From positions 2,361,001 to 2,425,000 of the forward strand of contig NZ_JAUTAH010000001.1 in the NCBI RefSeq assembly GCF_030818545.1: DNA of 64,000 bases. The letters are read 5' to 3'. The DNA comes from Brevundimonas sp. SORGH_AS_0993. Its GTDB lineage: Bacteria > Pseudomonadota > Alphaproteobacteria > Caulobacterales > Caulobacteraceae. The notes under the pieces are model-generated. The model saw only the letters and a list, made by a program, of their open reading frames with translations. It was not told the DNA's origin and searched no databases. Shown here one piece after another: positions 1-64,000 of this stretch. Each line of letters begins with the position of its first letter. Positions within the stretch are counted from its first letter, which is position 1. A program made the position numbers and the translations under genes.

Positions 1-725
1 GCGACATCCGGGCCAGCGACGAATTCACCATGGTCTTCGACCGCGAGACCACCGAGGGCGGCCGCACCGTCAGCGTGGGCGACCTGATGTACGCCGAACT
101 GCGCGGCGTGACCTTCTATCGCTTCAAACCGGCGGGCGCCAAGGAAGCCCAGTTTTTCGACGCCAACGGCAAGAACCTGCGCTCGGCCATGATGCGCACG
201 CCGCTGCAGAACTTCCGCCGGGTGTCGTCCGGCTTCGGTTTCCGCACCCATCCGATCTCGGGCTATCGCAAGATGCACCAGGGCATCGACTTCGCCGCCA
301 CCACGGGCACGCCGGTCGTGGCGCCCGCCGATGGCGTGGTGGTCGAGGCCCGTCGCTGGGGCGGTTACGGCAACTGGCTGCGCATTCGCCACAACAACGG
401 TCTGGAAAGCGGCTATGGCCACCTGTCGCGCTACGGCTCGGGCATCCGCGCCGGCCAGCGGGTCAGCCAGGGCCAGATCGTCGCCTATGTCGGTTCGACC
501 GGCGCCTCCACCGGGCCGCACCTTCACTATGAAATCTGGCGCGGCGGCCAGCGGATCAACCCGGCCGGCGTCCGCACCCAGGAAGGCACCGAACTGGCCG
601 GCGCCGATCTGGCCGCCTTCCGCGCCGAGAAGGCCCGCATCGACCGCATCATCGCTTCGGGCGGCCAGAAGCGCCCGGCCGTCCAGCAAGCCTCGGCCGA
701 CGGTCTGCGCCCCGCTCAGGGCTGA
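1..725 (+). CDS. M23 family metallopeptidase, 5' end missing
   Basis: The reading frame is open from the first bases of the window, so the N-terminus lies outside. The C-terminal half holds a LytM/M23 domain: an H-x3-D zinc motif in KMHQGIDFAA (near 275-300) and the HxH motif in GPHLHYEIW (near 517-540). Such enzymes cut peptide cross-links in peptidoglycan, or act as catalytically dead activators of amidases; both zinc motifs are present here, so activity is likely. Family members of this layout are exported or membrane-anchored, and the anchor would be in the missing part. About 50 residues after the domain are charged and low in complexity. The stop is TGA at 723-725. The next gene is convergent. 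Confidence 0.9.
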   Translation, partial: DIRASDEFTMVFDRETTEGGRTVSVGDLMYAELRGVTFYRFKPAGAKEAQFFDANGKNLRSAMMRTPLQNFRRVSSGFGFRTHPISGYRKMHQGIDFAATTGTPVVAPADGVVVEARRWGGYGNWLRIRHNNGLESGYGHLSRYGSGIRAGQRVSQGQIVAYVGSTGASTGPHLHYEIWRGGQRINPAGVRTQEGTELAGADLAAFRAEKARIDRIIASGGQKRPAVQQASADGLRPAQG

Positions 726-752
726 CCGCCGTAAAGGATCGACCGCCCCGCC

Positions 753-2414
753 TCAGCCCACCAGGCGTGGCGGGGTTCGTCCTTCCGCCGGGCACGACAG
801 GCCGTGGACCGTCACGTCCGCCTGCCCGAACTTCAGACCCAGAAGATCCAGGACCGGGGTGATCGCGCCGTCCAGCACCGGCCCCAGCGGCGTCAGAAGC
901 TGACCCAGGGCGCGGGTGAGGCCGCCCAGGTTCAAACCCGCCGCCGTGACCTCCAGCCGTTGCAGCAGGCTGACCGCCAGGCCCGAAACGAAGTTGCGCG
1001 ATGTCGCCGTGCGGGTTCGCTGCCCGGCGATGTCCGCCGCGTCGAAGGTCAGGGGCCGAAACCCTGTGTCTGCCGCTTCGATGTCGGCCCTGGCCGTGAC
1101 GGCGCCAAGCCCCAGCACTGAAACCAGGGTCGCCGGGCGCGGCGACAGTGCGGTCTTGAAATCCCCCAGTCTTCGGATGTCGATCTCGCCGACGAAGGCG
1201 CGGGCCAGGCCGGGACGCACGCCGATCTCCACGGATCGGCCGGGGCGACAGCTCAGCCGCTGCAGCCGCGCCTCCGACCCGGCCAGTTCGATCAGGATCG
1301 GCAGATCGACCTGCGCCAGGCCCGACAGGGTCTGGGCCGTGCGTGCGCGCAGATAGAGCCGCGCCTGCGCCGTGCGGATGACCGGCTGGCCGTTCGCCGT
1401 GACCGTCAGCCAGGGTGAACGGTTCGGTCGCTCCCCGATCGCCAGGCTGGCGTTCAGGTCTGCAAGGCCGGCCGGCGCGTCCAGGTTCAGCGCGATCTGC
1501 CGCTCTCCCGCCGCCGTTTCCAACAGGGCCGTGACGAGGTCCAGGGCCGAGACCGTGGCGTCCAACCCCTCGCGCACCCCGTCCGGCGCCTGGGCGTCGA
1601 CGCCGATCAGATCGCCCAGCCGCAGCGTCAGCCCCGTCGCCGCGCCCGTCAGCTTGCCCAGGGCCCCGCCATCGCGTCCGCCGGACAGGCGGTCCAGCAC
1701 CTTCAGCGTCCGCCCGGCGTCCAGCCGCGTGTCCAGAAGGCGGTCGTAATCGCCTGCCTGAAGCGCCAGTTCGGCGGCCAAGGCGTCGGTGAAGCCCAGC
1801 AGATTGACGTCGAGATCGACCAGCCGCTGATAGTCCATCAGCTTCAGCGACACCTGACTGCCCGTAAGGCCGCTCAGCAACTGGTTGGCCAGGCCGCCGT
1901 CCAGGGCCGCCAGCCGCGAGCCCAGGCTGAACATCGCCTTGGGCGTCTCGGCCGCCGCCGCCGTGGCGCGGCGCGACACCAGCAGGCGCTCGCGTCCCAG
2001 CAACAGGCGGCTGAAGAACAGGGGGGCGGGGCTGGTCGCCTCGACCCGCACGGCGTTGGGCGTCGCGCCTCCGGCGACGAACCGCCGGTCGCGCTCCAGG
2101 GCCCGATCCGGCGTATAGACGCCCAGCGTCGTCGTCACCTCGGCCGGCGTTTCCGGGGCCATATTGGCCCGGACCGTTTCCAGCGCCCGCGCGTCGGCCT
2201 GGGCCAGATCGCGCGCCGCCGACAGGGCCGCCAGGTCCGTCGCCCCCTGAAGCTTGCGCGTGTGCAGCGTCAGGACGCCCAGGTCGATGGTCACGGCGGT
2301 CGCCACGCACAGCAGGGCGCTGGCCGCCGCCGCCGTGACCGCGACCGCCCCGCGCCGGTCGCCTCGCCAGGCGGCCATGTAAGCGACCAGCCGGGCCTTC
2401 GGGCCGCGCCGCAT
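753..2414 (-). CDS. TadG-like Flp-pilus-associated membrane protein
   Basis: A 553-residue protein with a short basic N-terminus (GDRRGAVAVTAAAASALL) followed by one hydrophobic segment near residues 20-45 and a long extracytoplasmic part, the usual layout of TadG/pilus-assembly proteins. The segment after the helix (HTRKLQGATDLAALSAARDL) is typical of TadG-type proteins. The remainder is rich in Leu, Ala and Asp with no domain I recognise. Its ATG overlaps the stop of the upstream TadE-like gene by one base (TGATG), so the two are translationally coupled. In Caulobacterales such proteins are linked to Flp/Tad pilus biogenesis. That role is inferred here, since no other tad/cpa genes lie in the window. 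Confidence 0.75.
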   Translation of the reverse strand: MRRGPKARLVAYMAAWRGDRRGAVAVTAAAASALLCVATAVTIDLGVLTLHTRKLQGATDLAALSAARDLAQADARALETVRANMAPETPAEVTTTLGVYTPDRALERDRRFVAGGATPNAVRVEATSPAPLFFSRLLLGRERLLVSRRATAAAAETPKAMFSLGSRLAALDGGLANQLLSGLTGSQVSLKLMDYQRLVDLDVNLLGFTDALAAELALQAGDYDRLLDTRLDAGRTLKVLDRLSGGRDGGALGKLTGAATGLTLRLGDLIGVDAQAPDGVREGLDATVSALDLVTALLETAAGERQIALNLDAPAGLADLNASLAIGERPNRSPWLTVTANGQPVIRTAQARLYLRARTAQTLSGLAQVDLPILIELAGSEARLQRLSCRPGRSVEIGVRPGLARAFVGEIDIRRLGDFKTALSPRPATLVSVLGLGAVTARADIEAADTGFRPLTFDAADIAGQRTRTATSRNFVSGLAVSLLQRLEVTAAGLNLGGLTRALGQLLTPLGPVLDGAITPVLDLLGLKFGQADVTVHGLSCPAEGRTPPRLVG

Positions 2415-2866
2415 CAGTCGTCTCCCACGCGGATGACGGCCGAGCGTTCGATGACGGCGGGCGGGCGGGGGATCACCTCGCCCAGCAGCATCAGCGGGTG
2501 GCGGCTGGCGTCATAGATCACCACCAGCCGCAGCCTGCCTGCGTCCTCGACCACGCGGACACGGGTGTTGGCGGCGTCAAGCGGCAGGCCCTTAACGGCC
2601 TCGGCGACTTCGGCGCGGGCCAGACGCTCCCGCTCGACCGCGTCCAGTCCCCCGACCGCCGCCCGCGCCCCCTCGGACGCCAGGGACTGAACCGACTGGG
2701 CCATCAGGAACCAGCCGCCATAGACGACGATGCCGATCAGCAGCGCCACCAGAATGGGCCCCACCAGGGCGAACTCCACGGCCGCAGCGCCCTCGCGCGG
2801 GGGCGGAGAGGGTCGAACCTCGTGGCGCCGGGGGCGCGGCGAACGAGAGAAGGGGCGGCGCACCAT
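2414..2866 (-). CDS. TadE-like pilus assembly protein
   Basis: A 150-residue protein with the TadE signature: a basic N-terminus, then EGAAAVEFALVGPILVALL, where the Glu in the AxVEFALV motif opens a single transmembrane helix near residues 25-50. The rest is a small soluble domain. The ATG at 2866 is preferred over the longer reading frame because the pilin-like N-terminus then has normal length. It is followed directly by the TadG-like gene with a one-base overlap. TadE-type minor pseudopilins act in the Flp/Tad pilus. A poor CtrA-like element (TTAA-N7-TTGC, 2912-2926) lies about 46 bp upstream, which is too weak to call. Confidence 0.8.
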   Translation of the reverse strand: MVRRPFSRSPRPRRHEVRPSPPPREGAAAVEFALVGPILVALLIGIVVYGGWFLMAQSVQSLASEGARAAVGGLDAVERERLARAEVAEAVKGLPLDAANTRVRVVEDAGRLRLVVIYDASRHPLMLLGEVIPRPPAVIERSAVIRVGDD

Positions 2867-2956
2867 GATGCAACCTCGCAAACTACTCGCCAAGGTTGTA
2901 TATTTGCGGGGTTAAGAGTTCGTTGCCGTTGCAGGCTGCGCCGTCGCGGGCGGCGC

Positions 2957-3583
2957 CTAGACGCCGACGACCTTCAGTTTGGGGCGTTTGGTCTTGGCGG
3001 GACGGTCGGCCTTCTTGGCGGCCTTTTCGGCCTTCTTGATCTCTTTCTCGGCCAGTTTCAGCGCCTTCTTCTCGGCCTTGGCCTGGGCCTTGGCGGCGTC
3101 GGGCGCGGCGTCGGCGGCGGCGGCCAGCTCGGCCAACTGGGCCAGGAAGATCTCCCGCTGACCCTTGGGCAACAGGGCCAGGATACGCTTGTCGGCCGCC
3201 TCCACTCGGGGGCGGGCGGCTTCCAGCCGGGCGGCGCCCTCGGGTGACAGGCGCACGGCCTTGGCGCGAGCGTCCAGGGTCGAGCGTTCCCGCTCCAACA
3301 GCCCCTTGGCCGTCATGCGCGTGACCAGATCGGCGAGGGTCGAGCGGTCGATGCCGGTCATCCGCACCAGTTCGGTCTGGGTCAGGCCGGCCTTCAGCGA
3401 GGCGGCCTCCAGCACGGCGAACTGGCGTTGGGTCAGGCCGTCGGCGCCGCATTCCTCAGCGTAGATGTCCTGCGCCAGTTGAAGGGCGCGGTGCATCAGA
3501 TGGCTGGGCGAAGCGCCCAAGGGGCCGACGCGCCGCGCCGTCTTGCCGGGCTTGGGCCCGCCTTTTCCGTCCGTCTTCACCAT
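2957..3583 (-). CDS. MarR-family regulator with Lys/Ala-rich tail
   Basis: The protein has 208 residues. Residues about 25-150 form a MarR winged-helix domain: helix-turn-helix LTQTELVRMTGIDRSTLADLV and the wing STLDARAKAVRLSPEGAARL (the wing Asp-x-Arg is present). The DNA-binding core is usual in length, but about 60 C-terminal residues are almost only Lys, Ala, Glu and Asp (EKKALKLAEKEIKKAEKAAK) and end in a basic PAKTKRPKLKV stretch. This tail resembles the histone-like tails seen on some alphaproteobacterial DNA-binding proteins. It may add non-specific DNA affinity, which is inference. The gene is upstream of tadE/tadG on the same strand with a 90-bp gap. Its regulon cannot be told from sequence. 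Confidence 0.85.
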   Translation of the reverse strand: MVKTDGKGGPKPGKTARRVGPLGASPSHLMHRALQLAQDIYAEECGADGLTQRQFAVLEAASLKAGLTQTELVRMTGIDRSTLADLVTRMTAKGLLERERSTLDARAKAVRLSPEGAARLEAARPRVEAADKRILALLPKGQREIFLAQLAELAAAADAAPDAAKAQAKAEKKALKLAEKEIKKAEKAAKKADRPAKTKRPKLKVVGV

Positions 3584-3687
3584 GAAGCGCCTCGCCTGAG
3601 TTTCGTCCGAAGGCGTACCATCGGCGCTTTAAGATTTGACGCGGAATGCATGTCCGTTCTGCGACACTTGCCCTGGAGACGACCCGA

Positions 3688-4311
3688 TCAGAGGCCGGTG
3701 TCGGGCGAGACGGGCGCGGGGTCGTCGTCCTTGATCAGATGCTTCATGATGAAGAAGACCTGCCAGACGCCGAAGACGGCCGAGGCGATCCACAGGCCGC
3801 CGCGGAAGGCCACCCATGTGTCGTCCGACTGGGTGCGCCAGATCACTTCATTGACGATGCAGACGGCCGCGAAATAGAGGCCGTAGCGCAGGGTGAGACC
3901 GCGCCAGCCCGCGTCGGTGATGCGGAGCGCCTCGCCCAGCAGATATTTGAACGGATAGCGGCGCAGCGGCAGGGAGCCGAGCAGCACCACGGCCAGAAGG
4001 CCGTTCTGGATCGACAGCTTGATCTTCAGCAGGTCCGGGTCGTGGAACAGGATGGTCAGGACGCCGAAGATCAGGGCGAAGCCGCCGGTCAGCAGGGGCA
4101 GCGGCGCCAGCCGCCGTTCAACCCCATAGCCGACGATCAGCGCGATCAGGGACGCGCCGACCAGCACCCAGGTCGCCTGGACCAGGGCCTCCTGCCCGTC
4201 CAGGCCGCGCGCGAGGCGATTGACCCCATAGGCGGCCATGAAGGCCAGAAGGGCGCCGAAATCGACGGCCTGGCGAATGCCGGAGGCTTGGCGTGCGGGC
4301 GGTTGGGTCAT
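3688..4311 (-). CDS. yciB: YciB/IspZ-family inner-membrane septation protein
   Basis: A 207-residue polytopic protein with about five or six hydrophobic segments. Family-typical stretches are VDFGALLAFMAAYG near the start, FHDPDLLKIKLSIQNGLLA mid-protein and WRGLTLRYGLYFAAVCIVNE later. YciB proteins belong to the inner membrane and affect envelope and septum integrity; the molecular activity is not settled. The start codon lies one base after the stop of ftsY, so the two genes form a coupled unit, an order (ftsY-yciB) common in alphaproteobacteria. The C-terminus ends in a short acidic tail. Confidence 0.88.
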   Translation of the reverse strand: MTQPPARQASGIRQAVDFGALLAFMAAYGVNRLARGLDGQEALVQATWVLVGASLIALIVGYGVERRLAPLPLLTGGFALIFGVLTILFHDPDLLKIKLSIQNGLLAVVLLGSLPLRRYPFKYLLGEALRITDAGWRGLTLRYGLYFAAVCIVNEVIWRTQSDDTWVAFRGGLWIASAVFGVWQVFFIMKHLIKDDDPAPVSPDTGL

Positions 4312-4312
4312 G

Positions 4313-5248
4313 TCAGTCCTCCAGTCCCACCAGGGAGCGCGAGAAGGCGCGGGCGTCGAATGGTTGCAGGTCCTCCACCCCCTCGCCCACGCCGATCAGC
4401 ATCAGGGGGGCGTCGGACGCCTGGGCCACGGGCACCAGCACGCCGCCGCGCGCCGTGCCGTCCAGCTTGGTCATCACCACGCCGGTGACGAAGGCGGTGC
4501 GGCCGAAGATCTGTTCCTGGGCCAGGGCGTTCCTGCCCACGGTGGCGTCCAGCACCAGCAGGGTGTCGTGCGGCGCCTCGGGGTCGACCTTCTTCAGCAC
4601 CCGCACGATCTTGAGCAATTCGTCCATCAGGGCGGACTTGTTCTGCAACCGGCCGGCCGTGTCGATCAAAACGACGTCGAACCCTTCGGCCTTGGCCTTT
4701 TGATAGGCGTCGAAGGCCAGGCCGGCCGCGTCGGCGCCGTCGCGGCGGCTTTCGAAATGGGCGCCGGCGCGGTCGGCCCAGACCTTCAGCTGTTCGCGGG
4801 CGGCGGCGCGGAAGGTGTCGCCGGCGACGATCATCACCCTGGCGCCCTTGCCGGTCAGGTCGGCGGCGATCTTGCCCAGGGTCGTGGTCTTGCCCGAGCC
4901 GTTCACCCCGACGAACAGGACGACATAGGGTTTGGGGCCGTTCAGCGGATCGAAGGTCGCCTGGCGCGGCGACAGTTCGGCGGCGACGGCCTCGGCCAGG
5001 GCCTCCTTGACCTCGCGCTCGGGCGCGTCCTTGCCGAACTTCAGGCCGCGAAACCGCTCGACGATGCGGGCGGAGGCGGCCGGGCCGAGATCGCTTTCCA
5101 GCAGATGCTCCTCCAGCTGCTCCAGCGACGCCTCGGACAGGGGCTCCTTGACGAAGGTGGCGACGACCTGGTCGGTCATCTGCTTGGACGAGCGGGACAG
5201 CCCCTGCGACAGGCGCTGGAACCAGCCCTTTTTCGGCGTATCGGTCAT
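4313..5248 (-). CDS. ftsY: Signal recognition particle receptor FtsY
   Basis: The SRP receptor GTPase docks ribosome-nascent-chain-SRP complexes at the inner membrane. The 311 residues contain the N domain helices (residues about 10-85) and the full G domain: P-loop GVNGSGKTTTLGKIA, DTAGR, and TKLDGTARGG. The protein is short because the long acidic A domain of the E. coli protein is absent, as is usual in alphaproteobacteria. The extreme N-terminus (KKGWFQRLSQGLSRSS) is basic and amphipathic and could bind the membrane. yciB follows after one base. In related genomes dapF and mtaB often sit upstream; here there is instead a non-coding, repeat-bearing stretch. Confidence 0.97.
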   Translation of the reverse strand: MTDTPKKGWFQRLSQGLSRSSKQMTDQVVATFVKEPLSEASLEQLEEHLLESDLGPAASARIVERFRGLKFGKDAPEREVKEALAEAVAAELSPRQATFDPLNGPKPYVVLFVGVNGSGKTTTLGKIAADLTGKGARVMIVAGDTFRAAAREQLKVWADRAGAHFESRRDGADAAGLAFDAYQKAKAEGFDVVLIDTAGRLQNKSALMDELLKIVRVLKKVDPEAPHDTLLVLDATVGRNALAQEQIFGRTAFVTGVVMTKLDGTARGGVLVPVAQASDAPLMLIGVGEGVEDLQPFDARAFSRSLVGLED

Positions 5249-5342
5249 GCAATGGCTTTAGCGGCGGCGAGGGCGGACGTCATCCGCATTCGCGTGGAGG
5301 CGGACCAGGGCGAACCGCCCCGGCCCGGCGAAGGGTTCCGGA

Positions 5343-5397
5343 TCGGACTTGAAAAACGGAGTCCGAACAGTCCGATTAGTCCGATTAGTCCGATTTC
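5343..5397. repeat. Short tandem repeat (9-bp TCCGATTAG units) next to a hairpin
   Basis: Four 9-bp units lie head to tail from 5362 to 5397: TCCGAACAG, TCCGATTAG, TCCGATTAG, TCCGATTTC. The two middle units are identical. Just before them TCGGACT (5343-5349) pairs with AGTCCGA (5360-5366) across a 10-base loop, and that arm runs into the first repeat. The stretch lies inside the 382-bp gap 5249-5630, in which I see no gene with sensible codon use. Confidence 0.7.
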
Positions 5398-5591
5398 GCG
5401 CCTTTCGTCGCCGCTGGTCCGTCGGGCGGGTCAGTCTAACCCAGGCGGAAGCGGCGCCGCATCGATTGCGGCTGTGGCGCATCAAGCGGTTGAAATTCTT
5501 GGGGCGTGGGAGGCGAATTTGGCGACGGGGCCGGGATGGGGCTGGTTGCGCCTGAGGGCGTGGAGTCCACGGTGTCCGCAGCCCGCCGAAA

Positions 5592-6113
5592 AGCCAACTT
5601 CGCCTTCCGACCCAAAGCGGACTTCTTCCGCTACCGCTTTGGGGCTGCTGAGTTAAACGCAGACAGGTGAGAGAATCCGAACGTCAATATCGCGGCTACA
5701 AAGCCAATGATGGGGCCGACGAACAGCGTAAGCACCATGACGCGAGTTCCACTCCACCGGTAGGCTCCGCCATGTGCCACGTCGAGCGAAGTGCTGAATG
5801 CAGCATTCACAGCCCAAAGTATCACCACAGAGCCGAAAGCGGCCAAGGCGGAGAGAAGCCGTCGGGATCGTCCAAACTGGGCGAAAATCAACACGCTGGC
5901 CGCGATCATCGCTATGGCAACGCCCAGTTCTGCGATGCTGCCCTGCACTTCTCCTAGCCGAAAGCCGGCGGTCGCCTCGATCACAACGGCCAACGCAAGG
6001 ATCGCAACAGCCAAGGCAGTTACGTTAGTTCGAAGACCTCTGTGACCAGATGCGCTGTTCATATGGTCATTGTGCACTGCTGCTGCCGCTGAGCCAACGT
6101 CGCCTTCCCACCC
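5592..6113. repeat. Imperfect 22-bp direct repeats bracketing an orphan gene
   Basis: Two copies in the same orientation, at 5592-5613 and 6092-6113, agree at 20 of 22 positions: AGCCAAC, one mismatch, TCGCCTTCC, one mismatch, ACCC. The left copy continues into AAAGCGGACTTCTTCCGC. From memory, this resembles an intergenic repeat (TTCGACCCAAAGCGGACATTC) seen in many proteobacteria near orphan genes; I cannot verify that here. The copies enclose the membrane-protein gene at 5631-6062. Confidence 0.5.
5631..6062 (-). CDS. Orphan four-helix membrane protein, function unknown
   Basis: I do not recognise this 143-residue protein. It has about four hydrophobic segments: NVTALAVAILALAVVIEATAG, an alanine-rich helix ending ASVLIFAQFG, ALAAFGSVVILWAVNAAF and VLTLFVGPIIGFVAAILTFG. 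The ATG at 6062 was chosen because the helices then start near residue 11; upstream in-frame ATGs would add an unlikely charged leader. The base composition is visibly less GC-rich than its neighbours and codons ending in A or T are common. With the bracketing direct repeats this suggests recent arrival. It has no operon partner; ftsY is upstream by more than 380 bp and nadE diverges. Confidence 0.6.
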   Translation of the reverse strand: MNSASGHRGLRTNVTALAVAILALAVVIEATAGFRLGEVQGSIAELGVAIAMIAASVLIFAQFGRSRRLLSALAAFGSVVILWAVNAAFSTSLDVAHGGAYRWSGTRVMVLTLFVGPIIGFVAAILTFGFSHLSAFNSAAPKR

Positions 6114-6216
6114 CTTGCCGAACTTCGCCGCGTCCGCTTCCCGAACCATTCCCGCTCCACGCCATTCACCGCTATAGAAGGTCGACCGGCGCGCGCCGGG
6201 TGATGCGGACGATGCG

Positions 6217-8259
6217 ATGACCGAGAGCCACCCCTTCTTCTCGCCCAAGACGCACGGCTTCGTGCGCGTGGCGACGGCCAGTCCGGTGGTGCATGTCGGC
6301 GATCCCAAGGCCAATGCGGCCGGGCATCTGGACCTGGTCCGCCAGGCCGGGGAGCAGGGCGTGGACCTGATGGTCTTTCCCGAGCTGTCGTTGTCGGCCT
6401 ATGCGATCGACGACCTGCACATGCAGGCGGCCCTGCTGGACGAGGTGGAACGGCAGATCGCGGTTCTGGCTGGGGCGACCGAGGACTCGGGGCTGGTCGC
6501 CGTGATCGGGGCGCCGCTGAGGCAGGGGGACTCCCTGTTCAACTGCGCCGTGGTGCTGGGCGGGGGCCAGGTGCTGGGCGTGGTTCCCAAGACCTATCTG
6601 CCCAACTACCGGGAATATTACGAAAAACGCTGGTTCGCCCCGGCGCCGGCGCGGACCGAGGACGTGATCCGGCTGAACGGCGAGACGGTGGATTTCGCGC
6701 CCGGCCTGGTGTTCGAGGCGGTCAACCGGCCCGGCTTCGTCTTCGCGGCGGAGATCTGCGAGGACTATTGGGCGCCGCTGCCCCCCTCGACCCGCGCGGC
6801 CCTGGCAGGCGCGCGCATCCTGCTGAACCTGTCGGCGTCCAACATCGTCATCGGCAAGGCGGACGAGCGGGCGATGCTGAGCGCCAGCCAGTCAGCGCGC
6901 ACCCTGTCGGCCTATGTCTTCGCCGCCTCGGGCTGGGGCGAGAGCACCACCGACCTCGCTTGGGACGGTCAGGCGACGATCCACGAACTGGGGTCCAAGC
7001 TGGCCGAGGGCGAGCGGTTCGCGACCGACAGCCATCTGACGATCGCTGACGTGGACGTGGACCGGATCGGGCTGGACCGCCTGCGGAACGGCACCTTCGC
7101 CGAATGCGCGAGAAACGAGGGCGAGGCGGCGACGGTCGTGCCCTTCATGGCGCGACAGGACCATGAGGCCAGCGAACTGATCCGACCGCTGGATCGGTTC
7201 CCCTTCGTGCCTGACGACGCCGGGCGGCTGGATCAGGACTGTTTCGAGGCGTTCAACATCCAGGTGCAGGGGCTGATGCGTCGGATGACGGCGACGGGGG
7301 CGAAGTCGTTGGTCATAGGGGTGTCGGGCGGGCTGGATTCGACCCAGGCCCTGCTGGTCGCGTGCCGCGCCTTCGACCGGCTGGGGCTGCCGCGCACCCA
7401 TATCCTGGGCTTCACCATGCCGGGGTTTGCGACCTCGGAAGGGACGAAATCCAACGCCTGGGCCCTGATGACCGCGCTGGGCGTCACGGGCGCCGAGATC
7501 GACATTCGCCCCGCCGCCGAACAGATGTTCAGGGACATCGGCCACCCCTACGCCGACGGCCAGCCGGTCCACGACATCACCTTCGAGAACGTGCAGGCGG
7601 GCTTGCGGACCGACTATCTGTTCCGGCTGGCGAACCAGAACAAGGCGTTCGTCCTGGGGACCGGGGACCTGTCGGAACTGGCGCTGGGCTGGGCCACCTA
7701 TGGCGTCGGCGACCATATGAGCCACTACAACGTCAACGGCGGGGTGGCGAAGACACTGATCCGCCACCTGATCCGCTGGGTGGCGGAGCGAGAACTGGTG
7801 GGGGGCGAGGCGACGCCGACGCTGCACGCCATTCTGGATACGGAGATTTCACCCGAATTGGTCCCGGCCAGGGACGGCGTGATCCAATCGACCGAGGGGA
7901 CGGTCGGCCCCTATGCGTTGAACGACTTCTTCCTGTTCTACCTCAGCCGTTTCGGCCTGAAGCCGTCCAAGGTCGCCTTCCTGGCGCATCAAGCCTGGGG
8001 CGACGCGGGCGCGGGCGACTGGCCGGCGAACACGCCCGAAGGGGAGAAGGTCGACTACGACCTGGCGACCATCAAGGGCTGGTTGCGCAAGTTCCTGGTG
8101 CGCTTCTTCCAGACCGCCCAGTTCAAGCGGTCGGCCCTGCCGAACGGACCCAAGGTGGTGACGGGCGGGTCCCTGTCGCCGCGCGGCGACTGGCGCGCGC
8201 CTTCGGACGGCAATGCGCGGGTCTGGCTGGACGAGTTGGAAGAGAAGGTGCCGGATTAG
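6217..8259 (+). CDS. nadE: Glutamine-dependent NAD+ synthetase
   Basis: The 680-residue two-domain enzyme makes NAD+ from deamido-NAD+, ATP and glutamine in the cytoplasm. The N-terminal nitrilase-type glutaminase (residues about 10-290) has its catalytic triad visible: Glu in FPELSLSAYAIDDL, Lys in VVPKTYLPNYREYYEKRWF and Cys in AAEICEDYWAPLPPS. The C-terminal synthetase (about 330-680) has the ATP pyrophosphatase loop GVSGGLDSTQALL and the downstream GTGDLSELALGW segment. The length matches the long, NH3-channelling form. It starts with an ATG 154 bp from the divergent orphan gene. An inverted-repeat-rich element follows its stop directly. Confidence 0.96.
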   Translation: MTESHPFFSPKTHGFVRVATASPVVHVGDPKANAAGHLDLVRQAGEQGVDLMVFPELSLSAYAIDDLHMQAALLDEVERQIAVLAGATEDSGLVAVIGAPLRQGDSLFNCAVVLGGGQVLGVVPKTYLPNYREYYEKRWFAPAPARTEDVIRLNGETVDFAPGLVFEAVNRPGFVFAAEICEDYWAPLPPSTRAALAGARILLNLSASNIVIGKADERAMLSASQSARTLSAYVFAASGWGESTTDLAWDGQATIHELGSKLAEGERFATDSHLTIADVDVDRIGLDRLRNGTFAECARNEGEAATVVPFMARQDHEASELIRPLDRFPFVPDDAGRLDQDCFEAFNIQVQGLMRRMTATGAKSLVIGVSGGLDSTQALLVACRAFDRLGLPRTHILGFTMPGFATSEGTKSNAWALMTALGVTGAEIDIRPAAEQMFRDIGHPYADGQPVHDITFENVQAGLRTDYLFRLANQNKAFVLGTGDLSELALGWATYGVGDHMSHYNVNGGVAKTLIRHLIRWVAERELVGGEATPTLHAILDTEISPELVPARDGVIQSTEGTVGPYALNDFFLFYLSRFGLKPSKVAFLAHQAWGDAGAGDWPANTPEGEKVDYDLATIKGWLRKFLVRFFQTAQFKRSALPNGPKVVTGGSLSPRGDWRAPSDGNARVWLDELEEKVPD

Positions 8260-8261
8260 TG

Positions 8262-8412
8262 TCTCTTCCCCGCTCGGCGGGGAGGAGGCGCGGCGCTTCT
8301 TCAGCGCCGTGACGGAGGGGTTTCGTACCCGTACCGCCGCTGTCGGCGGGGCTTCAAAAGCCCTCCACCGCTTTGCGGTCCTCCTCCCCATTGCATGGGG
8401 AGGAGGGGGAAG
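8262..8412. repeat. Intergenic palindromic element after nadE
   Basis: The 168-bp gap holds nested perfect hairpins: GGCGCT/AGCGCC (8292-8308), GGGCTT/AAGCCC (8349-8363) and CCTCCTCCCCAT/ATGGGGAGGAGG (8380-8406, 12-bp arms, 3-base loop). The wording (CCCTCCACCGCTT...CGGTCC...CTCCCCAT) matches, from memory, a dispersed element common between genes in Caulobacter and Brevundimonas. It could also end nadE transcription, although no T-run follows. Confidence 0.6.
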
Positions 8413-8427
8413 GTTAGAAGCTTGGCC

Positions 8428-8652
8428 ATGACCGAAGACGTGACCAAAGATTCCAACGGCAACACCCTGGCCGACGGCGACAGCGTGACCCTGATCAAGG
8501 ACCTTAAGGTCAAGGGATCGGGCGGAGTGACGCTGAAGCGCGGAACCCTGGTCAAGAACATCCGCCTGACCGGCGATCCCGACGAGATCGAGGCCAATGT
8601 CGAGAAGGTGCGCGGCCTGGTGCTGCGGACCGAGTTCGTCAAGAAAGCCTGA
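8428..8652 (+). CDS. PhnA-domain protein (alkylphosphonate-type), short form
   Basis: A 74-residue protein made almost only of the PhnA/YjdM C-terminal domain: DSNGNTLADGDSVTLIKDLK, then VKGSGGVTLKRGTLVKNIRL, and a final GLVLRTEFVKKA. The N-terminal zinc ribbon of full-length PhnA (about 110 residues) is missing, and so are its cysteines. Despite the historical name there is no good evidence that these proteins cleave phosphonates, and no phn genes are nearby. The start at 8428 follows the palindromic element by 15 bp. Function unknown beyond the domain. Confidence 0.85.
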   Translation: MTEDVTKDSNGNTLADGDSVTLIKDLKVKGSGGVTLKRGTLVKNIRLTGDPDEIEANVEKVRGLVLRTEFVKKA

Positions 8653-8672
8653 TCGGGCTCCTGAATCAGGCT

Positions 8673-9401
8673 CTAACCGGCGGCGATCCGGCGCGCGGCC
8701 TCCAGGTCCGCCGGATTGTCGACCGAAATCGGCGCCGTGTCGATGGCGGCGGCCCAGATCTGCATCCCCATTTCCAGGGCGCGCAGCTGTTCCAGCTTTT
8801 CGCGGCGCTCCAGCGGCGATTGCGGCGCGGCGCAGAAGCGGTTCAGGGCGTCGCGGCGATAGCCGTAGACGCCGATGTGCCGCCAGATCGGCGCATCGCC
8901 ATACAGGGTCGAGCGGGTGAAATAGAGGGCGCGACCCTGGCGCTCGGCCTCTCCCAGCGCAAGCACCGCCTTGACCACGTCGGGGTTGGTTCGGTCTGAG
9001 ACGTCGGCCTCGGCCGCGACCAGGGTGGCGATGTCGCAGGCGGGTTCGCCGTGCAGGACGGCGGCGCAGGCCGTGGCCAGGCCCGGACTGGCGAAGGGCA
9101 TGTCCCCCTGGACGTTGATGACGGCGTCGAAATCACCCTCCGGATCGATGGCGTCCACGGCGGCGCGGATGCGATCGGAGCCCGAGGGCAGGGCGGGATC
9201 AGTCAGGACGGCGCGGCCGCCGGCCGCCTCCACCGCCTCGACGATTTCAGGGTCGCCGGCCGCGACCACGACGGGCAGGCCCGACTGCTCGGCCTGGCGA
9301 TAGGCGCGCACGATCATGGGCAGGCCGCCGATGTCGGCAAGGGGCTTGTTCGGCAGGCGGGTCGCCGCCATGCGAGCAGGTATCATTATCAAAGGATTCA
9401 T
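8673..9401 (-). CDS. kdsB: 3-deoxy-manno-octulosonate cytidylyltransferase
   Basis: KdsB activates Kdo with CTP to CMP-Kdo for lipopolysaccharide core synthesis. The 242-residue protein starts MIPARMAATRLPNKPLADI, the classic nucleotide-binding N-terminus, and has PSGSDRI and INVQGDMPF (the Mg-binding QGD) and DNPADLEAAR near the end. The length is normal for the family. The ATG at 9401 is chosen because the signature begins three residues later; the longer frame adds unrelated sequence. It diverges from the cytochrome c gene, with 146 bp between the two starts. Confidence 0.95.
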   Translation of the reverse strand: MNPLIMIPARMAATRLPNKPLADIGGLPMIVRAYRQAEQSGLPVVVAAGDPEIVEAVEAAGGRAVLTDPALPSGSDRIRAAVDAIDPEGDFDAVINVQGDMPFASPGLATACAAVLHGEPACDIATLVAAEADVSDRTNPDVVKAVLALGEAERQGRALYFTRSTLYGDAPIWRHIGVYGYRRDALNRFCAAPQSPLERREKLEQLRALEMGMQIWAAAIDTAPISVDNPADLEAARRIAAG

Positions 9402-9547
9402 CGACTTCCCTGACCTCCGGCGACGGTCCCTCGTGCGCGGGCGCGGTTGCGAAGGTCGCGCTACCGTGCCAGACACGCCGACGCAAGAGAATGTCCGGGG
9501 CGTGTTCACGCGGGGACCCGGCGCGGCACAGGGAGCAGACCAGGGGC

Positions 9548-10276
9548 ATGAGCGGCGATCTGAAGTGGAACAAGATTTTCGGCGCGGGCCTGGGGACAGC
9601 GTTCGTCATCCTGGTGGTCCAGCAGGCGTCGGGCCTGATCTATCATTCCGAACCTCCGAAGAAGATGGGCTATTTCGTCGATGCGCCGGAAGAGGCGGCG
9701 GGCGGCGAGACGGCCGAGCTGCCGCCGGATTGGGGCACGGTGCTGCCGACGGCCGATCTGGCCGCGGGGGAAGCCGCCTTCGCGCGCTGCCAGGCCTGCC
9801 ATGACGGTCATCAGGGCGGCGCCGACAAGATCGGACCGAACCTGTGGGGCGTGGTCGGCGGCCCGGTCGAGCACCGGCCCGGCTTCGCCTATTCGGACGC
9901 CATGACCAAGCACAAGGGCGAGGTTCCGACCTGGACCTATGACGCCCTGAACAGCTTCATCACCGCCCCGGCGAAATATGTTCCGGGAACCAAGATGTCG
10001 TTCGCCGGCATCCGCGACGCCCAGACGCGCATCAATCTGATCGCCTGGCTGCGGACCCAGGGCGCTTCCGGCTACGCCATCCCCGCGCCCGATCCCGCGC
10101 GTCAGCCGGGCGCGGCGCCCGCCGCCGGCGGGGAAGCGCCCGTCACCGAAGGCGCTGCGGCGACCGAAGCGACCGGCGCGGCGCCGGCCGCCGGGGGCGC
10201 CGCGGCCCCCGCCACGACCCAGGCGACGCCAGCCGCTCCGCCGGCCGCCACCAGCCCGGCGCCCGCGAACCACTGA
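9548..10276 (+). CDS. Membrane-anchored class I cytochrome c (CycM type)
   Basis: Residues about 8-27 form an uncleaved N-terminal anchor (WNKIFGAGLGTAFVILVV). A single class I cytochrome c domain follows, with haem motif CQACH in FARCQACHDGHQGGADKIGPNLWGVVG and the axial Met in KYVPGTKMSFAGI. This matches the CycM/c552 proteins that carry electrons from the bc1 complex to the terminal oxidase in alphaproteobacteria. Beyond the domain a tail of about 60 residues is nearly all Ala, Pro, Gly and Thr and is probably a flexible periplasmic tether. A strong terminator follows the stop by 27 bp. Confidence 0.9.
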   Translation: MSGDLKWNKIFGAGLGTAFVILVVQQASGLIYHSEPPKKMGYFVDAPEEAAGGETAELPPDWGTVLPTADLAAGEAAFARCQACHDGHQGGADKIGPNLWGVVGGPVEHRPGFAYSDAMTKHKGEVPTWTYDALNSFITAPAKYVPGTKMSFAGIRDAQTRINLIAWLRTQGASGYAIPAPDPARQPGAAPAAGGEAPVTEGAAATEATGAAPAAGGAAAPATTQATPAAPPAATSPAPANH

Positions 10277-10302
10277 TCGCGGCGTCGAGGTCGAGACGAT
10301 AA

Positions 10303-10337
10303 AAGGGCGGCCCCGACGGGCCGCCCTTCTTTGTTTT
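10303..10337 (+). terminator. Rho-independent terminator after the cytochrome c gene
   Basis: An 11-bp perfect stem, AAGGGCGGCCC (10303-10313) with GGGCCGCCCTT (10318-10328), has the 4-base loop CGAC and is followed by the T-rich run CTTTGTTTTT. It lies between two convergent genes and may serve both, as the A-rich start gives a U-run on the other strand. Confidence 0.9.
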
Positions 10338-10356
10338 TCGCCGAATGGACGCCGGC

Positions 10357-10971
10357 TCAGACGATCTGCGCCGCCTCGTCGAACGACAGACGGGGCAAGC
10401 GGGGAAACAGGTTTTCGTCCGACCCATAGCCCAGGTTCAGGATGTAGTTCGGCTCGACATTGCTGTCGGGGAAGAACTCGGCCTTCACCCCCGCCGCGTC
10501 GAAGCCGGACATCGGCCCGACGTCCAGGCCCAGGGCGCGGGCGGCGATGGTCAGATAGCCGCCCTGAAGCGAGGCGTTGCGGAAGGCGGTTTCGCGGCGG
10601 AGGGCCTCGTCGGCGAACCAGGCCGCAGCGCCCGGCGTATGGGGGAACAGGGTCTTCAAATGGTCGTGGAAGTCCATGTCCTGCGCCAGGATCAGCGTCA
10701 CCGGCGCCTGTCGCGTCTTGTCCCGATTGCCCGCGCTCATCAGCGGGAGCAGACGCGCCTTGGCTTCGGGCGAGGTGACGAAGACGAAACGGGCGGGCGT
10801 GCTGTTGACCGCCGTGGGGCCGAACCTGGTCAACTCGTAGAGCCGTCGCAGCAGCTCCGGGGCGACAGGACGGTCGGTCCAGGCGTTGCGCGTTCGCGCG
10901 TCGGTGAACAACTGCGACAGGGCGGCGTCCGACAGCGGGGCGTCGCGTCGAGTGGGGGCGCCATGGGCCAT
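10357..10971 (-). CDS. RutE-like malonic semialdehyde reductase / nitroreductase
   Basis: A 204-residue FMN-dependent nitroreductase-fold protein that follows E. coli RutE closely: [16 protein letters not shown], then [28 protein letters not shown] and a final [10 protein letters not shown]. RutE reduces malonic semialdehyde to 3-hydroxypropionate at the end of the Rut pyrimidine pathway. No other rut gene is near, so it may serve another reductase role (quinones or nitro compounds). The ATG at 10971 fits the family N-terminus. It is convergent with the cytochrome gene across the terminator. Confidence 0.85.
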
Positions 10972-11128
10972 GGGCTGCCTTTCGGATTGGAATTGCAACG
11001 TGATCAGGTACTGATTAAAGCCTTGCGCGGCCGCCGCAAGGGCCAATGCGTCGCCTCGCCGTTTCCGATGCTGCTATCCGCGGCCGAACCCCCTGTCGCA
11101 TCGGTCGTTATCGCCCTATCTAGGGGCC

Positions 11129-11458
11129 ATGAAAGATCTGACCCAACTGATGCAGCAGGCCCAGGCGATGCAGCAGAAGCTGCAGGAGGCCCAGGCCCGG
11201 ATGGCTGAAACCGTCGCCGAGGGCTCCTCGGGCGGCGGCTTGGTTTCCGTGTCCCTGAAGGGGCCTGGCGAGATCACGGCCATCCGGATCGACGACAGCC
11301 TGCTGAGGCCCGGCGAGGGCGAAATCCTGGCCGATCTGATCGTGGCCGCCCACGCCGACGCCAAGCGCAAGCTGGATGAACAGAACAACGCCCTGATGCG
11401 CGAAGCGGCCGGGCCGATGGCGGGAATGAACATTCCCGGAATGCCGAAACTGTTCTGA
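11129..11458 (+). CDS. ybaB: YbaB/EbfC-family nucleoid-associated protein
   Basis: A 109-residue DNA-binding protein that usually acts as a dimer on the nucleoid. Recognisable parts are the Gln-rich first helix ([19 protein letters not shown]), [20 protein letters not shown] and a flexible Gly/Met C-terminus. The stop shares one base with the recR start (TGATG), the standard ybaB-recR pair of bacteria. dnaX, which often precedes this pair, is not here; the upstream neighbour is the divergent RutE-like gene. Confidence 0.95.
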
Positions 11459-12060
11459 TGGCCGCCTCCGCCGGGCCGGAGATCGAACGGCTGATCTCCC
11501 TGCTGGCCAAGTTGCCGGGGCTGGGGCCGCGCTCGGCCCGCCGGGCGGCCCTGGCCCTGCTGAAACGCCGCGAGCAGTTGCTGGTCCCCCTGGCGGCGTC
11601 CCTGGCCGAGACGGCCGAGAAGGTGGTGTCCTGCTCGGTCTGCGGCGCGCCGGACACGCGCGACCCCTGCGCCATCTGTTCGGACGGCGCGCGCGACAAC
11701 GGCCTGATCTGCGTGGTGGAAGAGGCCGGGGCCCTGTGGGCCATGGAGCGGTCGGGCGCCTTTCGCGGCAAGTATCACGTTCTGGGCGGCCTGCTGTCGG
11801 CCCTGGACGGGGTGGGCCCCGAACATCTGCGGATCGCCGAACTGGTCGGACGGGTGAAGGGGGGCGGGGTGCGCGAGGTCGTCCTGGCCCTGCCGGCCAC
11901 CGTCGACGGCCAGACCACAGCCCACTATGTCGCCGAGCGGATCGCCGGGCCGGAGGTTCAAGTCACCTCCCTGGCGCGCGGCGTGCCGGTGGGCGGCGAA
12001 CTGGACTGGCTGGACGACGGCACCATCGTCCAGGCGCTGCGGGCGCGCCGCCCGGCGTGA
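11458..12060 (+). CDS. recR: Recombination mediator RecR
   Basis: The 200-residue protein works with RecF/RecO to load RecA at gaps. Helix-hairpin-helix region: [18 protein letters not shown] (residues about 12-30). The zinc finger has four cysteines in CSVC and CAIC (about 62-78). The Toprim domain has [17 protein letters not shown] and the acidic residues after it. The Walker-B-like C-terminus ([16 protein letters not shown]) is intact. The length is normal. Translation is probably coupled to ybaB. Confidence 0.97.
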
Positions 12061-12067
12061 TCCGGTC

Positions 12068-12430
12068 TTAGTTCGACGGCGCCGTCGGTGCGTTGACGTT
12101 GGGGGCTTCGCCGGTGGGGGTAGGGACGGCGCGGCCCGTTTCGTCCGTCGGGGCGTCGGCGGCGGGCGGCGTCTGGCTTTCGCCCGCGAAAGTCTGGGTT
12201 TGGGCGGCGGCGGCTTCGGGGCCGGTTTCGGCGTTCTGCGACTGGAAGACCCCGTTGGTCAGAATCCACAGCCCCAGCAGCAGGACGGCCGCAGCCAGGG
12301 TCGATACGGCCAGGATCGCCAGGATGCGCGGGTTCTTGCGGCCGCTGCGCACCAGTTCGGGGTCCACCGGGCGACCGTCGTGCACCGCATCGGCGACCTT
12401 GTCGTGGCGGTGGGGTTGTTCCGGGGTCAT
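12068..12430 (-). CDS. Single-TM protein of unknown function
   Basis: I do not recognise this 120-residue protein. Residues about 1-33 are polar and basic and probably cytoplasmic, residues about 34-58 are one transmembrane helix (ILAILAVSTLAAAVLLLGLWIL), and the remainder is a Pro/Thr/Ala/Glu-rich low-complexity tail, presumably periplasmic. The start at 12430 is the ATG that gives a normal N-terminus. It converges on recR with a 7-bp gap. Base composition is like that of its neighbours. Confidence 0.65.
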   Translation of the reverse strand: MTPEQPHRHDKVADAVHDGRPVDPELVRSGRKNPRILAILAVSTLAAAVLLLGLWILTNGVFQSQNAETGPEAAAAQTQTFAGESQTPPAADAPTDETGRAVPTPTGEAPNVNAPTAPSN

Positions 12431-12551
12431 GGCGTCGTCCTTCGTGCAATGGGCTGACAGGCCAACGTCATTCGAACGGCGACGTTCCTGATCCGACGCG
12501 CAGGCGGCGGGTCGGCTTCTCATCGCGGGCGACTCCCGCTAGGAACGGAGC

Positions 12552-13769
12552 ATGAACATGATCGCGCCGCTTCTCGCCGTTCTCGCCCTGGCCCTGGGGG
12601 GCGGCTTCCTGTGGGCCTTCATGGGCTGGCAGCGGACGCGCGGCGAACTGGCGGCGGCCGAGGCGCGCCTCGACCTGGTGGAGGAAAGCCGCGCCACTCT
12701 GGGCGAACTGCTGCGCGCCCAGGCGGCCCAGTCGGCCCAGGTGGTGGCCGACCAGATGGTCAGCCGCGCAACCGAGACCTTCCGCGCCCAGGACCTGCTG
12801 GCGCGCGAGCGGATGGCCGCCCAGCTGAAGCCCGTCGCCGACACCTTGACCAGGTTCCAGGAGCATGTCGCGGCCCTGGAAAAGACGCGGGCCGAGGAGA
12901 CGGGCGGCCTGCGCGAACAGCTGGCGGCCCTGATGGCGGCGTCTTCGGCCACGCGCGACGAGGCGCGCAAGCTGACCGAAGCCCTGCGCGGCAACACCGG
13001 CCGGCGCGGGCGCTGGGGCGAACAGACGTGCCGCAACGTGCTGGAGGCCGCCGGCATGGCCGGGCGGTTCGACTTCACCGAACAAACCTCCAGCGCCGAC
13101 GACGAGGGGCGTCAGAACCGGCCCGACTTCATCGTCCGCCTGCCCGGCGGCGGCATGTTCGTGATCGACGCCAAGGTCCCGCTGGCCTTCGATGACGGGG
13201 AGGGCGACGAGGAGGCCCGCGCCCGGTCCGTGGGTCTGCGCACCGCCGCCAGCCTGAAGACCCATGTGCGTCAGCTGTCGTCCAAGGCCTATCAGGACCA
13301 GTTCAAGCCCAGCCCGGACTTCGTCGTCCTGTTCGTGCCCGGCGACGCCTTCCTGGTCACGGCTCTGGACCACGAGCCGGACCTGATGACCCAGGCCATG
13401 GCCTCGCGCGTCGTCATCGTCACGCCCTCGACCCTGTTCGCCCTGTGCAAGGCCGTGGCCTATGGCTGGCGGGCGGAAGAGCAGGCGGCCAATGCCGACA
13501 AGGTCGCCGCCCTGGGTCGCGAACTCTACAAGCGGCTGTCGGTCATGGGCGGGCATGCCTCGGCTGTCGGGCGGGCGCTGGATGCGGCCGTCGGCAAGTA
13601 CAATCAGTTCGTCGGCTCGCTCGAGAGCCAGGTGATGGTGTCCGCCCGCCGGTTCGAGGACCTGCAGGTCGATCACGAGGGCAAGGCTTTGCCGGATCTG
13701 ACGCCGGTTGAAACGGCGCCCCGGGCCATCGCCCGCCCCGAACTGATCGCCGCCGCCAAGGTCGAATAA
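12552..13769 (+). CDS. rmuC: DNA recombination protein RmuC
   Basis: A 405-residue RmuC-family protein, thought to limit inversion at short inverted repeats and to have a nuclease-like core. It has an N-terminal membrane helix (IAPLLAVLALALGGGFLWAF), a long coiled coil (about 30-150) and the conserved core: GRRGRWGEQTCRNVLEAAGM, RPDFIVRLPGG, FVIDAKVPL and FVPGDAFL. The Asp-Ala-Lys in the core resembles restriction-endonuclease-fold active sites. The start is preceded by GGAACGGAGC. It stands alone; the downstream XRE unit has its own promoter region. Confidence 0.93.
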   Translation: MNMIAPLLAVLALALGGGFLWAFMGWQRTRGELAAAEARLDLVEESRATLGELLRAQAAQSAQVVADQMVSRATETFRAQDLLARERMAAQLKPVADTLTRFQEHVAALEKTRAEETGGLREQLAALMAASSATRDEARKLTEALRGNTGRRGRWGEQTCRNVLEAAGMAGRFDFTEQTSSADDEGRQNRPDFIVRLPGGGMFVIDAKVPLAFDDGEGDEEARARSVGLRTAASLKTHVRQLSSKAYQDQFKPSPDFVVLFVPGDAFLVTALDHEPDLMTQAMASRVVIVTPSTLFALCKAVAYGWRAEEQAANADKVAALGRELYKRLSVMGGHASAVGRALDAAVGKYNQFVGSLESQVMVSARRFEDLQVDHEGKALPDLTPVETAPRAIARPELIAAAKVE

Positions 13770-13793
13770 AAAGTCTCGGTGTGGAAAGGGCGC

Positions 13794-13853
13794 TTGACAG
13801 CGCCCGAGCAGGAATGTCAATGTAACTTGTCAATAGGACAAGGGGTGTTGACT
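13794..13853 (+). promoter_or_regulatory. Cluster of TGTCAA/TTGACA elements before the membrane-XRE pair
   Basis: Four copies of one hexamer core fall within 60 bp: TTGACA (13794-13799), TGTCAAT (13815-13821), TGTCAAT (13828-13834) and TTGACT (13848-13853). The first is also a good -35 hexamer. The two middle copies lie 13 bp apart in direct repeat, and the outer two are inverted. The set sits directly upstream of a gene pair that ends in an XRE regulator, so autoregulation is plausible. Confidence 0.5.
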
Positions 13854-13854
13854 G

Positions 13855-14313
13855 ATGCGCAAGTGGCGGCCGGTAATCAAGGCGACGGTGATCACGTTCT
13901 GCGGCGGCCTGCTGTTCGCCTTCCTCAGCGGCATCGCGGTCGGCTACGCCTCCAGTTCGCGATGGATCGCGCCCGAGATGGGCGAACTGATCGTGACCGC
14001 AGTCTTCGCCGCCGCCATCATGGCCGGCGCCCTGTGGATCGGTGCCGAATGGATGCGCGTGATCGACGAGGCCGCGCGTGAGGCGCACAAGGCGGCCTGG
14101 TACTGGGGCGGTACGGCGGGCATGTGCGTCAGCGGCGTCGGCCTGATCCTGTCCTCGGCCGGGCCGTGGCGCGACATCATCGCGCGTGAGATCGGCTCGG
14201 GCGGTGCGCCCATCGACTATCTGTCCGCCGGCGCCGCCTTGATGATCGCCCCCATGCTGATCGGCTACACCGTCGTCTGGGTGTGGTGGTGGCTGGCGCG
14301 GATGCGGGGCTGA
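13855..14313 (+). CDS. Four-TM membrane protein paired with an XRE regulator
   Basis: A 152-residue polytopic protein with four hydrophobic segments: ITFCGGLLFAFLSGIAVGYA, ELIVTAVFAAAIMAGALWIG, AWYWGGTAGMCVSGVGLIL and ALMIAPMLIGYTVVWVWWWL. The segments fit the small membrane proteins often found directly before short XRE regulators (YozG/YgzD type); their job is mostly unknown. It starts with ATG after AAGGGG. The XRE gene follows after 3 bp, so the two are one operon. Confidence 0.75.
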   Translation: MRKWRPVIKATVITFCGGLLFAFLSGIAVGYASSSRWIAPEMGELIVTAVFAAAIMAGALWIGAEWMRVIDEAAREAHKAAWYWGGTAGMCVSGVGLILSSAGPWRDIIAREIGSGGAPIDYLSAGAALMIAPMLIGYTVVWVWWWLARMRG

Positions 14314-14316
14314 ACC

Positions 14317-14505
14317 ATGAACAACCGCCTCAAGGTCCTGCGCGCCGAACGGGACTGGAGCCAGGCGCGGCTGGCCGAACAGCTCGGCGTGTCGCGCCAG
14401 ACCGTCAACGCGCTGGAGACCGGCCGTTACGACCCCTCCCTGCCGCTGGCCTTCAAGATCGCCCGCGTCTTCGGCCAGCCCATCGAATCCATCTTCTCCG
14501 AATAG
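14317..14505 (+). CDS. Short XRE-family transcriptional regulator
   Basis: A 62-residue protein that is little more than one helix-turn-helix: LKVLRAERDWSQARLAEQLG and VSRQTVNALETGRYDPSLPL, ending in FGQPIESIFSE. This is the YgzD/YozG class of minimal XRE regulators, which usually control their own operon. The TGTCAA cluster upstream of the operon is the natural candidate target. Start ATG at 14317, 3 bp after the membrane gene. Confidence 0.92.
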   Translation: MNNRLKVLRAERDWSQARLAEQLGVSRQTVNALETGRYDPSLPLAFKIARVFGQPIESIFSE

Positions 14506-14555
14506 TCCGGCGCGCCGCGCTGATCGCCGCTTCCCGTTCAAACAAGGACCCCGAC

Positions 14556-15524
14556 ATGACCTTCGTTCGCCTGCTCAAGACCTCGGCCTTCACCGTCGCT
14601 CAGGGCGCCGCCGGCGTCGTCGGCGGTCTGGCCCTGTTCGTCGCCGTCGCCGGCGCGCCCGTGGACGCCCTGGCGCAGGCCCAGCCGGCCGCGCCCGTCG
14701 CCGCCCCCGCCATCGAGGGCCAGGGTCCGGCCCTGTGGGTGGTCAAGGATGCGGATTCGACCCTGTATCTGTTCGGCTCGGTCCATGTGCTGCGCCCGAC
14801 GACCGGGTGGGAAAGCCCGCGCGTCAAGGCCGCGTTCGACAGCGCCTCGGAGATCTGGTTCGAGATCAGCAACCCCGACGACCAGGCCGCCATCATGCCG
14901 CTGATCCAGCAGCACGGCCTGTCGCCCGAGACGCCCCTGTCCAGCCGCCTGACGCCGGAAGAAAACGCCGAACTGGACGCGGCTGCCCAGGCCATGGGCG
15001 CCTCCGCCGCCCAGCTTCAGCCGATGCGGCCCTGGCTGGCCGCGCTCAGCCTGTCTGTCGCGCCTCTGGTCAAGGCCGGCTACGATCCCAAGTCCGGCGT
15101 CGAACTGGTCCTGAAGGCGCGGGCCGAGACGGCCGGCAAGCCGATCCACGGTTTCGAGACCCTCGATAAGCAGATCGGCATTCTGGCCGACCTGCCCGAC
15201 GACGTGCAACTGTCCTTCCTGCGCGAGACGCTGAAGGATTACGAGAACGCCGCGACCAAGCTGGACGAGATGGTCTCTGCCTGGGCCAAGGGCGATGTGG
15301 CCGCCATCGACCGGGTCATGGTCGAGGATATGAAAGACGCCGCGCCCGCCCTGTACAAGGCGCTGCTGGTGGATCGGAACACCGACTGGGCGAACCAGAT
15401 TCAGACCCTGCTTCAAGGCTCGGGCACGGTCTTCATCGCCGTTGGGGCCGGACATCTGGCGGGCGACGACAGCGTCCAGGCCCAGTTGAAGGCGCGCGGC
15501 GTGGACGTCGAAGCGGTTCAATAA
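14556..15524 (+). CDS. TraB/GumN-family periplasmic protein
   Basis: A 322-residue TraB/GumN (Tiki-like) protein. It has a long signal peptide (residues about 1-42, hydrophobic core ending in PVDALAQA). The domain starts with LWVVKDADSTLYLFGSVHVL, where the GSVH is the conserved GxxH metal site, and ends with a second conserved GxxH motif in FIAVGAGHLAGDD. Relatives of the Tiki group are metalloproteases; the bacterial activity is unproven. It starts at ATG 14556 after AAGGACC. It is the last gene before tRNA-Gly. Confidence 0.88.
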   Translation: MTFVRLLKTSAFTVAQGAAGVVGGLALFVAVAGAPVDALAQAQPAAPVAAPAIEGQGPALWVVKDADSTLYLFGSVHVLRPTTGWESPRVKAAFDSASEIWFEISNPDDQAAIMPLIQQHGLSPETPLSSRLTPEENAELDAAAQAMGASAAQLQPMRPWLAALSLSVAPLVKAGYDPKSGVELVLKARAETAGKPIHGFETLDKQIGILADLPDDVQLSFLRETLKDYENAATKLDEMVSAWAKGDVAAIDRVMVEDMKDAAPALYKALLVDRNTDWANQIQTLLQGSGTVFIAVGAGHLAGDDSVQAQLKARGVDVEAVQ

Positions 15525-15608
15525 GGCGCATCGCGCTTGAGCCGGCGCCGAGGCCCGGCTAAGGGTTCGGGCGAGGGCCGTCTCCACGCCGCCCCCGACC
15601 GACCCGAT

Positions 15609-15682
15609 GCGGGCATGATGTAGTGGTAGCCTGGCAGCTTCCCAAGCTGCTCGTGCGGGTTCGATTCCCGCTGCCCGCTCCA
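15609..15682 (+). tRNA. tRNA-Gly (CCC anticodon)
   Basis: The 74 nucleotides fold as a cloverleaf: acceptor GCGGGCA pairs with TGCCCGC, the D-arm region contains AGTGGTAG, the anticodon stem GCAGC/GCTGC encloses loop TTCCCAA, and the T-arm is GCGGGTTCGATTCCCGC. CCA is encoded. The anticodon CCC reads GGG. The gene stands alone and I see no attachment-site duplication of its 3' end in the following sequence. Confidence 0.96.
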
Positions 15683-15916
15683 GTCGGTCGCCTTGTTCCG
15701 CAGATCGCCCATTATGGGTGGATTGTGTCTCCAGACGATCCTTGATAGGCTGGGGCGTGGTAAATTCTTTCGCCTCGCTTCTGGCCTGTTCGCTCTGCGC
15801 CCTTTCGTGCGCGGGTCTGCGACTTATCGGCTGCCGCCGGGACTGACGGCTGCCCGGCGGCGGAACACGCTGTCGTAACCCCCTTTGAAGATCGCAAGAC
15901 GTTCAGGAGACGCACG

Positions 15917-17632
15917 GTGCTGCGCGACCCCTCCATCAAATATCGCCCCTTTCCGATCGTGGACCTGCCGGACCGTCAGTGGCCGAGCCGGACCATCGAC
16001 AGGGCGCCGCGCTGGCTGTCGACCGACATGCGCGACGGCAACCAGGCCCTGATCGACCCGATGAACGCCGAGAAGAAGCAGCGCTTCTTCGACCTTCTGG
16101 TGAAGATCGGCCTGAAGGAGATCGAGATCGGCTTCCCCTCGGCCGGGGCGACCGAGTTCGACTTCATCAGCGGCCTGGTCCGCTCGGGCGCCGTGCCGGA
16201 CGATGTGACGGTGCAGGTGCTGACCCAGGCGCGGGCCGACCTGATCGCCCGCTCGTTCGAGAGCCTGGAGGGCGCGCGGACCGCCGTGGTCCATATGTAC
16301 AACGCCGTGTCGCCGGCCTGGCGCCAGATCGTCTTCGGCATGGACCGCCCGCAGGTGAAGGCCATCGCGGTCGAGGGCATGAGCCGGATGCGCGAGCAGG
16401 CGGAACGCCGCCCCGACACCGCCTGGCGCTTCGAATACAGTCCCGAAACCTTCTCCACCGCCGAGCTGGATTTCAGCCTGGAGGTCTGCGAGGCGGTGAT
16501 GGACGTGATCGAGCCGACGCCGGACAAGCCGCTGATCATCAACCTGCCGGCCACGGTCGAGGCGGCGACGCCGAACGTCTATGCCGACCAGGTGGAATGG
16601 TTCTGCCGCCACATCTCACGCCGCGACCGCGTCATCGTCTCGGTCCATCCGCATAATGACCGGGGCACGGGCGTTGCGGCGGCGGAACTGTCGGTCATGG
16701 CCGGCGCCGACCGGGTCGAGGGCTGCCTGTTCGGCAATGGCGAACGCACCGGCAACGTCGATCTGGTGACGCTGGCGCTGAATCTCTACACCCAGGGCGT
16801 CGATCCGGGGCTGGACTTCTCGGACATGGACGGGGTGATCCAGACGGTGGAGCATTGCAACGCCCTGCCGGTCCACCCGCGTCATCCCTATGCCGGGGAA
16901 CTGGTCTTCACCGCCTTTTCCGGCAGCCACCAGGACGCGATCAAGAAGGGCTTCGCCGCCCAGGCCCAGCGCAACGACCAGATCTGGAACGTGCCCTATC
17001 TGCCTATCGACCCGGCCGACCTGGGCCGGTCCTACGAGGCGGTGATCCGCGTCAACTCCCAGTCGGGCAAGGGCGGATTCGCCTGGGTGCTGGAGCAGGA
17101 CAAGGGGCTGAAACTGCCCAAGCGGATGCAGGCCGATTTCAGCCGCCACGTCCAGGCCTATGCCGACGCGGCCGGGCGCGAACTGACGGCCGAGGACATC
17201 TGGACCGTGTTCGACGGCGTCTATGCGCCGGGCGGGGACAACGGGCCCTTCGCCCTGATCGACTATGAGGAAGGGCGTTCGGCGCCGGGGCGCGAGCGGC
17301 GATTCAGCGGGCGCATCCGCCTGAACGGCCAGGAGCGGCGCATCACGGGGCGGGGCAACGGCTTCCTGTCCAGCGCCCTGGACGCCCTGCGCGAGGATTG
17401 CGGGCTGGATCTGGACATCGCCGACTATCACGAACACGCCATCGGCCATGGCGGCGCGGCCCAGGCGGCGGCCTATGTCGAATGCCGGACGCCGGACGGC
17501 GCCACGGTGTTCGGCGTGGCCATCGACCCGGATGTGGCGACCGCCTCGCTGAAGGCCCTTTTGGGCGCCGCCAACCGGGCGGGCGGGGTGGCCGTTCAGG
17601 CGGCGGAAAAGACCCTGACGACGGCCGGTTAG
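15917..17632 (+). CDS. leuA: 2-isopropylmalate synthase, class II
   Basis: This enzyme condenses 2-ketoisovalerate and acetyl-CoA, the first step of leucine synthesis. The 571-residue protein opens with the HMGL-like TIM barrel ([11 protein letters not shown] with the catalytic Arg-Asp; metal-site motif HPHNDRGTG) and ends with the LeuA allosteric domain (about 440-560; [17 protein letters not shown]). The length and N-terminal extension ([19 protein letters not shown]) place it in the long class II group. The start is GTG at 15917, preceded by CAGGAGA. No leader peptide rich in Leu was found. The stop overlaps the convergent transporter gene by 4 bp. Confidence 0.96.
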
Positions 17633-18627
17633 GGCGTCAGGGGCGACTCCAGGGCCTCGGCTTCGGCCTGGCGGGCGTAGCGCTGGGCGATGATCGTGCA
17701 GGCGAATAGCTGGATCTGGTGGAATAGCATGACCGGCAGGACGATCAGCGGCACGGCGTGCCCGGCGAACAGGATGCCGGCCATCGGGATGCCGGTGGCC
17801 ATGCTCTTCTTCGAACCGCAGAACAGGATGACGATCCGGTCCGCCTGATCGAAGCGCAGGACCCGGCCCGCCGCCAGGGTCAGGGTCAGCACGACCGCCA
17901 GCAGGGCGATGTTCAGGCCGATCACCTTGGCCAGATCCAGCGGCGCGACCTGGGACCAGACGCCGGCGACGACCCCCTCGCTGAAGGCGGCGTAGACGAT
18001 CAGCAGGATGGAGCCGCGGTCCACCAGGCCGGTCAGTTTGGCGTGACGGCCCAGCCCGTCCTTCAGCAGGGGTCGACACAGTTGGCCCACGGCGAAGGGG
18101 GCCAGGATCTGCAGAGCGATGTCGAAAATGGACTGCAGATGGATGCCGCCATTTGCGCCGCCGATCAGCAGGGCGACCAGAAGCGGGGTGACGATGACGC
18201 CCAGCAGGTTCGACAGGCTGGCGCTGGTCAAGGCGCCGGCGACATTGCCGCGCGCGATGGATGTGAAGGCGATGGACGACTGCACCGTGGACGGCAGCAG
18301 GCACAGATACAGCATCCCCGTCAGCAGATCGGGCTGCAGTGATCCCCGCATCAGAAAGACCAGCCCCAGCCCCAGCAGGGGAAACAGCAGGAAGGTCGAC
18401 AGGAAGACCGTGCCCTGAAGCCGCCAGTGCAGCAGGCCCGCGCCGATGGCGGCCGGCGACATCCGCGCCCCGTACAGGAAGAAAAGCAGGGCGATGGCCG
18501 CCTTGACCACCCAGTCCAGAACCTCGGCCGCCTGTCCCCTGGCGGGAAGCAGGGCCGCCAGGACGACCATGCCGATCAGGGCCAGCAGATAGCGGTCGAT
18601 CGGCAGGCGGGACAGGAAGCGGGGCAT
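17629..18627 (-). CDS. Bile acid:sodium symporter (SBF/YfeH-type) transporter
   Basis: A 332-residue integral membrane protein with about ten helices and SBF-family stretches: [32 protein letters not shown] (the crossover motif region) and [18 protein letters not shown]. It resembles YfeH/P7-type members, whose substrate is usually unknown and need not be bile acid. It starts with ATG at 18627; the stop overlaps that of leuA by 4 bp (convergent). Confidence 0.88.
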
Positions 18628-18718
18628 GGAACGGCTCGGTCGGCGTCGGGACCGCTCCTGATAGGCCCCTAGGCCCCCCTGTTGAACCCCTTGCTGAATC
18701 CCTGTGTGAACGCCCGCG

Positions 18719-20674
<1,956 letters not shown>

Positions 20675-20764
20675 CGCGGCTTTGCGACGCCGGGATCAAG
20701 GCAGCAAGACGCTGTCAGATCAAGCGGTTCCGACGCCGAAACCTGTCCGGCGGTCAGGCGGAGA

Positions 20765-21523
20765 TCACGCGGCGGCCAGACGGTCCAGCAGGACGGGCAC
20801 GGTGCGCCACAACAGGATCAGGTCGTCGCGGAACGACCAGCCGGCGGCGTAGGCGGCGTCGGCCTGGACCCGGCGGGCCATGCAGCCGAGCTGCTGAATC
20901 TCGCCGTGCAGGCCCGAGGCCTGGGCCAGGCCCGTCAAGCCCGGCAGGACGGCGAAGCGCGCGCCGTAGTCGGGCAGGAGGGCGCCATAGTGTCGATCGT
21001 GCGCCACGGCGTGAGGGCGCGGCCCGACCAGGGACATCTCGCCCTTCAGCACATTGATCAACTGGGGCAGTTCATCCAGGCTGGAGGCTCGCAGAAAGGC
21101 GCCCACGCGGGTGACGCGCGGGTCGCGGCGAAAGCAGTGGCGGATGGCGTCGCCGTCCTCCGTCACCGTCATGGTGCGGAACTTCAGGATGAGGAAGACG
21201 CGGCCGTCCTTGCCCGTGCGGCGCTGGCGGAAAAGGATCGGGCCGGGCGTTTCCAGGAGGATCGCCAGGGCGATCAGGATCAGGGCCGGCCAGAGGGCCA
21301 GAAGCACCAGGCCCGCGACCGCAAGGTCCAGCGCGCGCTTGCACAGGAGGGAGGCGGCGCCGCGTCGATAGCGGGGCGTCCACCGTCGGGCGCCGGGCGC
21401 GGAGGGAGCCCCGACCGGACCCAAGATCGGCCCCGAGACCAGCCCTGAGGTTGGGGATGCGACGGGCGCGCCGACAGGCGCAGCCGGGTTGGAAAGGCCG
21501 ACGGCGGCCAGGCTGTCAAACAT
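20765..21523 (-). CDS. Initiating sugar-phosphate transferase (PssY/HfsE type)
   Basis: A 252-residue polyprenyl-phosphate glycosyl-1-phosphate transferase that starts exopolysaccharide repeat synthesis. It has only one clear membrane segment (LVLLALWPALILIALAILL, about 80-100) and the catalytic core KFRTMTV, LRASSLDELPQLINVLKG (DELPQ) and SLVGPRPHA. The short form without the N-terminal five-helix domain matches the PssY-type enzymes used in Caulobacter holdfast/EPS synthesis. The first 60 residues are Pro/Ala/Gly rich. A perfect CtrA box lies 32 bp upstream of the start. The next minus-strand gene upstream, the acyltransferase, ends about 100 bp away and may be separate. Confidence 0.9.
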   Translation of the reverse strand: MFDSLAAVGLSNPAAPVGAPVASPTSGLVSGPILGPVGAPSAPGARRWTPRYRRGAASLLCKRALDLAVAGLVLLALWPALILIALAILLETPGPILFRQRRTGKDGRVFLILKFRTMTVTEDGDAIRHCFRRDPRVTRVGAFLRASSLDELPQLINVLKGEMSLVGPRPHAVAHDRHYGALLPDYGARFAVLPGLTGLAQASGLHGEIQQLGCMARRVQADAAYAAGWSFRDDLILLWRTVPVLLDRLAAA

Positions 21524-21554
21524 TCTTACCTCGACCCCGACTTTGGGGAGAGGG

Positions 21555-21569
21555 TTAATGAAAGGTTAA
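21555..21569 (-). promoter_or_regulatory. Perfect CtrA box upstream of the sugar transferase
   Basis: TTAA (21555-21558), 7 bases, TTAA (21566-21569) matches the CtrA consensus TTAA-N7-TTAA at all eight defined positions, and on the minus strand it reads GTTAACC...TTAACCC. It is centred about 39 bp before the ATG at 21523, where it could cover a promoter. The low frequency of AT-rich words in this GC-rich genome makes a chance match less likely. Confidence 0.75.
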
Positions 21570-21626
21570 CGTCCGCGCCGCAAGGAAAAACGCCAGGCAG
21601 GGGAAAAGGCCGATGGGCGCAGGGAC

Positions 21627-22778
21627 CTAGCCGTCGATGGAGACGACAGGTTGCAGGGTCGGCGCGTCCGCGCGACCGCCCCGCCGTTTCAACCAGGCGC
21701 GGATGCGGGTCTGAAGCGGATTGTCGACGGCGAAGTGGAAGACGAAGGCGAAGGCGACCGCCGCCATGACGCCCAGGCCCCACAGGCCCCACTGAACGGT
21801 CGTGGGCAGGGCCAGTCTTGCGACGACGACGTTGATCACGCCGAACCAGGCGATGCGCACCACCTCATTGGTGATGAACATGGAGAAGGAGACCATGGCC
21901 GCCGTCTCGACCAGTTTGGAGGGGCGTTTCACGGGCACGGCGCCGGCGGCCAGGATGATCACCGAGATCAGCGCCAGGGCGGCCAGCGCGTGTTTGTCGT
22001 GCAGTTCCAGGGCGAAGAAGCCGGCGGCGGCCAGCGCCCCCGCCCAGCCGGCCAGGCGCGGCGCAATCCAGACCTTCTGGGCGAACCAGGCCAGGCACAT
22101 CCCCAGGAAGAACAGGGGCAGGGCGCGAATGAAGCCATAGCCCATCGGCATCTGATAGACGGGATAGTCCAGAAGGCTCCAGCATAGCTGATTGGCCACG
22201 AGATACACCCCGACGCCCGTGACCAGGGCCGCCCACGGCCCCAGCCGCATCAGGCCGCGGATGATCCAGGGAAAGCACAGATAGCAGCCGATCAGGGCCG
22301 AGATGGACCAGGTGGGGGCGTTCCAGCCCAGGCCGCCGTAAACGCCGTAAGACTGGACCAGCAGCAACTGGGCCGGCAACTGGTCCCAGCGGAACCATTC
22401 GGGATTGCGCGGGGCGAAGCCGACCGCCGTTCCGATCGCCACCAAGGCGACCAGCGACAGGCCCATGATCAGATGGGCGGGCGTGACGCGCAGGAACCGC
22501 TTCAGAAAGAAGTCGGTCGGCGACATCCGGCCCTTGTCCAGCGCCGCCCCATAGACCCGCATCAGCACATAGCCGCTGTCGATCAGGAAGAAATTGGTCA
22601 GTAGAAAGCCGCCGCGCTCGAAGATCGGATTGATCAGATGCGCCAGCGGCTCGGGCCCGGCCGCCTGGAAGTGATGCAGGATGATCAGGAAGGCCACGAT
22701 GAAACGCAGCGCGTCCAGCCAGCCGCCGCGCGCGATGCGGACTGTCTCATTCCGGGTCGAAATCAGGGTCCAGGGCAT
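21627..22778 (-). CDS. Acyltransferase family 3 membrane protein
   Basis: A 383-residue acyltransferase-3 (OafA-like) protein with about ten helices. Family marks: WLDALRFIVAFLIILHHF (conserved His after Arg-Phe), NFFLIDSGYVLMRVY, FFLKRFLRVTPAHLI and NAPTWSISALIGCYL. Such enzymes O-acylate surface or exported glycans across the inner membrane. The neighbouring sugar transferase makes modification of an exopolysaccharide a fair guess. The ATG at 22778 is chosen because a perfect AGGAGG stands 6 bases before it; the upstream in-frame ATG would overlap that site. Confidence 0.9.
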   Translation of the reverse strand: MPWTLISTRNETVRIARGGWLDALRFIVAFLIILHHFQAAGPEPLAHLINPIFERGGFLLTNFFLIDSGYVLMRVYGAALDKGRMSPTDFFLKRFLRVTPAHLIMGLSLVALVAIGTAVGFAPRNPEWFRWDQLPAQLLLVQSYGVYGGLGWNAPTWSISALIGCYLCFPWIIRGLMRLGPWAALVTGVGVYLVANQLCWSLLDYPVYQMPMGYGFIRALPLFFLGMCLAWFAQKVWIAPRLAGWAGALAAAGFFALELHDKHALAALALISVIILAAGAVPVKRPSKLVETAAMVSFSMFITNEVVRIAWFGVINVVVARLALPTTVQWGLWGLGVMAAVAFAFVFHFAVDNPLQTRIRAWLKRRGGRADAPTLQPVVSIDG

Positions 22779-22827
22779 GAGAACGCCTCCTTGCACCCTT
22801 GGCCCGCAAGAGACGGGCCGTCGATTG

Positions 22828-23424
22828 TCAGCCCCGGACCAGGCGCAAGAATTCCTCGCGCGTGCGGGGGTCGTCGCGCACCACGCCGATCAGGTGGCTG
22901 GTCGACAGGCTGGCGCCGGGCGCATTGACGCCGCGCAGGGTCATGCAGCTGTGTTCGGCCTCGATGACCACGCCGACGCCGTGCGGGCGCAGGACGGTCT
23001 GGATCGCCTCGGCGATCTCGGAGGTCATCTTTTCCTGAATCTGCAGGCGCCGCGCGAAACCGCGCACCACGCGCGCAAGCTTGGAAATGCCCACGACCCG
23101 GTCGGTCGGCAGATAGGCGACGTGCGCCTTACCCACCACGGGCAGCATATGGTGTTCGCAGAAGCTGACGAAGCGGATGTCCTTCAGCACCACCAGCTGG
23201 TCGTAGCCGCCGGTCTCCTCGAAGGTCTTCTCCAGATAGGACAGGGGATCGACCTCATAGCCCTGGAACAGTTCCCGATAGCTCTTGGCCACCCGCGACG
23301 GGGTTTCCAGCAGGCCCTCCCGGTCGGGATTGTCGCCGGCCCATTCGATCAGGGTGCGGACGGCGGCTTCGGCGTCGGCCTGGGTGACTTTGGAGGCGCG
23401 GGTATCGGTCATGGCGGGCTTCAT
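22828..23424 (-). CDS. folE: GTP cyclohydrolase I
   Basis: FolE converts GTP to dihydroneopterin triphosphate, the first step of folate synthesis. The 198-residue protein has the zinc-binding FVSFCEHHMLP and EAEHSCMTLRGV motifs (Cys-His-Cys set), GKAHVAYLP and GISKLARVV, so it is the zinc type IA enzyme. The length is normal. A second possible start is the ATG at 23412. The gene diverges from fliQ, and the 145-bp interval carries a CtrA box placed for fliQ. Confidence 0.97.
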   Translation of the reverse strand: MKPAMTDTRASKVTQADAEAAVRTLIEWAGDNPDREGLLETPSRVAKSYRELFQGYEVDPLSYLEKTFEETGGYDQLVVLKDIRFVSFCEHHMLPVVGKAHVAYLPTDRVVGISKLARVVRGFARRLQIQEKMTSEIAEAIQTVLRPHGVGVVIEAEHSCMTLRGVNAPGASLSTSHLIGVVRDDPRTREEFLRLVRG

Positions 23425-23506
23425 AGCGGGGCGGTCGATGGAATGGGAGAGGGACAGGCGCCTGTTTACGTCCCCGGCGACCGATCAGACCGCAAAGGGC
23501 GCAGGG

Positions 23507-23521
23507 TTAGCAGCCTGTTAA
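23507..23521 (+). promoter_or_regulatory. CtrA box upstream of fliQ
   Basis: TTAG (23507-23510), CAGCCTG, TTAA (23518-23521), continuing as TTAACCAT. Seven of eight consensus positions of TTAA-N7-TTAA match. It lies 49 bp before the fliQ ATG. In Caulobacter crescentus the fliQR transcription unit is a class II flagellar operon controlled by CtrA, so position and content agree. Confidence 0.75.
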
Positions 23522-23569
23522 CCATGGCCCCGGCATTTTCTGCCCGGTGTTTTTGGGGAGCGTGGGCCG

Positions 23570-23833
23570 ATGAACGGCGCGGAAGTTCTGGATGTCGGGC
23601 GCGACGCCATCTGGCTGACGATCCAGCTGTGCCTGCCGGTCCTGATCGTGGGCCTGGTGGTCGGCGTGGTGATCGGCCTGTTCCAGGCCCTGACGCAGAT
23701 TCAGGAGCAGACCCTGATCTATGCGCCCAAGATCATCGCCATCTTCATCAGCCTGATCGTCTTCCTGCCGTTGATGGGGGCGCTGCTGGGCGGCTTCATG
23801 CGTCAGATCGCGGCCCGTATCGCGGGGATGTAG
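23570..23833 (+). CDS. fliQ: Flagellar export protein FliQ
   Basis: An 87-residue inner-membrane component of the flagellar type III export gate. Two helices: LTIQLCLPVLIVGLVVGVVIGLFQALTQ (residues about 17-44) and an Ile/Phe-rich second one (about 53-75) after the conserved IQEQTLIYAPKI. It starts the fliQ-fliR-flhB run. The start follows GGGGAGCG. Its TAG shares a base with the GTG start of fliR. Confidence 0.96.
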   Translation: MNGAEVLDVGRDAIWLTIQLCLPVLIVGLVVGVVIGLFQALTQIQEQTLIYAPKIIAIFISLIVFLPLMGALLGGFMRQIAARIAGM

Positions 23834-24618
23834 TGGAGGCTTACGCCACCGCCGATCAGGTCTGGGCCGGCGGGCTGATCTTCGCCCGGATCGGGACGAT
23901 CCTGATGCTGATCCCCGGCATCGGCGAAGCCTATGTGCCGCCGCGCGTGCGGCTGTCGCTGGCGCTGCTGATCACCCTGGCGCTGTGGCCCGTTGTGCGG
24001 ACCGCCCTGCCGCCCCTGCCCGACAGCCTGGGCGTCATGGTCGGCTGGATCATCCGCGAGGCGGTGGTCGGGCTGATGATCGGCCTCTTGCTGCGGATGT
24101 TCATGATGGCCCTGATCACGGCGGGCGAGATCATTTCGCTGCAGACCACGCTCAGCTTCGCGCAGACCGCCAATCCGATGCAGGCCCAGCCGGGCACGAC
24201 CATCGCCGCCTTCCTGACCCTGTTGGGCGTGACCCTGCTGTTCGCCACCAACACCCATCATCTGTTCATCGGCGGGCTGGTCGGCTCCTACCAGCTGATC
24301 GCTCCGGCCAAGCCGCTGATGATGGCGGATTTCACAGACATGGCGGTGCGGACCCTGGGTCAGAGCTTCCTTCTGGGGGTGCAGTTGTCGGCGCCGGTCC
24401 TGGTCTTCGCCCTGGTGTTCAATGTCGCCTCGGGCCTGGTGGCGCGGGTCATGCCGTCGTTCCAGGTCTATTTCGCCGCTGCGCCCCTGAGCGTCATCCT
24501 GGGGCTGTCGATCTTCGCCCTGAGCCTGGGCGCGCTGGGGACGGTTTTCATCGACCGCTACCGCCGTCTGGCCGAATATTTCGTCCTGGGCGGTTCGGGG
24601 GGAGGCGTCGGTGGCTGA
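23833..24618 (+). CDS. fliR: Flagellar export protein FliR
   Basis: A 261-residue inner-membrane protein of the flagellar export gate, with about six helices and family segments FARIGTILMLIPGIGEAYVP, TAGEIISLQTTLSFAQTANP and SAPVLVFALVFNVASGLVAR. The start is GTG at 23833, read from TAGTG where the fliQ stop ends. The last 8 bases overlap flhB. The length is normal. Confidence 0.95.
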   Translation: MEAYATADQVWAGGLIFARIGTILMLIPGIGEAYVPPRVRLSLALLITLALWPVVRTALPPLPDSLGVMVGWIIREAVVGLMIGLLLRMFMMALITAGEIISLQTTLSFAQTANPMQAQPGTTIAAFLTLLGVTLLFATNTHHLFIGGLVGSYQLIAPAKPLMMADFTDMAVRTLGQSFLLGVQLSAPVLVFALVFNVASGLVARVMPSFQVYFAAAPLSVILGLSIFALSLGALGTVFIDRYRRLAEYFVLGGSGGGVGG

Positions 24619-25687
24619 AGGCGCCGATCCCGAGTCGAAGACAGAGGCCGCAACCCCTCGAAAACTCGAGGAGGCGCGCAAGAAGGGCGATGTCGCCAAG
24701 TCGGCGGATGTCGCCCAGGTCCTGTCGTTGGCCGGGGCCGCGGCGGTCATACTGATGGGGGGCGGCTGGTTCGCCTCGTCCATCGCCGAACGGATGCTGC
24801 CCTTCATCGCCGAGCCGCATCAGATGCTGGGGGTGCTGAACTCGGGCGCGGGCAATCAGATCATGATGCGGGCGGTCTGGGCCGTGGCGCCCTTCCTGGG
24901 GGCGGTCATGCTGGCCACCATCCTGGGCGGGGCCGGGGGCAACCTGGCCCAGTCGGGTCTGATCTTCACCGCCGACAAGCTGAAGCCCAAATGGTCGTCG
25001 GTCAGTCCTCTGCAGGGCTTCAAGCGCATCTTCGGTCCCGACGGCCTGGTGCAGTTCCTGAAGACGTTCCTCAAGCTGATCGCCGTCTGCGTGGTCTGCT
25101 GGATGGTGCTGAAACCCCATGCGCGCGAGTTCGAGAACCTGGCCGCCGTCAGCCCGATGGCCATCCTGCCCCTGGCGCGGGACATGTCGATCTCTTTGTT
25201 CGTGGCGGCGATCATCCTGCTGGGCGCGACGGCGGGGGCGGACTACCTGTGGCAGAAGCTGCGCTTCGCCAAACGGATGCGGATGACCAAGGAAGAGCTG
25301 AAGGAGGACTTCAAACAGTCCGAGGGCGATCCGCACGTCAAGGCCAAGCTGAAGCAGATCCGCATGCAGCGCAGCCGCCAGCGGATGATGGCCAATGTGC
25401 CCAAGGCCACGGTCATCGTGACCAACCCGACCCACTATTCGGTGGCCCTGCGCTACGAGCCGGACCAGGGCGACGGGGCGCCGGTCTGCGTGGCCAAGGG
25501 GGTGGACGCCCTGGCCCTGCGCATCCGGGAGGTGGCGACCCAGCACGGCGTGCCCATCGTCGAGAACGTGCCCCTGGCCCGCGCCCTCTATGCGACGGTG
25601 GAGGTGGACGAGATCATTCCGCGCGAACATTTCGACGCCGCCGCCAAGATCATCGGCTTCGTTTTCCAGTCCCGGCGTCGCCGGTAA
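24611..25687 (+). CDS. flhB: Flagellar export switch protein FlhB
   Basis: The 358-residue protein sets export specificity from rod/hook to filament proteins. Four membrane helices fall at about residues 35-215, before a cytoplasmic domain. The self-cleavage site NPTH is present at residues 272-275 (VTNPTHYSVALRYEP). The N-terminus DPESKTEAATPRKLEEARKK is the usual one for the family. The start overlaps fliR by 8 bp. The next gene on the strand, cckA, begins 51 bp later and may be read from the same operon or its own promoter. Confidence 0.97.
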   Translation: MAEGADPESKTEAATPRKLEEARKKGDVAKSADVAQVLSLAGAAAVILMGGGWFASSIAERMLPFIAEPHQMLGVLNSGAGNQIMMRAVWAVAPFLGAVMLATILGGAGGNLAQSGLIFTADKLKPKWSSVSPLQGFKRIFGPDGLVQFLKTFLKLIAVCVVCWMVLKPHAREFENLAAVSPMAILPLARDMSISLFVAAIILLGATAGADYLWQKLRFAKRMRMTKEELKEDFKQSEGDPHVKAKLKQIRMQRSRQRMMANVPKATVIVTNPTHYSVALRYEPDQGDGAPVCVAKGVDALALRIREVATQHGVPIVENVPLARALYATVEVDEIIPREHFDAAAKIIGFVFQSRRRR

Positions 25688-25738
25688 GGCCCGGTCAGGA
25701 TTTGAGCGTATGATCAGCCCACTGATTCGCGAGGCCGC

Positions 25739-27772
25739 ATGACGTCCACCCGACGCCCTTCGTTCGATCTGTCGTCGGCCCTGATGGCGTTCGGCGTGGC
25801 GGCCGTGGTCGCGGCCCTGGCCTATCCGGCCTTTCGCGCCAATCCGACCTCGGCGCCGGGGATGGTGCTGATCCTGACCGTGGCCCTGATCGCCCTGATC
25901 GGTCTGTTCGGCTTTCGAAACGCGGGCCGCGCGGGGCCGTCCACCGACGCCGCCATCGACCTGCTGGACGCCATGGCCGAGCCGGCGGCCCTGGTGTGGG
26001 ATTCGGGCCAGGTCCTGGCCTTCAACGCCGCCTGGGCCGAAGCGAACGGCGCGACCGTGGCCCTGCCGCGCGGCAAGTCGGCCCAGGCCCTCTACATGGC
26101 CTTCGCCCAGGCGCGACAGGGCCACCCCGGCCACGCCATCGTCCAGATCGGATCGCGCGAGGTCGAGGTGGTGATCGGCCGCGCTGGCGAGGGGCGGTTC
26201 CTGATGCGCGCCGCGCCAGAGGCGGTGCTGCCCCTGCCGGTCGTCGCGATCCAGACGGTGGCGGCCTCCACCGGAGAGGCGCGCGCCATGGCCGCCGGCG
26301 CGCCCTTCGGTTCGGCCGTGATCGCCGGCGACGACCTGTTCGCCGGCCGGGCGGAAGAGGCCAATCCGGCCCTGGCCGTCCTGACCGGACCGGCGGCGGC
26401 GCGCGACGCGGCCTTCGGCCATCTGTTCGATCCGGCGGGCGTGGCCGAGGCGCGGACCAAGCTGGCGGCGGGCTCTTCCGGGCCGATCGAACTGGTGGCG
26501 CGGGCCTTTCCCGACAAGGTGCTGCATCTCTATGTGGCGGCCGAGGGCGACAACCGCCGCATCTGGCTGTTCGACGTCTCGTCCCAGAAGTCGATGGAGC
26601 TGCAGCTTTCCCAGGCCCAGAAGATGCAGGCGGTGGGCCAGCTGGCCGGGGGCGTGGCGCACGACTTCAACAATCTGCTGACGGCGATCCAGCTTCAGCT
26701 GTCGGGCCTTCTGGAACGCCACCCGGTCGGCGACCCGTCCTACGAGGGGTTGAACGAAATCCGCCAGACGGCGATCCGGGCGGCGGACCTGGTGCGCAAG
26801 CTGCTGGCCTTCTCGCGCAAGTCGACCGTGCGGCGCGAGCGGCTGGACCTGGGCGAATTGGTGGGCGAGTTCGCCATCCTGCTGCGCCGCCTGCTGCGCG
26901 AGGACGTGCGGCTGGAGACCGACTACGGCCGCGACCTGCCGGTGGTCCTGGCCGACAAGTCTCAGCTGGAGACGGCGGTGATGAATCTGGCCGTCAACGC
27001 CCGCGACGCCATGCGCGGCGTGGTCGAACCCGGCGCCGGGGTCGTGACCATCACCACTCGCCGTCTGACCGCCGAGGAGGCGCGGGGCCTGGGCTGGGTC
27101 GACGCCTCCACCGACGAGGTCGCCCTGATCGAGGTGTCGGACACCGGCCCCGGCGTGCCGTCCGAACTGCTGGACAAGATTTTCGAGCCCTTCTTTACGA
27201 CCAAGGCGGTGAACGAGGGGACGGGCATGGGCCTGGCCACCGTCTATGGCATCGCCCAGCAGGCGGGCGGCCATGTGTCGGTCAGCAATATCGACGGAGC
27301 CGGCGCGGCCTTCCGCCTCTTCCTGCCGGCGGCGGGCGAGGCGGAACTGGCCGAGGTCCAGCCGGTCGAGGTCAAGGCCAAGGCGCCGCGCGACCTGTCC
27401 GGCGCCGGCCGCATCCTGTTCGTCGAGGACGAGGACGCCGTGCGCGGCATCGCCGCCCGCCTGCTGCGCCAGCGCGGCTACGAGGTGATCGAGGCCGCCG
27501 ACGGAGAGGAGGCGCTGCTTCTGGCCGAGGAGCACGCGGGCCAGATCGACATGCTGATCTCCGACGTCATCATGCCGGGGCTGGACGGGCCGTCGCTGCT
27601 GAAGAAGGCCCGGCCCTATCTGGGCGACGCCCCGGTGATGTTCATCTCGGGCTATGCCGAAAGCGACTTCTCGGACCTGTTGCAGGACGAGACGGGCGTG
27701 TCCTTCCTGCCCAAGCCGCTGGACATCAAGACCCTGGCGGAACGGGTGAAGCAGGAGCTGCACGCGGCGTGA
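25739..27772 (+). CDS. cckA: Cell-cycle hybrid histidine kinase CckA
   Basis: CckA starts the phosphorelay to CtrA and CpdR through ChpT. The 677 residues show two N-terminal helices (about 13-30 and 38-55), a PAS-like sensor region (about 65-290), HisKA with His308 in [17 protein letters not shown], an HATPase domain ([37 protein letters not shown]) and a C-terminal receiver with Asp609 in [12 protein letters not shown] and KPLD. The location directly after fliQ-fliR-flhB is that of Caulobacter cckA. Start ATG 25739. The gene converges on cheR with a 19-bp gap. Confidence 0.95.
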
Positions 27773-27791
27773 TCACGCCGCCCCGCGCCCG

Positions 27792-28603
27792 TCAGGCGGC
27801 CCGGCGCAGGCTGGCGGGCGTCTTCACATAGAGACCCTGGCGGCCGCTGACGGCGCGGAAGGCGACGGTGTCGTTCTCCAGCCGTTCGTCCGCGCCCAGG
27901 AACAGGCAGCCGTCGTCGACCAGACGCCGCTCCAGTCCGTCCAGCACGCGCGCGCGGCGCGACGGTTCCATGTCGCTCAGGACGTTGCGGCAGAAGATGA
28001 CGTCGAACCGGGCGTCGTCCGCCGGCTCGTCCAGCAGATTGGCGCGGCCGAACCGTACCGCGTCAGCCAGTTCCGCCTTGACGATCCACTGGTCCTCCAT
28101 CGGCTCGAACCAGCGCAACATGGTCCGCGCCTTCAGTCCGCGCTGAATCTCGAAGCCGGTATAGAGGCCCGAGCGCGCCTTTTCGATGGCGCGCTGGGAC
28201 AGGTCGGTGGCGACAAGATGAAGCTGGGTGCGCGTCTCCAGGCCGCACATGGCGATGGACCAGGCCTCCTGGCCGGTGGAGCAGCCCGCCGACCAGACCC
28301 GCACGATCCCGTCGGGCCGCACGCGACCGAGGGCCGGCAGCAACTCGTTCTCGAAGACGTCGAAGGGCGCGCGGTCGCGTCGGAACCAGGTTTCGGCGTT
28401 CAGCAGGGCCTCGATCACCGCCCAGCCCAGAGACGCCACCGGATTGGCCCACAGACCGGCCAGCAGGGCCTCGACATTGGCGTAGCCTTCGCGGCGCGCG
28501 ATCGGGCCCAGCCGATGCTCGGCCAGGTGAATCCGGTCCCGCTTCAGCCGATAGCCGGCGCGAGTGGACATCAGAACCTGCAGCTTGTCGAAGTCTTCCG
28601 GCG

Positions 28604-28607
<4 letters not shown>
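27792..28607 (-). CDS. cheR: CheR-type protein-glutamate methyltransferase
   Basis: A 271-residue SAM-dependent methyltransferase that would methylate chemoreceptor Glu residues. The N-terminal CheR all-alpha domain (about 1-70) precedes the catalytic domain: TWFRRD, SAM loop VWSAGCSTGQEAWSIAM, LVATDLSQRAIEKARSGLY and FDVIFCRNVL. No C-terminal TPR. The ATG overlaps the stop of the cheY gene (ATGA), so the pair is coupled. No other che genes lie in the window; in Caulobacter a cheR/cheY pair beside chpT is recalled as a separate minor chemotaxis set. Confidence 0.93.
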
Positions 28608-28981
<374 letters not shown>

Positions 28982-29047
28982 CTTCGGCTCCCTGTCGGCA
29001 AGGCCGTTCTTCGCCGGCGCAGGCTCTTTTACTATCCCAGACCCCAG

Positions 29048-29062
29048 TTAACGAGTCGTTGG
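29048..29062 (-). promoter_or_regulatory. Possible weak CtrA-like site with embedded GANTC
   Basis: TTAA (29048-29051), 7 bases, TTGG (29059-29062): six of eight consensus positions, about 67-81 bp upstream of the cheY start. The spacer holds GAGTC (29053-29057), a CcrM-type GANTC methylation site. It overlaps the end region of chpT's downstream gap, so it could drive cheY-cheR alone. A weak match; listed as a candidate only. Confidence 0.3.
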
Positions 29063-29071
29063 GAAACGAGG

Positions 29072-29789
29072 TCAGGCGGGCAGGGCCGCCGTCAGGACAA
29101 TCCGGCCCTCCTCGACCGACAGGTCCAGCGTTCCGCCGGCCTGGGTCGCCGTCAGCCACAGCCAGTAGGGCTGGATCCACTGGCCCGCCAGGCCGTCGGT
29201 CAGGCGCTCGCCCTTCAGCCCGACGACGGCTTCCGGCTTCAGCCGGGCGCGGGCGCCGTCGGCGACGCCGTCCAGCACCAGACAGTTTTGCTCGATGCGC
29301 GCCTGAATCACGGCGTTTCCGCCCATCGGCAGGGCGCCGACCGTCAGATAGGCCAGGTTCACCAGGGCGCGGGCCTGGGGCTTGGAGAACTCCTGCTCAC
29401 GGATGCGCCAGTCCAGCGTGGCCCGCCCCCCCGCGGTCATGCCCACGACCAGATCCTGAAGCTCGCGCGCGGTGAAGCGTTCGCTGGTGGTCGCCGCGCC
29501 GAAGGCGACGCGGGGCGAAATGCACCAGGGCGACCATCTTCCGAGCGCTCTGCTCGATCAGGGCCAGGGCGTCGTCGCGCATGTCCTGGGCCGAAGGGTC
29601 CTTCATCAGATCCAGCCCCGAGACGATGGCGCCCGAGGGGCTGATGAAATCGTGGCACAGCTTGCCGGCGATGAAGGCGGCCAGTTCCGCGCCCTCAACC
29701 GGCAGATCGGCGACGGGCGGATCGGCGGCCAGAAGATCGTCGGTCGGCAGGTCGAGCGGGGCGGCAGGGGCGGCGTCGGTCGAGATCAT
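29072..29789 (-). pseudogene. chpT: Histidine phosphotransferase ChpT, frameshifted as read
   Basis: ChpT passes phosphate from CckA to CtrA and CpdR. The first part (from ATG 29789) reads ELAAFIAGKLCHDFISPSGA, with the phospho-His in LCHDFISP, and continues to SARKMVALVHFA. It then leaves frame. The remaining ChpT sequence continues in another frame from RVAFGAATTSERFT to GALPMGGNAVIQARIEQNCL and ends LTAALPA at 29072. Removing one G of GGGG at 29512-29515 (plus strand) restores a single frame of about 238 residues. Since ChpT is essential in Caulobacter, a homopolymer sequencing error is the likelier cause than real loss. Its place is directly upstream of cheY-cheR. Confidence 0.85.
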
Positions 29790-29885
29790 GGTAGCTGGCG
29801 CGCTGGGGTCACAGTTCGTGTCTCAGGCGAACCTGACGTGATTTGCCGGTTCATGGAACCGCCGCGATGGTCTATCGAGCGGCCG

Positions 29886-30714
29886 ATGAAGACCCCTGAC
29901 ACCGACCGTCTGGCCCAGGAGCTGAAGTCCGGCGCCCTGACCCTGGCCATCGCAGACATCGCCGAAGAGGCCGCGCGCTTGATCCTGCCCTACTGGCGGG
30001 TCGATACGGCGGTGGAGACCAAGTCCGACGACAGCCCCGTGACCCAGGCCGACCGCGCCGCGGAGGCCCTGATCCTGAAGCGGCTGGAGGCCCTGTATCC
30101 CGGCGTTCAGACGGTGGCGGAAGAGGCGGTCGCCGCCGACGGCGTCCCAGGCGCGGTCCAGGACTGGTTCTGGCTGATCGATCCGCTGGACGGCACGCGC
30201 GGCTTCGTGCGCGGAGGCGAGGCTTTCACCGTCAACATCGCCCTGATCCACGCCGGTTATCCGGTGGCGGGCGTGGTCACGGCGCCGGCCACGGCGACGA
30301 CCTGGCGCAGCGACCGTCCCGACGGCGGCGCCTTCCGACGACAGTTCGGCGCCCTGCAGGCCGGAGAGGCCCATGCGGGCGAAGAGTGGCGGCCGATCCG
30401 CGTGCGCGACCGGCCGGCCGAGGGGATGGCCCTGTTGAGCCACAGCATCAGCGACGAGGAGGCGGCGCGCCTGGCCGCCCGCCACGGCTGCGCCCACTGG
30501 CAGGGCACGGATTCCCTCTCTGAAATTCTGCCTGATCGCCGAGGGGCGGTTCGACGCCTATCCCCGCACCGGCCCGACCTCGGAATGGGACACCGCCGCC
30601 GGCCAGGCGGTTCTGGAGGCGGCCGGAGGGCGGATGCTGGCCGAGGACGGCCAGCGCATGGCCTATGGCAAGCCTGGCCTCCGCAACGGCGCCTTCGTCG
30701 CCATGGGCGGCTGA
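29886..30714 (+). pseudogene. CysQ/HisN-like inositol monophosphatase-family gene, frameshifted as read
   Basis: The family hydrolyses small phosphates (PAP, histidinol-P or inositol-P). From ATG 29886: KSDDSPVTQADRAAEALILK, EEAV and the metal/catalytic motif WFWLIDPLDGTRGFVRGGEAF are intact. After GTDSL (about 30516) the frame changes. The expected rest, KFCLIAEGRFDAYPRTGPTSEWDTAA to NGAFVAMGG, reads in another frame to the stop at 30712-30714. The break coincides with TTCCCTCTCTGAAA (30512-30525), where an extra CTCT (net +1) restores the frame when removed. This could be a short duplication or a sequencing error. The intact gene would be about 274 residues. It is most like CysQ (3'-phosphoadenosine 5'-phosphatase), but HisN cannot be excluded. 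Confidence 0.8.
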
Positions 30715-30734
30715 GGCGGCGACAGGGTCGAGCT

Positions 30735-31364
30735 TCACGCGCGCCGCGTCTTCGCCAGAACGGCCTCCAATTCGCTGAGCGTGAACGGGGTGCAGTAGGC
30801 GGGCGTCCCGCGTTCGAAGCGCCAACCCTCGTTCAGGGCGCCTGCGTCCAGAGCGTCGAAGCCGAACTGATCGTAGAGGCCCGCGACGACGGCCTTGGCC
30901 GGGGCATCGTCGCCCGACAGGGGCAGGGCGCGGCGACCGTCCGAGCCGGTCGGACGCCCATCCCGTTCAAGATCATGCATGGTGACGGCGTTGAACGCCT
31001 TGACGATCCTCGACACGGGCAGGTGGTCCGCCAACAGGCCGCTGGTCGTGGCTTCGCCGCTGTCCAACGCCGAGATCCGTCCGTCGCGCTCCGGGTAGTA
31101 GTTGTTGGCGTCGATCACGATCTTGCCGGCCAGCGGCGCGACAGGAACGCTTCGGTAGGCCGATAAGGGAACGGCGATCAGGACGACCTCTCCGAAAGCG
31201 GCCGCCTCCTCTGCGGTTCCCACCTGACAGCCCAGGCCGTAACGAAGGCTGAACAAGGTCTCGGGGCCCCGCGAGTTGCTCAGCATGACCTCGTGACCCG
31301 CTCGAACAGCCAGGCCGCCCACAGCGCGACCCACCACGCCCGCTCCAATGACACCTAGTTTCAT
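30735..31364 (-). CDS. NADPH-dependent F420 reductase-like oxidoreductase
   Basis: A 209-residue Rossmann-fold protein of the NADP oxidoreductase/F420 reductase-like group: MKLGVIGAGVVGRAVGGLA (GxGxxG), the NADP-selecting SNSRGPE after strand 2, LIAVPLSAY and VIDANNYYPERDG. Organisms of this kind usually lack F420, so another acceptor is likely. Start ATG 31364. It diverges from a LysR regulator with a 96-bp shared region that carries nested palindromes, so regulation by that LysR protein is the obvious model. Confidence 0.82.
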   Translation of the reverse strand: MKLGVIGAGVVGRAVGGLAVRAGHEVMLSNSRGPETLFSLRYGLGCQVGTAEEAAAFGEVVLIAVPLSAYRSVPVAPLAGKIVIDANNYYPERDGRISALDSGEATTSGLLADHLPVSRIVKAFNAVTMHDLERDGRPTGSDGRRALPLSGDDAPAKAVVAGLYDQFGFDALDAGALNEGWRFERGTPAYCTPFTLSELEAVLAKTRRA

Positions 31365-31395
31365 CTCGATCTCCGTTGTGACCAGAGACGGTGTA

Positions 31396-31434
31396 ATTCC
31401 CAATCAATGTGCGATAAATCGCCATGATTGGAAT
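31396..31434. promoter_or_regulatory. Nested dyads in the LysR/reductase divergent region
   Basis: ATTCCCAATCA (31396-31406) faces TGATTGGAAT (31425-31434); the arms match at ten bases with one extra C. Between them lies a perfect dyad GCGAT-AA-ATCGC (31411-31422). LysR-type regulators bind interrupted dyads between divergent genes, so this is a candidate operator covering both promoters. Confidence 0.55.
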
Positions 31435-31460
31435 AGTCTCCCCACTATAACGAGGCAATT

Positions 31461-32354
31461 GTGGACCGACTGACGAGCATGGGCGTCTTTGTGAGGGCGG
31501 CCGAACTCGGCTCTTTCGCCGCCGTGTCAGAAGCCTTGGGCATGTCGCCGCAGATGGTGGCGAAACATGTGGTCTTTCTGGAGGATCGATTGGGCTCGGC
31601 CCTGATCCACCGCACCACGCGCCGTCAAAGCCTGACCGATGTGGGAAGGGCCTTCTACGATCGTTGCAAACTGATCCTGGCCGACGCCGAAGCCGCAGAG
31701 ACACTGGCGCAGGAGATGCAGTCCCAGCCGCGGGGATGCTTGAAGGTGAACGCCCCGATGACCTTCGGCGCGTTCCGCCTTGCGCCCTTCATCACCCGGT
31801 ATCTGGCTCGGCATCCAGAGGTGCAGATCGATTTGACCCTGAACGACCGTTTCGTCGATCCGCTGGAAGACGGTTTCGATCTGCTGATCCGGATCGGAGC
31901 GGTGAGCGAGGCCGGCCTCGTGGCGCATCCGCTGGCGCCCTATCGCCTAATCGCCTGCGCCTCGCCCGACTATCTGGCGCGGCGGGGAACGCCGCAAACG
32001 CCTAAGGATCTGGAGCGGCACGACTGTCTGGCCTACGCCTACTGGTCGCCTTCCATACCCTGCCAGTGGACGTTCTCGCGGGCTGAACGCACGGAGACCG
32101 TCAAGGCCGCGGGGCGCATTCGCAGCAACGACTGGAAGGCGCTGCTGCATGCCGCCCTCGAGGGGTATGGCGTGACGCTAGGTCCCGAAAGCGTGATGAC
32201 GGCGGAGATCGCCGCAGGACGCCTCGTTCATGTCCTTCCCGACTACGAGGGGCCGGTGCGGCCGATGCATGTCCTGTATCCCGCCACACGGCGCCCGACC
32301 GCCAAGGTGCGGAGTTTCGTGGAGGCCCTGAGGGCCGAGTTTCCGGCGGTTTAG
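31461..32354 (+). CDS. LysR-family transcriptional regulator
   Basis: The 297-residue regulator has an N-terminal winged helix (MDRLTSMGVFVRAAELGSFA; SPQMVAKHVVFLEDRLGSALIHRTTR) and a substrate-binding domain (about 90-295) starting LKVNAPMTFGAFRLAPFI, of the aldehyde/quinone-stress (CrgA-like) subgroup. The start is GTG at 31461. It diverges from the F420-reductase-like gene, the typical arrangement of a LysR regulator and its target. The effector is unknown. Confidence 0.93.
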   Translation: MDRLTSMGVFVRAAELGSFAAVSEALGMSPQMVAKHVVFLEDRLGSALIHRTTRRQSLTDVGRAFYDRCKLILADAEAAETLAQEMQSQPRGCLKVNAPMTFGAFRLAPFITRYLARHPEVQIDLTLNDRFVDPLEDGFDLLIRIGAVSEAGLVAHPLAPYRLIACASPDYLARRGTPQTPKDLERHDCLAYAYWSPSIPCQWTFSRAERTETVKAAGRIRSNDWKALLHAALEGYGVTLGPESVMTAEIAAGRLVHVLPDYEGPVRPMHVLYPATRRPTAKVRSFVEALRAEFPAV

Positions 32355-32362
32355 GCCGTCCG

Positions 32363-33583
32363 TCAGACTGCCTTCAGCAGCATCCGGCCCGCCCGCTCGG
32401 CCAGGGCGGGCACGCCCAGTTCGCGGGCGGTCAGGGCGGCCTCGGTCAGGATCAGGTTCAGACGGCGGGGTTCGGGGCCTCCCAGGCGCCGCCGCGCCAG
32501 GGCGACGCCCGCCAGGCCGATCTGATCGGCGGCCCAGTCCAGCGGGCCGGCGGTCGGCAGGCGGCGGTGAATCCGGTCTTCCAGCACATCCAGACCGGCG
32601 AGATCGCCAAGGGCTTCGGCCAGGTCGATCTCTCGCGCCAGACGGCGTTCGCGCGCCAGGGCGCCCAGGATCGACCCCTGGCCCTGGGTCAGCATCTCCG
32701 CCTGGTTCAGCACCATCAACGGCAGGGCGTCGCTTCCGGATCGCAGCACCTGGATAGCGACCCAGTCCAGCGGACTATGATCGGGGCTGAACTGGTCGGC
32801 TGCGGCGTCGAACATGGCGCGGCCCTGGTCCTGGGCCTCGGCGTGGTCGGCCAGGGCCGCCAGGGCGGACAGGCCGGCGCCGCACAGGGCCAGCGCGCGC
32901 GCGCGGGTCAGGGGGCGATGATCGGGCGAGGTCCCCTCGACCAGAACGCCCAGATCGCGCCCGGCGTGGTCCAGCAAGCGGCTGTCCCGTTGGATCACCC
33001 CGGCCTCCAGCGCGAAGGCGGCGCGCTCCAGCCGCAGGTCCACATCCTCTGGCCCCAGCCCGTGCTGGGCCGCGTCCATCAGGGCGGCGGCGTCCATCAT
33101 CGCCCTGGGATCGTCGGCCAGACGGGCCTGGCGCGCCGTCAGTCGGGCGTGGGTCGCCGCCAGCTCGGCGACGGTTCTGGACCGCCGTGGACGACCGGCC
33201 GTCGCCACGACCGCCAGGGCGCGGTCCAGATGAGCCGGGTCGCCGCACAGGTCGAACCGCAGCATCAGGGCCAGGGCGCCGGCGCCGGCGGCGCGGGCCG
33301 CCTGGTCGTCGCCCTGGGCGTTGCGGATCAGGCTGTGGGCGCAGCGATCCGCGCGGTCCAGACTGTCGACCGCGCCGCTGCGTCGGGCGTGTTCGCGCCA
33401 CAGGGCGGCGGCGCGCACTTCGGTGTCGAAGGGACGGGCGCAGGAGACGCGGCCGGCGTCCGTGGCCTCGCGCCGGGCCTCGGCGGCCAGAAGATCGACG
33501 CCGATCAGTTCGAGCCAGCCCAGGTCCTCGCTCTCCCGCGCCTGGGCGAAGAGTTTGCGAAGATCACGGCCGAATTCGAACAT
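32363..33583 (-). CDS. Alpha-helical repeat-like protein, function unknown
   Basis: I do not recognise this 406-residue protein. It is almost wholly Ala/Leu/Arg/Asp-rich and looks helical, with recurring patterns such as DRALAVVATAGR, DAAALMDAAQ, LDHAGRDLGVL and AMFDAAADQFSPDHSPLDWVAIQ that suggest TPR- or Sel1-like hairpins. No signal peptide or membrane segment. The ATG at 33583 is chosen because the residues upstream of it look like shadow coding. It converges on the LysR gene with 8 bp between stops. The small secreted protein at 33705-34049 lies upstream on the same strand. Confidence 0.65.
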   Translation of the reverse strand: MFEFGRDLRKLFAQARESEDLGWLELIGVDLLAAEARREATDAGRVSCARPFDTEVRAAALWREHARRSGAVDSLDRADRCAHSLIRNAQGDDQAARAAGAGALALMLRFDLCGDPAHLDRALAVVATAGRPRRSRTVAELAATHARLTARQARLADDPRAMMDAAALMDAAQHGLGPEDVDLRLERAAFALEAGVIQRDSRLLDHAGRDLGVLVEGTSPDHRPLTRARALALCGAGLSALAALADHAEAQDQGRAMFDAAADQFSPDHSPLDWVAIQVLRSGSDALPLMVLNQAEMLTQGQGSILGALARERRLAREIDLAEALGDLAGLDVLEDRIHRRLPTAGPLDWAADQIGLAGVALARRRLGGPEPRRLNLILTEAALTARELGVPALAERAGRMLLKAV

Positions 33584-33704
33584 GCCCTGAACCTTTTCAT
33601 CCCGCTTCGGGACGGCCGGCGTCCCCTCGCATTCGCCTTGCAAACGCAGCGCCGCTGCGTCGGTTCGACTTGGCCTTATCGACAGATTCGTCAGGTCGGG
33701 GCGG

Positions 33705-34049
33705 TCATCCCAGATTGGGCGTCCGGCGCCGACAGGCCTGAAGCGCGGCGCGCGCGGCGCGGGCGTCGGCGCTGAACTGGCGGACGGCGGCGATGCGGGC
33801 GCGGGTCTGATCGGCCTCTGCGGCCTGGGACGAACGGCCCGAGGCGCTCCCGGCCTGCATCGCCGCCAGCGACCAGTACAGGGCCGCGTCATAGAGGGCG
33901 CGCCCCTGACGGCTCTCGCCGCCCTCCAACTCGGACGCCGCCTGGGTCAGGCCCGCGCAACGCACCGCCTCCTCATAGGAGGTCAGGCCGACGCTGGGCG
34001 CGGCCTGCAGCGCCAAAGCCAGGCTGGACAGGGTGAACAGTGCGATCAT
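33705..34049 (-). CDS. Small exported protein, function unknown
   Basis: A 114-residue protein with a likely signal peptide (MIALFTLSSLALALQAAPSV, cleavage perhaps after residue 16) and a helical, Ala/Arg-rich mature part with two cysteines (VRCAGL and ALQACRRR) that could form a disulphide. The ATG at 34049 gives the signal peptide a normal start; the longer frame does not. No family recognised. It lies between prfC (downstream on the minus-strand map, same strand) and the helical-repeat gene. Confidence 0.65.
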   Translation of the reverse strand: MIALFTLSSLALALQAAPSVGLTSYEEAVRCAGLTQAASELEGGESRQGRALYDAALYWSLAAMQAGSASGRSSQAAEADQTRARIAAVRQFSADARAARAALQACRRRTPNLG

Positions 34050-34128
34050 CGTCTCTCTGGCGCCTCTGCGCCCGACCTTCGCCAACCATGGCGCCGTCGC
34101 GCGGCCAAGGGAAGGCGGCACGGCGACG

Positions 34129-35760
34129 TCAGCCGCGCTCCTTGGTCTTGGTGAAGGCGATCCTGGGGAAACGTTCGCCGACATAGCCGGTCTCCCAGCT
34201 CGACTTGGCCAGGAAGACGGGGGCCTGGTCGATGTCGCGGGCCATCTGGGGGCGGTATTTTCCCATGAAGTCCTCCAGATCGGCGGCCTCTCCCCCGATC
34301 CAGCGGGCCTCGGCGTAGGGGCTGGGTTCGAACACGACGTCCAGCCCGTATTCCTCGCCCAGGCGGTCGGCCATGACCTCGAACTGCAACTGGCCCACCG
34401 CGCCGACGATGAAGTCCGCCCCGATCTCGGGCCGGAACAACTGGGTCACGCCCTCCTCGGCCAGACCTTCCAGCGCCTTCTTCAGGTGCTTGGCCTTCAG
34501 CGGATCCTTGACCCGCACCCGTTGCAGGATTTCCGGCGCGAAGTTCGGCAGGCCGGCGAACCGCACCACGCCGCTCTCCGACAGACTGTCGCCGACGCGC
34601 AGCACTCCGTGGTTCGGAATGCCGATCACGTCGCCGGCGAAGGCGTCGTCGGCCAGTTCCCGGTCCGAGGCGAAGAACATGATAGGGGCGTTCACCGACA
34701 GGGACTTGCCCGTGTTCTGCACCTTCAGCTTCATGCCGCGCTTGAAGGCGCCGCTTGCCATGCGGAACATGGCGATCCGGTCGCGGTGGTTGGGGTCCAT
34801 ATTGGCCTGGACCTTGAAGACGAAGCCGGTGACTTCGTCGGCACCCGGCTCGACCACGGTCTCGACGGGCGCGGGGGCGTTGCGGGTCTCGGGCGGTGAT
34901 TCCTTCCTGGCCTTCATGACCTTAGGCGCAGGGGCCCAGTCGCCGATGGCCTTCAGCAGTTCGTCGATGCCGAAGTGGCGCAGGGCCGAGCCCCACAGCA
35001 CGGGCGTCAGATGCCCCTCCAGAAAGGCCTGACGGTCGAAGGCCGGATAGCCGCCCTCGACCAGTTCGACAGACTCGGCCAGGGCGTCCTGCTCGCCCGC
35101 CTCGAAATACTGCGCCGCCTGATCCAGCGGCAGGGCGGCCGGGTGATCCGGGTCCTCATCCGATCCGGCGACCTTGCGCGCGTAGGGCTGGAACCGGCCG
35201 GTCCCGACCTCGACCATGCCGCGCAGACGACTGCCGCTCTCGGCCGGCCACCAGATCGGCGCCGGGTCCAGCTGCAGGCGCGAGGCGATGTCGTCCAGGA
35301 GGGCCATCGGGTCCTGGGCCTCGCGGTCAAGCTTGTTGATGAAGGTGATGATCGGAATGTCGCGCAGGCGGCACACCTCGAACAGCTTCAGTGTCTGGGG
35401 CTCGATCCCCTTGGCGGCGTCCAGCACCATGATGGCGCAGTCGGCGGCGGTCAGGGTGCGATAGGTGTCTTCGGAGAAATCCTCGTGCCCCGGCGTATCG
35501 AGCAGGTTGAACATCTTGCCGTCGTGTTCGAACGTCATGACCGAGGCGCTGACCGAGATGCCGCGCTCCTTCTCGATCTTCATCCAGTCCGAGCGCGTGC
35601 GTCGGTTTTCGCCCCGCGCCCGCACGGCCCCGGCCGCGCGAATGGCGCCGCCCGCCAGCAGGATATGCTCGGTCAGGGTCGTCTTGCCCGCATCCGGGTG
35701 GGCGATGATGGCGAAGGTGCGGCGGCGCGCCGCCTCTTCGGGCAGGGTCAGGCTGGACAT
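34129..35760 (-). CDS. prfC: Peptide chain release factor 3
   Basis: RF3 is the GTPase that removes RF1/RF2 from the ribosome after termination. The 543-residue length is normal. G motifs: AHPDAGKTTLTE (G1), GISVSASVM (G2), DTPGHEDFSEDTYRTL (G3) and FINKLDREAQDP (G4). The C-terminal domain runs to RVKDPLKAKHLKKALEGLAE and ends FTKTKERG. Start ATG 35760 on the minus strand. No operon partner. Confidence 0.96.
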   Translation of the reverse strand: MSSLTLPEEAARRRTFAIIAHPDAGKTTLTEHILLAGGAIRAAGAVRARGENRRTRSDWMKIEKERGISVSASVMTFEHDGKMFNLLDTPGHEDFSEDTYRTLTAADCAIMVLDAAKGIEPQTLKLFEVCRLRDIPIITFINKLDREAQDPMALLDDIASRLQLDPAPIWWPAESGSRLRGMVEVGTGRFQPYARKVAGSDEDPDHPAALPLDQAAQYFEAGEQDALAESVELVEGGYPAFDRQAFLEGHLTPVLWGSALRHFGIDELLKAIGDWAPAPKVMKARKESPPETRNAPAPVETVVEPGADEVTGFVFKVQANMDPNHRDRIAMFRMASGAFKRGMKLKVQNTGKSLSVNAPIMFFASDRELADDAFAGDVIGIPNHGVLRVGDSLSESGVVRFAGLPNFAPEILQRVRVKDPLKAKHLKKALEGLAEEGVTQLFRPEIGADFIVGAVGQLQFEVMADRLGEEYGLDVVFEPSPYAEARWIGGEAADLEDFMGKYRPQMARDIDQAPVFLAKSSWETGYVGERFPRIAFTKTKERG

Positions 35761-35962
35761 GTTTTCGATCCTCGGGCCGCGCGACTACCCCGGACCGCCG
35801 CCAAAGTCACGATTTTGCGCGGATCAAATAACCCCTCGCCATGAGGGGCTATTGGAGTCATGCTGCCGTCGTCGAGACGATCGGGCCGTCAGAGCCCGAC
35901 GCCGGCCCCGGCGACCTGGATCCTCAGGGCGACCGGGAGACCACAGGGAAAGGAAACGAACG

Positions 35963-36109
35963 ATGGCTGTGATCCATCCTCAGGACCGTGTCGCCCACAC
36001 GCGCCGCGACGGGCGGCCGTTGCATCCGGCGTTGGGCCTCGTGATCGGTTTCGGCTTCATCATCGCCGTGGCGACGCTGGTGCACGTCGTCTTCAACGGG
36101 GTGATGTAA
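35963..36109 (+). CDS. 48-residue single-TM protein, function unknown
   Basis: A small ORF with its own ribosome site (GAAAGGAAACG before ATG 35963). The polar N-terminus MAVIHPQDRVAHTRRDG is followed by one helix, LHPALGLVIGFGFIIAVATLV, and a short end. No family recognised. It lies alone between prfC (divergent) and the hypothetical gene at 36131 (convergent). The clear translation start and single clean helix make it likely real. Confidence 0.6.
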   Translation: MAVIHPQDRVAHTRRDGRPLHPALGLVIGFGFIIAVATLVHVVFNGVM

Positions 36110-36130
36110 AGCAGGACCGGCGGCCGCCTG

Positions 36131-36505
36131 TCAGGCGGCCAGGCGGTTCCAGACGGCGCGGTCGGCGGCGACGGCGTTGAGGCGACGGCCCTTGGCCTGA
36201 AGCTGGTGAATGACCGCGGCGGGCAGGGCGCAGAAACGCGGCTCGACCAGGTCGGGATCGCAGGCGGCGGCGGGGGCGGCGAACAGGGCCGCGTTCACTT
36301 CCGGGCTGCGGTCAGCGATCAGCCACGCCAGGCGGCGCGCCCGCTCGGGATCGTTGCGGTGCATCAACGGGTCTTCGGCGAACAGTTCGCAGCCCAGCTC
36401 CAGCACATAGTCGAAGTCCAGCTTTTCGAACCGGCGCGCATCGGCGGGCGTGACCGGGCAGGCCTCGTCCAGGTCGAACACGACGTCGTTCAGGAGAAAC
36501 AGCAT
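36131..36505 (-). CDS. Small soluble protein, function unknown
   Basis: A 124-residue acidic protein with no membrane segment, starting MLFLLNDVVFDLDEA and with DPERARRLAWLIADRSPEVN and VIHQLQAKGRRLNAVAADRAVWNRLAA. No known domain seen, although the pattern is that of conserved alphaproteobacterial hypothetical proteins. The ATG at 36505 follows CTGAACGACG-like context without a strong ribosome site. It converges with the 48-residue gene (21 bp between stops). Confidence 0.65.
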   Translation of the reverse strand: MLFLLNDVVFDLDEACPVTPADARRFEKLDFDYVLELGCELFAEDPLMHRNDPERARRLAWLIADRSPEVNAALFAAPAAACDPDLVEPRFCALPAAVIHQLQAKGRRLNAVAADRAVWNRLAA

Positions 36506-36620
36506 GGGCGAGGAACTCAACGGTGGACGCGATGTCGTCCTTGAGCCCACATTAGGCGCCGGCGCTTGCAGTCCCGTTCACGGACGCGGTTAAGCAATCC
36601 TCACTGGCCGGCCGGTTCGT

Positions 36621-37298
36621 TCATCCCTTGCCCAGCAGTCCGACCATCAGATTGACCGTCAGGGCCAGGATCACCGTATTGAAGGTGAAGGCCGTCAGGC
36701 TGTGGATGCTGGACAGGCGGCGCATCCGGCGGTCGGCGATCTGCACGTCGGCGGTCTGGGACGCCACGCCGATGATCAGCGAAAAATGCAGGAAGTCCCA
36801 GTAGTCGGGCTGGCTCTCGCCCGGAAAGATCAGGCCGCCGTGGTCCTTTCTCCCGTCGCCGGGACGATAGAAGTCGTGGGCGTAGTGGACCGCAAACAGC
36901 AGGTGAACGAAGGTCCAGGACAAGCCGACCGTCAGCAGGGACAGCAGACCCTCGACGACCGGCGCGCCCTGGCCGCGCACCGCCTCGCCGATCACCACCA
37001 CGATGCTGGCGACGGCCGCCATCAGGCTGAGGGGCAGGATCAGGCGACCTGCCTGGTCCAGGGCGGCGGCGCGACGGCGGATGGCGTTCACATCCTGGGC
37101 GCGGGCCATGCGCCACAGCGTCGCCAGGATGAAGGTCGCGGCCCCCACGTCCCAGCCGATGGCGATCCGGTTCAGCCAGTCGCCCGAGAGAGGGGCGAAC
37201 AGGACGGTGATCAGCGTCAGCAGGACGGCCGCCACGATCGGACCATGCAGCATCAGGGATCGGGCCACGGATCGCGTGAGGAGGCGGCGGTGCGTCAT
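36621..37298 (-). CDS. DUF1345-family membrane protein
   Basis: The 225-residue protein has five hydrophobic segments and the DUF1345 marks: WDVGAATFILATLWRMARAQD, LLSLLTVGLSWTFVHLLFAVHYAHDFY and YWDFLHFSLIIGVASQTADVQI, then SSIHSLTAFTFNTVILALTVN. Function unknown. The ATG at 37298 is preferred; the longer frame carries unlike residues. It diverges from malate synthase G across 164 bp. Confidence 0.88.
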   Translation of the reverse strand: MTHRRLLTRSVARSLMLHGPIVAAVLLTLITVLFAPLSGDWLNRIAIGWDVGAATFILATLWRMARAQDVNAIRRRAAALDQAGRLILPLSLMAAVASIVVVIGEAVRGQGAPVVEGLLSLLTVGLSWTFVHLLFAVHYAHDFYRPGDGRKDHGGLIFPGESQPDYWDFLHFSLIIGVASQTADVQIADRRMRRLSSIHSLTAFTFNTVILALTVNLMVGLLGKG

Positions 37299-37462
37299 GG
37301 CGCGATCATGACGCCGGATCGCGCCGCCGCAAGCCGCCCCCTGCGCCGGTTTGCGAAAAGAGGGGTAGATGACGCAACGTGACCCTTGCGAACGGACGCG
37401 GCCTTGGCTTAGCTGATCACGCATTGTTACAGGGACCCGGCTTCGGGTCCGGAAAGGCCGCC

Positions 37463-39646
37463 ATGACGACCCATCAAGATCGCGCCGGGCTGAAGGTCGC
37501 GGGCGAACTGATCGCCCTGATCGAAGGGGAGGTGCTTCCGGGGCTGCGGCTGGCGGCGCCGGCCTTCTGGTCCGGGACGGCGGCCCTGTTCGAACGGTTC
37601 GCGCCCGAGAACCGCGCCCTTCTGGCTACGCGCGACCGGATGCAGGCCCGGATCGACGACTGGCATCGCGCCCGCAGGGGCCAGCCCTATGACACGGCCG
37701 CCTCGACCGCCTTCCTGCGCGAGATCGGCTATCTGGTCGAGGAACCGGCGCCGTTCACGGTCGGCACGACCGGAGTGGACGAGGAGATCGCCCAAATGGC
37801 CGGGCCGCAACTGGTCGTGCCCGTGCTGAACGCCCGCTTTCTGCTGAATGCCGCCAATGCGCGCTGGGGCAGTCTGTATGACGCCCTCTACGGCACCGAC
37901 GCCCTGGGCGATCCGCCGAAGGGCGGCGGCTATGATCCCGCGCGCGGCGCGCGCGTCGTGGCCCGGGCCAAGGCCTTTCTGGATCAGGCCGCGCCCCTGG
38001 CGGAAGGATCCCATGCGGATGTGGCCGGCTGGTCGGTGATCGACGGCGCCCTCTCGCCGGCCCTGAAGGATCCGGCCCAGTTCGTCGGTTTCGCGGGCGA
38101 GGCGGCGGCGCCCACGTCCATTCTTCTGAAGAACAACGGCCTTCATATAGAACTGGTGATCGACCGGACCCATCCGGTCGGGCGCGAGGACTTGTCTGGC
38201 CAGGCGGACGTGGTTCTGGAATCGGCCTTGTCCACCATCGTCGATCTGGAGGATTCGGTCGCGGCCGTGGACGCCGCCGACAAGGTCGCCGCCTATCGCA
38301 ACTGGTTGGGCCTGATGAAGGGCGACCTGTCGGCAAGCTTCCAGAAGGGCGGCAAGACCCTGACACGCGCGCTTGAGCCGGATCGGACCTGGACCGGGGC
38401 GAACGGGTCGCCGGTGACGCTGAAGGGGCGGTCTCTGCTGTTCGTGCGCAACGTCGGCCATCTGATGACCACGCCGGCCATCCGCCTGGCGGACGGATCG
38501 CAGGCGCCCGAGGGTATCCTGGACGCCGTCGTGACCAGCCTGATCGCCCTTTACGACCTCAAGGGTCTGAAAAGCCGGGAGGGGGGCGGATTCGGCAACA
38601 GCGCGACGGGTTCCGTCTATATCGTCAAACCCAAGATGCACGGCCCGCAAGAGGCCGCCTTCACCGACCGGCTGTTCGATGCGGTGGAGGACCTGCTGGG
38701 CCTGGCGCGCCACACGATCAAGGTCGGGGTGATGGACGAGGAACGGCGCACCTCGGCCAATCTGGCGGCCTGTATTCACGCGGTGAAGGACCGGATCGTC
38801 TTCATCAACACCGGATTCCTGGATCGGACCGGCGACGAGATCCACACCGCCATGCAGGCCGGGCCGGTGGTCAGAAAAGCCGACATCAAGTCCACCGCCT
38901 GGATCGCCGCCTATGAGGCCAGGAACGTCGCCATCGGTCTGAAATGCGGCCTGTCCGGCCGGGCTCAGATCGGAAAGGGGATGTGGGCCGCACCCGACCG
39001 GATGGCCGACATGCTGGAGCAGAAGATCGGCCATCCGAAGACCGGCGCCAACACCGCCTGGACGCCCTCGCCGACGGCGGCGACCCTGCACGCCCTGCAC
39101 TATCACGCCGTGGACGTATTTGCGGTTCAGGCCGAGGTGGCGGCGCGGCCGACGCCGGGGCTGGACGATCTGCTGACCCCGCCCTTGGCGAACCGCGTCA
39201 ACTGGTCCGAGGCCGAGGTGGCGGCCGAACTGGACAACAACGCCCAGGGCTTGTTGGGCTACGTTGTGCGCTGGATCGACCAGGGAGTCGGCTGTTCCAA
39301 GGTGCCCGACATCCACGACATCGGGCTCATGGAGGATCGGGCGACGCTGAGGATCAGTTCGCAGCACATGGCCAACTGGCTTCTGCACGGCGTCTGCACC
39401 GCCGATCAGGTCGAGGCGGCCCTGCTGCGGATGGCGGCCAAGGTGGACGCCCAGAACGCGGGCGATCCCCTGTATCAACCCATGGCGCCCGACCCCGACG
39501 CCGGCCCCGACACGGGCCCCGACGCCAACCTGGCCTTCCAGGCCGCCCGCGCCCTGGTGTTCGACGGGGTCGTCCAGCCGAACGGCTATACCGAGCCCCT
39601 GCTGCACGCCTGGCGGCAAAAGGCCAAGGCGGCCTATCCGGCCTGA
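37463..39646 (+). CDS. glcB: Malate synthase G
   Basis: This enzyme condenses glyoxylate and acetyl-CoA to malate. The 727-residue length is that of isoform G. Family stretches: [81 protein letters not shown] and [18 protein letters not shown] at 37463 after GGAAAGG. No isocitrate lyase (aceA) lies in the window, so in this stretch it is a lone glyoxylate sink. That may matter for the glyoxylate reductase in the sugar island, though the link is inference. Confidence 0.96.
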
Positions 39647-39757
39647 CGACCCGAGGCGACCCGAACACAGACCCCGCCCGCCACGCTTTTGTCGGCTCGG
39701 CAAAAAGAATCCGCGAAGGATGTGAGGAGGTCACGCCCGACGGCGTCATTCAAGCGC

Positions 39758-40282
39758 ATGCCTGTTTTCGGACCGAAGGCCGTGGCCCAGCCGGCTGACA
39801 TCGACGATCTGGCCCGTCGGCTCGGCGGCCCGCTCGCGCGCTATTTCGGCGCCCGGGTGCGCCGTGGCGCGGATGTGGAGGACCTGGTTCAGGAGGTCTT
39901 TCTTCGCCTTACGCGCCGCACCGAGGCGGAGGCGGTGGGCAATTGGGAAGGCTATGTGTTCGCCATCGCCAACAGTGTGCTGGCCGACACCTTTCGCCGC
40001 GAAGGGCGACGCATACCGCAACTGGGGGCGGTCGAGCCATGGACGGCGACCCTGGACGATCGGTCGCCTGAACGCATCTATCTGGCGCGAGAAGAGATCG
40101 ACACAGTCGTTCGCGGGCTGCTGGAACTGCCCGAGAAAACCCGTTTCGTCTTCGTGCTCAATCGGTACGAGGATCTCACCTACAGGGAGATCGCGGGGCG
40201 GCTCGGTCTGTCGGTCAGCGCCGTCGAGAAGCACATGATGCGGGCGCTGGCTCATCTGACCCGTCTGAGAGATGAGCGATGA
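39758..40282 (+). CDS. FecI-like ECF sigma factor
   Basis: A 174-residue sigma-70 family ECF protein. Region 2 shows RGADVEDLVQEVFLRLTRR and NWEGYVFAIANSVLADTFRR; region 4 shows LPEKTRFVFVLNRYEDLTYREIAGRLGLS. It belongs to the FecI group because a FecR anti-sigma gene overlaps its end (ATGA) and a STN-type receptor follows. The start is uncertain: ATG 39758 fits the usual N-terminus, but AGGAGG at 39725-39730 is 27 bases upstream of it, and an in-frame TTG lies at 39689. Transcription should answer to a ligand at the receptor. Confidence 0.88.
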   Translation: MPVFGPKAVAQPADIDDLARRLGGPLARYFGARVRRGADVEDLVQEVFLRLTRRTEAEAVGNWEGYVFAIANSVLADTFRREGRRIPQLGAVEPWTATLDDRSPERIYLAREEIDTVVRGLLELPEKTRFVFVLNRYEDLTYREIAGRLGLSVSAVEKHMMRALAHLTRLRDER

Positions 40283-41286
40283 AATCCATCGAACCTAGCG
40301 CAGACGCCCTTGATCAGGCCGCCGTCTGGCATCTCAAGAGAGTCGCAGGGCCTTTGTCGCGTCTTGAGGCGCAGCGTCTGGAGACATGGCTGGCGGCGGA
40401 TCCGGCGCGCCGGGCGGCGCTGGATGAAGTGGCCCGGACCTGGGACGCCGCCGACGCCGTGGCGGCGGACAGCGCCATATGCGAGATGCGCCAGGCCGCG
40501 CTGCAGGCGCATGGCGCTCCAGGGCGACGCCTGTGGGGGGCGCCCGCCCGGTGGGCCGTCGCCGCCGCCTTGCTGCTGACCCTGAGCGGGATCGTTATGT
40601 TCGGCGCCTCGCGGCTGGTCCCGCCGCCCCCGGAAGTGCAGGTCTATCGGACCGGGGTGGGCGAACGGGCGGTCGTCACCCTGGCCGACGGGTCCCAGGC
40701 GACGCTGAACACCGCGACCGTGCTGGCGGTGGACTATCGCCCCCGGCGTCGCGGCCTGCGCCTGATCGCGGGCGAAGCCTGGTTCGATGTCGCCCGAAAC
40801 CCGGATCGGCCCTTCGTCGTCACGGCGGCCGACCACCAGGTCACGGCCGTGGGCACCTCGTTCAACGTCCGTCTGGATCCTGGACGGCTCCGCGTGGCCG
40901 TGTCGGAAGGGCGGATCAAACTGTCCGACGCCCAATCCACGGCTCTGGCGGCCGTGACGGCGGGGCAGAGCGCCGACTTGAAGGCCAGCGGTCTCGTCCT
41001 CCAGCGCGGCGGCCCGGTTGCGGGCGACTGGCGCGAAGGGCGTCTGACCTTCGACGGCGTCACGCTGGGGGAGGCGGTGGCCGAGATCAACCGCTATCGC
41101 AAGACGCCCATTCTGGTGGCCGAGCCGAACCTTGAACGCCTGCGGATCAGCGGAGTGTTCGATGTCGGAGAGAGTTCCGACTTTCTGCGGGCCCTGCCCT
41201 TGAGCCAACCCGTCCGCGTGGTGCGGGCCGAGGGATCGGTCCGTATCGAGCGCAAAAAACACGAAAATAATTCACGGTCGGGATGA
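40279..41286 (+). CDS. FecR-like transmembrane anti-sigma/signal protein
   Basis: The 335-residue protein passes the receptor signal to the sigma factor. N-terminal DUF4880 (DQAAVWHLKRVAGPLSRLEAQ, about 13-60), one helix (WAVAAALLLTLSGIVMFGA, about 92-110), the FecR domain (about 118-230; LADGSQATLNTATVLAVDY) and a C-terminal DUF4974 (RLTFDGVTLGEAVAEINRY). Order and length are typical. It overlaps both neighbours by ATGA steps, so the three genes are coupled. Confidence 0.92.
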   Translation: MKSIEPSADALDQAAVWHLKRVAGPLSRLEAQRLETWLAADPARRAALDEVARTWDAADAVAADSAICEMRQAALQAHGAPGRRLWGAPARWAVAAALLLTLSGIVMFGASRLVPPPPEVQVYRTGVGERAVVTLADGSQATLNTATVLAVDYRPRRRGLRLIAGEAWFDVARNPDRPFVVTAADHQVTAVGTSFNVRLDPGRLRVAVSEGRIKLSDAQSTALAAVTAGQSADLKASGLVLQRGGPVAGDWREGRLTFDGVTLGEAVAEINRYRKTPILVAEPNLERLRISGVFDVGESSDFLRALPLSQPVRVVRAEGSVRIERKKHENNSRSG

Positions 41287-44200
41287 GGAGCATCCAGCGA
41301 ACGGCGTCTTTCTTTCGCTTGTCATTGTTTTCGGGGGATCGACAGATGACGTTCGACGCACGCGCCTTTGCGCTCGCTGGCCTGGCCAGCACTCTTATCG
41401 TCACGCCTGCCGTCGCCGAGCGCGCCCAGGCGGCGTTCGACATTCCGGCCCAACCGCTCGCCGGCGCCTTGACCCAGTTCGCCCGGCAAGCGGGCCGGGA
41501 AGTTCTCTTCGATCCCGCCCTGGTGGCGGACAAGCGCGCCGGAAGTCTCAAGGGACGATACGAGATCGAACGCGCCCTGACCCAGCTTCTCGGCGGGTCC
41601 GGCCTCAAGGCGCAGGTCGCCGGGCGGGCCCTGGTTATCACGCCTGCCGTCGCGCCGACGTCCGCATCGGCGGAGACGGCGGCGGCTTCCGAAGCCTTGG
41701 CGCCCGTGCAAGAGGCCGCGACCGTGGATGAAGTGGTCGTAGTGGGCAGCAAGATCGTCGGCGCTGATCCCGTCGGCGCCTCGCCGGTGACGGTGCTGGG
41801 TCAGGAGCAGCTCGAAGCCCAGGGCGTGGCCAGCGCCGGCGAATTGGTCGGCCGGCTGGCTCAGAGCGGCGCACAGGCGTTCAACAGCGGCGTGCAGGGG
41901 CCCAACAACGCGCGCGGGGACGTGGCGTCCGCCAATCTGCGCGGCCTGGGCAGCGGCAACACGCTCGTCCTGCTCGATGGGCGCCGTATGGTCATGCATC
42001 CGACCAGCCAGCAGGAAAACGGCGCCATTCCGGTTCAGATCGTCAATCTGAACGCCATTCCGACCTCCGCCCTGCGCCGTGTCGAGGTTCTGCGCGACGG
42101 GGCGAGCGCGCTTTATGGATCGGACGCCACGGCGGGCGTGATCAACTTCGTCATCGATCGTCACTATGAGGGCGCCCAGGTCACGGGGCGGTACGGGTTT
42201 TCGGAGGGGACGAATTTCGCCGAGGACAGCGTGACCTTCAAGGTCGGAACCCGTCTCAACGGCGACCGCACCCATGTGGCCGTCTTCGGCGAGGTCTTCC
42301 ACAACACGGACATGCCCGCAACGGACCGATCCTATGCCGCGACGGACGACTTGAGCGACCGCGTCGACAGCGCCTACGCCGGCTATTTCAATCGCACACA
42401 GAGTCAATCGCCCTGGGCGACCGGGCGGGTCTCGACGCCGATCACGGGTCTGGGGGCGGTGTTCACGACCTTCTTCGTCCAACCCTGCGCGCTGAGCGGG
42501 TCGCGCGCCAACCTGTCCCCGGCCGGTGTCTGTCTGAACGGCGGCAGCGCCACGCTGCCCTCCGCGCTCAGGACGGATGAAGGTCGGGCGCGGACGATGA
42601 TTCCGCGCACCTCGCGCGGCAGCGTTATGGCCACGCTGGCCCACGACCTGACGTCCGACGTGTCTCTGTTCGGGGATCTGCTCTACTATCAGGCCAGCGC
42701 CTGGGCCGGGCGGGGCGGCAGCACGCTGCTCAACGACGCCACCCTGGTGGTGTCGCGCGACAACCCCTTCAATCCCTTCGGTTCCGGGCCCGGACGCCTG
42801 GCGGGCTATACCGGACCCGCCCAGGATGTGACGCTCGTGGGCTACAATATTCTGGATGTCGGCGACCGCAACTTCGACGTCGACAATCAGCAGTACCGAG
42901 GCGTGCTGGGCCTCAAGGGGCGCGTGGGCGATTGGCGCTGGGAAACCAGCGGCGTCTGGAGCCGCGCGCGCACGACCGACACCGAACACAACCGCGTCAG
43001 CAACACCGCCCTTCAGGCCGCTCTGTCGAGCAGCAATCCCAATACCGCCTATAATCCCTTTAACGGCGGCGATCTGGGCGCGCCGCGCGTGGGCGACAGC
43101 AGTTGGAATCCGGCTTCGGTCACGGACCCCCTGCGGATCGACGTGACGCGGCGCAGTGTCACAAAGCTCGGGCTGCTGACTGCGGAACTGTCCAATCCCA
43201 CGGCCTTCGCCCTGTTCGGCCGCGACATCGGCGTGGCGGCAGGCGCCGAGTGGCGGTACGAAAGCTACGACGACTATCGGGATCCTCGGGTGAACGGCTC
43301 CGTCGCCTATGTCACGCCGTCGGGCGGGCGGACCAGCGACGTGGTGGGAACCAGCCAGACCCTCGACACGCACGGCGACCGCAACGTCGTCTCGGCCTAT
43401 GCGGAGCTTCGCGCCGGGATCGTGCGTCCCGAAGACGGTGTGCCCTTGGTGAAAAGCTTCGAACTGCAAGGCGCCGCGCGGCTTGAACGCTATTCCGACA
43501 CGGGAGACGCCGTCCTCAAGCCCAAGATCGCCGTCAACTGGGCCGTGACGGACGCCCTGAAGTTGAGGGCCGCCTATTCCGAAGCCTTCCGGGCGCCCAA
43601 TCTGGAACAGATCAATGCCGCGCCCGCGACCCGGGTGCAGCAGAATCAGACCGACCTCTATCGCTGCGCCCTGGCCCAGGGGGCGACCACGATCGCAGCC
43701 ATCAATCGGTCGGCCTGCGCCGGCTTCCGGGCCGACGTCAGCGAGGTGCGCTCCGGCAACGACCAGCTGAAGGCGGAAGACAGCAAGACCCTGACGGCCG
43801 GCGTTGTCCTGACTCCGCTCAAGAACCTGACCGTGACGGTCGACCGGTGGCGGATCGAACAGACGGGGTTGGTCGGAATCCTGAGCACCCAGGATCAGAT
43901 CAATCTGGACGCGATCCAGCGTCTGGAGCGGGGGGCGTCCAATCCCCTGGTCACGCGAAACGCCGCCAATCAGGTGACGTCCGTTCAGGCGATCTTCCAG
44001 AACCTCAATACCCGCACGGTCGAGGCGACCGACATCGCCGTCACCTATCTCTGGCCAACCGAGCGGTGGGGGGACTTCCGCCTGAACGCGGACCTGTCCG
44101 TCTTCGACAAATTCTACCAGGCGCCCTCTCCGGAGGCGGCGGCCCTGGTCGCGGCCGGGCTGTCGACGGCGTCTGGCGGTTCGCAAATCCGGCTCAACGG

Positions 44201-44516
44201 CAACCCGCGCACGCGCGCGTCCGCCACGGCGCTCTGGACCTCCGGGCCTTGGCTGGCCTCGCTAAGCACAGTGAGCCTGTCCGGGCTTTATGACACCTCG
44301 GCCCTCAACTATCCGGTTGGGTCCTGGACGACGGTCAACACGGCTGTCCGCTATGCGGTCGAGGCCGGGCCGTTGTCGGGAACGTCCTTCCGTGTCGGTG
44401 TCAACAATCTGGAGGACAAGGCGCCGCCGCTGGCCAACCAACTGTTCGGTTTCTACTCCAGCCTGCACAATCCGCGTGGCCGATTCTGGTTCGTAGAGAT
44501 CAGCAAGGCGTTCTGA
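41283..44516 (+). CDS. TonB-dependent receptor with STN signalling domain
   Basis: A large FecA-type receptor, 1077 residues as counted from ATG 41283. A second ATG at 41346 has GGGGGA before it and a cleaner signal peptide, and may be the true start. After the signal peptide comes an STN domain (FDIPAQPLAGALTQFARQAG), a TonB box (DEVVVVGSK), the plug (VLLDGRRM; VEVLRDGASALYGSDA) and the barrel, which ends FWFVEISKAF with the C-terminal Phe needed for assembly. STN receptors signal ligand binding to FecR. The substrate is unknown; nothing near suggests iron in particular, and similar receptors take up glycans in this group of bacteria. Confidence 0.92.
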   Translation: MRSIQRTASFFRLSLFSGDRQMTFDARAFALAGLASTLIVTPAVAERAQAAFDIPAQPLAGALTQFARQAGREVLFDPALVADKRAGSLKGRYEIERALTQLLGGSGLKAQVAGRALVITPAVAPTSASAETAAASEALAPVQEAATVDEVVVVGSKIVGADPVGASPVTVLGQEQLEAQGVASAGELVGRLAQSGAQAFNSGVQGPNNARGDVASANLRGLGSGNTLVLLDGRRMVMHPTSQQENGAIPVQIVNLNAIPTSALRRVEVLRDGASALYGSDATAGVINFVIDRHYEGAQVTGRYGFSEGTNFAEDSVTFKVGTRLNGDRTHVAVFGEVFHNTDMPATDRSYAATDDLSDRVDSAYAGYFNRTQSQSPWATGRVSTPITGLGAVFTTFFVQPCALSGSRANLSPAGVCLNGGSATLPSALRTDEGRARTMIPRTSRGSVMATLAHDLTSDVSLFGDLLYYQASAWAGRGGSTLLNDATLVVSRDNPFNPFGSGPGRLAGYTGPAQDVTLVGYNILDVGDRNFDVDNQQYRGVLGLKGRVGDWRWETSGVWSRARTTDTEHNRVSNTALQAALSSSNPNTAYNPFNGGDLGAPRVGDSSWNPASVTDPLRIDVTRRSVTKLGLLTAELSNPTAFALFGRDIGVAAGAEWRYESYDDYRDPRVNGSVAYVTPSGGRTSDVVGTSQTLDTHGDRNVVSAYAELRAGIVRPEDGVPLVKSFELQGAARLERYSDTGDAVLKPKIAVNWAVTDALKLRAAYSEAFRAPNLEQINAAPATRVQQNQTDLYRCALAQGATTIAAINRSACAGFRADVSEVRSGNDQLKAEDSKTLTAGVVLTPLKNLTVTVDRWRIEQTGLVGILSTQDQINLDAIQRLERGASNPLVTRNAANQVTSVQAIFQNLNTRTVEATDIAVTYLWPTERWGDFRLNADLSVFDKFYQAPSPEAAALVAAGLSTASGGSQIRLNGNPRTRASATALWTSGPWLASLSTVSLSGLYDTSALNYPVGSWTTVNTAVRYAVEAGPLSGTSFRVGVNNLEDKAPPLANQLFGFYSSLHNPRGRFWFVEISKAF

Positions 44517-44774
44517 ACTCGGCGCGCGTCAGGGGCGAGCAGACGACCGAAGGTCGGCGTGGCTTCTTCACGCACGAAGCCCTAGCTGGTGGTCAATACC
44601 GCCATCGACGGCCAGACGCCGTACCAACAGGCGCGCCGCCCACGGCACGGTTCGCGCCCTCCTTGCCGAATGAATCGCTTGGCGGATACCATGCGATGGT
44701 CTTGCTTTGAGACGTCTGCTGAATCTCGTCGTCGCGCCTGGTGTCGAGTCTTGATTTTGTTAAGGAGGCTATCG

Positions 44775-45329
44775 ATGAAAGCCGGTCTTGTTTTGATCGC
44801 GGTCGGTTGCGCGGCGTTAAGCACCCATGCGCTGGGCCAGGACAGAGTTCAACAACAGCAACAACAACAGTTTCAGGCTGAACAAAATAGACTGGGATAC
44901 CAGCAACAGCAATCTCAACCACAGAACTCGGCTCAAGGACCTTTTCGCTTTAGCCCGTACATTCCTTATATGCACTCAGCCTTTGCCGCGACGGATTCCG
45001 GAAAGGAGTGGGGCGTAGGATTCTCCGAGCATACGGACATCGATGCGCAAGAAGATGCACTGCGCGAGTGCGAAAAGGTCGCAAAAGACAAGAAGTGCCT
45101 CATTAGACTGACTGGCGGGCAAAGGCCCACTGCCATAGTGGTTGAATATCTGGTTGATGACGACACGGACGAGGTCCACAACTGGTTTTTCAAGTCCTCT
45201 GATGCAGGCGTGGAGGATGCGCTTCGTTTGGCTATGAGCGATTGCTTGAGTGATCGCTATACGGGAAGCCCGCATCGCTGTGTCGAGGTCGTGACGTGGA
45301 ACGCTCCGCCATTGTCGAGGTCACGCTGA
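44775..45329 (+). CDS. Exported DUF4189-like protein with poly-Gln stretch, low GC
   Basis: A 184-residue protein with signal peptide (MKAGLVLIAVGCAALSTHALG). A Gln-rich stretch (QQQQQQQFQAEQNRLGYQQQ, residues about 26-50) follows, then a domain with WGVGFSEHTDIDAQEDALRE and CEKVAKDKKCLIRL, which fits DUF4189-type repeats whose cysteines pair. Start ATG 44775 after an excellent AAGGAGG. GC and codon use are clearly lower than in the flanking genes and the CAA/CAG run is slippage-prone. The 258-bp gap before it (44517-44774) shows no gene. It may be a foreign gene at the edge of the sugar island. Confidence 0.75.
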   Translation: MKAGLVLIAVGCAALSTHALGQDRVQQQQQQQFQAEQNRLGYQQQQSQPQNSAQGPFRFSPYIPYMHSAFAATDSGKEWGVGFSEHTDIDAQEDALRECEKVAKDKKCLIRLTGGQRPTAIVVEYLVDDDTDEVHNWFFKSSDAGVEDALRLAMSDCLSDRYTGSPHRCVEVVTWNAPPLSRSR

Positions 45330-45381
45330 CAAGGCGACCGCCTTAGGCTCAGCCCCCAGAGCTGAAAGGGGACGGATGCGG

Positions 45382-46176
45382 TCAGGGCCGGTCGATCGAC
45401 AGGCAATGCCGATGGGCGTCCAGAGCCATGACGATATCCGCTCTCTGCGGCATTTCCGCCAATATGTGACGTGTCACGCGCTCGTAATGGCTGATGAACC
45501 GGCCGACTTCGGCTGCGGTCATGATCGCGTCGCCGGGCGCGCCGCTGTGGCGCAACGCCTCTTCCTGTTCGAGCCGCCAGTCGTACACGACGTTCCAGCC
45601 GGGTGCGGCGAGGAGGACGAGGAGGTCGATCCGCTCGAACAGGGCGCGGTAAGGCCCGGCCAGCATGGCGTTTACATACCGTCGCCATACCCCGTCGCGG
45701 TCCTCTTGCCGCTCCAGCGTATTGACCGGCTGGACCAGGGCCTCGTCGTCCTGCGGCCGCGCGCCGACGCACCATCCCTCGAACAGCAAGACGCCGGCGT
45801 TCGCCGGCGCCGTCGGCCATGACGATTCCGGCCGCCGGTCGTCGGTCGCCTTGTCGAAGCGGGGCAGATGAACCGTGGCGCCGCGATCCAGCGCGGCCAT
45901 CACGGACAGGCCCAGGTCGATGTCGTGGGTGCCCGGCGCCCCGCGTGTGCGCAGCAGCGGATGGACATCCCGGGCCAGTCGCTCGCGTTCCGCCCGGGTG
46001 AGGTAGAGATCGTCGAGCGAGAGCGTGGCGGCCCGGTCCAGACGCTGGGCGAGGCGGGCCGCCAGCGTCGATTTTCCGCTGCCCTGCGCGCCGCAAATTC
46101 CCACCACCAGCGGACGGTCGGGGCGCTGCTGCGCCGCCGCCTGGATCGCGGCGATCAAACGGTCGTCAGGCGACAT
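45382..46176 (-). CDS. Glycerate kinase (GLYK-type P-loop kinase)
   Basis: A 264-residue P-loop NTPase of the plant-GLYK/YggC group, which phosphorylates D-glycerate at C3. It has the Walker A VVGICGAQGSGKSTLAARL, the pocket stretch LSLDDLYLTRAERERLA, the RGAPGTHDIDLGL motif and VLLFEGWCVGARP. The start ATG 46176 lies within the end of the upstream reductase gene (11-bp overlap). It is the last gene of the minus-strand sugar operon. Together with the reductase it would move hydroxypyruvate-derived glycerate into 3-phosphoglycerate; the source of glycerate is not obvious from the cluster. Confidence 0.85.
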   Translation of the reverse strand: MSPDDRLIAAIQAAAQQRPDRPLVVGICGAQGSGKSTLAARLAQRLDRAATLSLDDLYLTRAERERLARDVHPLLRTRGAPGTHDIDLGLSVMAALDRGATVHLPRFDKATDDRRPESSWPTAPANAGVLLFEGWCVGARPQDDEALVQPVNTLERQEDRDGVWRRYVNAMLAGPYRALFERIDLLVLLAAPGWNVVYDWRLEQEEALRHSGAPGDAIMTAAEVGRFISHYERVTRHILAEMPQRADIVMALDAHRHCLSIDRP

Positions 46177-47140
46177 GGTTGGGCAGCGCCTTGCCGGACA
46201 GGAAGGCGTCGATATTGGCGATGGCCTGCATTCCCATCGCAACCCGCGCCTCGATCGTGGCGCTGCCCAGATGCGGCAGCAGGACCGAGCGCGGATGGGC
46301 AAGCAATCCGGGATGCACCGCCGGCTCTTCCGCATAGACATCCAGGGCGGCAGCCCCGATCCACCCGGCGTCGAGCGCTTCCACGAGTGCGGCCTCGTCG
46401 ATCACCGACCCGCGCGCCGTGTTGACCAGCACCGCGTGGGGCTGCATCGCCCGCAGCAGGTTTCGGTCGATCATGTGGCGCGTCGCCGCGCCGCCGGGCG
46501 TATGCAGCGACACCACGTCGGCGTCGCGGACCAGATCGACGAGCGTGTCGGCCGGTTCCGCGGCCAGCCGCGCCCGCACCGCCGGATCGACCGGCGAGCG
46601 ACTGACATAGCGGATCGTCATGCCCAGCCCCCGCGCCTTCGCGGCCGTGGCTTGCGCGATGCGGCCGAAGCCGACCAGCGCGAGGACGCGGCCGTGCAGT
46701 CCGTTTCCGATCAGGTGGGTGGGACGCCAGCCTGTCCAGGCTCCGGCGCGCACCTCGCGTTCGCCCTCGCCCGCGCGGCGCGCCGCCATCAGCATCAAGA
46801 GGATGGCCAGTTCCGCCGTCGCCTCGGTCAGGGCGTCGGGCGTGTTGGTGACGGCGATCCCGGCGGCGCGCGCCGCGACCAGGTCGATGTGGTCGACGCC
46901 GGCGCCGTAGTTGGCGATCAGCCGCACCCGATTGCCGGGCGCCTTCAGCAGCTCCGCGTCGATCCGGTCGGTGATCGTCGGCACCAGGATATCGGCGTTT
47001 CGCATGGCGTCGGCCAGTTCGTAGCGATCAAGCGGCGCATCGTCCGGGTTCAGCCGTGCGCCCAGCCGCTCGGCCAGCACGCCTTCGACCTTCGCCGGCA
47101 GCCGGCGCGTCACGCGGATGGAGGGATGCGCGGCGGTCAT
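46166..47140 (-). CDS. Glyoxylate/hydroxypyruvate reductase (D-2-hydroxyacid dehydrogenase)
   Basis: A 324-residue D-isomer-specific 2-hydroxyacid dehydrogenase of the GyaR kind. NAD-binding core VLALVGFGRIAQATAAKARG; catalytic Arg in VNTARGSVIDEAAL, Glu in YAEEPAVHPG, and His in VLLPHLGSATIEAR. The substrate would be glyoxylate or hydroxypyruvate. The ATG overlaps the stop of the aldo-keto reductase gene (ATGA), and the end overlaps the kinase start. The pairing with glycerate kinase favours a glycerate-producing role (inference). Confidence 0.88.
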   Translation of the reverse strand: MTAAHPSIRVTRRLPAKVEGVLAERLGARLNPDDAPLDRYELADAMRNADILVPTITDRIDAELLKAPGNRVRLIANYGAGVDHIDLVAARAAGIAVTNTPDALTEATAELAILLMLMAARRAGEGEREVRAGAWTGWRPTHLIGNGLHGRVLALVGFGRIAQATAAKARGLGMTIRYVSRSPVDPAVRARLAAEPADTLVDLVRDADVVSLHTPGGAATRHMIDRNLLRAMQPHAVLVNTARGSVIDEAALVEALDAGWIGAAALDVYAEEPAVHPGLLAHPRSVLLPHLGSATIEARVAMGMQAIANIDAFLSGKALPNHVA

Positions 47141-48186
47141 GCCCGAACCGCCTCGTCGCGCGTCGTCGGCACGGGGGCGTCGCTTCGCAGCAGGCCCTCC
47201 GCCACCAGCGCCTGCCAGAAGCCCTCGGGTATCGGGTGACGGTACAGGTCCAGCGTCTGGGCCAGCCTTCGCGGATCACCGATGCCGGGCAGGACGCTGG
47301 CGACGCAGGGATGAGCGAGCGGGAATTGCAGCGCGGCGGCCGCCAGCGGTACTTGCCAGTCGTCGGCAACGGCTTCGATCCGCCGCACCCGCGCGACGAC
47401 CGCGTCGGGCGCGGGGCCGTAATCGTAAAAGGGCGCGCCGCCCCCGCGCGTCCCGGTCGCCAGGATGCCGCTGTTATAGGGCGCGCCGGCGACGACCGAG
47501 ACCTGACGCTGCGCGCACAGCGGAAACAGTTCGTCGAGCGGCGTCTGTTCGAGCAGCGTGTATCGATTGGCGAGCAGCAGCACGTCGACCGGCGCGACGC
47601 GGATCGCGTCGAGGCAGACCTCGACTTCGTTCACGCCCAGTCCGAAGGCGGCTATCGCTCCCTGGTCGCGCAACGACTCCAGCGCGGCGAACCCGCCGCC
47701 CGTCGTCAGTTCGGCCCAGTGGCGATCGTGCGCGTCGCCCAGCACCTTCCGGCCGATGTCGTGGACGAACACCATGTCGATCCGGTCCAGCCCGAGGCGG
47801 TGCAGGCTCGCTTCGAAGGCGCGCAGGATGCCGTCGCGGCTATAGTCGTACTCGACCCGGAACGGCATCGGCGAGAGAAAGCCGTCGCGCGCCTCCTGCG
47901 CTGTCGCCGAGGCATCGGGCGTCAGCAGGCGTCCGACCTTGGTGGACAGGACGACCCCACGATCCGCTTCCCGCAGCGCATCGCCGACGCGCCGTTCGCT
48001 CAGCCCCCGTCCGTAGAAGGGGGCGGTGTCGACGAAGCGAATTCCTGCCGCGATCGCATCGTCGATCGCGGCCCGTCCGGTGGCATCGTCGATGCGCCGG
48101 TTGAGGTTGCCAAGCGACGCCGCGCCGAAGCCCAGTTCGGTCAGCCGCAACTCTGTCTGCCCCAGCGGGCGGGTGGGAAGGGTCAT
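47137..48186 (-). CDS. Aldo-keto reductase, likely aldose 1-dehydrogenase (L-fucose-type)
   Basis: A 349-residue aldo-keto reductase resembling D-threo-aldose/L-fucose 1-dehydrogenases. Active-site tetrad: Asp in FVDTAPFYGRGLSE with the catalytic Tyr, Lys in VLSTKVGRLL and His in VFVHDIGRKV. These enzymes oxidise the pyranose at C1 to a lactone with NAD(P)+. ATG 48186 lies 14 bp after the FAH-type hydrolase gene. In an oxidative fucose pathway it would supply the lactone for the COG3618 lactonase upstream. Confidence 0.85.
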   Translation of the reverse strand: MTLPTRPLGQTELRLTELGFGAASLGNLNRRIDDATGRAAIDDAIAAGIRFVDTAPFYGRGLSERRVGDALREADRGVVLSTKVGRLLTPDASATAQEARDGFLSPMPFRVEYDYSRDGILRAFEASLHRLGLDRIDMVFVHDIGRKVLGDAHDRHWAELTTGGGFAALESLRDQGAIAAFGLGVNEVEVCLDAIRVAPVDVLLLANRYTLLEQTPLDELFPLCAQRQVSVVAGAPYNSGILATGTRGGGAPFYDYGPAPDAVVARVRRIEAVADDWQVPLAAAALQFPLAHPCVASVLPGIGDPRRLAQTLDLYRHPIPEGFWQALVAEGLLRSDAPVPTTRDEAVRA

Positions 48187-48200
48187 CGCGTCGGTCCCGT

Positions 48201-49055
48201 TCAGCCGTTCGCCGCCGCGACGAAGTCCTGGCGCTGCTCGCCCAGGCCGTCGATCCCCAGCGTAACCACATCGCCCGGCTTGAGATACCAGGGCTCCGGC
48301 TTCTGTCCCAGGCCGACGCCCGGCGGCGTGCCCGTCGTGATGATGTCGCCGGGCTCCAGCGCCATGAACTGCGAACAATAGGCGACGATCTCGGCGACCG
48401 GGAAGATCATGGTCGCGGTGCTGCCGGTCTGCATCCGCTGGCCGTTGACGTCGAGCCACATCGACAGCGCCTGCGGATCCCCGACCTCGTCGGCCGTGAC
48501 CAGCCACGGGCCGATGGGCCCAAAGGTCGGGAAGCCCTTGCCCTTGTCCCAGGTCGGTCCGCGTTCGGCCTGCCATTCGCGTTCCGACACGTCGTTGACG
48601 ACCAGATAGCCGGCGACGTGATCCAGCGCCCTGTCCACCGCGACGTCGTGCGCCGCCGCGCCGATGACGATGCCCAGTTCGACCTCCCAGTCGGTCTTCT
48701 TCGATCCGCGCGGAATGACGACCGGGTCGTTCGGACCCTGGATGCAATTCACCCATTTGTTGAACACGACCGGCTCCTCTGGGATCGGCAGGTTAGATTC
48801 GGCGGCGTGGTCGGCATAGTTCAGGCCGATCGCGATGAATTTGCGCGTGCCGGCGATTGGCGGGCCGTAGCGGACCCCCGCCTCGACCAGCGGCAGGTCG
48901 TCGGGGGAAAGCGCGGCCAGGCGACGCAGCCCTTGGGCCGAGATTGCGGCGGGGTCGATGTCGGCGACATGGCCGGACAGGTCGCGGATGCGGCCGGCGG
49001 CGTCGATCAGGCCAGGCTTCTCATGACCGGGCGCGCCGAAGCGGCAGAGTTTCAT
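48201..49055 (-). CDS. Fumarylacetoacetate hydrolase-family diketo-acid hydrolase
   Basis: A 284-residue FAH-family hydrolase of the FAHD1/diketo-deoxyfuconate type. Metal residues: EVELGIVIG (the E-x-E) and [11 protein letters not shown] (Asp), with [11 protein letters not shown] at the N-terminal side and [14 protein letters not shown] near the end. Expected role: hydrolytic cleavage of 2,4-diketo-3-deoxy-sugar acids to pyruvate plus a 2-hydroxy acid. ATG 49055 overlaps the LldD stop (ATGA). The longer reading frame upstream is a shadow of lldD. Confidence 0.88.
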
Positions 49056-50224
49056 GGTTGTTCCTTTGTCGGAAAAGGGTTGGAAACCTCGGCGAGGAGG
49101 CGGTGATCTATGGCGGAGACGGCGTTGACGCCGGTCAGCGTCATGACGACTTCCATTTCGCGCGCGAGAATGGAGAGCATGCGCGCCACCCCGTCTTCGC
49201 CTTCGGCGGCGAGCGCCCACAGCCACGCCCGGCCGAGCAGTACGCCCTTGGCTCCCAGCGCCAGAAGGCGGACGACGTCGAGGCCGGATCGGACGCCGGA
49301 ATCGGCCAGCACAGTCAGCCGATCGCCGACCGCCGCGGCGATGCGGGGCAGGGCGGCGGCGGTCGACATCGCGCCGTCGAGCTGTCGCCCGCCATGGTTC
49401 GACACGACGATCCCGTCCGCCCCGTAATCGGCGGCGGCGCGGGCGTCTTCGGGGTCGAGGACGCCCTTGATGACAAGCGGCCCGTCCCATTCGGCGCGCA
49501 GCCAGTCGAGGTCCTTCCAGCGAATGCCGGGATCGAAATTCGCTCCCAACCAGCCCATGTAGTCGTTCAATCCGCTGGCGGCGCCCAATACAGGCTCCAG
49601 ATTGCCGAGCCGGTGCGGACGCCCGTGCACGCCGACGTCCCAGGCCCAGCCGGGCTTGCCCATCGCCTGCATGAGGCGCTTTACCCCGGCCCCCGGCCCC
49701 GACATGCCGGAATGGGCGTCGCGGTAGCGGATGCCGGGCGTCGGCATGTCGACCGTGAAGACCAGCGCCTGCGCGCCCGCCTCTTTCGCCCGTGCGAGCA
49801 GGTCCCGCATGAAGCCGCGGTCACGGATGACATAGAGCTGGAACCACAACGGCCCGTCCGACGCCGCCGCGCGCAATTCCGTCATTCCGCAGATGCCGAC
49901 GGTCGACAGCGTGAAGGGCACGCCGTGCCTATGCGCGCCCCGCGCCGCCTGGGTTTCGCCGCGCCGACGGAACATGCCGGCGATGCCGACCGGCCCCAGG
50001 GCCACCGGCAGCGGCTGTTCGTGGCCGAACAGCGTCGTGCGGAGGTCGATGGACGCCACGTCCTGCAACACGCGCTGACGCAGCACCGTCGCGTGCAGGT
50101 CGTCGACGTTGCGGCGGCAGGTGATCTCCGAAAAGGCGCCGCCGTCGGCATAGTCGAACAGGAAACGCGGCAGCCGTCGGCGCGCGGCGATGCGGAAATC
50201 GTCCAGGGATGCGATGATCGTCAT
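49052..50224 (-). CDS. lldD: L-lactate dehydrogenase, FMN-type (LldD)
   Basis: A 390-residue FMN-dependent alpha-hydroxyacid dehydrogenase that follows E. coli LldD along its whole length: [68 protein letters not shown] (flavin Lys) and [14 protein letters not shown] (catalytic His). It oxidises L-lactate to pyruvate at the inner membrane and feeds quinones. In this operon it would consume the L-lactate released from a 6-deoxysugar. A pentose would give glycolate instead, and the closeness to LldD argues for lactate. Confidence 0.93.
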
Positions 50225-50232
50225 CGGGCGGC

Positions 50233-50964
50233 TCAGGCCATGGTCCAGCCGCCGTCGATCGCCATCAGGCTACCGGTGACATAGCCGCTTTCGTCGGATG
50301 CGAGATACAGGGCCAGGGCGGCGATCTCCTCGGCGGAGCCGATCCGGCCCATCGGCTGACGCGAGATGAAGGCGGCGCGGGCGGCCTCGGCGTCGCCGGT
50401 CGCGGCGAGCCGCTGGTCCAGCGACGGCGACTGCACGGTGCCGGGGCAGATCGCGTTGCAGCGGATGCCCTGTCCCACATAGTCCACCGCGACCGATCGC
50501 GTCAGGCCGCCCAGCGCGCCCTTGGAAACGCAATAGGCGAAGCGGTTGGGAACGCCGATCATCGTCCCCGCGACCGACGCGACATTGACGATCGATCCGC
50601 CGCCCGCGGCGATCATGCCGGGCAGGAAGGTGCGGATCATCCGCATGGCGGCGTCGACGTTCAGGTCGAACGACAGGCGATAGCCCCGCTCTCCGGTCGA
50701 GAGCAGGTCGCCGGCGTCGACATAGCCGGCGCAATTGACCAGCACGTCGATCGTCCCGATCTCCGCACCCAATGCGTCGACCGCCGCCGCGTCGAGCAGG
50801 TCGACGACCTTCGTTCGGCATCCCGCCAGCGTCGCCAGCGCCTCCGCCTGCACGTCCAGCGCGATCACCTCCGCGCCTTCGCGCAGGAACATATCCGCCG
50901 TCGCGCGGCCGATTCCCTGCGCCGCCCCGGTTACGAGGGCGCGCTTGCCCGCCAGTCTGTTCAT
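50233..50964 (-). CDS. SDR dehydrogenase, likely 2-keto-3-deoxy-sugar-acid 4-dehydrogenase
   Basis: A 243-residue classical SDR. Cofactor loop GAAQGIGRA, Asp-Val (ALDVQAEAL) suggesting NAD+, [13 protein letters not shown], catalytic Ser in NVASVAG and Tyr-x3-Lys in [12 protein letters not shown]. The C-terminus ([20 protein letters not shown]) is that of the 2-keto-3-deoxy-L-fuconate dehydrogenase kind. Start ATG 50964, overlapping the mutarotase stop (ATGA); the longer frame upstream is not supported. Expected reaction: oxidation at C4 to the 2,4-diketo acid, substrate of the FAH-type hydrolase. Confidence 0.88.
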
Positions 50965-51326
50965 ATCCTGTCCTTGTTCGATAGATGATCGCTCTGCCGG
51001 AAGACGCGATGCGCCACCGGCCAGGGTTCGCCATCGGCGAATGGGGCCCGTTGAAGCTCGGCCATGCGGGCCTGCCATGCGATGAGTTCGGGATGCTCGC
51101 GCTCGATCCGCTGCAGGCCCTCCGCATCGAAATCCTCGGCCAGCGTCAGGATCATGACCAAGCGGTGGCCGGCCCGGAATATCTCCATCTCGACGATCCC
51201 GTGACGATGCTGCGCCTCCACGACCGCGACCGGCGTGCGGCCCGCGCGGTGCGCCTCGTCATAGGCCGCGATCGCCGCGGCGTCGGTGGCGAGGTCCATG
51301 ATGCGGACCACCCGTTGCGTTCGCAT
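50961..51326 (-). CDS. L-rhamnose/L-fucose mutarotase-family protein
   Basis: A 121-residue RhaM/DUF718-type mutarotase: VVRIMDLATDAAAIAAYDEA, MEIFRAGHRLVMILTLAEDF and EPWPVAHRVFRQSDHL, with the conserved His/Tyr residues of that fold. It interconverts sugar anomers, here probably of the 6-deoxyhexose entering the dehydrogenase. It begins 3 bp after the lactonase stop and overlaps the SDR start by 4 bp. Confidence 0.88.
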   Translation of the reverse strand: MRTQRVVRIMDLATDAAAIAAYDEAHRAGRTPVAVVEAQHRHGIVEMEIFRAGHRLVMILTLAEDFDAEGLQRIEREHPELIAWQARMAELQRAPFADGEPWPVAHRVFRQSDHLSNKDRI

Positions 51327-51329
51327 CGC

Positions 51330-52157
51330 TCAGTCCTTCATGCCGTAGAATGCGGCCGCCGCGCCGCGAAAGAGGCGATCCCGAGCGGCGCCGTGCAGGC
51401 CGGCAAGCCGGTCTGCGTCCGCCATCCATTGCGTGAAATCGTCCCCCGACAGACGCAGCACCGGCCAGTCGCTGCCCCACATCAACCGATCGCCGAAGCA
51501 GGCGAGCAGATGGTCGACATAAGGGCGCAACGGGTCCGCCGGAGCGCCGGCCGGCTGTTCGGTGCGCAGCCCCGACAGCTTGCACCATGCGCCGCGATCC
51601 GCGAGGGCGGCGATCTGCGCCCGCCACGGATCGACCAGGCCCTGGGCGATGAAGGGTTTCGCCGCATGGTCGATCACGACCGGAAGATCCGGCCAGCGAT
51701 CCATGAATCTGGCCAGCATCGGCAGATGCCGGGGCTGCGCGAGCGCATCGAAGCGCAGGCCATGTCGCCGCATCGCCTCGATCGCAGGCACCAGCGCCGG
51801 GTCGAGCAGCCAGTCGGTGTCGGCGATGGACTGCAGCATCGGTCGCAACCCGCGCAGTTTGGGCGCGGCCGCGAGCGTGGCGATCCTGTCCGGCGCCTGC
51901 GGCGACGCGAGATCGACCCATCCGACGACGGCGCCGACGACAGGGCTCGTCTCCGCCACGGCCAGCATCCAGTCGGTGTCGGCGTCGGTCGGCTGCGACT
52001 GGACCAGAACGCCGGCGGCCAGCCGGACGTCGCCAGCGGCGGCGATCAGGTCGTCCATGGCGAAATCACGGTGGATCGACGGTTCCGCAACGGTCGGCCA
52101 CTGGTGCCCAGGCGTATCGAGCGCCCATAGGTGATGGTGCGCGTCGATCACCTGCAT
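51330..52157 (-). CDS. COG3618 amidohydrolase, likely L-fucono-lactonase
   Basis: A 275-residue TIM-barrel amidohydrolase 2. It opens with the metal motif MQVIDAHHHLWALD, then GAVVGWVDLASPQAP, a mid His region LPVVIDHAAKPFI and MWGSDWPVLRL (metal Asp). The COG3618 group holds the sugar lactonases of L-fucose and related sugars. Start ATG 52157, 4 bp after the GntR gene stop. Expected role: opening of the 1,5-lactone to the aldonate. Confidence 0.88.
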   Translation of the reverse strand: MQVIDAHHHLWALDTPGHQWPTVAEPSIHRDFAMDDLIAAAGDVRLAAGVLVQSQPTDADTDWMLAVAETSPVVGAVVGWVDLASPQAPDRIATLAAAPKLRGLRPMLQSIADTDWLLDPALVPAIEAMRRHGLRFDALAQPRHLPMLARFMDRWPDLPVVIDHAAKPFIAQGLVDPWRAQIAALADRGAWCKLSGLRTEQPAGAPADPLRPYVDHLLACFGDRLMWGSDWPVLRLSGDDFTQWMADADRLAGLHGAARDRLFRGAAAAFYGMKD

Positions 52158-52161
52158 GGCG

Positions 52162-52884
52162 TCACGCCATGCCGAGAATCCGTTGCAGGGCCTGCTGGAA
52201 ATGGACGGCGAGCGCCGCTTCCGCCGCGTCCGCATCGCGGTTCGCGCACGCTTCCAGAATGTCGAGATGCTCGCGGAGCGTCCGCAGCGCCAAGGGTCGC
52301 GTCACCAGCCGATCGAGCCGCACGAGCGTCACATAGTTCTTCAGCCGCCGCGCGGTCATTTCGATCAGCGGGTTGCGCAAGGACGAGATCAGCGCGCCAT
52401 GCAACTGCTCCTCCAGCAATCCCAGCCGATCCTCCTCGGCCGGCCCCAGGTCGTGACGTTCCAGATCGGCGATCAGGCTGCGATGGGCCGCGATCATTTC
52501 CGCGATCTCCGCCGCATCGCCCCGCTCGGCGAAGGTCCGCGCGCCCGCCCGTTCGATCAGCGAGCGAAACTGGTAGGTCGACCGCGACAGTTCCAGATCC
52601 GCCTTGACGAACTGGATGCAGGATCGGGCATGGATCATGACCAGCCCTTCCGTCTCCAGCGTTCGCAACGCATCGCGCAACGGCTGGATGGTGAGGCCGA
52701 GCAATCGCATCAGCTCGTTCTGCGACAATTCGGCGCCGACCGGGATGGTCCTGTCGAACAGCCCTTGAAGGATCGCACGATAGGCCTTTTCGGCCAGCAG
52801 CGGCCCCGCGCCCCGCTCGCCGGCGGATTTCTCGCCGCCAGGGGGATCGCTCGCCGACGCTGTGCTGATTTTCGAACGGGGCAT
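52162..52884 (-). CDS. GntR (FadR-type) transcriptional regulator
   Basis: The 240-residue regulator has a GntR winged helix (AILQGLFDRTIPVGAELSQN; LGLTIQPLRDALRTLETEG) and a C-terminal FCD domain (about 110-230) with the metal-binding His pattern seen in LERHDLGPAEEDRLGLLEEQ and SLRNPLIEMTARR. It is the only regulator in the island and is the likely switch of the sugar genes, probably by release on binding a sugar-acid intermediate. An upstream in-frame ATG at 52908 is possible. Inverted repeats upstream (52915-52951) and in the enolase/receptor gap are candidate operators. Confidence 0.9.
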   Translation of the reverse strand: MPRSKISTASASDPPGGEKSAGERGAGPLLAEKAYRAILQGLFDRTIPVGAELSQNELMRLLGLTIQPLRDALRTLETEGLVMIHARSCIQFVKADLELSRSTYQFRSLIERAGARTFAERGDAAEIAEMIAAHRSLIADLERHDLGPAEEDRLGLLEEQLHGALISSLRNPLIEMTARRLKNYVTLVRLDRLVTRPLALRTLREHLDILEACANRDADAAEAALAVHFQQALQRILGMA

Positions 52885-52914
52885 AGTCAACCGAAATGGC
52901 CTTATCACCAGGAT

Positions 52915-52951
52915 GGTTCAACCGCAAAACCTCATCAGAGAAGGCTGAACC
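52915..52951. promoter_or_regulatory. Inverted repeat between the MFS and GntR genes
   Basis: GGTTCAACC (52915-52923) faces GGCTGAACC (52943-52951); 8 of 9 bases pair, with 19 bases between. It lies just before the GntR start and after the MFS stop. It could be an internal operator or promoter site for gntR, or a hairpin that tunes readthrough; no T-run follows on the minus strand. Confidence 0.4.
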
Positions 52952-52956
52952 GATGC

Positions 52957-54222
52957 TCATCGCACCGACCGGATCGGCAGCACGAGACACGCGCCGGCCA
53001 GCACGAACGCCCCCGCGATGACGAACAGCAGCGGATAATCGTTGCCGGTCGCGCCCAACAGCGTCGCGGCGAGCACCGGGCTGATGATCTGCGGAACATT
53101 GACCGCAGTAGTCAGGATGCCGAGATCCTTGCCGGTGTCGTCGTCGCCTTCGCTGGCCGGCAGCACCTGCGTCATCAAGGCCAGATCGACCGACATGAAG
53201 GCGCCGTAACCCAGTCCGATCAGCACGGCATAGGCGAACATGCCGTGGATGTTGGGCTGCACCAACGGGGCGAGAACCGCCAGCCCCATGATGATCCCGG
53301 CGACGAAGACCAGCGGCTTGCGGCGCTGCCAGCGATCCGACAGCCATCCGGAGGCGACGCCCGAGATGACCAGCGCCACGAACGTCACCGACGACAAGCG
53401 CGCGATGGTGGCGTTCGCGTCGCTCTGGCTGAACCCGATGTGGTCCTGAAGGATGTAGAGCAGATAGGTGACGATCGCCTGATAGCCCATGTAGATCGTG
53501 AACCGGCCAAGGAAGGCCCAGGCGAAATCGGGATGCTTGCGCGGGTCGATCCAGAAGGAGCGCAGGAAGGCGCCGAGGTGGAACGACGAGGCCGGCGGCA
53601 GCGCCTTGCGCGGTTCCGGGTTCAGCGCCACGAAGAACAGGCAGGCGAGGATGATCGCGCCGCCCAAAAGACCGTAGGCGAGCCGCAGATCATGGGCGAG
53701 CAGCCCGCCGTAGATGGCGCCGGCGGAAATCCCGGCCGTCATCGCCGCGCCGACCACGCCCGACACGAAGCCGCGCTCCTCCGCCACAAACCGGTCGGCG
53801 ATGATGGTGGTGATCGCCGGCTGCATGGAATTGAGGCTGATCGTCGCCACGACCCACAGGGCCGTCACCGCGACGATGCCCGATCCGTAAGGAACCAGGA
53901 TGATGGCGCAGCCGCCGATCACGGCGCCGATGACGATCCACGGCGTGCGCCGACCGAACCGACTCCGCGTCCGGTCCGAGAAGGCGCCGGCCAAGGGTGT
54001 CGCCAGCGTGCTGAAGACGGAGGTGATGGCGAACACCACGCCGAGCGTCTTGGCCTTGGTGTCGGGCGAGATATCCTGGATCTGGTTAGGCAGAAGCACG
54101 CCCAGAACGGCGGCGTAGAGGGTCAGCAGAACGAAGAAGACGACGCCCAACGACACGATCAGCCGCCAGTCGCGCCGGCCGGCCGCTGTCTTTTGCGGCG
54201 CGAGTGATTTGAGCCCGCTCAT
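52957..54222 (-). CDS. MFS sugar-acid/sugar transporter
   Basis: A 421-residue major-facilitator permease with about twelve helices (first at LIVSLGVVFFVLLTLYAAVLG, about 20-42). The helix 2-3 loop motif GAFSDRTRSRFGRRTPWIVIG is present, as in the GPH/cation-sugar-symporter-like group, and a second copy, GWLSDRWQRRKPLVFVAG, opens the second half. The substrate is inferred from context, probably the sugar or sugar acid degraded here. The ATG overlaps the enolase-family stop (ATGA). The residues joined upstream in the long frame are an enolase shadow. Confidence 0.85.
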   Translation of the reverse strand: MSGLKSLAPQKTAAGRRDWRLIVSLGVVFFVLLTLYAAVLGVLLPNQIQDISPDTKAKTLGVVFAITSVFSTLATPLAGAFSDRTRSRFGRRTPWIVIGAVIGGCAIILVPYGSGIVAVTALWVVATISLNSMQPAITTIIADRFVAEERGFVSGVVGAAMTAGISAGAIYGGLLAHDLRLAYGLLGGAIILACLFFVALNPEPRKALPPASSFHLGAFLRSFWIDPRKHPDFAWAFLGRFTIYMGYQAIVTYLLYILQDHIGFSQSDANATIARLSSVTFVALVISGVASGWLSDRWQRRKPLVFVAGIIMGLAVLAPLVQPNIHGMFAYAVLIGLGYGAFMSVDLALMTQVLPASEGDDDTGKDLGILTTAVNVPQIISPVLAATLLGATGNDYPLLFVIAGAFVLAGACLVLPIRSVR

Positions 54223-55313
54223 GCCGCCACCGCCTCGGACAGGCGGCGGCAGTCCTCCTGCGCCGTCCGGCTCAACCGCAGTCCGTGTCCCGGCGCGTCG
54301 CTGCCGAAGATCATGCCGTCGCGGATCGGGAACGTCTCCTCCACCAGATGGTCGAAGTTCTGGAAACTGTATTCCAGCCATCGCACGCCCGGCAGCGCCA
54401 GCGCCATGTTGACGCCGATCTCCAGGAAGCTGTTGCCCAAAGTCACCTCGATATTGTGCTCGCTGGCGAGCCAGCCCGCGCGCATGACGTCGCCGATCTG
54501 CGCGTGGACGTTCAGCATGTCGCATGCCTGCTGTTCGAGCAGTCGCCGCTTGCCCGACAGGTCGAGATATTCGCCGGCGTTGACCCGGGTGATGCCCGTC
54601 TGCCGGATCAGCTTCAGCCCGGCGACATCGTCGCGGGTGACGGGATCCTCGACCCAGTAGATGCGGTGCCCCGCGCGCTCGAATGTCTGCAGCGCGTCGA
54701 TCGCCTGTCCGACGGTCCACGCCTCGTTGGGATCGACCATCACCGGGCGATCCTGGCCCACCGCCTTGCGCAACAGGTTCAATCGGTGAACGTCGCGATC
54801 GAGGTCGGGATGGCCGACCTTGATCTTGAAGCCGCGATAGCCGGCTTCCGCAGCGTTGCCGAACAGTTCGACAAAGGCGTGATCCGACAGGTGGAAGTCC
54901 AGCCCGCTCGCATAGACGGGGACGCTGGAGCGTTCGGCGCCCAGCATCCGCCACAGCGGCAGGCCCTGCTGCTGGGCGAACAGATCCCAGACCGCCTGCT
55001 GGATGGCCTCCTCGAACGGCAGCGACATGCGGCGCACATTGCCGCCGCGCGATCTCCGCACCGCGAGCGCGAGCGCCGCCGGCTCCTGACCGTCGAGGGC
55101 GGGCCATGCCTGTTCGAGGAAGATCCGCTCGATCTCCCGCTCGTCGGGAAGCACGTTGAACAAGGACTGCGCGAAGCCGAGGCCGACATGTCCCGCCGAG
55201 TCGATCAGCTCGATCGCGGCCACATGGATTTCGGTCGTATGCACCTGCGAGTCGCCGACCGGCCGATCGCGAGGATAATGAAAACGGGCGATCCGATATG
55301 CCGTTATCCTCAT
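54219..55313 (-). CDS. Enolase-superfamily sugar-acid dehydratase (mandelate racemase-like)
   Basis: A 364-residue protein of the mandelate racemase-like group. The N-terminal cap runs to about 120. In the barrel: the K-x-K motif FKIKVGHPDLDRD, metal ligands in MVDPNEAW (Asp), YWVEDPV (Glu) and VNAGEYLDL (Glu), and Asp in CDMLNVHAQIGDV. At the place of the general-base His (SH-x3-E of mandelate racemase) this protein reads GNSFLEIG, so Asn stands there. It is shorter than L-fuconate dehydratase FucD (about 440). Expected role: dehydration of the aldonate to the 2-keto-3-deoxy acid. ATG 55313 is chosen over 55328. First gene of the minus-strand operon. Confidence 0.82.
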   Translation of the reverse strand: MRITAYRIARFHYPRDRPVGDSQVHTTEIHVAAIELIDSAGHVGLGFAQSLFNVLPDEREIERIFLEQAWPALDGQEPAALALAVRRSRGGNVRRMSLPFEEAIQQAVWDLFAQQQGLPLWRMLGAERSSVPVYASGLDFHLSDHAFVELFGNAAEAGYRGFKIKVGHPDLDRDVHRLNLLRKAVGQDRPVMVDPNEAWTVGQAIDALQTFERAGHRIYWVEDPVTRDDVAGLKLIRQTGITRVNAGEYLDLSGKRRLLEQQACDMLNVHAQIGDVMRAGWLASEHNIEVTLGNSFLEIGVNMALALPGVRWLEYSFQNFDHLVEETFPIRDGMIFGSDAPGHGLRLSRTAQEDCRRLSEAVAA

Positions 55314-55631
55314 TATAATCCATCCCACTTGTTATCTGATATTTCAGATTTGTATTTCAGAGAACTGTTCCGGCTGCAAGTCGATAAATTGGCATTGAAT
55401 TCGCCCATTTCGCCTATTTTCAAGGCGTCGCCCGGGGCCGGAACGGGCCGCCCTTGGTTTGATAATGATTTGATTAGGCGGAATTGTCTTTAGAATTCAA
55501 AGAGACAAGAGCGTTGATATATCAAAAGAGGCAAAGTCACGACTTTTTTGCTTGCATGAAATATCGCGTGGCGGCATCACCGCAGCCAGCGGCGGCGAGA
55601 AGACCGATCGCAAAAACAGCGGAGGGAATGA
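55314..55631. promoter_or_regulatory. AT-rich divergent control region of the sugar island
   Basis: This 318-bp gap between divergent starts has no gene and is AT-rich against its surroundings. It holds a perfect dyad TCTGA-TATT-TCAGA (55335-55348). The second arm is repeated as ATTTCAGA at 55341-55348 and 55354-55361, 13 bp apart. A second dyad, TTGTCT...AGACAA, lies at 55484-55508 and is imperfect (8 of 12 pairs). The first set lies close to the enolase gene, the second about 125 bp before the receptor gene. They are candidate sites for the GntR protein; I found no clear sigma-70 promoter pair. Confidence 0.5.
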
Positions 55632-58430
55632 ATGAAGACCACCAGGATCATGTGCCTGTGCACCGTGGGTGCGATATCTCTCATGCAGGCGTCGATGGCC
55701 TGCGCGCAGGCTGACGCCGCGACGACTACGCCGCCGCCCGCCTCGCCGAGCACCGATGCCACACAGGCCGTCAATGTCGGGGATATCGTCGTCACCGGCT
55801 ACCGCGCCTCTGCGGCGCGCGCGGTGTCGGTCAAGCGCGAGGCCGCGTCCGTCGTCGAGGCCGTCACCAGCCAGGATCTGGGCCGCTTCAGCGACGTCAA
55901 CATCGCCGATGTCTTGCAGCGCGTGCCGGGCGTTCAAATTGAACGCAACGACAGCGGCACCGCGGGCGATCGCGCATCCATTCGCGGCCTCGGCCCGGGC
56001 TACACGCAAGTCACGATCAACGGCCGCGTTCCGCTGACCGGCGGCAACGAGGGCATCAACTCCCTGCGCCAGGTCAATCTCGACGTGCTGCCGACCGAGG
56101 TCATCTCGGGCATGCTGGTGTACAAGACGCCGACCGCCGACCTGGTCGAAAGCGGCATCGCCGGCGAGATCGACGTCCAGACGCTGAAGCCGCTCGACTA
56201 TCGCGCTCCCGGCGGCGGCGCGTCGTTCGGCAGCCTGACCGTCCGCGCCGACTATGACGACCAGACGGAGAACTTCATCCCGCGGATCAGCGGCGTCATT
56301 GGCGCCAAGTTGCTGGACGAAACGCTGGGCGTCTATCTCGCCGGCCTATGGTCTCGCGGCGACACCTCCAGTTCGGAACTGTTCTCGCGCTTCGCCACGC
56401 GCGACCTGTCGTTCGACGACAACGCCGACGGCCGCGTCGACCGCGTGGAGCGCGGCGTGCTGGTGCCGTCGCGCATTACGGCCTCGAAAAACGACGGCGA
56501 GATCAACCGTCTGGCGTTCAGCAGCGGCCTTCAGTTCAAGCCGAACGACCGGTGGGAAATCAACGTCGAGGGCACCTATTCCAAGTATCTGAACCAGCAG
56601 TATCGCCCCACCAACGATCTCCAGTTCAACAGCGCCAACAGCGTCTATGACGGCGTTGCCCTCCCCGGCGGCTACACGGTCCGCGACGGGCGGCTTCTTG
56701 CGCTGGATACGTCGAAGCTGGTGTACGCCGGCGGCGTCGGTCCGGGCGTCACGCTGGATCCGCAGCCGCTGAAGCTGTTCAACGACCAGTATGCGACCAT
56801 CCTCGGCGGCAACGTCAAATATACCGGCGACCGCATCCGTGCGAGCGTCGACTATGGCTACTCCGAAGGCCGCTACGACCAGGATCTGCGGCTGTTCTTC
56901 GGCGGCACCAGCGCGCCGAACCGCAACGTCCAGTATGACGGTGTTCCGATGGTGCCGACGATCACGGGCCTGACCAATGTCGTCACCCCTCCGGGCGGCG
57001 TCTTCAACGGTTTCTTCGGACGTAAATACTTCAACCGTTCGCATGCCCATGCGCTTCGCGGCGACGTCGCCTACGATCTGACGCCGGATGTCGTGCTGAA
57101 GGGCGGCGTGCGATACCAGGACACGACCATCCGGTTGCGCAGCACCTCGCTGTTCGTGCCGGCTCCGGATGCGTCCACCGGCTTCACCACCGCCATTTCG
57201 CAGCAGATGCCCAGTGTCGTCTTCAACGGCCAGGGCGCCGATTTCCTGTCGCGCTTCAACTTCGGAGTTCCGATCCCGTTCCTCGATTATCAGGCGGCGG
57301 CCAATCTGGTGCCTGCGCTGCGTGATGCGGCGATCGACAAGGAAGACGCATCCTTCGCCGTCACCGCGCATGAAAAGACGACCGCATTGTATGTGCAGGC
57401 CGACGGAAACGGCGCGTGGGGCAGCATGCCGGTCAAGGGCAACGTGGGTGTCCGGGCGGTTTACACCGATCTGACCTCGCAGTCGGCGCAGAGCACGACG
57501 GTCCTCAACGGACTGAACGCGACGCTTAGCCAGACGCTGACGCCGACCAGCGACACGAATCGCTACTGGGAATTCCTTCCTTCCGCCAACCTCGACCTCA
57601 ATCCCAGAGAACCGCTGCATGTCCGCCTGGGCGTGTCTCGCGTCATGTCGCGTCCGGAATACGAGGACACGGCGCCGCGCAACGCAGTCAGCTATTACGA
57701 TCCCAACGATCCGCGCGTCGATCCCAGCCAGCGCGGCTCCGCGACGCTCGGCAATACGAAGCTGAAGCCGCTGACGGCGTGGCAGTTCGATCTGACGCTG
57801 GAGTATTACACCAGCGGCGGCGGTGCGCTGTACCTCGGGGGCTTCCACAAGAAGGTCGACGACTTCATCCTGCGCACGGTGACGCTCAACACCACCATTC
57901 CGGCTCAGGGTGCGACCCGTCTGGACGTGACCCAGCCGGTCAACGCATCGGATGGCCGGGTCTATGGCGCCGAAGTGGGGTTGAACCAGCCGTTCAGCTT
58001 CCTGCCGGCGCCTTGGGACGGGTTCGGCATGGAGGCGAACTACACCTTTATCGACTCGAAGATCACCGTCGACAACGCAGCCTCGACCACCTCCTACGGC
58101 TTCCCGGGGGCGTCGAAGCACAACGCCAATGCGGTCGCCTATTACGAGAAGGGACCGTTCGCGGCCCGCGTCGCCTACGCCTATCGGTCGAGCTACTTCC
58201 AGGCGCTCGGCGGGGGCAACGATCGCGCCGCGCAGCCGACCTTCACCAAGGGATATGGCCAGCTCAACGCCAGCCTCTCCTATCGTCCGGTCGAAAATCT
58301 GGAGCTCAGCATCACGGGCACCAATCTCACCCGTGCGGATCGTCGCGATTACATCGTCGATCCGGACATGTTCCGCTCGTTCATCCAGCGTAGCCGGACG
58401 ATCGCTTTCGCCGTCCGCGGCTTCTTCTGA
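55632..58430 (+). CDS. TonB-dependent receptor, probably for a sugar or oligosaccharide
   Basis: A 932-residue outer-membrane receptor. Signal peptide MKTTRIMCLCTVGAISLMQA to ACAQA, TonB box region VGDIVVTGYRAS, plug motifs ADVLQRVPGVQIERND and ASIRGLGPGYTQVTINGR, and a barrel ending TIAFAVRGFF with C-terminal Phe. It lacks the STN domain of the receptor at 41283. The layout is that of the carbohydrate-type receptors of Caulobacter and sphingomonads. Start ATG 55632, behind GGAGGGAATGA. It leads the plus-strand run to xylB and xylA. Confidence 0.9.
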   Translation: MKTTRIMCLCTVGAISLMQASMACAQADAATTTPPPASPSTDATQAVNVGDIVVTGYRASAARAVSVKREAASVVEAVTSQDLGRFSDVNIADVLQRVPGVQIERNDSGTAGDRASIRGLGPGYTQVTINGRVPLTGGNEGINSLRQVNLDVLPTEVISGMLVYKTPTADLVESGIAGEIDVQTLKPLDYRAPGGGASFGSLTVRADYDDQTENFIPRISGVIGAKLLDETLGVYLAGLWSRGDTSSSELFSRFATRDLSFDDNADGRVDRVERGVLVPSRITASKNDGEINRLAFSSGLQFKPNDRWEINVEGTYSKYLNQQYRPTNDLQFNSANSVYDGVALPGGYTVRDGRLLALDTSKLVYAGGVGPGVTLDPQPLKLFNDQYATILGGNVKYTGDRIRASVDYGYSEGRYDQDLRLFFGGTSAPNRNVQYDGVPMVPTITGLTNVVTPPGGVFNGFFGRKYFNRSHAHALRGDVAYDLTPDVVLKGGVRYQDTTIRLRSTSLFVPAPDASTGFTTAISQQMPSVVFNGQGADFLSRFNFGVPIPFLDYQAAANLVPALRDAAIDKEDASFAVTAHEKTTALYVQADGNGAWGSMPVKGNVGVRAVYTDLTSQSAQSTTVLNGLNATLSQTLTPTSDTNRYWEFLPSANLDLNPREPLHVRLGVSRVMSRPEYEDTAPRNAVSYYDPNDPRVDPSQRGSATLGNTKLKPLTAWQFDLTLEYYTSGGGALYLGGFHKKVDDFILRTVTLNTTIPAQGATRLDVTQPVNASDGRVYGAEVGLNQPFSFLPAPWDGFGMEANYTFIDSKITVDNAASTTSYGFPGASKHNANAVAYYEKGPFAARVAYAYRSSYFQALGGGNDRAAQPTFTKGYGQLNASLSYRPVENLELSITGTNLTRADRRDYIVDPDMFRSFIQRSRTIAFAVRGFF

Positions 58431-58446
58431 TCGATCTGATCCTGGC

Positions 58447-59889
58447 ATGTTCCTCGGCATCGATATCGGGACGTCTGGCGTCAAGGCCATCGTCATGGAT
58501 CCATCCGGGACTGTGCTGGGGGAGGGCGTGGGGGCGCTGACGGTTCAGCGCCCCCGGGCGTTCTGGTCCGAACAGGACCCGGACGCCTGGTGGCGCGCCA
58601 CCCATGAGGCGGTGCTGGCGATCGACCCGGCGCTGCGGCGGGGTGTCCGCGGCATCGGCCTCGCCGGGCAGATGCACGGCGCCACCCTGCTGGGGGCGGA
58701 CGACCGTCCGCTGCGTCCGGCCATCCTGTGGAACGACGGGCGCAGCGGGCCGCAATGCGCGGCGCTGGAAGCCCTGGCGCCGGATCTTGCGACGATCACC
58801 GGCAACCGGGCGATGCCGGGTTTCACCGCGCCGAAGCTGCTGTGGGTTCGTGACCATGAACCCGACATCTTCTCCGCCGTGCGGACCGTGCTGCTGCCGA
58901 AAGACTATGTCCGGCTGAGAATGACCGGCGAAAAGGCGTCCGATCTTTCCGACAGCGCGGGGACGTTGTGGCTGGACGTCGCCCGCCGGCGCTGGAGCGA
59001 GACGATCCTCGACGCCTGCGGATTGAACGAAGGCCACATGCCGCGTCTGTTCGAGGGAACGGGCGCGTCCGGGCGTCTGCGGGCCGAGGTCGCGAGCGCC
59101 TGGGGTCTGGAGTCCGTCGTGGTCGCGGCGGGGGGCGGCGACAACGCCGCCGGCGCGGTAGGCGTCGGTGTCGTGGGCGACGGCGATGCGTTGCTGTCGC
59201 TCGGCACCTCGGGCGTCATCTTCGTCGCCACCGATACGCTACGCGCCAATCCCTCGCGCGGCGTTCACGCCTTCTGTCACGCCTTGCCCGATCTGTGGCA
59301 CCAGATGTCGGTCCACTTGTCCGCGGCGTCCTGCATCGATTGGGTCGCACGCATCACCGGCGCGAGCGACGCGGCCGAGTTGTTCGCGCGCGCGGAAGCG
59401 GCCGGGCCGTGTTGCGGTCCGGAAATCTTTCTTCCCTATCTGTCCGGCGAGCGCACGCCGCACAACGATCCTTCGGTGCGCGGCGCGTTTCTCGGGCTCG
59501 ATCACGACACGGACGCCGGACGGTTGGCGCAGGCGGTGCTGGAAGGCGTCGCCTTCGCCCTGGCCGACGGACTGAAGGCCCTGACCGAGACGGGGACCCG
59601 GATCGAAGCGTTGCGGGTGATCGGCGGCGGCGCGCGATCTCTTTATTGGGGGCGGATCATCGCCGCCACGCTGGAGACGCCGCTCACCTATCTGCACGGC
59701 GGGGAGGTCGGTCCGGCCCTGGGCGCCGCGCGATTGGCGCAACTCGCCGTCGACGGGGGGGATCCGGCCGCGATCTGCACGGCGCCCCCTGTGCGTCACG
59801 TCATTGAACCGGACGCCGCACTGGTCCGCCGGTTGTCCGACAAGAAGCAGCAGTTCCAAAGCGCCTACGCGCCCGTTTCACAGTATTAG
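58447..59889 (+). CDS. xylB: Xylulokinase
   Basis: XylB phosphorylates D-xylulose to D-xylulose 5-phosphate. The 480-residue FGGY-family kinase starts [18 protein letters not shown] (ATP/phosphate 1 loop), has [13 protein letters not shown] and WNDGRSGPQ, the catalytic Asp in [14 protein letters not shown], the [15 protein letters not shown] pattern and [16 protein letters not shown]. Start ATG 58447, 16 bp after the receptor stop. It is followed by xylA at 17 bp. Confidence 0.94.
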
Positions 59890-59906
59890 AAAGGCCTCTG
59901 ACCGTC

Positions 59907-61220
59907 ATGACCACGACCTACTTCGGTGACGTTTCCCCCATCGTGTACAAGGGGCCGGAGAGCGACGACGACCTGGCCTATCGCTGGTACGACAAGGATC
60001 GCGTCGTCCTTGGCAAGACCATGGCCGAACATCTGCGTTTCGCGGTCTGCATGTGGCACAACTTCTGCTGGACGGGCAGCGACGTGTTCGGCGCGGGAAC
60101 CTTCCGTCGCCCCTGGGCGGCGAGCGGCGACGCCGTCGAGGCGGCCGCGGCGAAGCGGCAGGCGGCCTTCGACTTCGTCCGCAAGCTCGACGTTCCCTAT
60201 TACTGCTTTCACGACGTCGATGTTTCCGCGCCATTCGGGACGGTGGCCGAACACGCCCGCCATTTCGGCGAGGCGGTCGACCATCTGGAAGCGTTGCAGG
60301 CCGAGAGCGGCGTCAAGCTGCTTTGGGGCACGGCCAACCTCTTCTCCGACCCGCGATACGCCGCCGGGGCGGCGACCAATCCCGATCCGGAAGTCTTCGC
60401 CTGGGGGGCGATGCAGGTCCGCGCCGCGCTGGAGGCGACCCACCGGCTGGGCGGCGCGAACTATGTGCTGTGGGGCGGTCGCGAGGGCTATGAGACCCTG
60501 ACCAACACCGACATGAAGCGCGAACTGGACAATCTCGGGCGCTTCCTGAGCCTGGTCGTCGACCACAAGCACCGGATCGGCTTCTCCGGCACGATCCTGA
60601 TCGAGCCGAAGCCGTTCGAGCCGACGAAGCACCAATATGACTTCGACACCGCGACGGTGTACGGCTTCCTCAAGCGCTACGGCCTGGAAAACGAGGTTCG
60701 CGTCAACATCGAGGCGAACCACGCGACCCTGGCCAGCCACAGCTTCGAACACGAGATCGCCACCGCCGGGGCGCTGGGCGTCTTCGGCTCGATCGACGCC
60801 AACCGCGGCGATTATCAGAACGGCTGGGACACCGACCAATTCCCCAATTCGGTCGAGGAGATGACCCGCGCGATGCTCGAAATCCTCCGCGCGGGCGGCT
60901 TCTCCACCGGCGGGTTCAACTTCGACGCCAAGGTGCGCCGTCAGTCGGTCGATGCGGTCGACATGTTCCACGGCCACATCGGCGGGATCGACACCGTCGC
61001 CAGGGCGCTGCTGAACGCCGCCGCGATCATCGAGGACGGCCGCATCGATGCGTTCAAACGCGAACGCTACGCCGACTGGGACGGCGAACTCGGCCGCGCG
61101 ATCCACAGCGACGCGGCCAGCCTGGCCACGATCGCCGACCTGGCGATCGCCCGCGACCTGTCTCCGCAGCCGCGCTCCGGGCGGCAGGAATGGCTGGAGA
61201 ACCTTCTGAACAGGGTGTGA
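59907..61220 (+). CDS. xylA: Xylose isomerase
   Basis: XylA converts D-xylose to D-xylulose. The 437 residues match the long (group II) enzymes. Catalytic His102 in [10 protein letters not shown], the metal region [35 protein letters not shown] and [19 protein letters not shown] are all present. The start ATG follows AGAAAGG. Last gene of the plus-strand run. Most Caulobacteraceae use an oxidative (Weimberg) xylose route, so this isomerase pair is notable. Confidence 0.96.
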
Positions 61221-61328
61221 GATCGACAGGCGCGGGGGAGGCGTCAAACCCGCTCAATAACGACGTTCCGAAAACGACCCGGCGAATGATCGCGCGCCGG
61301 ACGCGCCCCTTTGGAAGACGGAAGCCGA

Positions 61329-61784
61329 CTATGCGGCCTGGGCAGACCTGCGAGGCTTGGGCTTGAGGACCGTCCAGGCCAGAAGGGCCGCTATGGCGAT
61401 AAAGGCGCCGTTCATGGCCCAGGCGGCAGGGTCTGCATAGCGGCGCCATAGCGGACGAGATGCGTCAACACGACCAGGCCCAGGGCGCCTGCGGACGCTA
61501 GACGCAGGCCCCGCGACAGCCGCGCCGGCTGGACTCAGACGGAAAGGCCCAGGGTCGCGCCCGTGACCAGTCCCCACACAAGCAGAGGTGAGGCCGGAAG
61601 AAGCGCTGTGGCGGGCGCGGAGGTCAAGGCCAGGACGACCAGGGCCGAGGCGGCCAAGGCCACCGGCAGGGCCACGCCGGTCAGGCCCCCGACGAAGCCG
61701 CCCCAGGCCCGGCGCAGCAGCCGCGCCCCGCCGGATCCCCCCGGCGATGAGGGGGACGGACGCCGTGATCGCCTCGGGGCTCAC
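61329..61784 (-). pseudogene. Decayed membrane-protein gene after a TonB receptor remnant
   Basis: The reading starts with GTG at 61784, which overlaps the receptor remnant's stop (GTGA), and reads VSPEAITASVPLIAGG. After the run CCCCCC (61737-61742) the sense continues in another frame: LLRRAWGGFVGGLTGVALPV, then about 40 hydrophobic residues to a stop at 61535-61537. Beyond that stop LSRGLRLASAGALGLVVLTH follows, and, after another frame change, DPAAWAMNGAFIAIAALLAW and a stop at 61329-61331. Three pieces of one small membrane protein seem present. The pairing with a receptor recalls PepSY/DUF3649-type genes of siderophore uptake, but I cannot confirm this. Region 61221-61328 shows nothing. 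Confidence 0.5.
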
Positions 61785-61990
61785 CAGCGCGCCTGAAGCA
61801 TCAGCCCCACGATCCTCGGGTCGCCCAGGACGGCCTGGTTTGTCTGGGTGCGGTCGTCGCTCAGATAATGCGCGTCGAAGAGGTTCTTGCCGTAGATGCA
61901 AGCGCCCCAAGGGCCGGTCTCGTAGCCGATCTTTCCATTGACCCGTGCGGGCCGGAGGCGCGATTTGGTCGCTCCGACCCGCCCGCTGGG
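61781..61990 (-). pseudogene. C-terminal remnant of a TonB-dependent receptor
   Basis: On the minus strand an open stretch ends VNGKIGYETGPWGACIYGKN, followed by LFDAHYLSDDRTQTNQAVLG and DPRIVGLMLQARW, then TGA at 61781-61783. This is the characteristic last three barrel strands of TonB-dependent receptors (NLFDxxYL; GDPRxxG; terminal aromatic). Upstream the frame meets a stop at about 61996, directly beside the SnoaL-like gene stop, so at least 600 residues are missing. The remnant marks an old deletion or insertion joint at the island edge. Confidence 0.7.
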
Positions 61991-62007
61991 CCTTCAGGGG
62001 CGTCGCC

Positions 62008-62406
62008 TCATTCCAGCGCTTTCATGACCACTGCGGTGTCGGTGTACTGGACAAACCGAACCAGCTTGCCGTCGAGCAGGGTCCACACATGTGCAAACGG
62101 TGCGCGAAACGCCTTGCCGGTCTTGAGGTAGCGGCCGCTGTAATGGCCGAGAGCGACGACCCTGTCGCCTTGCGCGACATAGGCGTCGGGTTCCGCCCGA
62201 TAGCCCTCCCACTCGGTGGCGAGCCGGGCGAACACCCCTTGCACGATTGCGTCGGGGCCTGAGTAGAGGCCGGCGTAGGGATAGCCTTCCGCCTCCGTCC
62301 ATTGGATGTCCGGGGCCATGTCGGCGAGAACCGCTTCGAGATCCCCCGTGGCGAAGCCGGCGTACAGACGTTGCACGACCGCGGTGTTTCTCTGTGTGTC
62401 TGGCAT
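62008..62406 (-). CDS. SnoaL-like (NTF2-fold) protein
   Basis: A 132-residue NTF2-like protein: VVQRLYAGFATGDLEAVLAD, IQWTEAEGYPYAG, VVALGHYSGRYLKTGKAF and HVWTLLDGKLVRFVQYTDTAV. The SnoaL-like group includes small isomerases, hydrolases and proteins of unknown use; no substrate can be named. ATG 62406 is preferred because the longer frame adds Arg/Pro-rich shadow sequence. It lies between the receptor remnant and a sensor kinase, about 73 bp downstream of the kinase on the same strand. Confidence 0.85.
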   Translation of the reverse strand: MPDTQRNTAVVQRLYAGFATGDLEAVLADMAPDIQWTEAEGYPYAGLYSGPDAIVQGVFARLATEWEGYRAEPDAYVAQGDRVVALGHYSGRYLKTGKAFRAPFAHVWTLLDGKLVRFVQYTDTAVVMKALE

Positions 62407-62479
62407 GGGAGTGTCCTTGTGTTGGTCCGCGCGCCGTTGATCGGGGCGACGGAGGTGGTGGATCGGAATCTTCGAAGTT

Positions 62480-63880
62480 TCAGTCTGGTCGAAGGCGGCG
62501 GTGTGGAACGGGGCGGGGTTGTTCGGGCGGGACAGGCGGCGACCCCTCAGAGGGCGGATGCGGTGCGAAGCGGATTTCGAACCGGGCTCCCGATAGGGGA
62601 GCGGGCGCATAGCGGACCTCGGCGCCTATACGCTCACAGAGGGTGCGGACGATGAACAGGCCCAGCCCCGCCCCCCCCGGATTTCGCTCGCTTGCGGATG
62701 GGGCGCGCCAGAATTTGCGGAAGATGTGGGGGCGGTCCTGCTCACGCACCCCCGGCCCCTGATCCTCGACCGCGAGGACGGTGCGGCCGTGCTCGTCCTG
62801 GCAGGACACGACGATCCTGTCGCCGGGGGATGACGCCTGAATCGCGTTGGTCAGCAGATTGTCGAGGATCTGGGCCAGAGCGCCCGGCTCACCCAACGCC
62901 AGGATGGGGGAAGCGTCCGCCCGCAAGGACAGCTCGACCTCGGCGCCCTTCGCCAGAGGACCGACCCGCGCCAAGGCTTCGCAGGCCTGTTCGTGCAGAT
63001 CGATCACCGCCAGGGATCTGGCGCCTCGGTCCGCCTGATGATCGTCCAGAAGACGGCCGATCAAGCTCAGCATGGCCTCCACGCTACGGCGGGATTCCGT
63101 CATCACCTGCAGGAGGAGCGCCGCGTCGTCCGGCGACCGGTCGGTCGCCAGCGTCATAAGGTTGCGCAGCCCAAGCAAGGGGCTGCGCAGATCATGAGCG
63201 GTGATGGCCATCAGGTCGTCCAGTTCCCGGTCGCGCGCTATCAGACGCTGGTTCTGTCGCCAGATCACAGCCCTCTGGTCGTGGTCCCGGCGGCGCGCAC
63301 TGTAGATCAGCAGGCCCGAAGCGGTCGCCACGGCGGTGCAGATCAGCGCCGTCAGCACCGCCACCGCCTTCTCCCAGGGGACAACCGGCATTCGCAGCAC
63401 GACGAAGACGTAACCGACCAGGCCGACGCCCAGGATCGTCATCAGGGTTCTGGGGGGGAAGACGAAGACGAGGGCGACAGCCAGCACGATCAAAGGATAG
63501 CCGTTGGTGAGCCGGCCATCGTGGGCGATCACCGACACCGCCGCCTGCGCCAGACCCAGGCTGAAGATCGCAAGCAGAACCGGAAGCGCGCGCCGCAGCC
63601 TGGCCCCACGGCCGTGGCGAACCTGTGCGGCCGCCAAGCCGAAGCCCAGAAGGACGGGAAGGGAACCGACCGCCAGCCAGCTGTCGACGGTCATCACGCT
63701 GGTCAGGCCCAGATAGATCTGGATGCCGCTGTTCGCGAGGCTGACGATGACGGCGAGGTCGATCCGGCGGAGGTTGATCTGGACCGCCGCGCTTTCGAAG
63801 GGTTCGGACGCCTCCGGGTCGGCCTCGAAGTCCCAGCGATGACGCAGCCGTGACGCCAACCCCTGATCGGTCTCAGCCAT
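62480..63880 (-). CDS. Membrane sensor histidine kinase
   Basis: A 466-residue kinase. The N-terminal half has six hydrophobic segments (about 35-195; for example LAVIVSLANSGIQIYLGLTS and LIVLAVALVFVFPPRTLM) without a clear periplasmic sensor domain. HisKA: MAITAHDLRSPLLGLRNLM. HATPase: NLLTNAIQAS (N box), VEDQGPGV (G1) and GGAGLGLFIVRTL (G2). Its start overlaps by 8 bp the end of the response-regulator gene upstream, so the two are one two-component operon. The C-terminus after about 440 is Pro-rich and may be lax. Signal unknown. Confidence 0.9.
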   Translation of the reverse strand: MAETDQGLASRLRHRWDFEADPEASEPFESAAVQINLRRIDLAVIVSLANSGIQIYLGLTSVMTVDSWLAVGSLPVLLGFGLAAAQVRHGRGARLRRALPVLLAIFSLGLAQAAVSVIAHDGRLTNGYPLIVLAVALVFVFPPRTLMTILGVGLVGYVFVVLRMPVVPWEKAVAVLTALICTAVATASGLLIYSARRRDHDQRAVIWRQNQRLIARDRELDDLMAITAHDLRSPLLGLRNLMTLATDRSPDDAALLLQVMTESRRSVEAMLSLIGRLLDDHQADRGARSLAVIDLHEQACEALARVGPLAKGAEVELSLRADASPILALGEPGALAQILDNLLTNAIQASSPGDRIVVSCQDEHGRTVLAVEDQGPGVREQDRPHIFRKFWRAPSASERNPGGAGLGLFIVRTLCERIGAEVRYAPAPLSGARFEIRFAPHPPSEGSPPVPPEQPRPVPHRRLRPD

Positions 63881-64000
63881 CCGTGTTCTCCGGAAGGCGG
63901 GCCGCGGCGAGGCGCTCCAGCGACCGCACGCTGTCGAGACCGAGCTTGATCTTGAGCCGCTCGCGATAAGTGCCGATGGTCTTGACGCTGAGGGAGAGTT
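63873..64000 (-). CDS. LuxR/NarL-type response regulator, partial (C-terminus)
   Basis: Only the end of the gene is in the window. The minus strand reads LSLSVKTIGTYRERLKIKLG, then LDSVRSLERLAAARLPENTD and stop TGA at 63873-63875. This is the recognition half of a LuxR-type helix-turn-helix (the SxxTVxxHRxxIxxKL pattern). The receiver domain lies beyond the right edge. It precedes and overlaps the kinase gene, and the pair is a two-component system. Confidence 0.85.
   Translation of the reverse strand, partial: LSLSVKTIGTYRERLKIKLGLDSVRSLERLAAARLPENTDG

Follow-up and report, generated by a model that had tools for sequence, protein, structure and literature searches.

The operon and its first gene

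The window analysed here is a stretch of 64,000 nucleotides from Brevundimonas sp. SORGH_AS_0993. It carries a tight minus-strand operon, several junctions of which are ATGA overlaps, and the first gene of this operon encodes a protein of the enolase superfamily, hereafter called ENO. The genes of the locus are the following.

54219..55313, minus strand: ENO, enolase-superfamily protein of 364 aa, with K163/K165, D194/E222/E248, H270, N294 and E298
52957..54222, minus strand: MFS transporter, whose ATG overlaps the stop codon of ENO (ATGA)
52162..52908, minus strand: GntR/FCD regulator, start uncertain
51330..52157, minus strand: amidohydrolase, L-fucono-1,5-lactonase-like (NF052480, 138.9 bits, below the cut-off of 400)
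50961..51326, minus strand: RhaM-type sugar mutarotase
50233..50964, minus strand: SDR, best PDB matches 8XWK/8Y11
49052..50224, minus strand: LldD-like FMN-dependent L-lactate dehydrogenase, above the NCBIfam cut-offs
48201..49055, minus strand: FAH-family 2,4-diketo-3-deoxy-acid hydrolase (NF053535, 454.7 bits, just below the cut-off of 500)
47137..48186, minus strand: aldo-keto reductase (AKR), probable sugar 1-dehydrogenase
46166..47140, minus strand: D-2-hydroxyacid dehydrogenase (2HADH), glyoxylate/hydroxypyruvate reductase-like
45382..46176, minus strand: kinase, best PDB match D-glycerate 3-kinase GLYK (7XPC, E 2.9e-25)
55632..58430, plus strand: TonB-dependent receptor, divergently oriented

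Translation of ENO starts at the ATG at 55313, in agreement with the start of its relatives; a plus-strand reading was rejected, an unrelated open frame alone being found there. The two structures that best match the SDR are those of L-2-keto-3-deoxyfuconate 4-dehydrogenase (PMC11199699), and the gene set of the operon as a whole is that of the non-phosphorylative L-fucose pathway (PMC11199699). Within this set, ENO is the only plausible dehydratase. The LldD-like enzyme could act on L-lactate or, possibly, on L-glycerate. Directly after the TonB-dependent receptor gene lies a D-xylose module on the plus strand (58429-61220 of the window), made up of a xylulokinase-like sugar kinase and a xylose isomerase.

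An altered dyad that defines a subgroup

ENO matches the Pfam family MR_MLE_C (PF13378, 132 bits). Residue correspondences were established from a MAFFT alignment combined with the secondary structure of the AlphaFold model (pLDDT 89), using reference sequences of mandelate racemase (MR) and of X. campestris FucD that are identical, letter for letter, to the PDB chains. The model displays the capping domain and barrel of the enolase superfamily, with Asp, Glu and Glu ligands at the ends of strands beta-3, beta-4 and beta-5, and superimposes on superfamily members with Z scores of 34-49: 49.3 over 352 residues for 2OZ8, 38.6 for MR (the third-ranked structural entry, about 24% identical) and 36.2 for FucD. 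The K-x-K pair typical of the MR subgroup is present at the end of beta-2 (FKIKV), K163 and K165 aligning to K164 and K166 of MR and to K218 and K220 of FucD, and D194 (MVDPN), E222 (WVEDP) and E248 (NAGEY) align to the MR metal ligands D195, E221 and E247. In the motif TLGNSFLEIG, N294 aligns to H297 of MR and E298 to E301; the match of N294 with H351 of FucD at beta-7 was made by motif, as the FucD loop is longer there. The first-pass annotation had placed this gene correctly, the strand being minus, and its description of the protein stands: lysine pair and three metal ligands kept, Asn at the position of MR His297 by alignment with both MR and FucD, and a chain some 75 residues shorter than FucD (364 against 441 residues, that is 77).

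What that annotation did not contain is the change in the partner residue. H270 of ENO aligns to D270 of MR and D324 of FucD, and L-rhamnonate and L-talarate dehydratases also have Asp at this position. In the model, H270 comes immediately after strand beta-6 (266-269) and N294 just past strand beta-7 (289-292). Both dyad positions are therefore altered jointly, from Asp-His to His-Asn. ENO thus has neither the Asp-His dyad that marks the MR subgroup at the ends of beta-6 and beta-7, nor the Asp324-His351 dyad of FucD, nor the Lys that the MLE subgroup carries at the end of beta-6, where His270 stands instead.

The same arrangement recurs in the relatives of ENO. In 80 genomic homologues that are 54-71% identical to it, from Sphingomonadales, Hyphomicrobiales, Rhodobacterales and Burkholderiales, K163, K165, D194, E222, E248, H270, N294 and E298 are invariant wherever covered (81 sequences, one of which does not cover all sites; N294 is covered in 80 of the 81). 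The eight residues are also found in Mll7089 of Mesorhizobium loti (PDB 2OZ8), which is 55% identical to ENO and is the sole PDB match of the group profile at E < 1e-40; in its numbering, K165, H270 and N294 correspond to K167, H273 and N297. Since Asn294 is invariant in the 80 covering sequences and present in 2OZ8, it is not a chance substitution; the Asn is a hallmark of the subgroup, which has exchanged the Asp-His dyad for a His-Asn pair. A 28-protein tree places the ENO group, with full support, in a clade separate from both FucD and MR; MR and rhamnonate dehydratase stand on long branches of uncertain placement. ENO is also not of the FucD family by sequence: it is only 23-24% identical to a family of about 440 residues and belongs to a separate, supported clade. 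A literature search yielded no functional report on Mll7089/2OZ8 or on the subgroup, only an algorithm paper pairing 2OZ8 with the enolase superfamily. ENO is neither a degenerate nor a misread enzyme but a member of a distinct, biochemically uncharacterised branch of the enolase superfamily, the Mll7089/2OZ8 group. The possibility allowed for in the first-pass annotation, that the Asn might be normal in a characterised subgroup, was borne out in part: it is normal in a subgroup whose structure, though not its function, has been solved.

Other departures from the MR dyad were seen in the genomes searched. A sphingomonad sister group (loci L086, L087 and L088; 1501-2544), 34-35% identical to ENO, keeps the K-x-K pair and the metal ligands, but both dyad positions are occupied by Gly and that of E298 by Asn; an AKR homologue lies beside each of these genes and a lactonase homologue beside that of L086. 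Enolase-superfamily genes near 2700-3465 in loci L057, L064 and L065 encode proteins with KxH at beta-2; Ser follows their strand beta-6, and at beta-7 there is a His nearby. Close homologues of ENO are present in only 2 of the 249 genomes of the family, its own and one other, and this sparse occurrence suggests horizontal spread of the cluster.

Reaction and substrate

I propose, with a probability of roughly 0.6, that ENO is an acid-sugar dehydratase that would convert L-fuconate and/or L-galactonate to the 2-keto-3-deoxy acid in a non-phosphorylative pathway of the L-fucose type. Of the earlier suggestion of an unusual class of dehydratase, the class itself has good support from the gene context and from an active site that is both distinctive and invariant; the mechanistic part is taken up below. 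The 2.99 Mb host genome contains three MR_MLE_C matches: ENO, enolase and an L-rhamnonate dehydratase (751 bits against a cut-off of 393) that lies at a separate locus with its own FAH and SDR (locus L081, 1471-2688; at 2.946 Mb of the genome). The latter FAH is 71% identical to that of the window, and a second LldD is encoded nearby (L109); the two SDRs share only 34% identity. L-Rhamnonate was rejected as the substrate of ENO, given this dedicated enzyme with its own FAH and SDR. Searches of the host genome detected no canonical FucD, no UxaA/GarD-type dehydratase and neither GH29 nor GH95. Three IlvD/EDD proteins are encoded in it, all outside the operon: an IlvD-like protein, Edd and a member of PRK13017.

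To discriminate between the two candidate substrates, the neighbourhood of ENO was compared with 19 canonical FucD loci. Homologues of the window genes do occur there (SDR in 14, AKR in 9, lactonase in 8 and FAH in 6 of the 19). Conversely, homologues of LldD, 2HADH and the glycerate kinase are found in none of the 19, while they accompany ENO in 11/11, 10/11 and 8/11 sphingomonad clusters, respectively. L-Fuconate processed by these steps would give L-lactate, for which LldD alone would suffice. L-Galactonate could instead yield pyruvate and L-glycerate, and the latter could be converted to 3-phosphoglycerate by LldD, 2HADH and the kinase. The characterised L-KDF dehydrogenase accepts L-KDGal, with about one-fifth of its efficiency on L-KDF (PMC11199699). 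The linkage of LldD, 2HADH and glycerate kinase to ENO, and their absence from the FucD loci, suggest that L-galactonate is a co-substrate at the least.

A narrower form of the proposal would have ENO act on L-fuconate alone and regard the glycerate-type genes as passengers with no connection to it. The SDR is closest to L-KDF dehydrogenase, the host genome is devoid of FucD, and an alpha-L-fucosidase gene (GH29) near the relative cluster L010 as well as a GH141-like gene inside cluster L001 favour L-fucose. However, FucD is co-present in 26 of the 33 searched genomes that have the ENO type, so that ENO is not a simple substitute for FucD on L-fuconate and the two enzymes probably do not have identical jobs; the consistent linkage of 2HADH and glycerate kinase in sphingomonads likewise speaks against passengers, and restriction to L-fuconate appears rather doubtful. 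A general replacement of FucD by ENO had been suggested by the host genome and by Sphingomonadaceae, where FucD is found in 12 of 249 genomes and the 2 genomes with a close ENO homologue are among those without it; this idea was rejected on the basis of the same co-occurrence. A long beta-helix/GH141-like gene lies inside the operon of other sphingomonads (L001, 13087-15291; L002, 13878-16073) and is missing from that of the window.

A GntR homologue is found near ENO in 10 of 11 sphingomonad clusters, most of which also have an adjoining TBDT homologue, and in 66 of 70 loci outside this group. However, a KDFDH-like SDR lies within 10 kb of ENO at only 4 of these 70 loci (one of them, L043, also has AKR, FAH and mutarotase-like genes), and the non-sphingomonad loci that were read in detail contain GntR and ABC sugar-transporter-like genes. 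The substrate may therefore differ there, and transfer of the assignment to the whole group is unsafe.

How could a dehydratase operate with a His-Asn pair? In the mechanism I favour, Mg2+ bound to D194, E222 and E248 would stabilise the enediolate and K165 would be the base that abstracts the C2 proton, as K220 is the base in FucD. H270, moved to the beta-6 position, would be the acid assisting departure of the C3 hydroxyl, while N294, in the vacated beta-7 position, may hold H270 or the substrate as a hydrogen-bond partner. A catalytic residue at the end of beta-6 has a precedent in the MLE subgroup, whose second catalytic Lys, located there, acts opposite the KxK lysine.

The first-pass annotation had envisaged a single lysine for both steps: K165 would abstract the proton and protonate the leaving group in a syn-elimination, leaving H270 a structural role. 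The intact K-x-K pair and the lack of the MR-type His are in keeping with this scheme, and the related proteins of L086-L088, with Gly at both dyad positions, make activity without a dyad residue seem possible. However, H270 is invariant in all covering sequences and sits at the catalytic end of beta-6, and a structural role does not predict a specific His where MR, FucD and the L-talarate and L-rhamnonate dehydratases have Asp. With an invariant His at what is the superfamily's other catalytic position, the one-lysine scheme has become the less economical account and is unlikely. The possibility, raised at the same time, that alignment would bring another His into the active site was borne out in part, H270 aligning there.

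A racemase or epimerase, also considered in that annotation, would use K165 and H270, placed on opposite faces, for a 1,1-proton transfer and act upstream of another dehydratase. This is chemically possible: MR, which ranks third among the structural matches, uses a Lys/His pair on opposite faces, and the PRK13017-type IlvD/EDD enzyme encoded elsewhere in the genome could perform the dehydration. However, the operon contains no other dehydratase, its SDR and FAH require a 2-keto-3-deoxy acid and identity to MR is only about 24%, which makes this reading quite improbable. Least credible of all is a lactone- or cyclo-isomerase akin to galactarolactone or 3,6-anhydro-L-galactonate cycloisomerase: the latter (5XD9) is among the closest structures (Z 38.1) but only 23% identical, none of the operon genes was recognised as an anhydrosugar or agar gene, and the operon amidohydrolase already covers the lactone step.

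Returning to the dehydratase, a more specific proposal combines mechanism and pathway. With the dyad inverted to a beta-6 His and a beta-7 Asn, Lys and His would form an acid-base pair arranged as the two lysines are in MLE, and the sphingomonad ENO would dehydrate L-galactonate within a bacterial pathway for L-galactose that leads to pyruvate and L-glycerate, the latter salvaged via hydroxypyruvate and D-glycerate. Taken as a whole, this combination is tentative. The operon suggests that bacteria may possess a route for L-galactose; in 2019, bacterial L-galactose metabolism was described as unidentified, a UxaA/GarD-type L-galactonate dehydratase being mentioned as unpublished data only (PMC6336799).

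Comparison with known systems

How new reactions emerge on one fold, as acid/base residues shift around the barrel, is a question for which the enolase superfamily serves as a model. Here, the subgroup is widespread and has its His on a different strand, its crystal structure is available (2OZ8) and the operon is readable, all of which makes the mechanism directly testable; a family that so far goes by no more than 'mandelate racemase/muconate lactonizing enzyme' would thereby obtain a name of its own. The nearest known protein, Mll7089/2OZ8, deposited as a putative mandelate racemase, shares with ENO the fold, the K-x-K pair, the metal ligands, the beta-6 His and the beta-7 Asn. FucD of X. 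campestris (1YEY/2HXT) has the superfamily fold, K-x-K pair and metal ligands in common with ENO, and its loci share SDR, FAH, lactonase and AKR homologues with the operon; it differs in its low identity (23-24%), its 77 additional residues, the retention of Asp324-His351 and its separate clade. MR of P. putida has the same fold, K-x-K pair, metal ligands and Glu four residues past the beta-7 position, but Asp270-His297 in place of His270-Asn294. The L-talarate/galactarate dehydratases (2PP0; 2OG9) are among the best PDB sequence matches and provide the best NCBIfam match (NF047820), yet ENO, at 141.9 bits, is far below the curated cut-off of 500, and these enzymes possess the Asp-His pair. 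Finally, the MLE subgroup (muconate cycloisomerase, dipeptide epimerases) resembles ENO in that its beta-6 ends in a basic residue, Lys in that subgroup and His in ENO.
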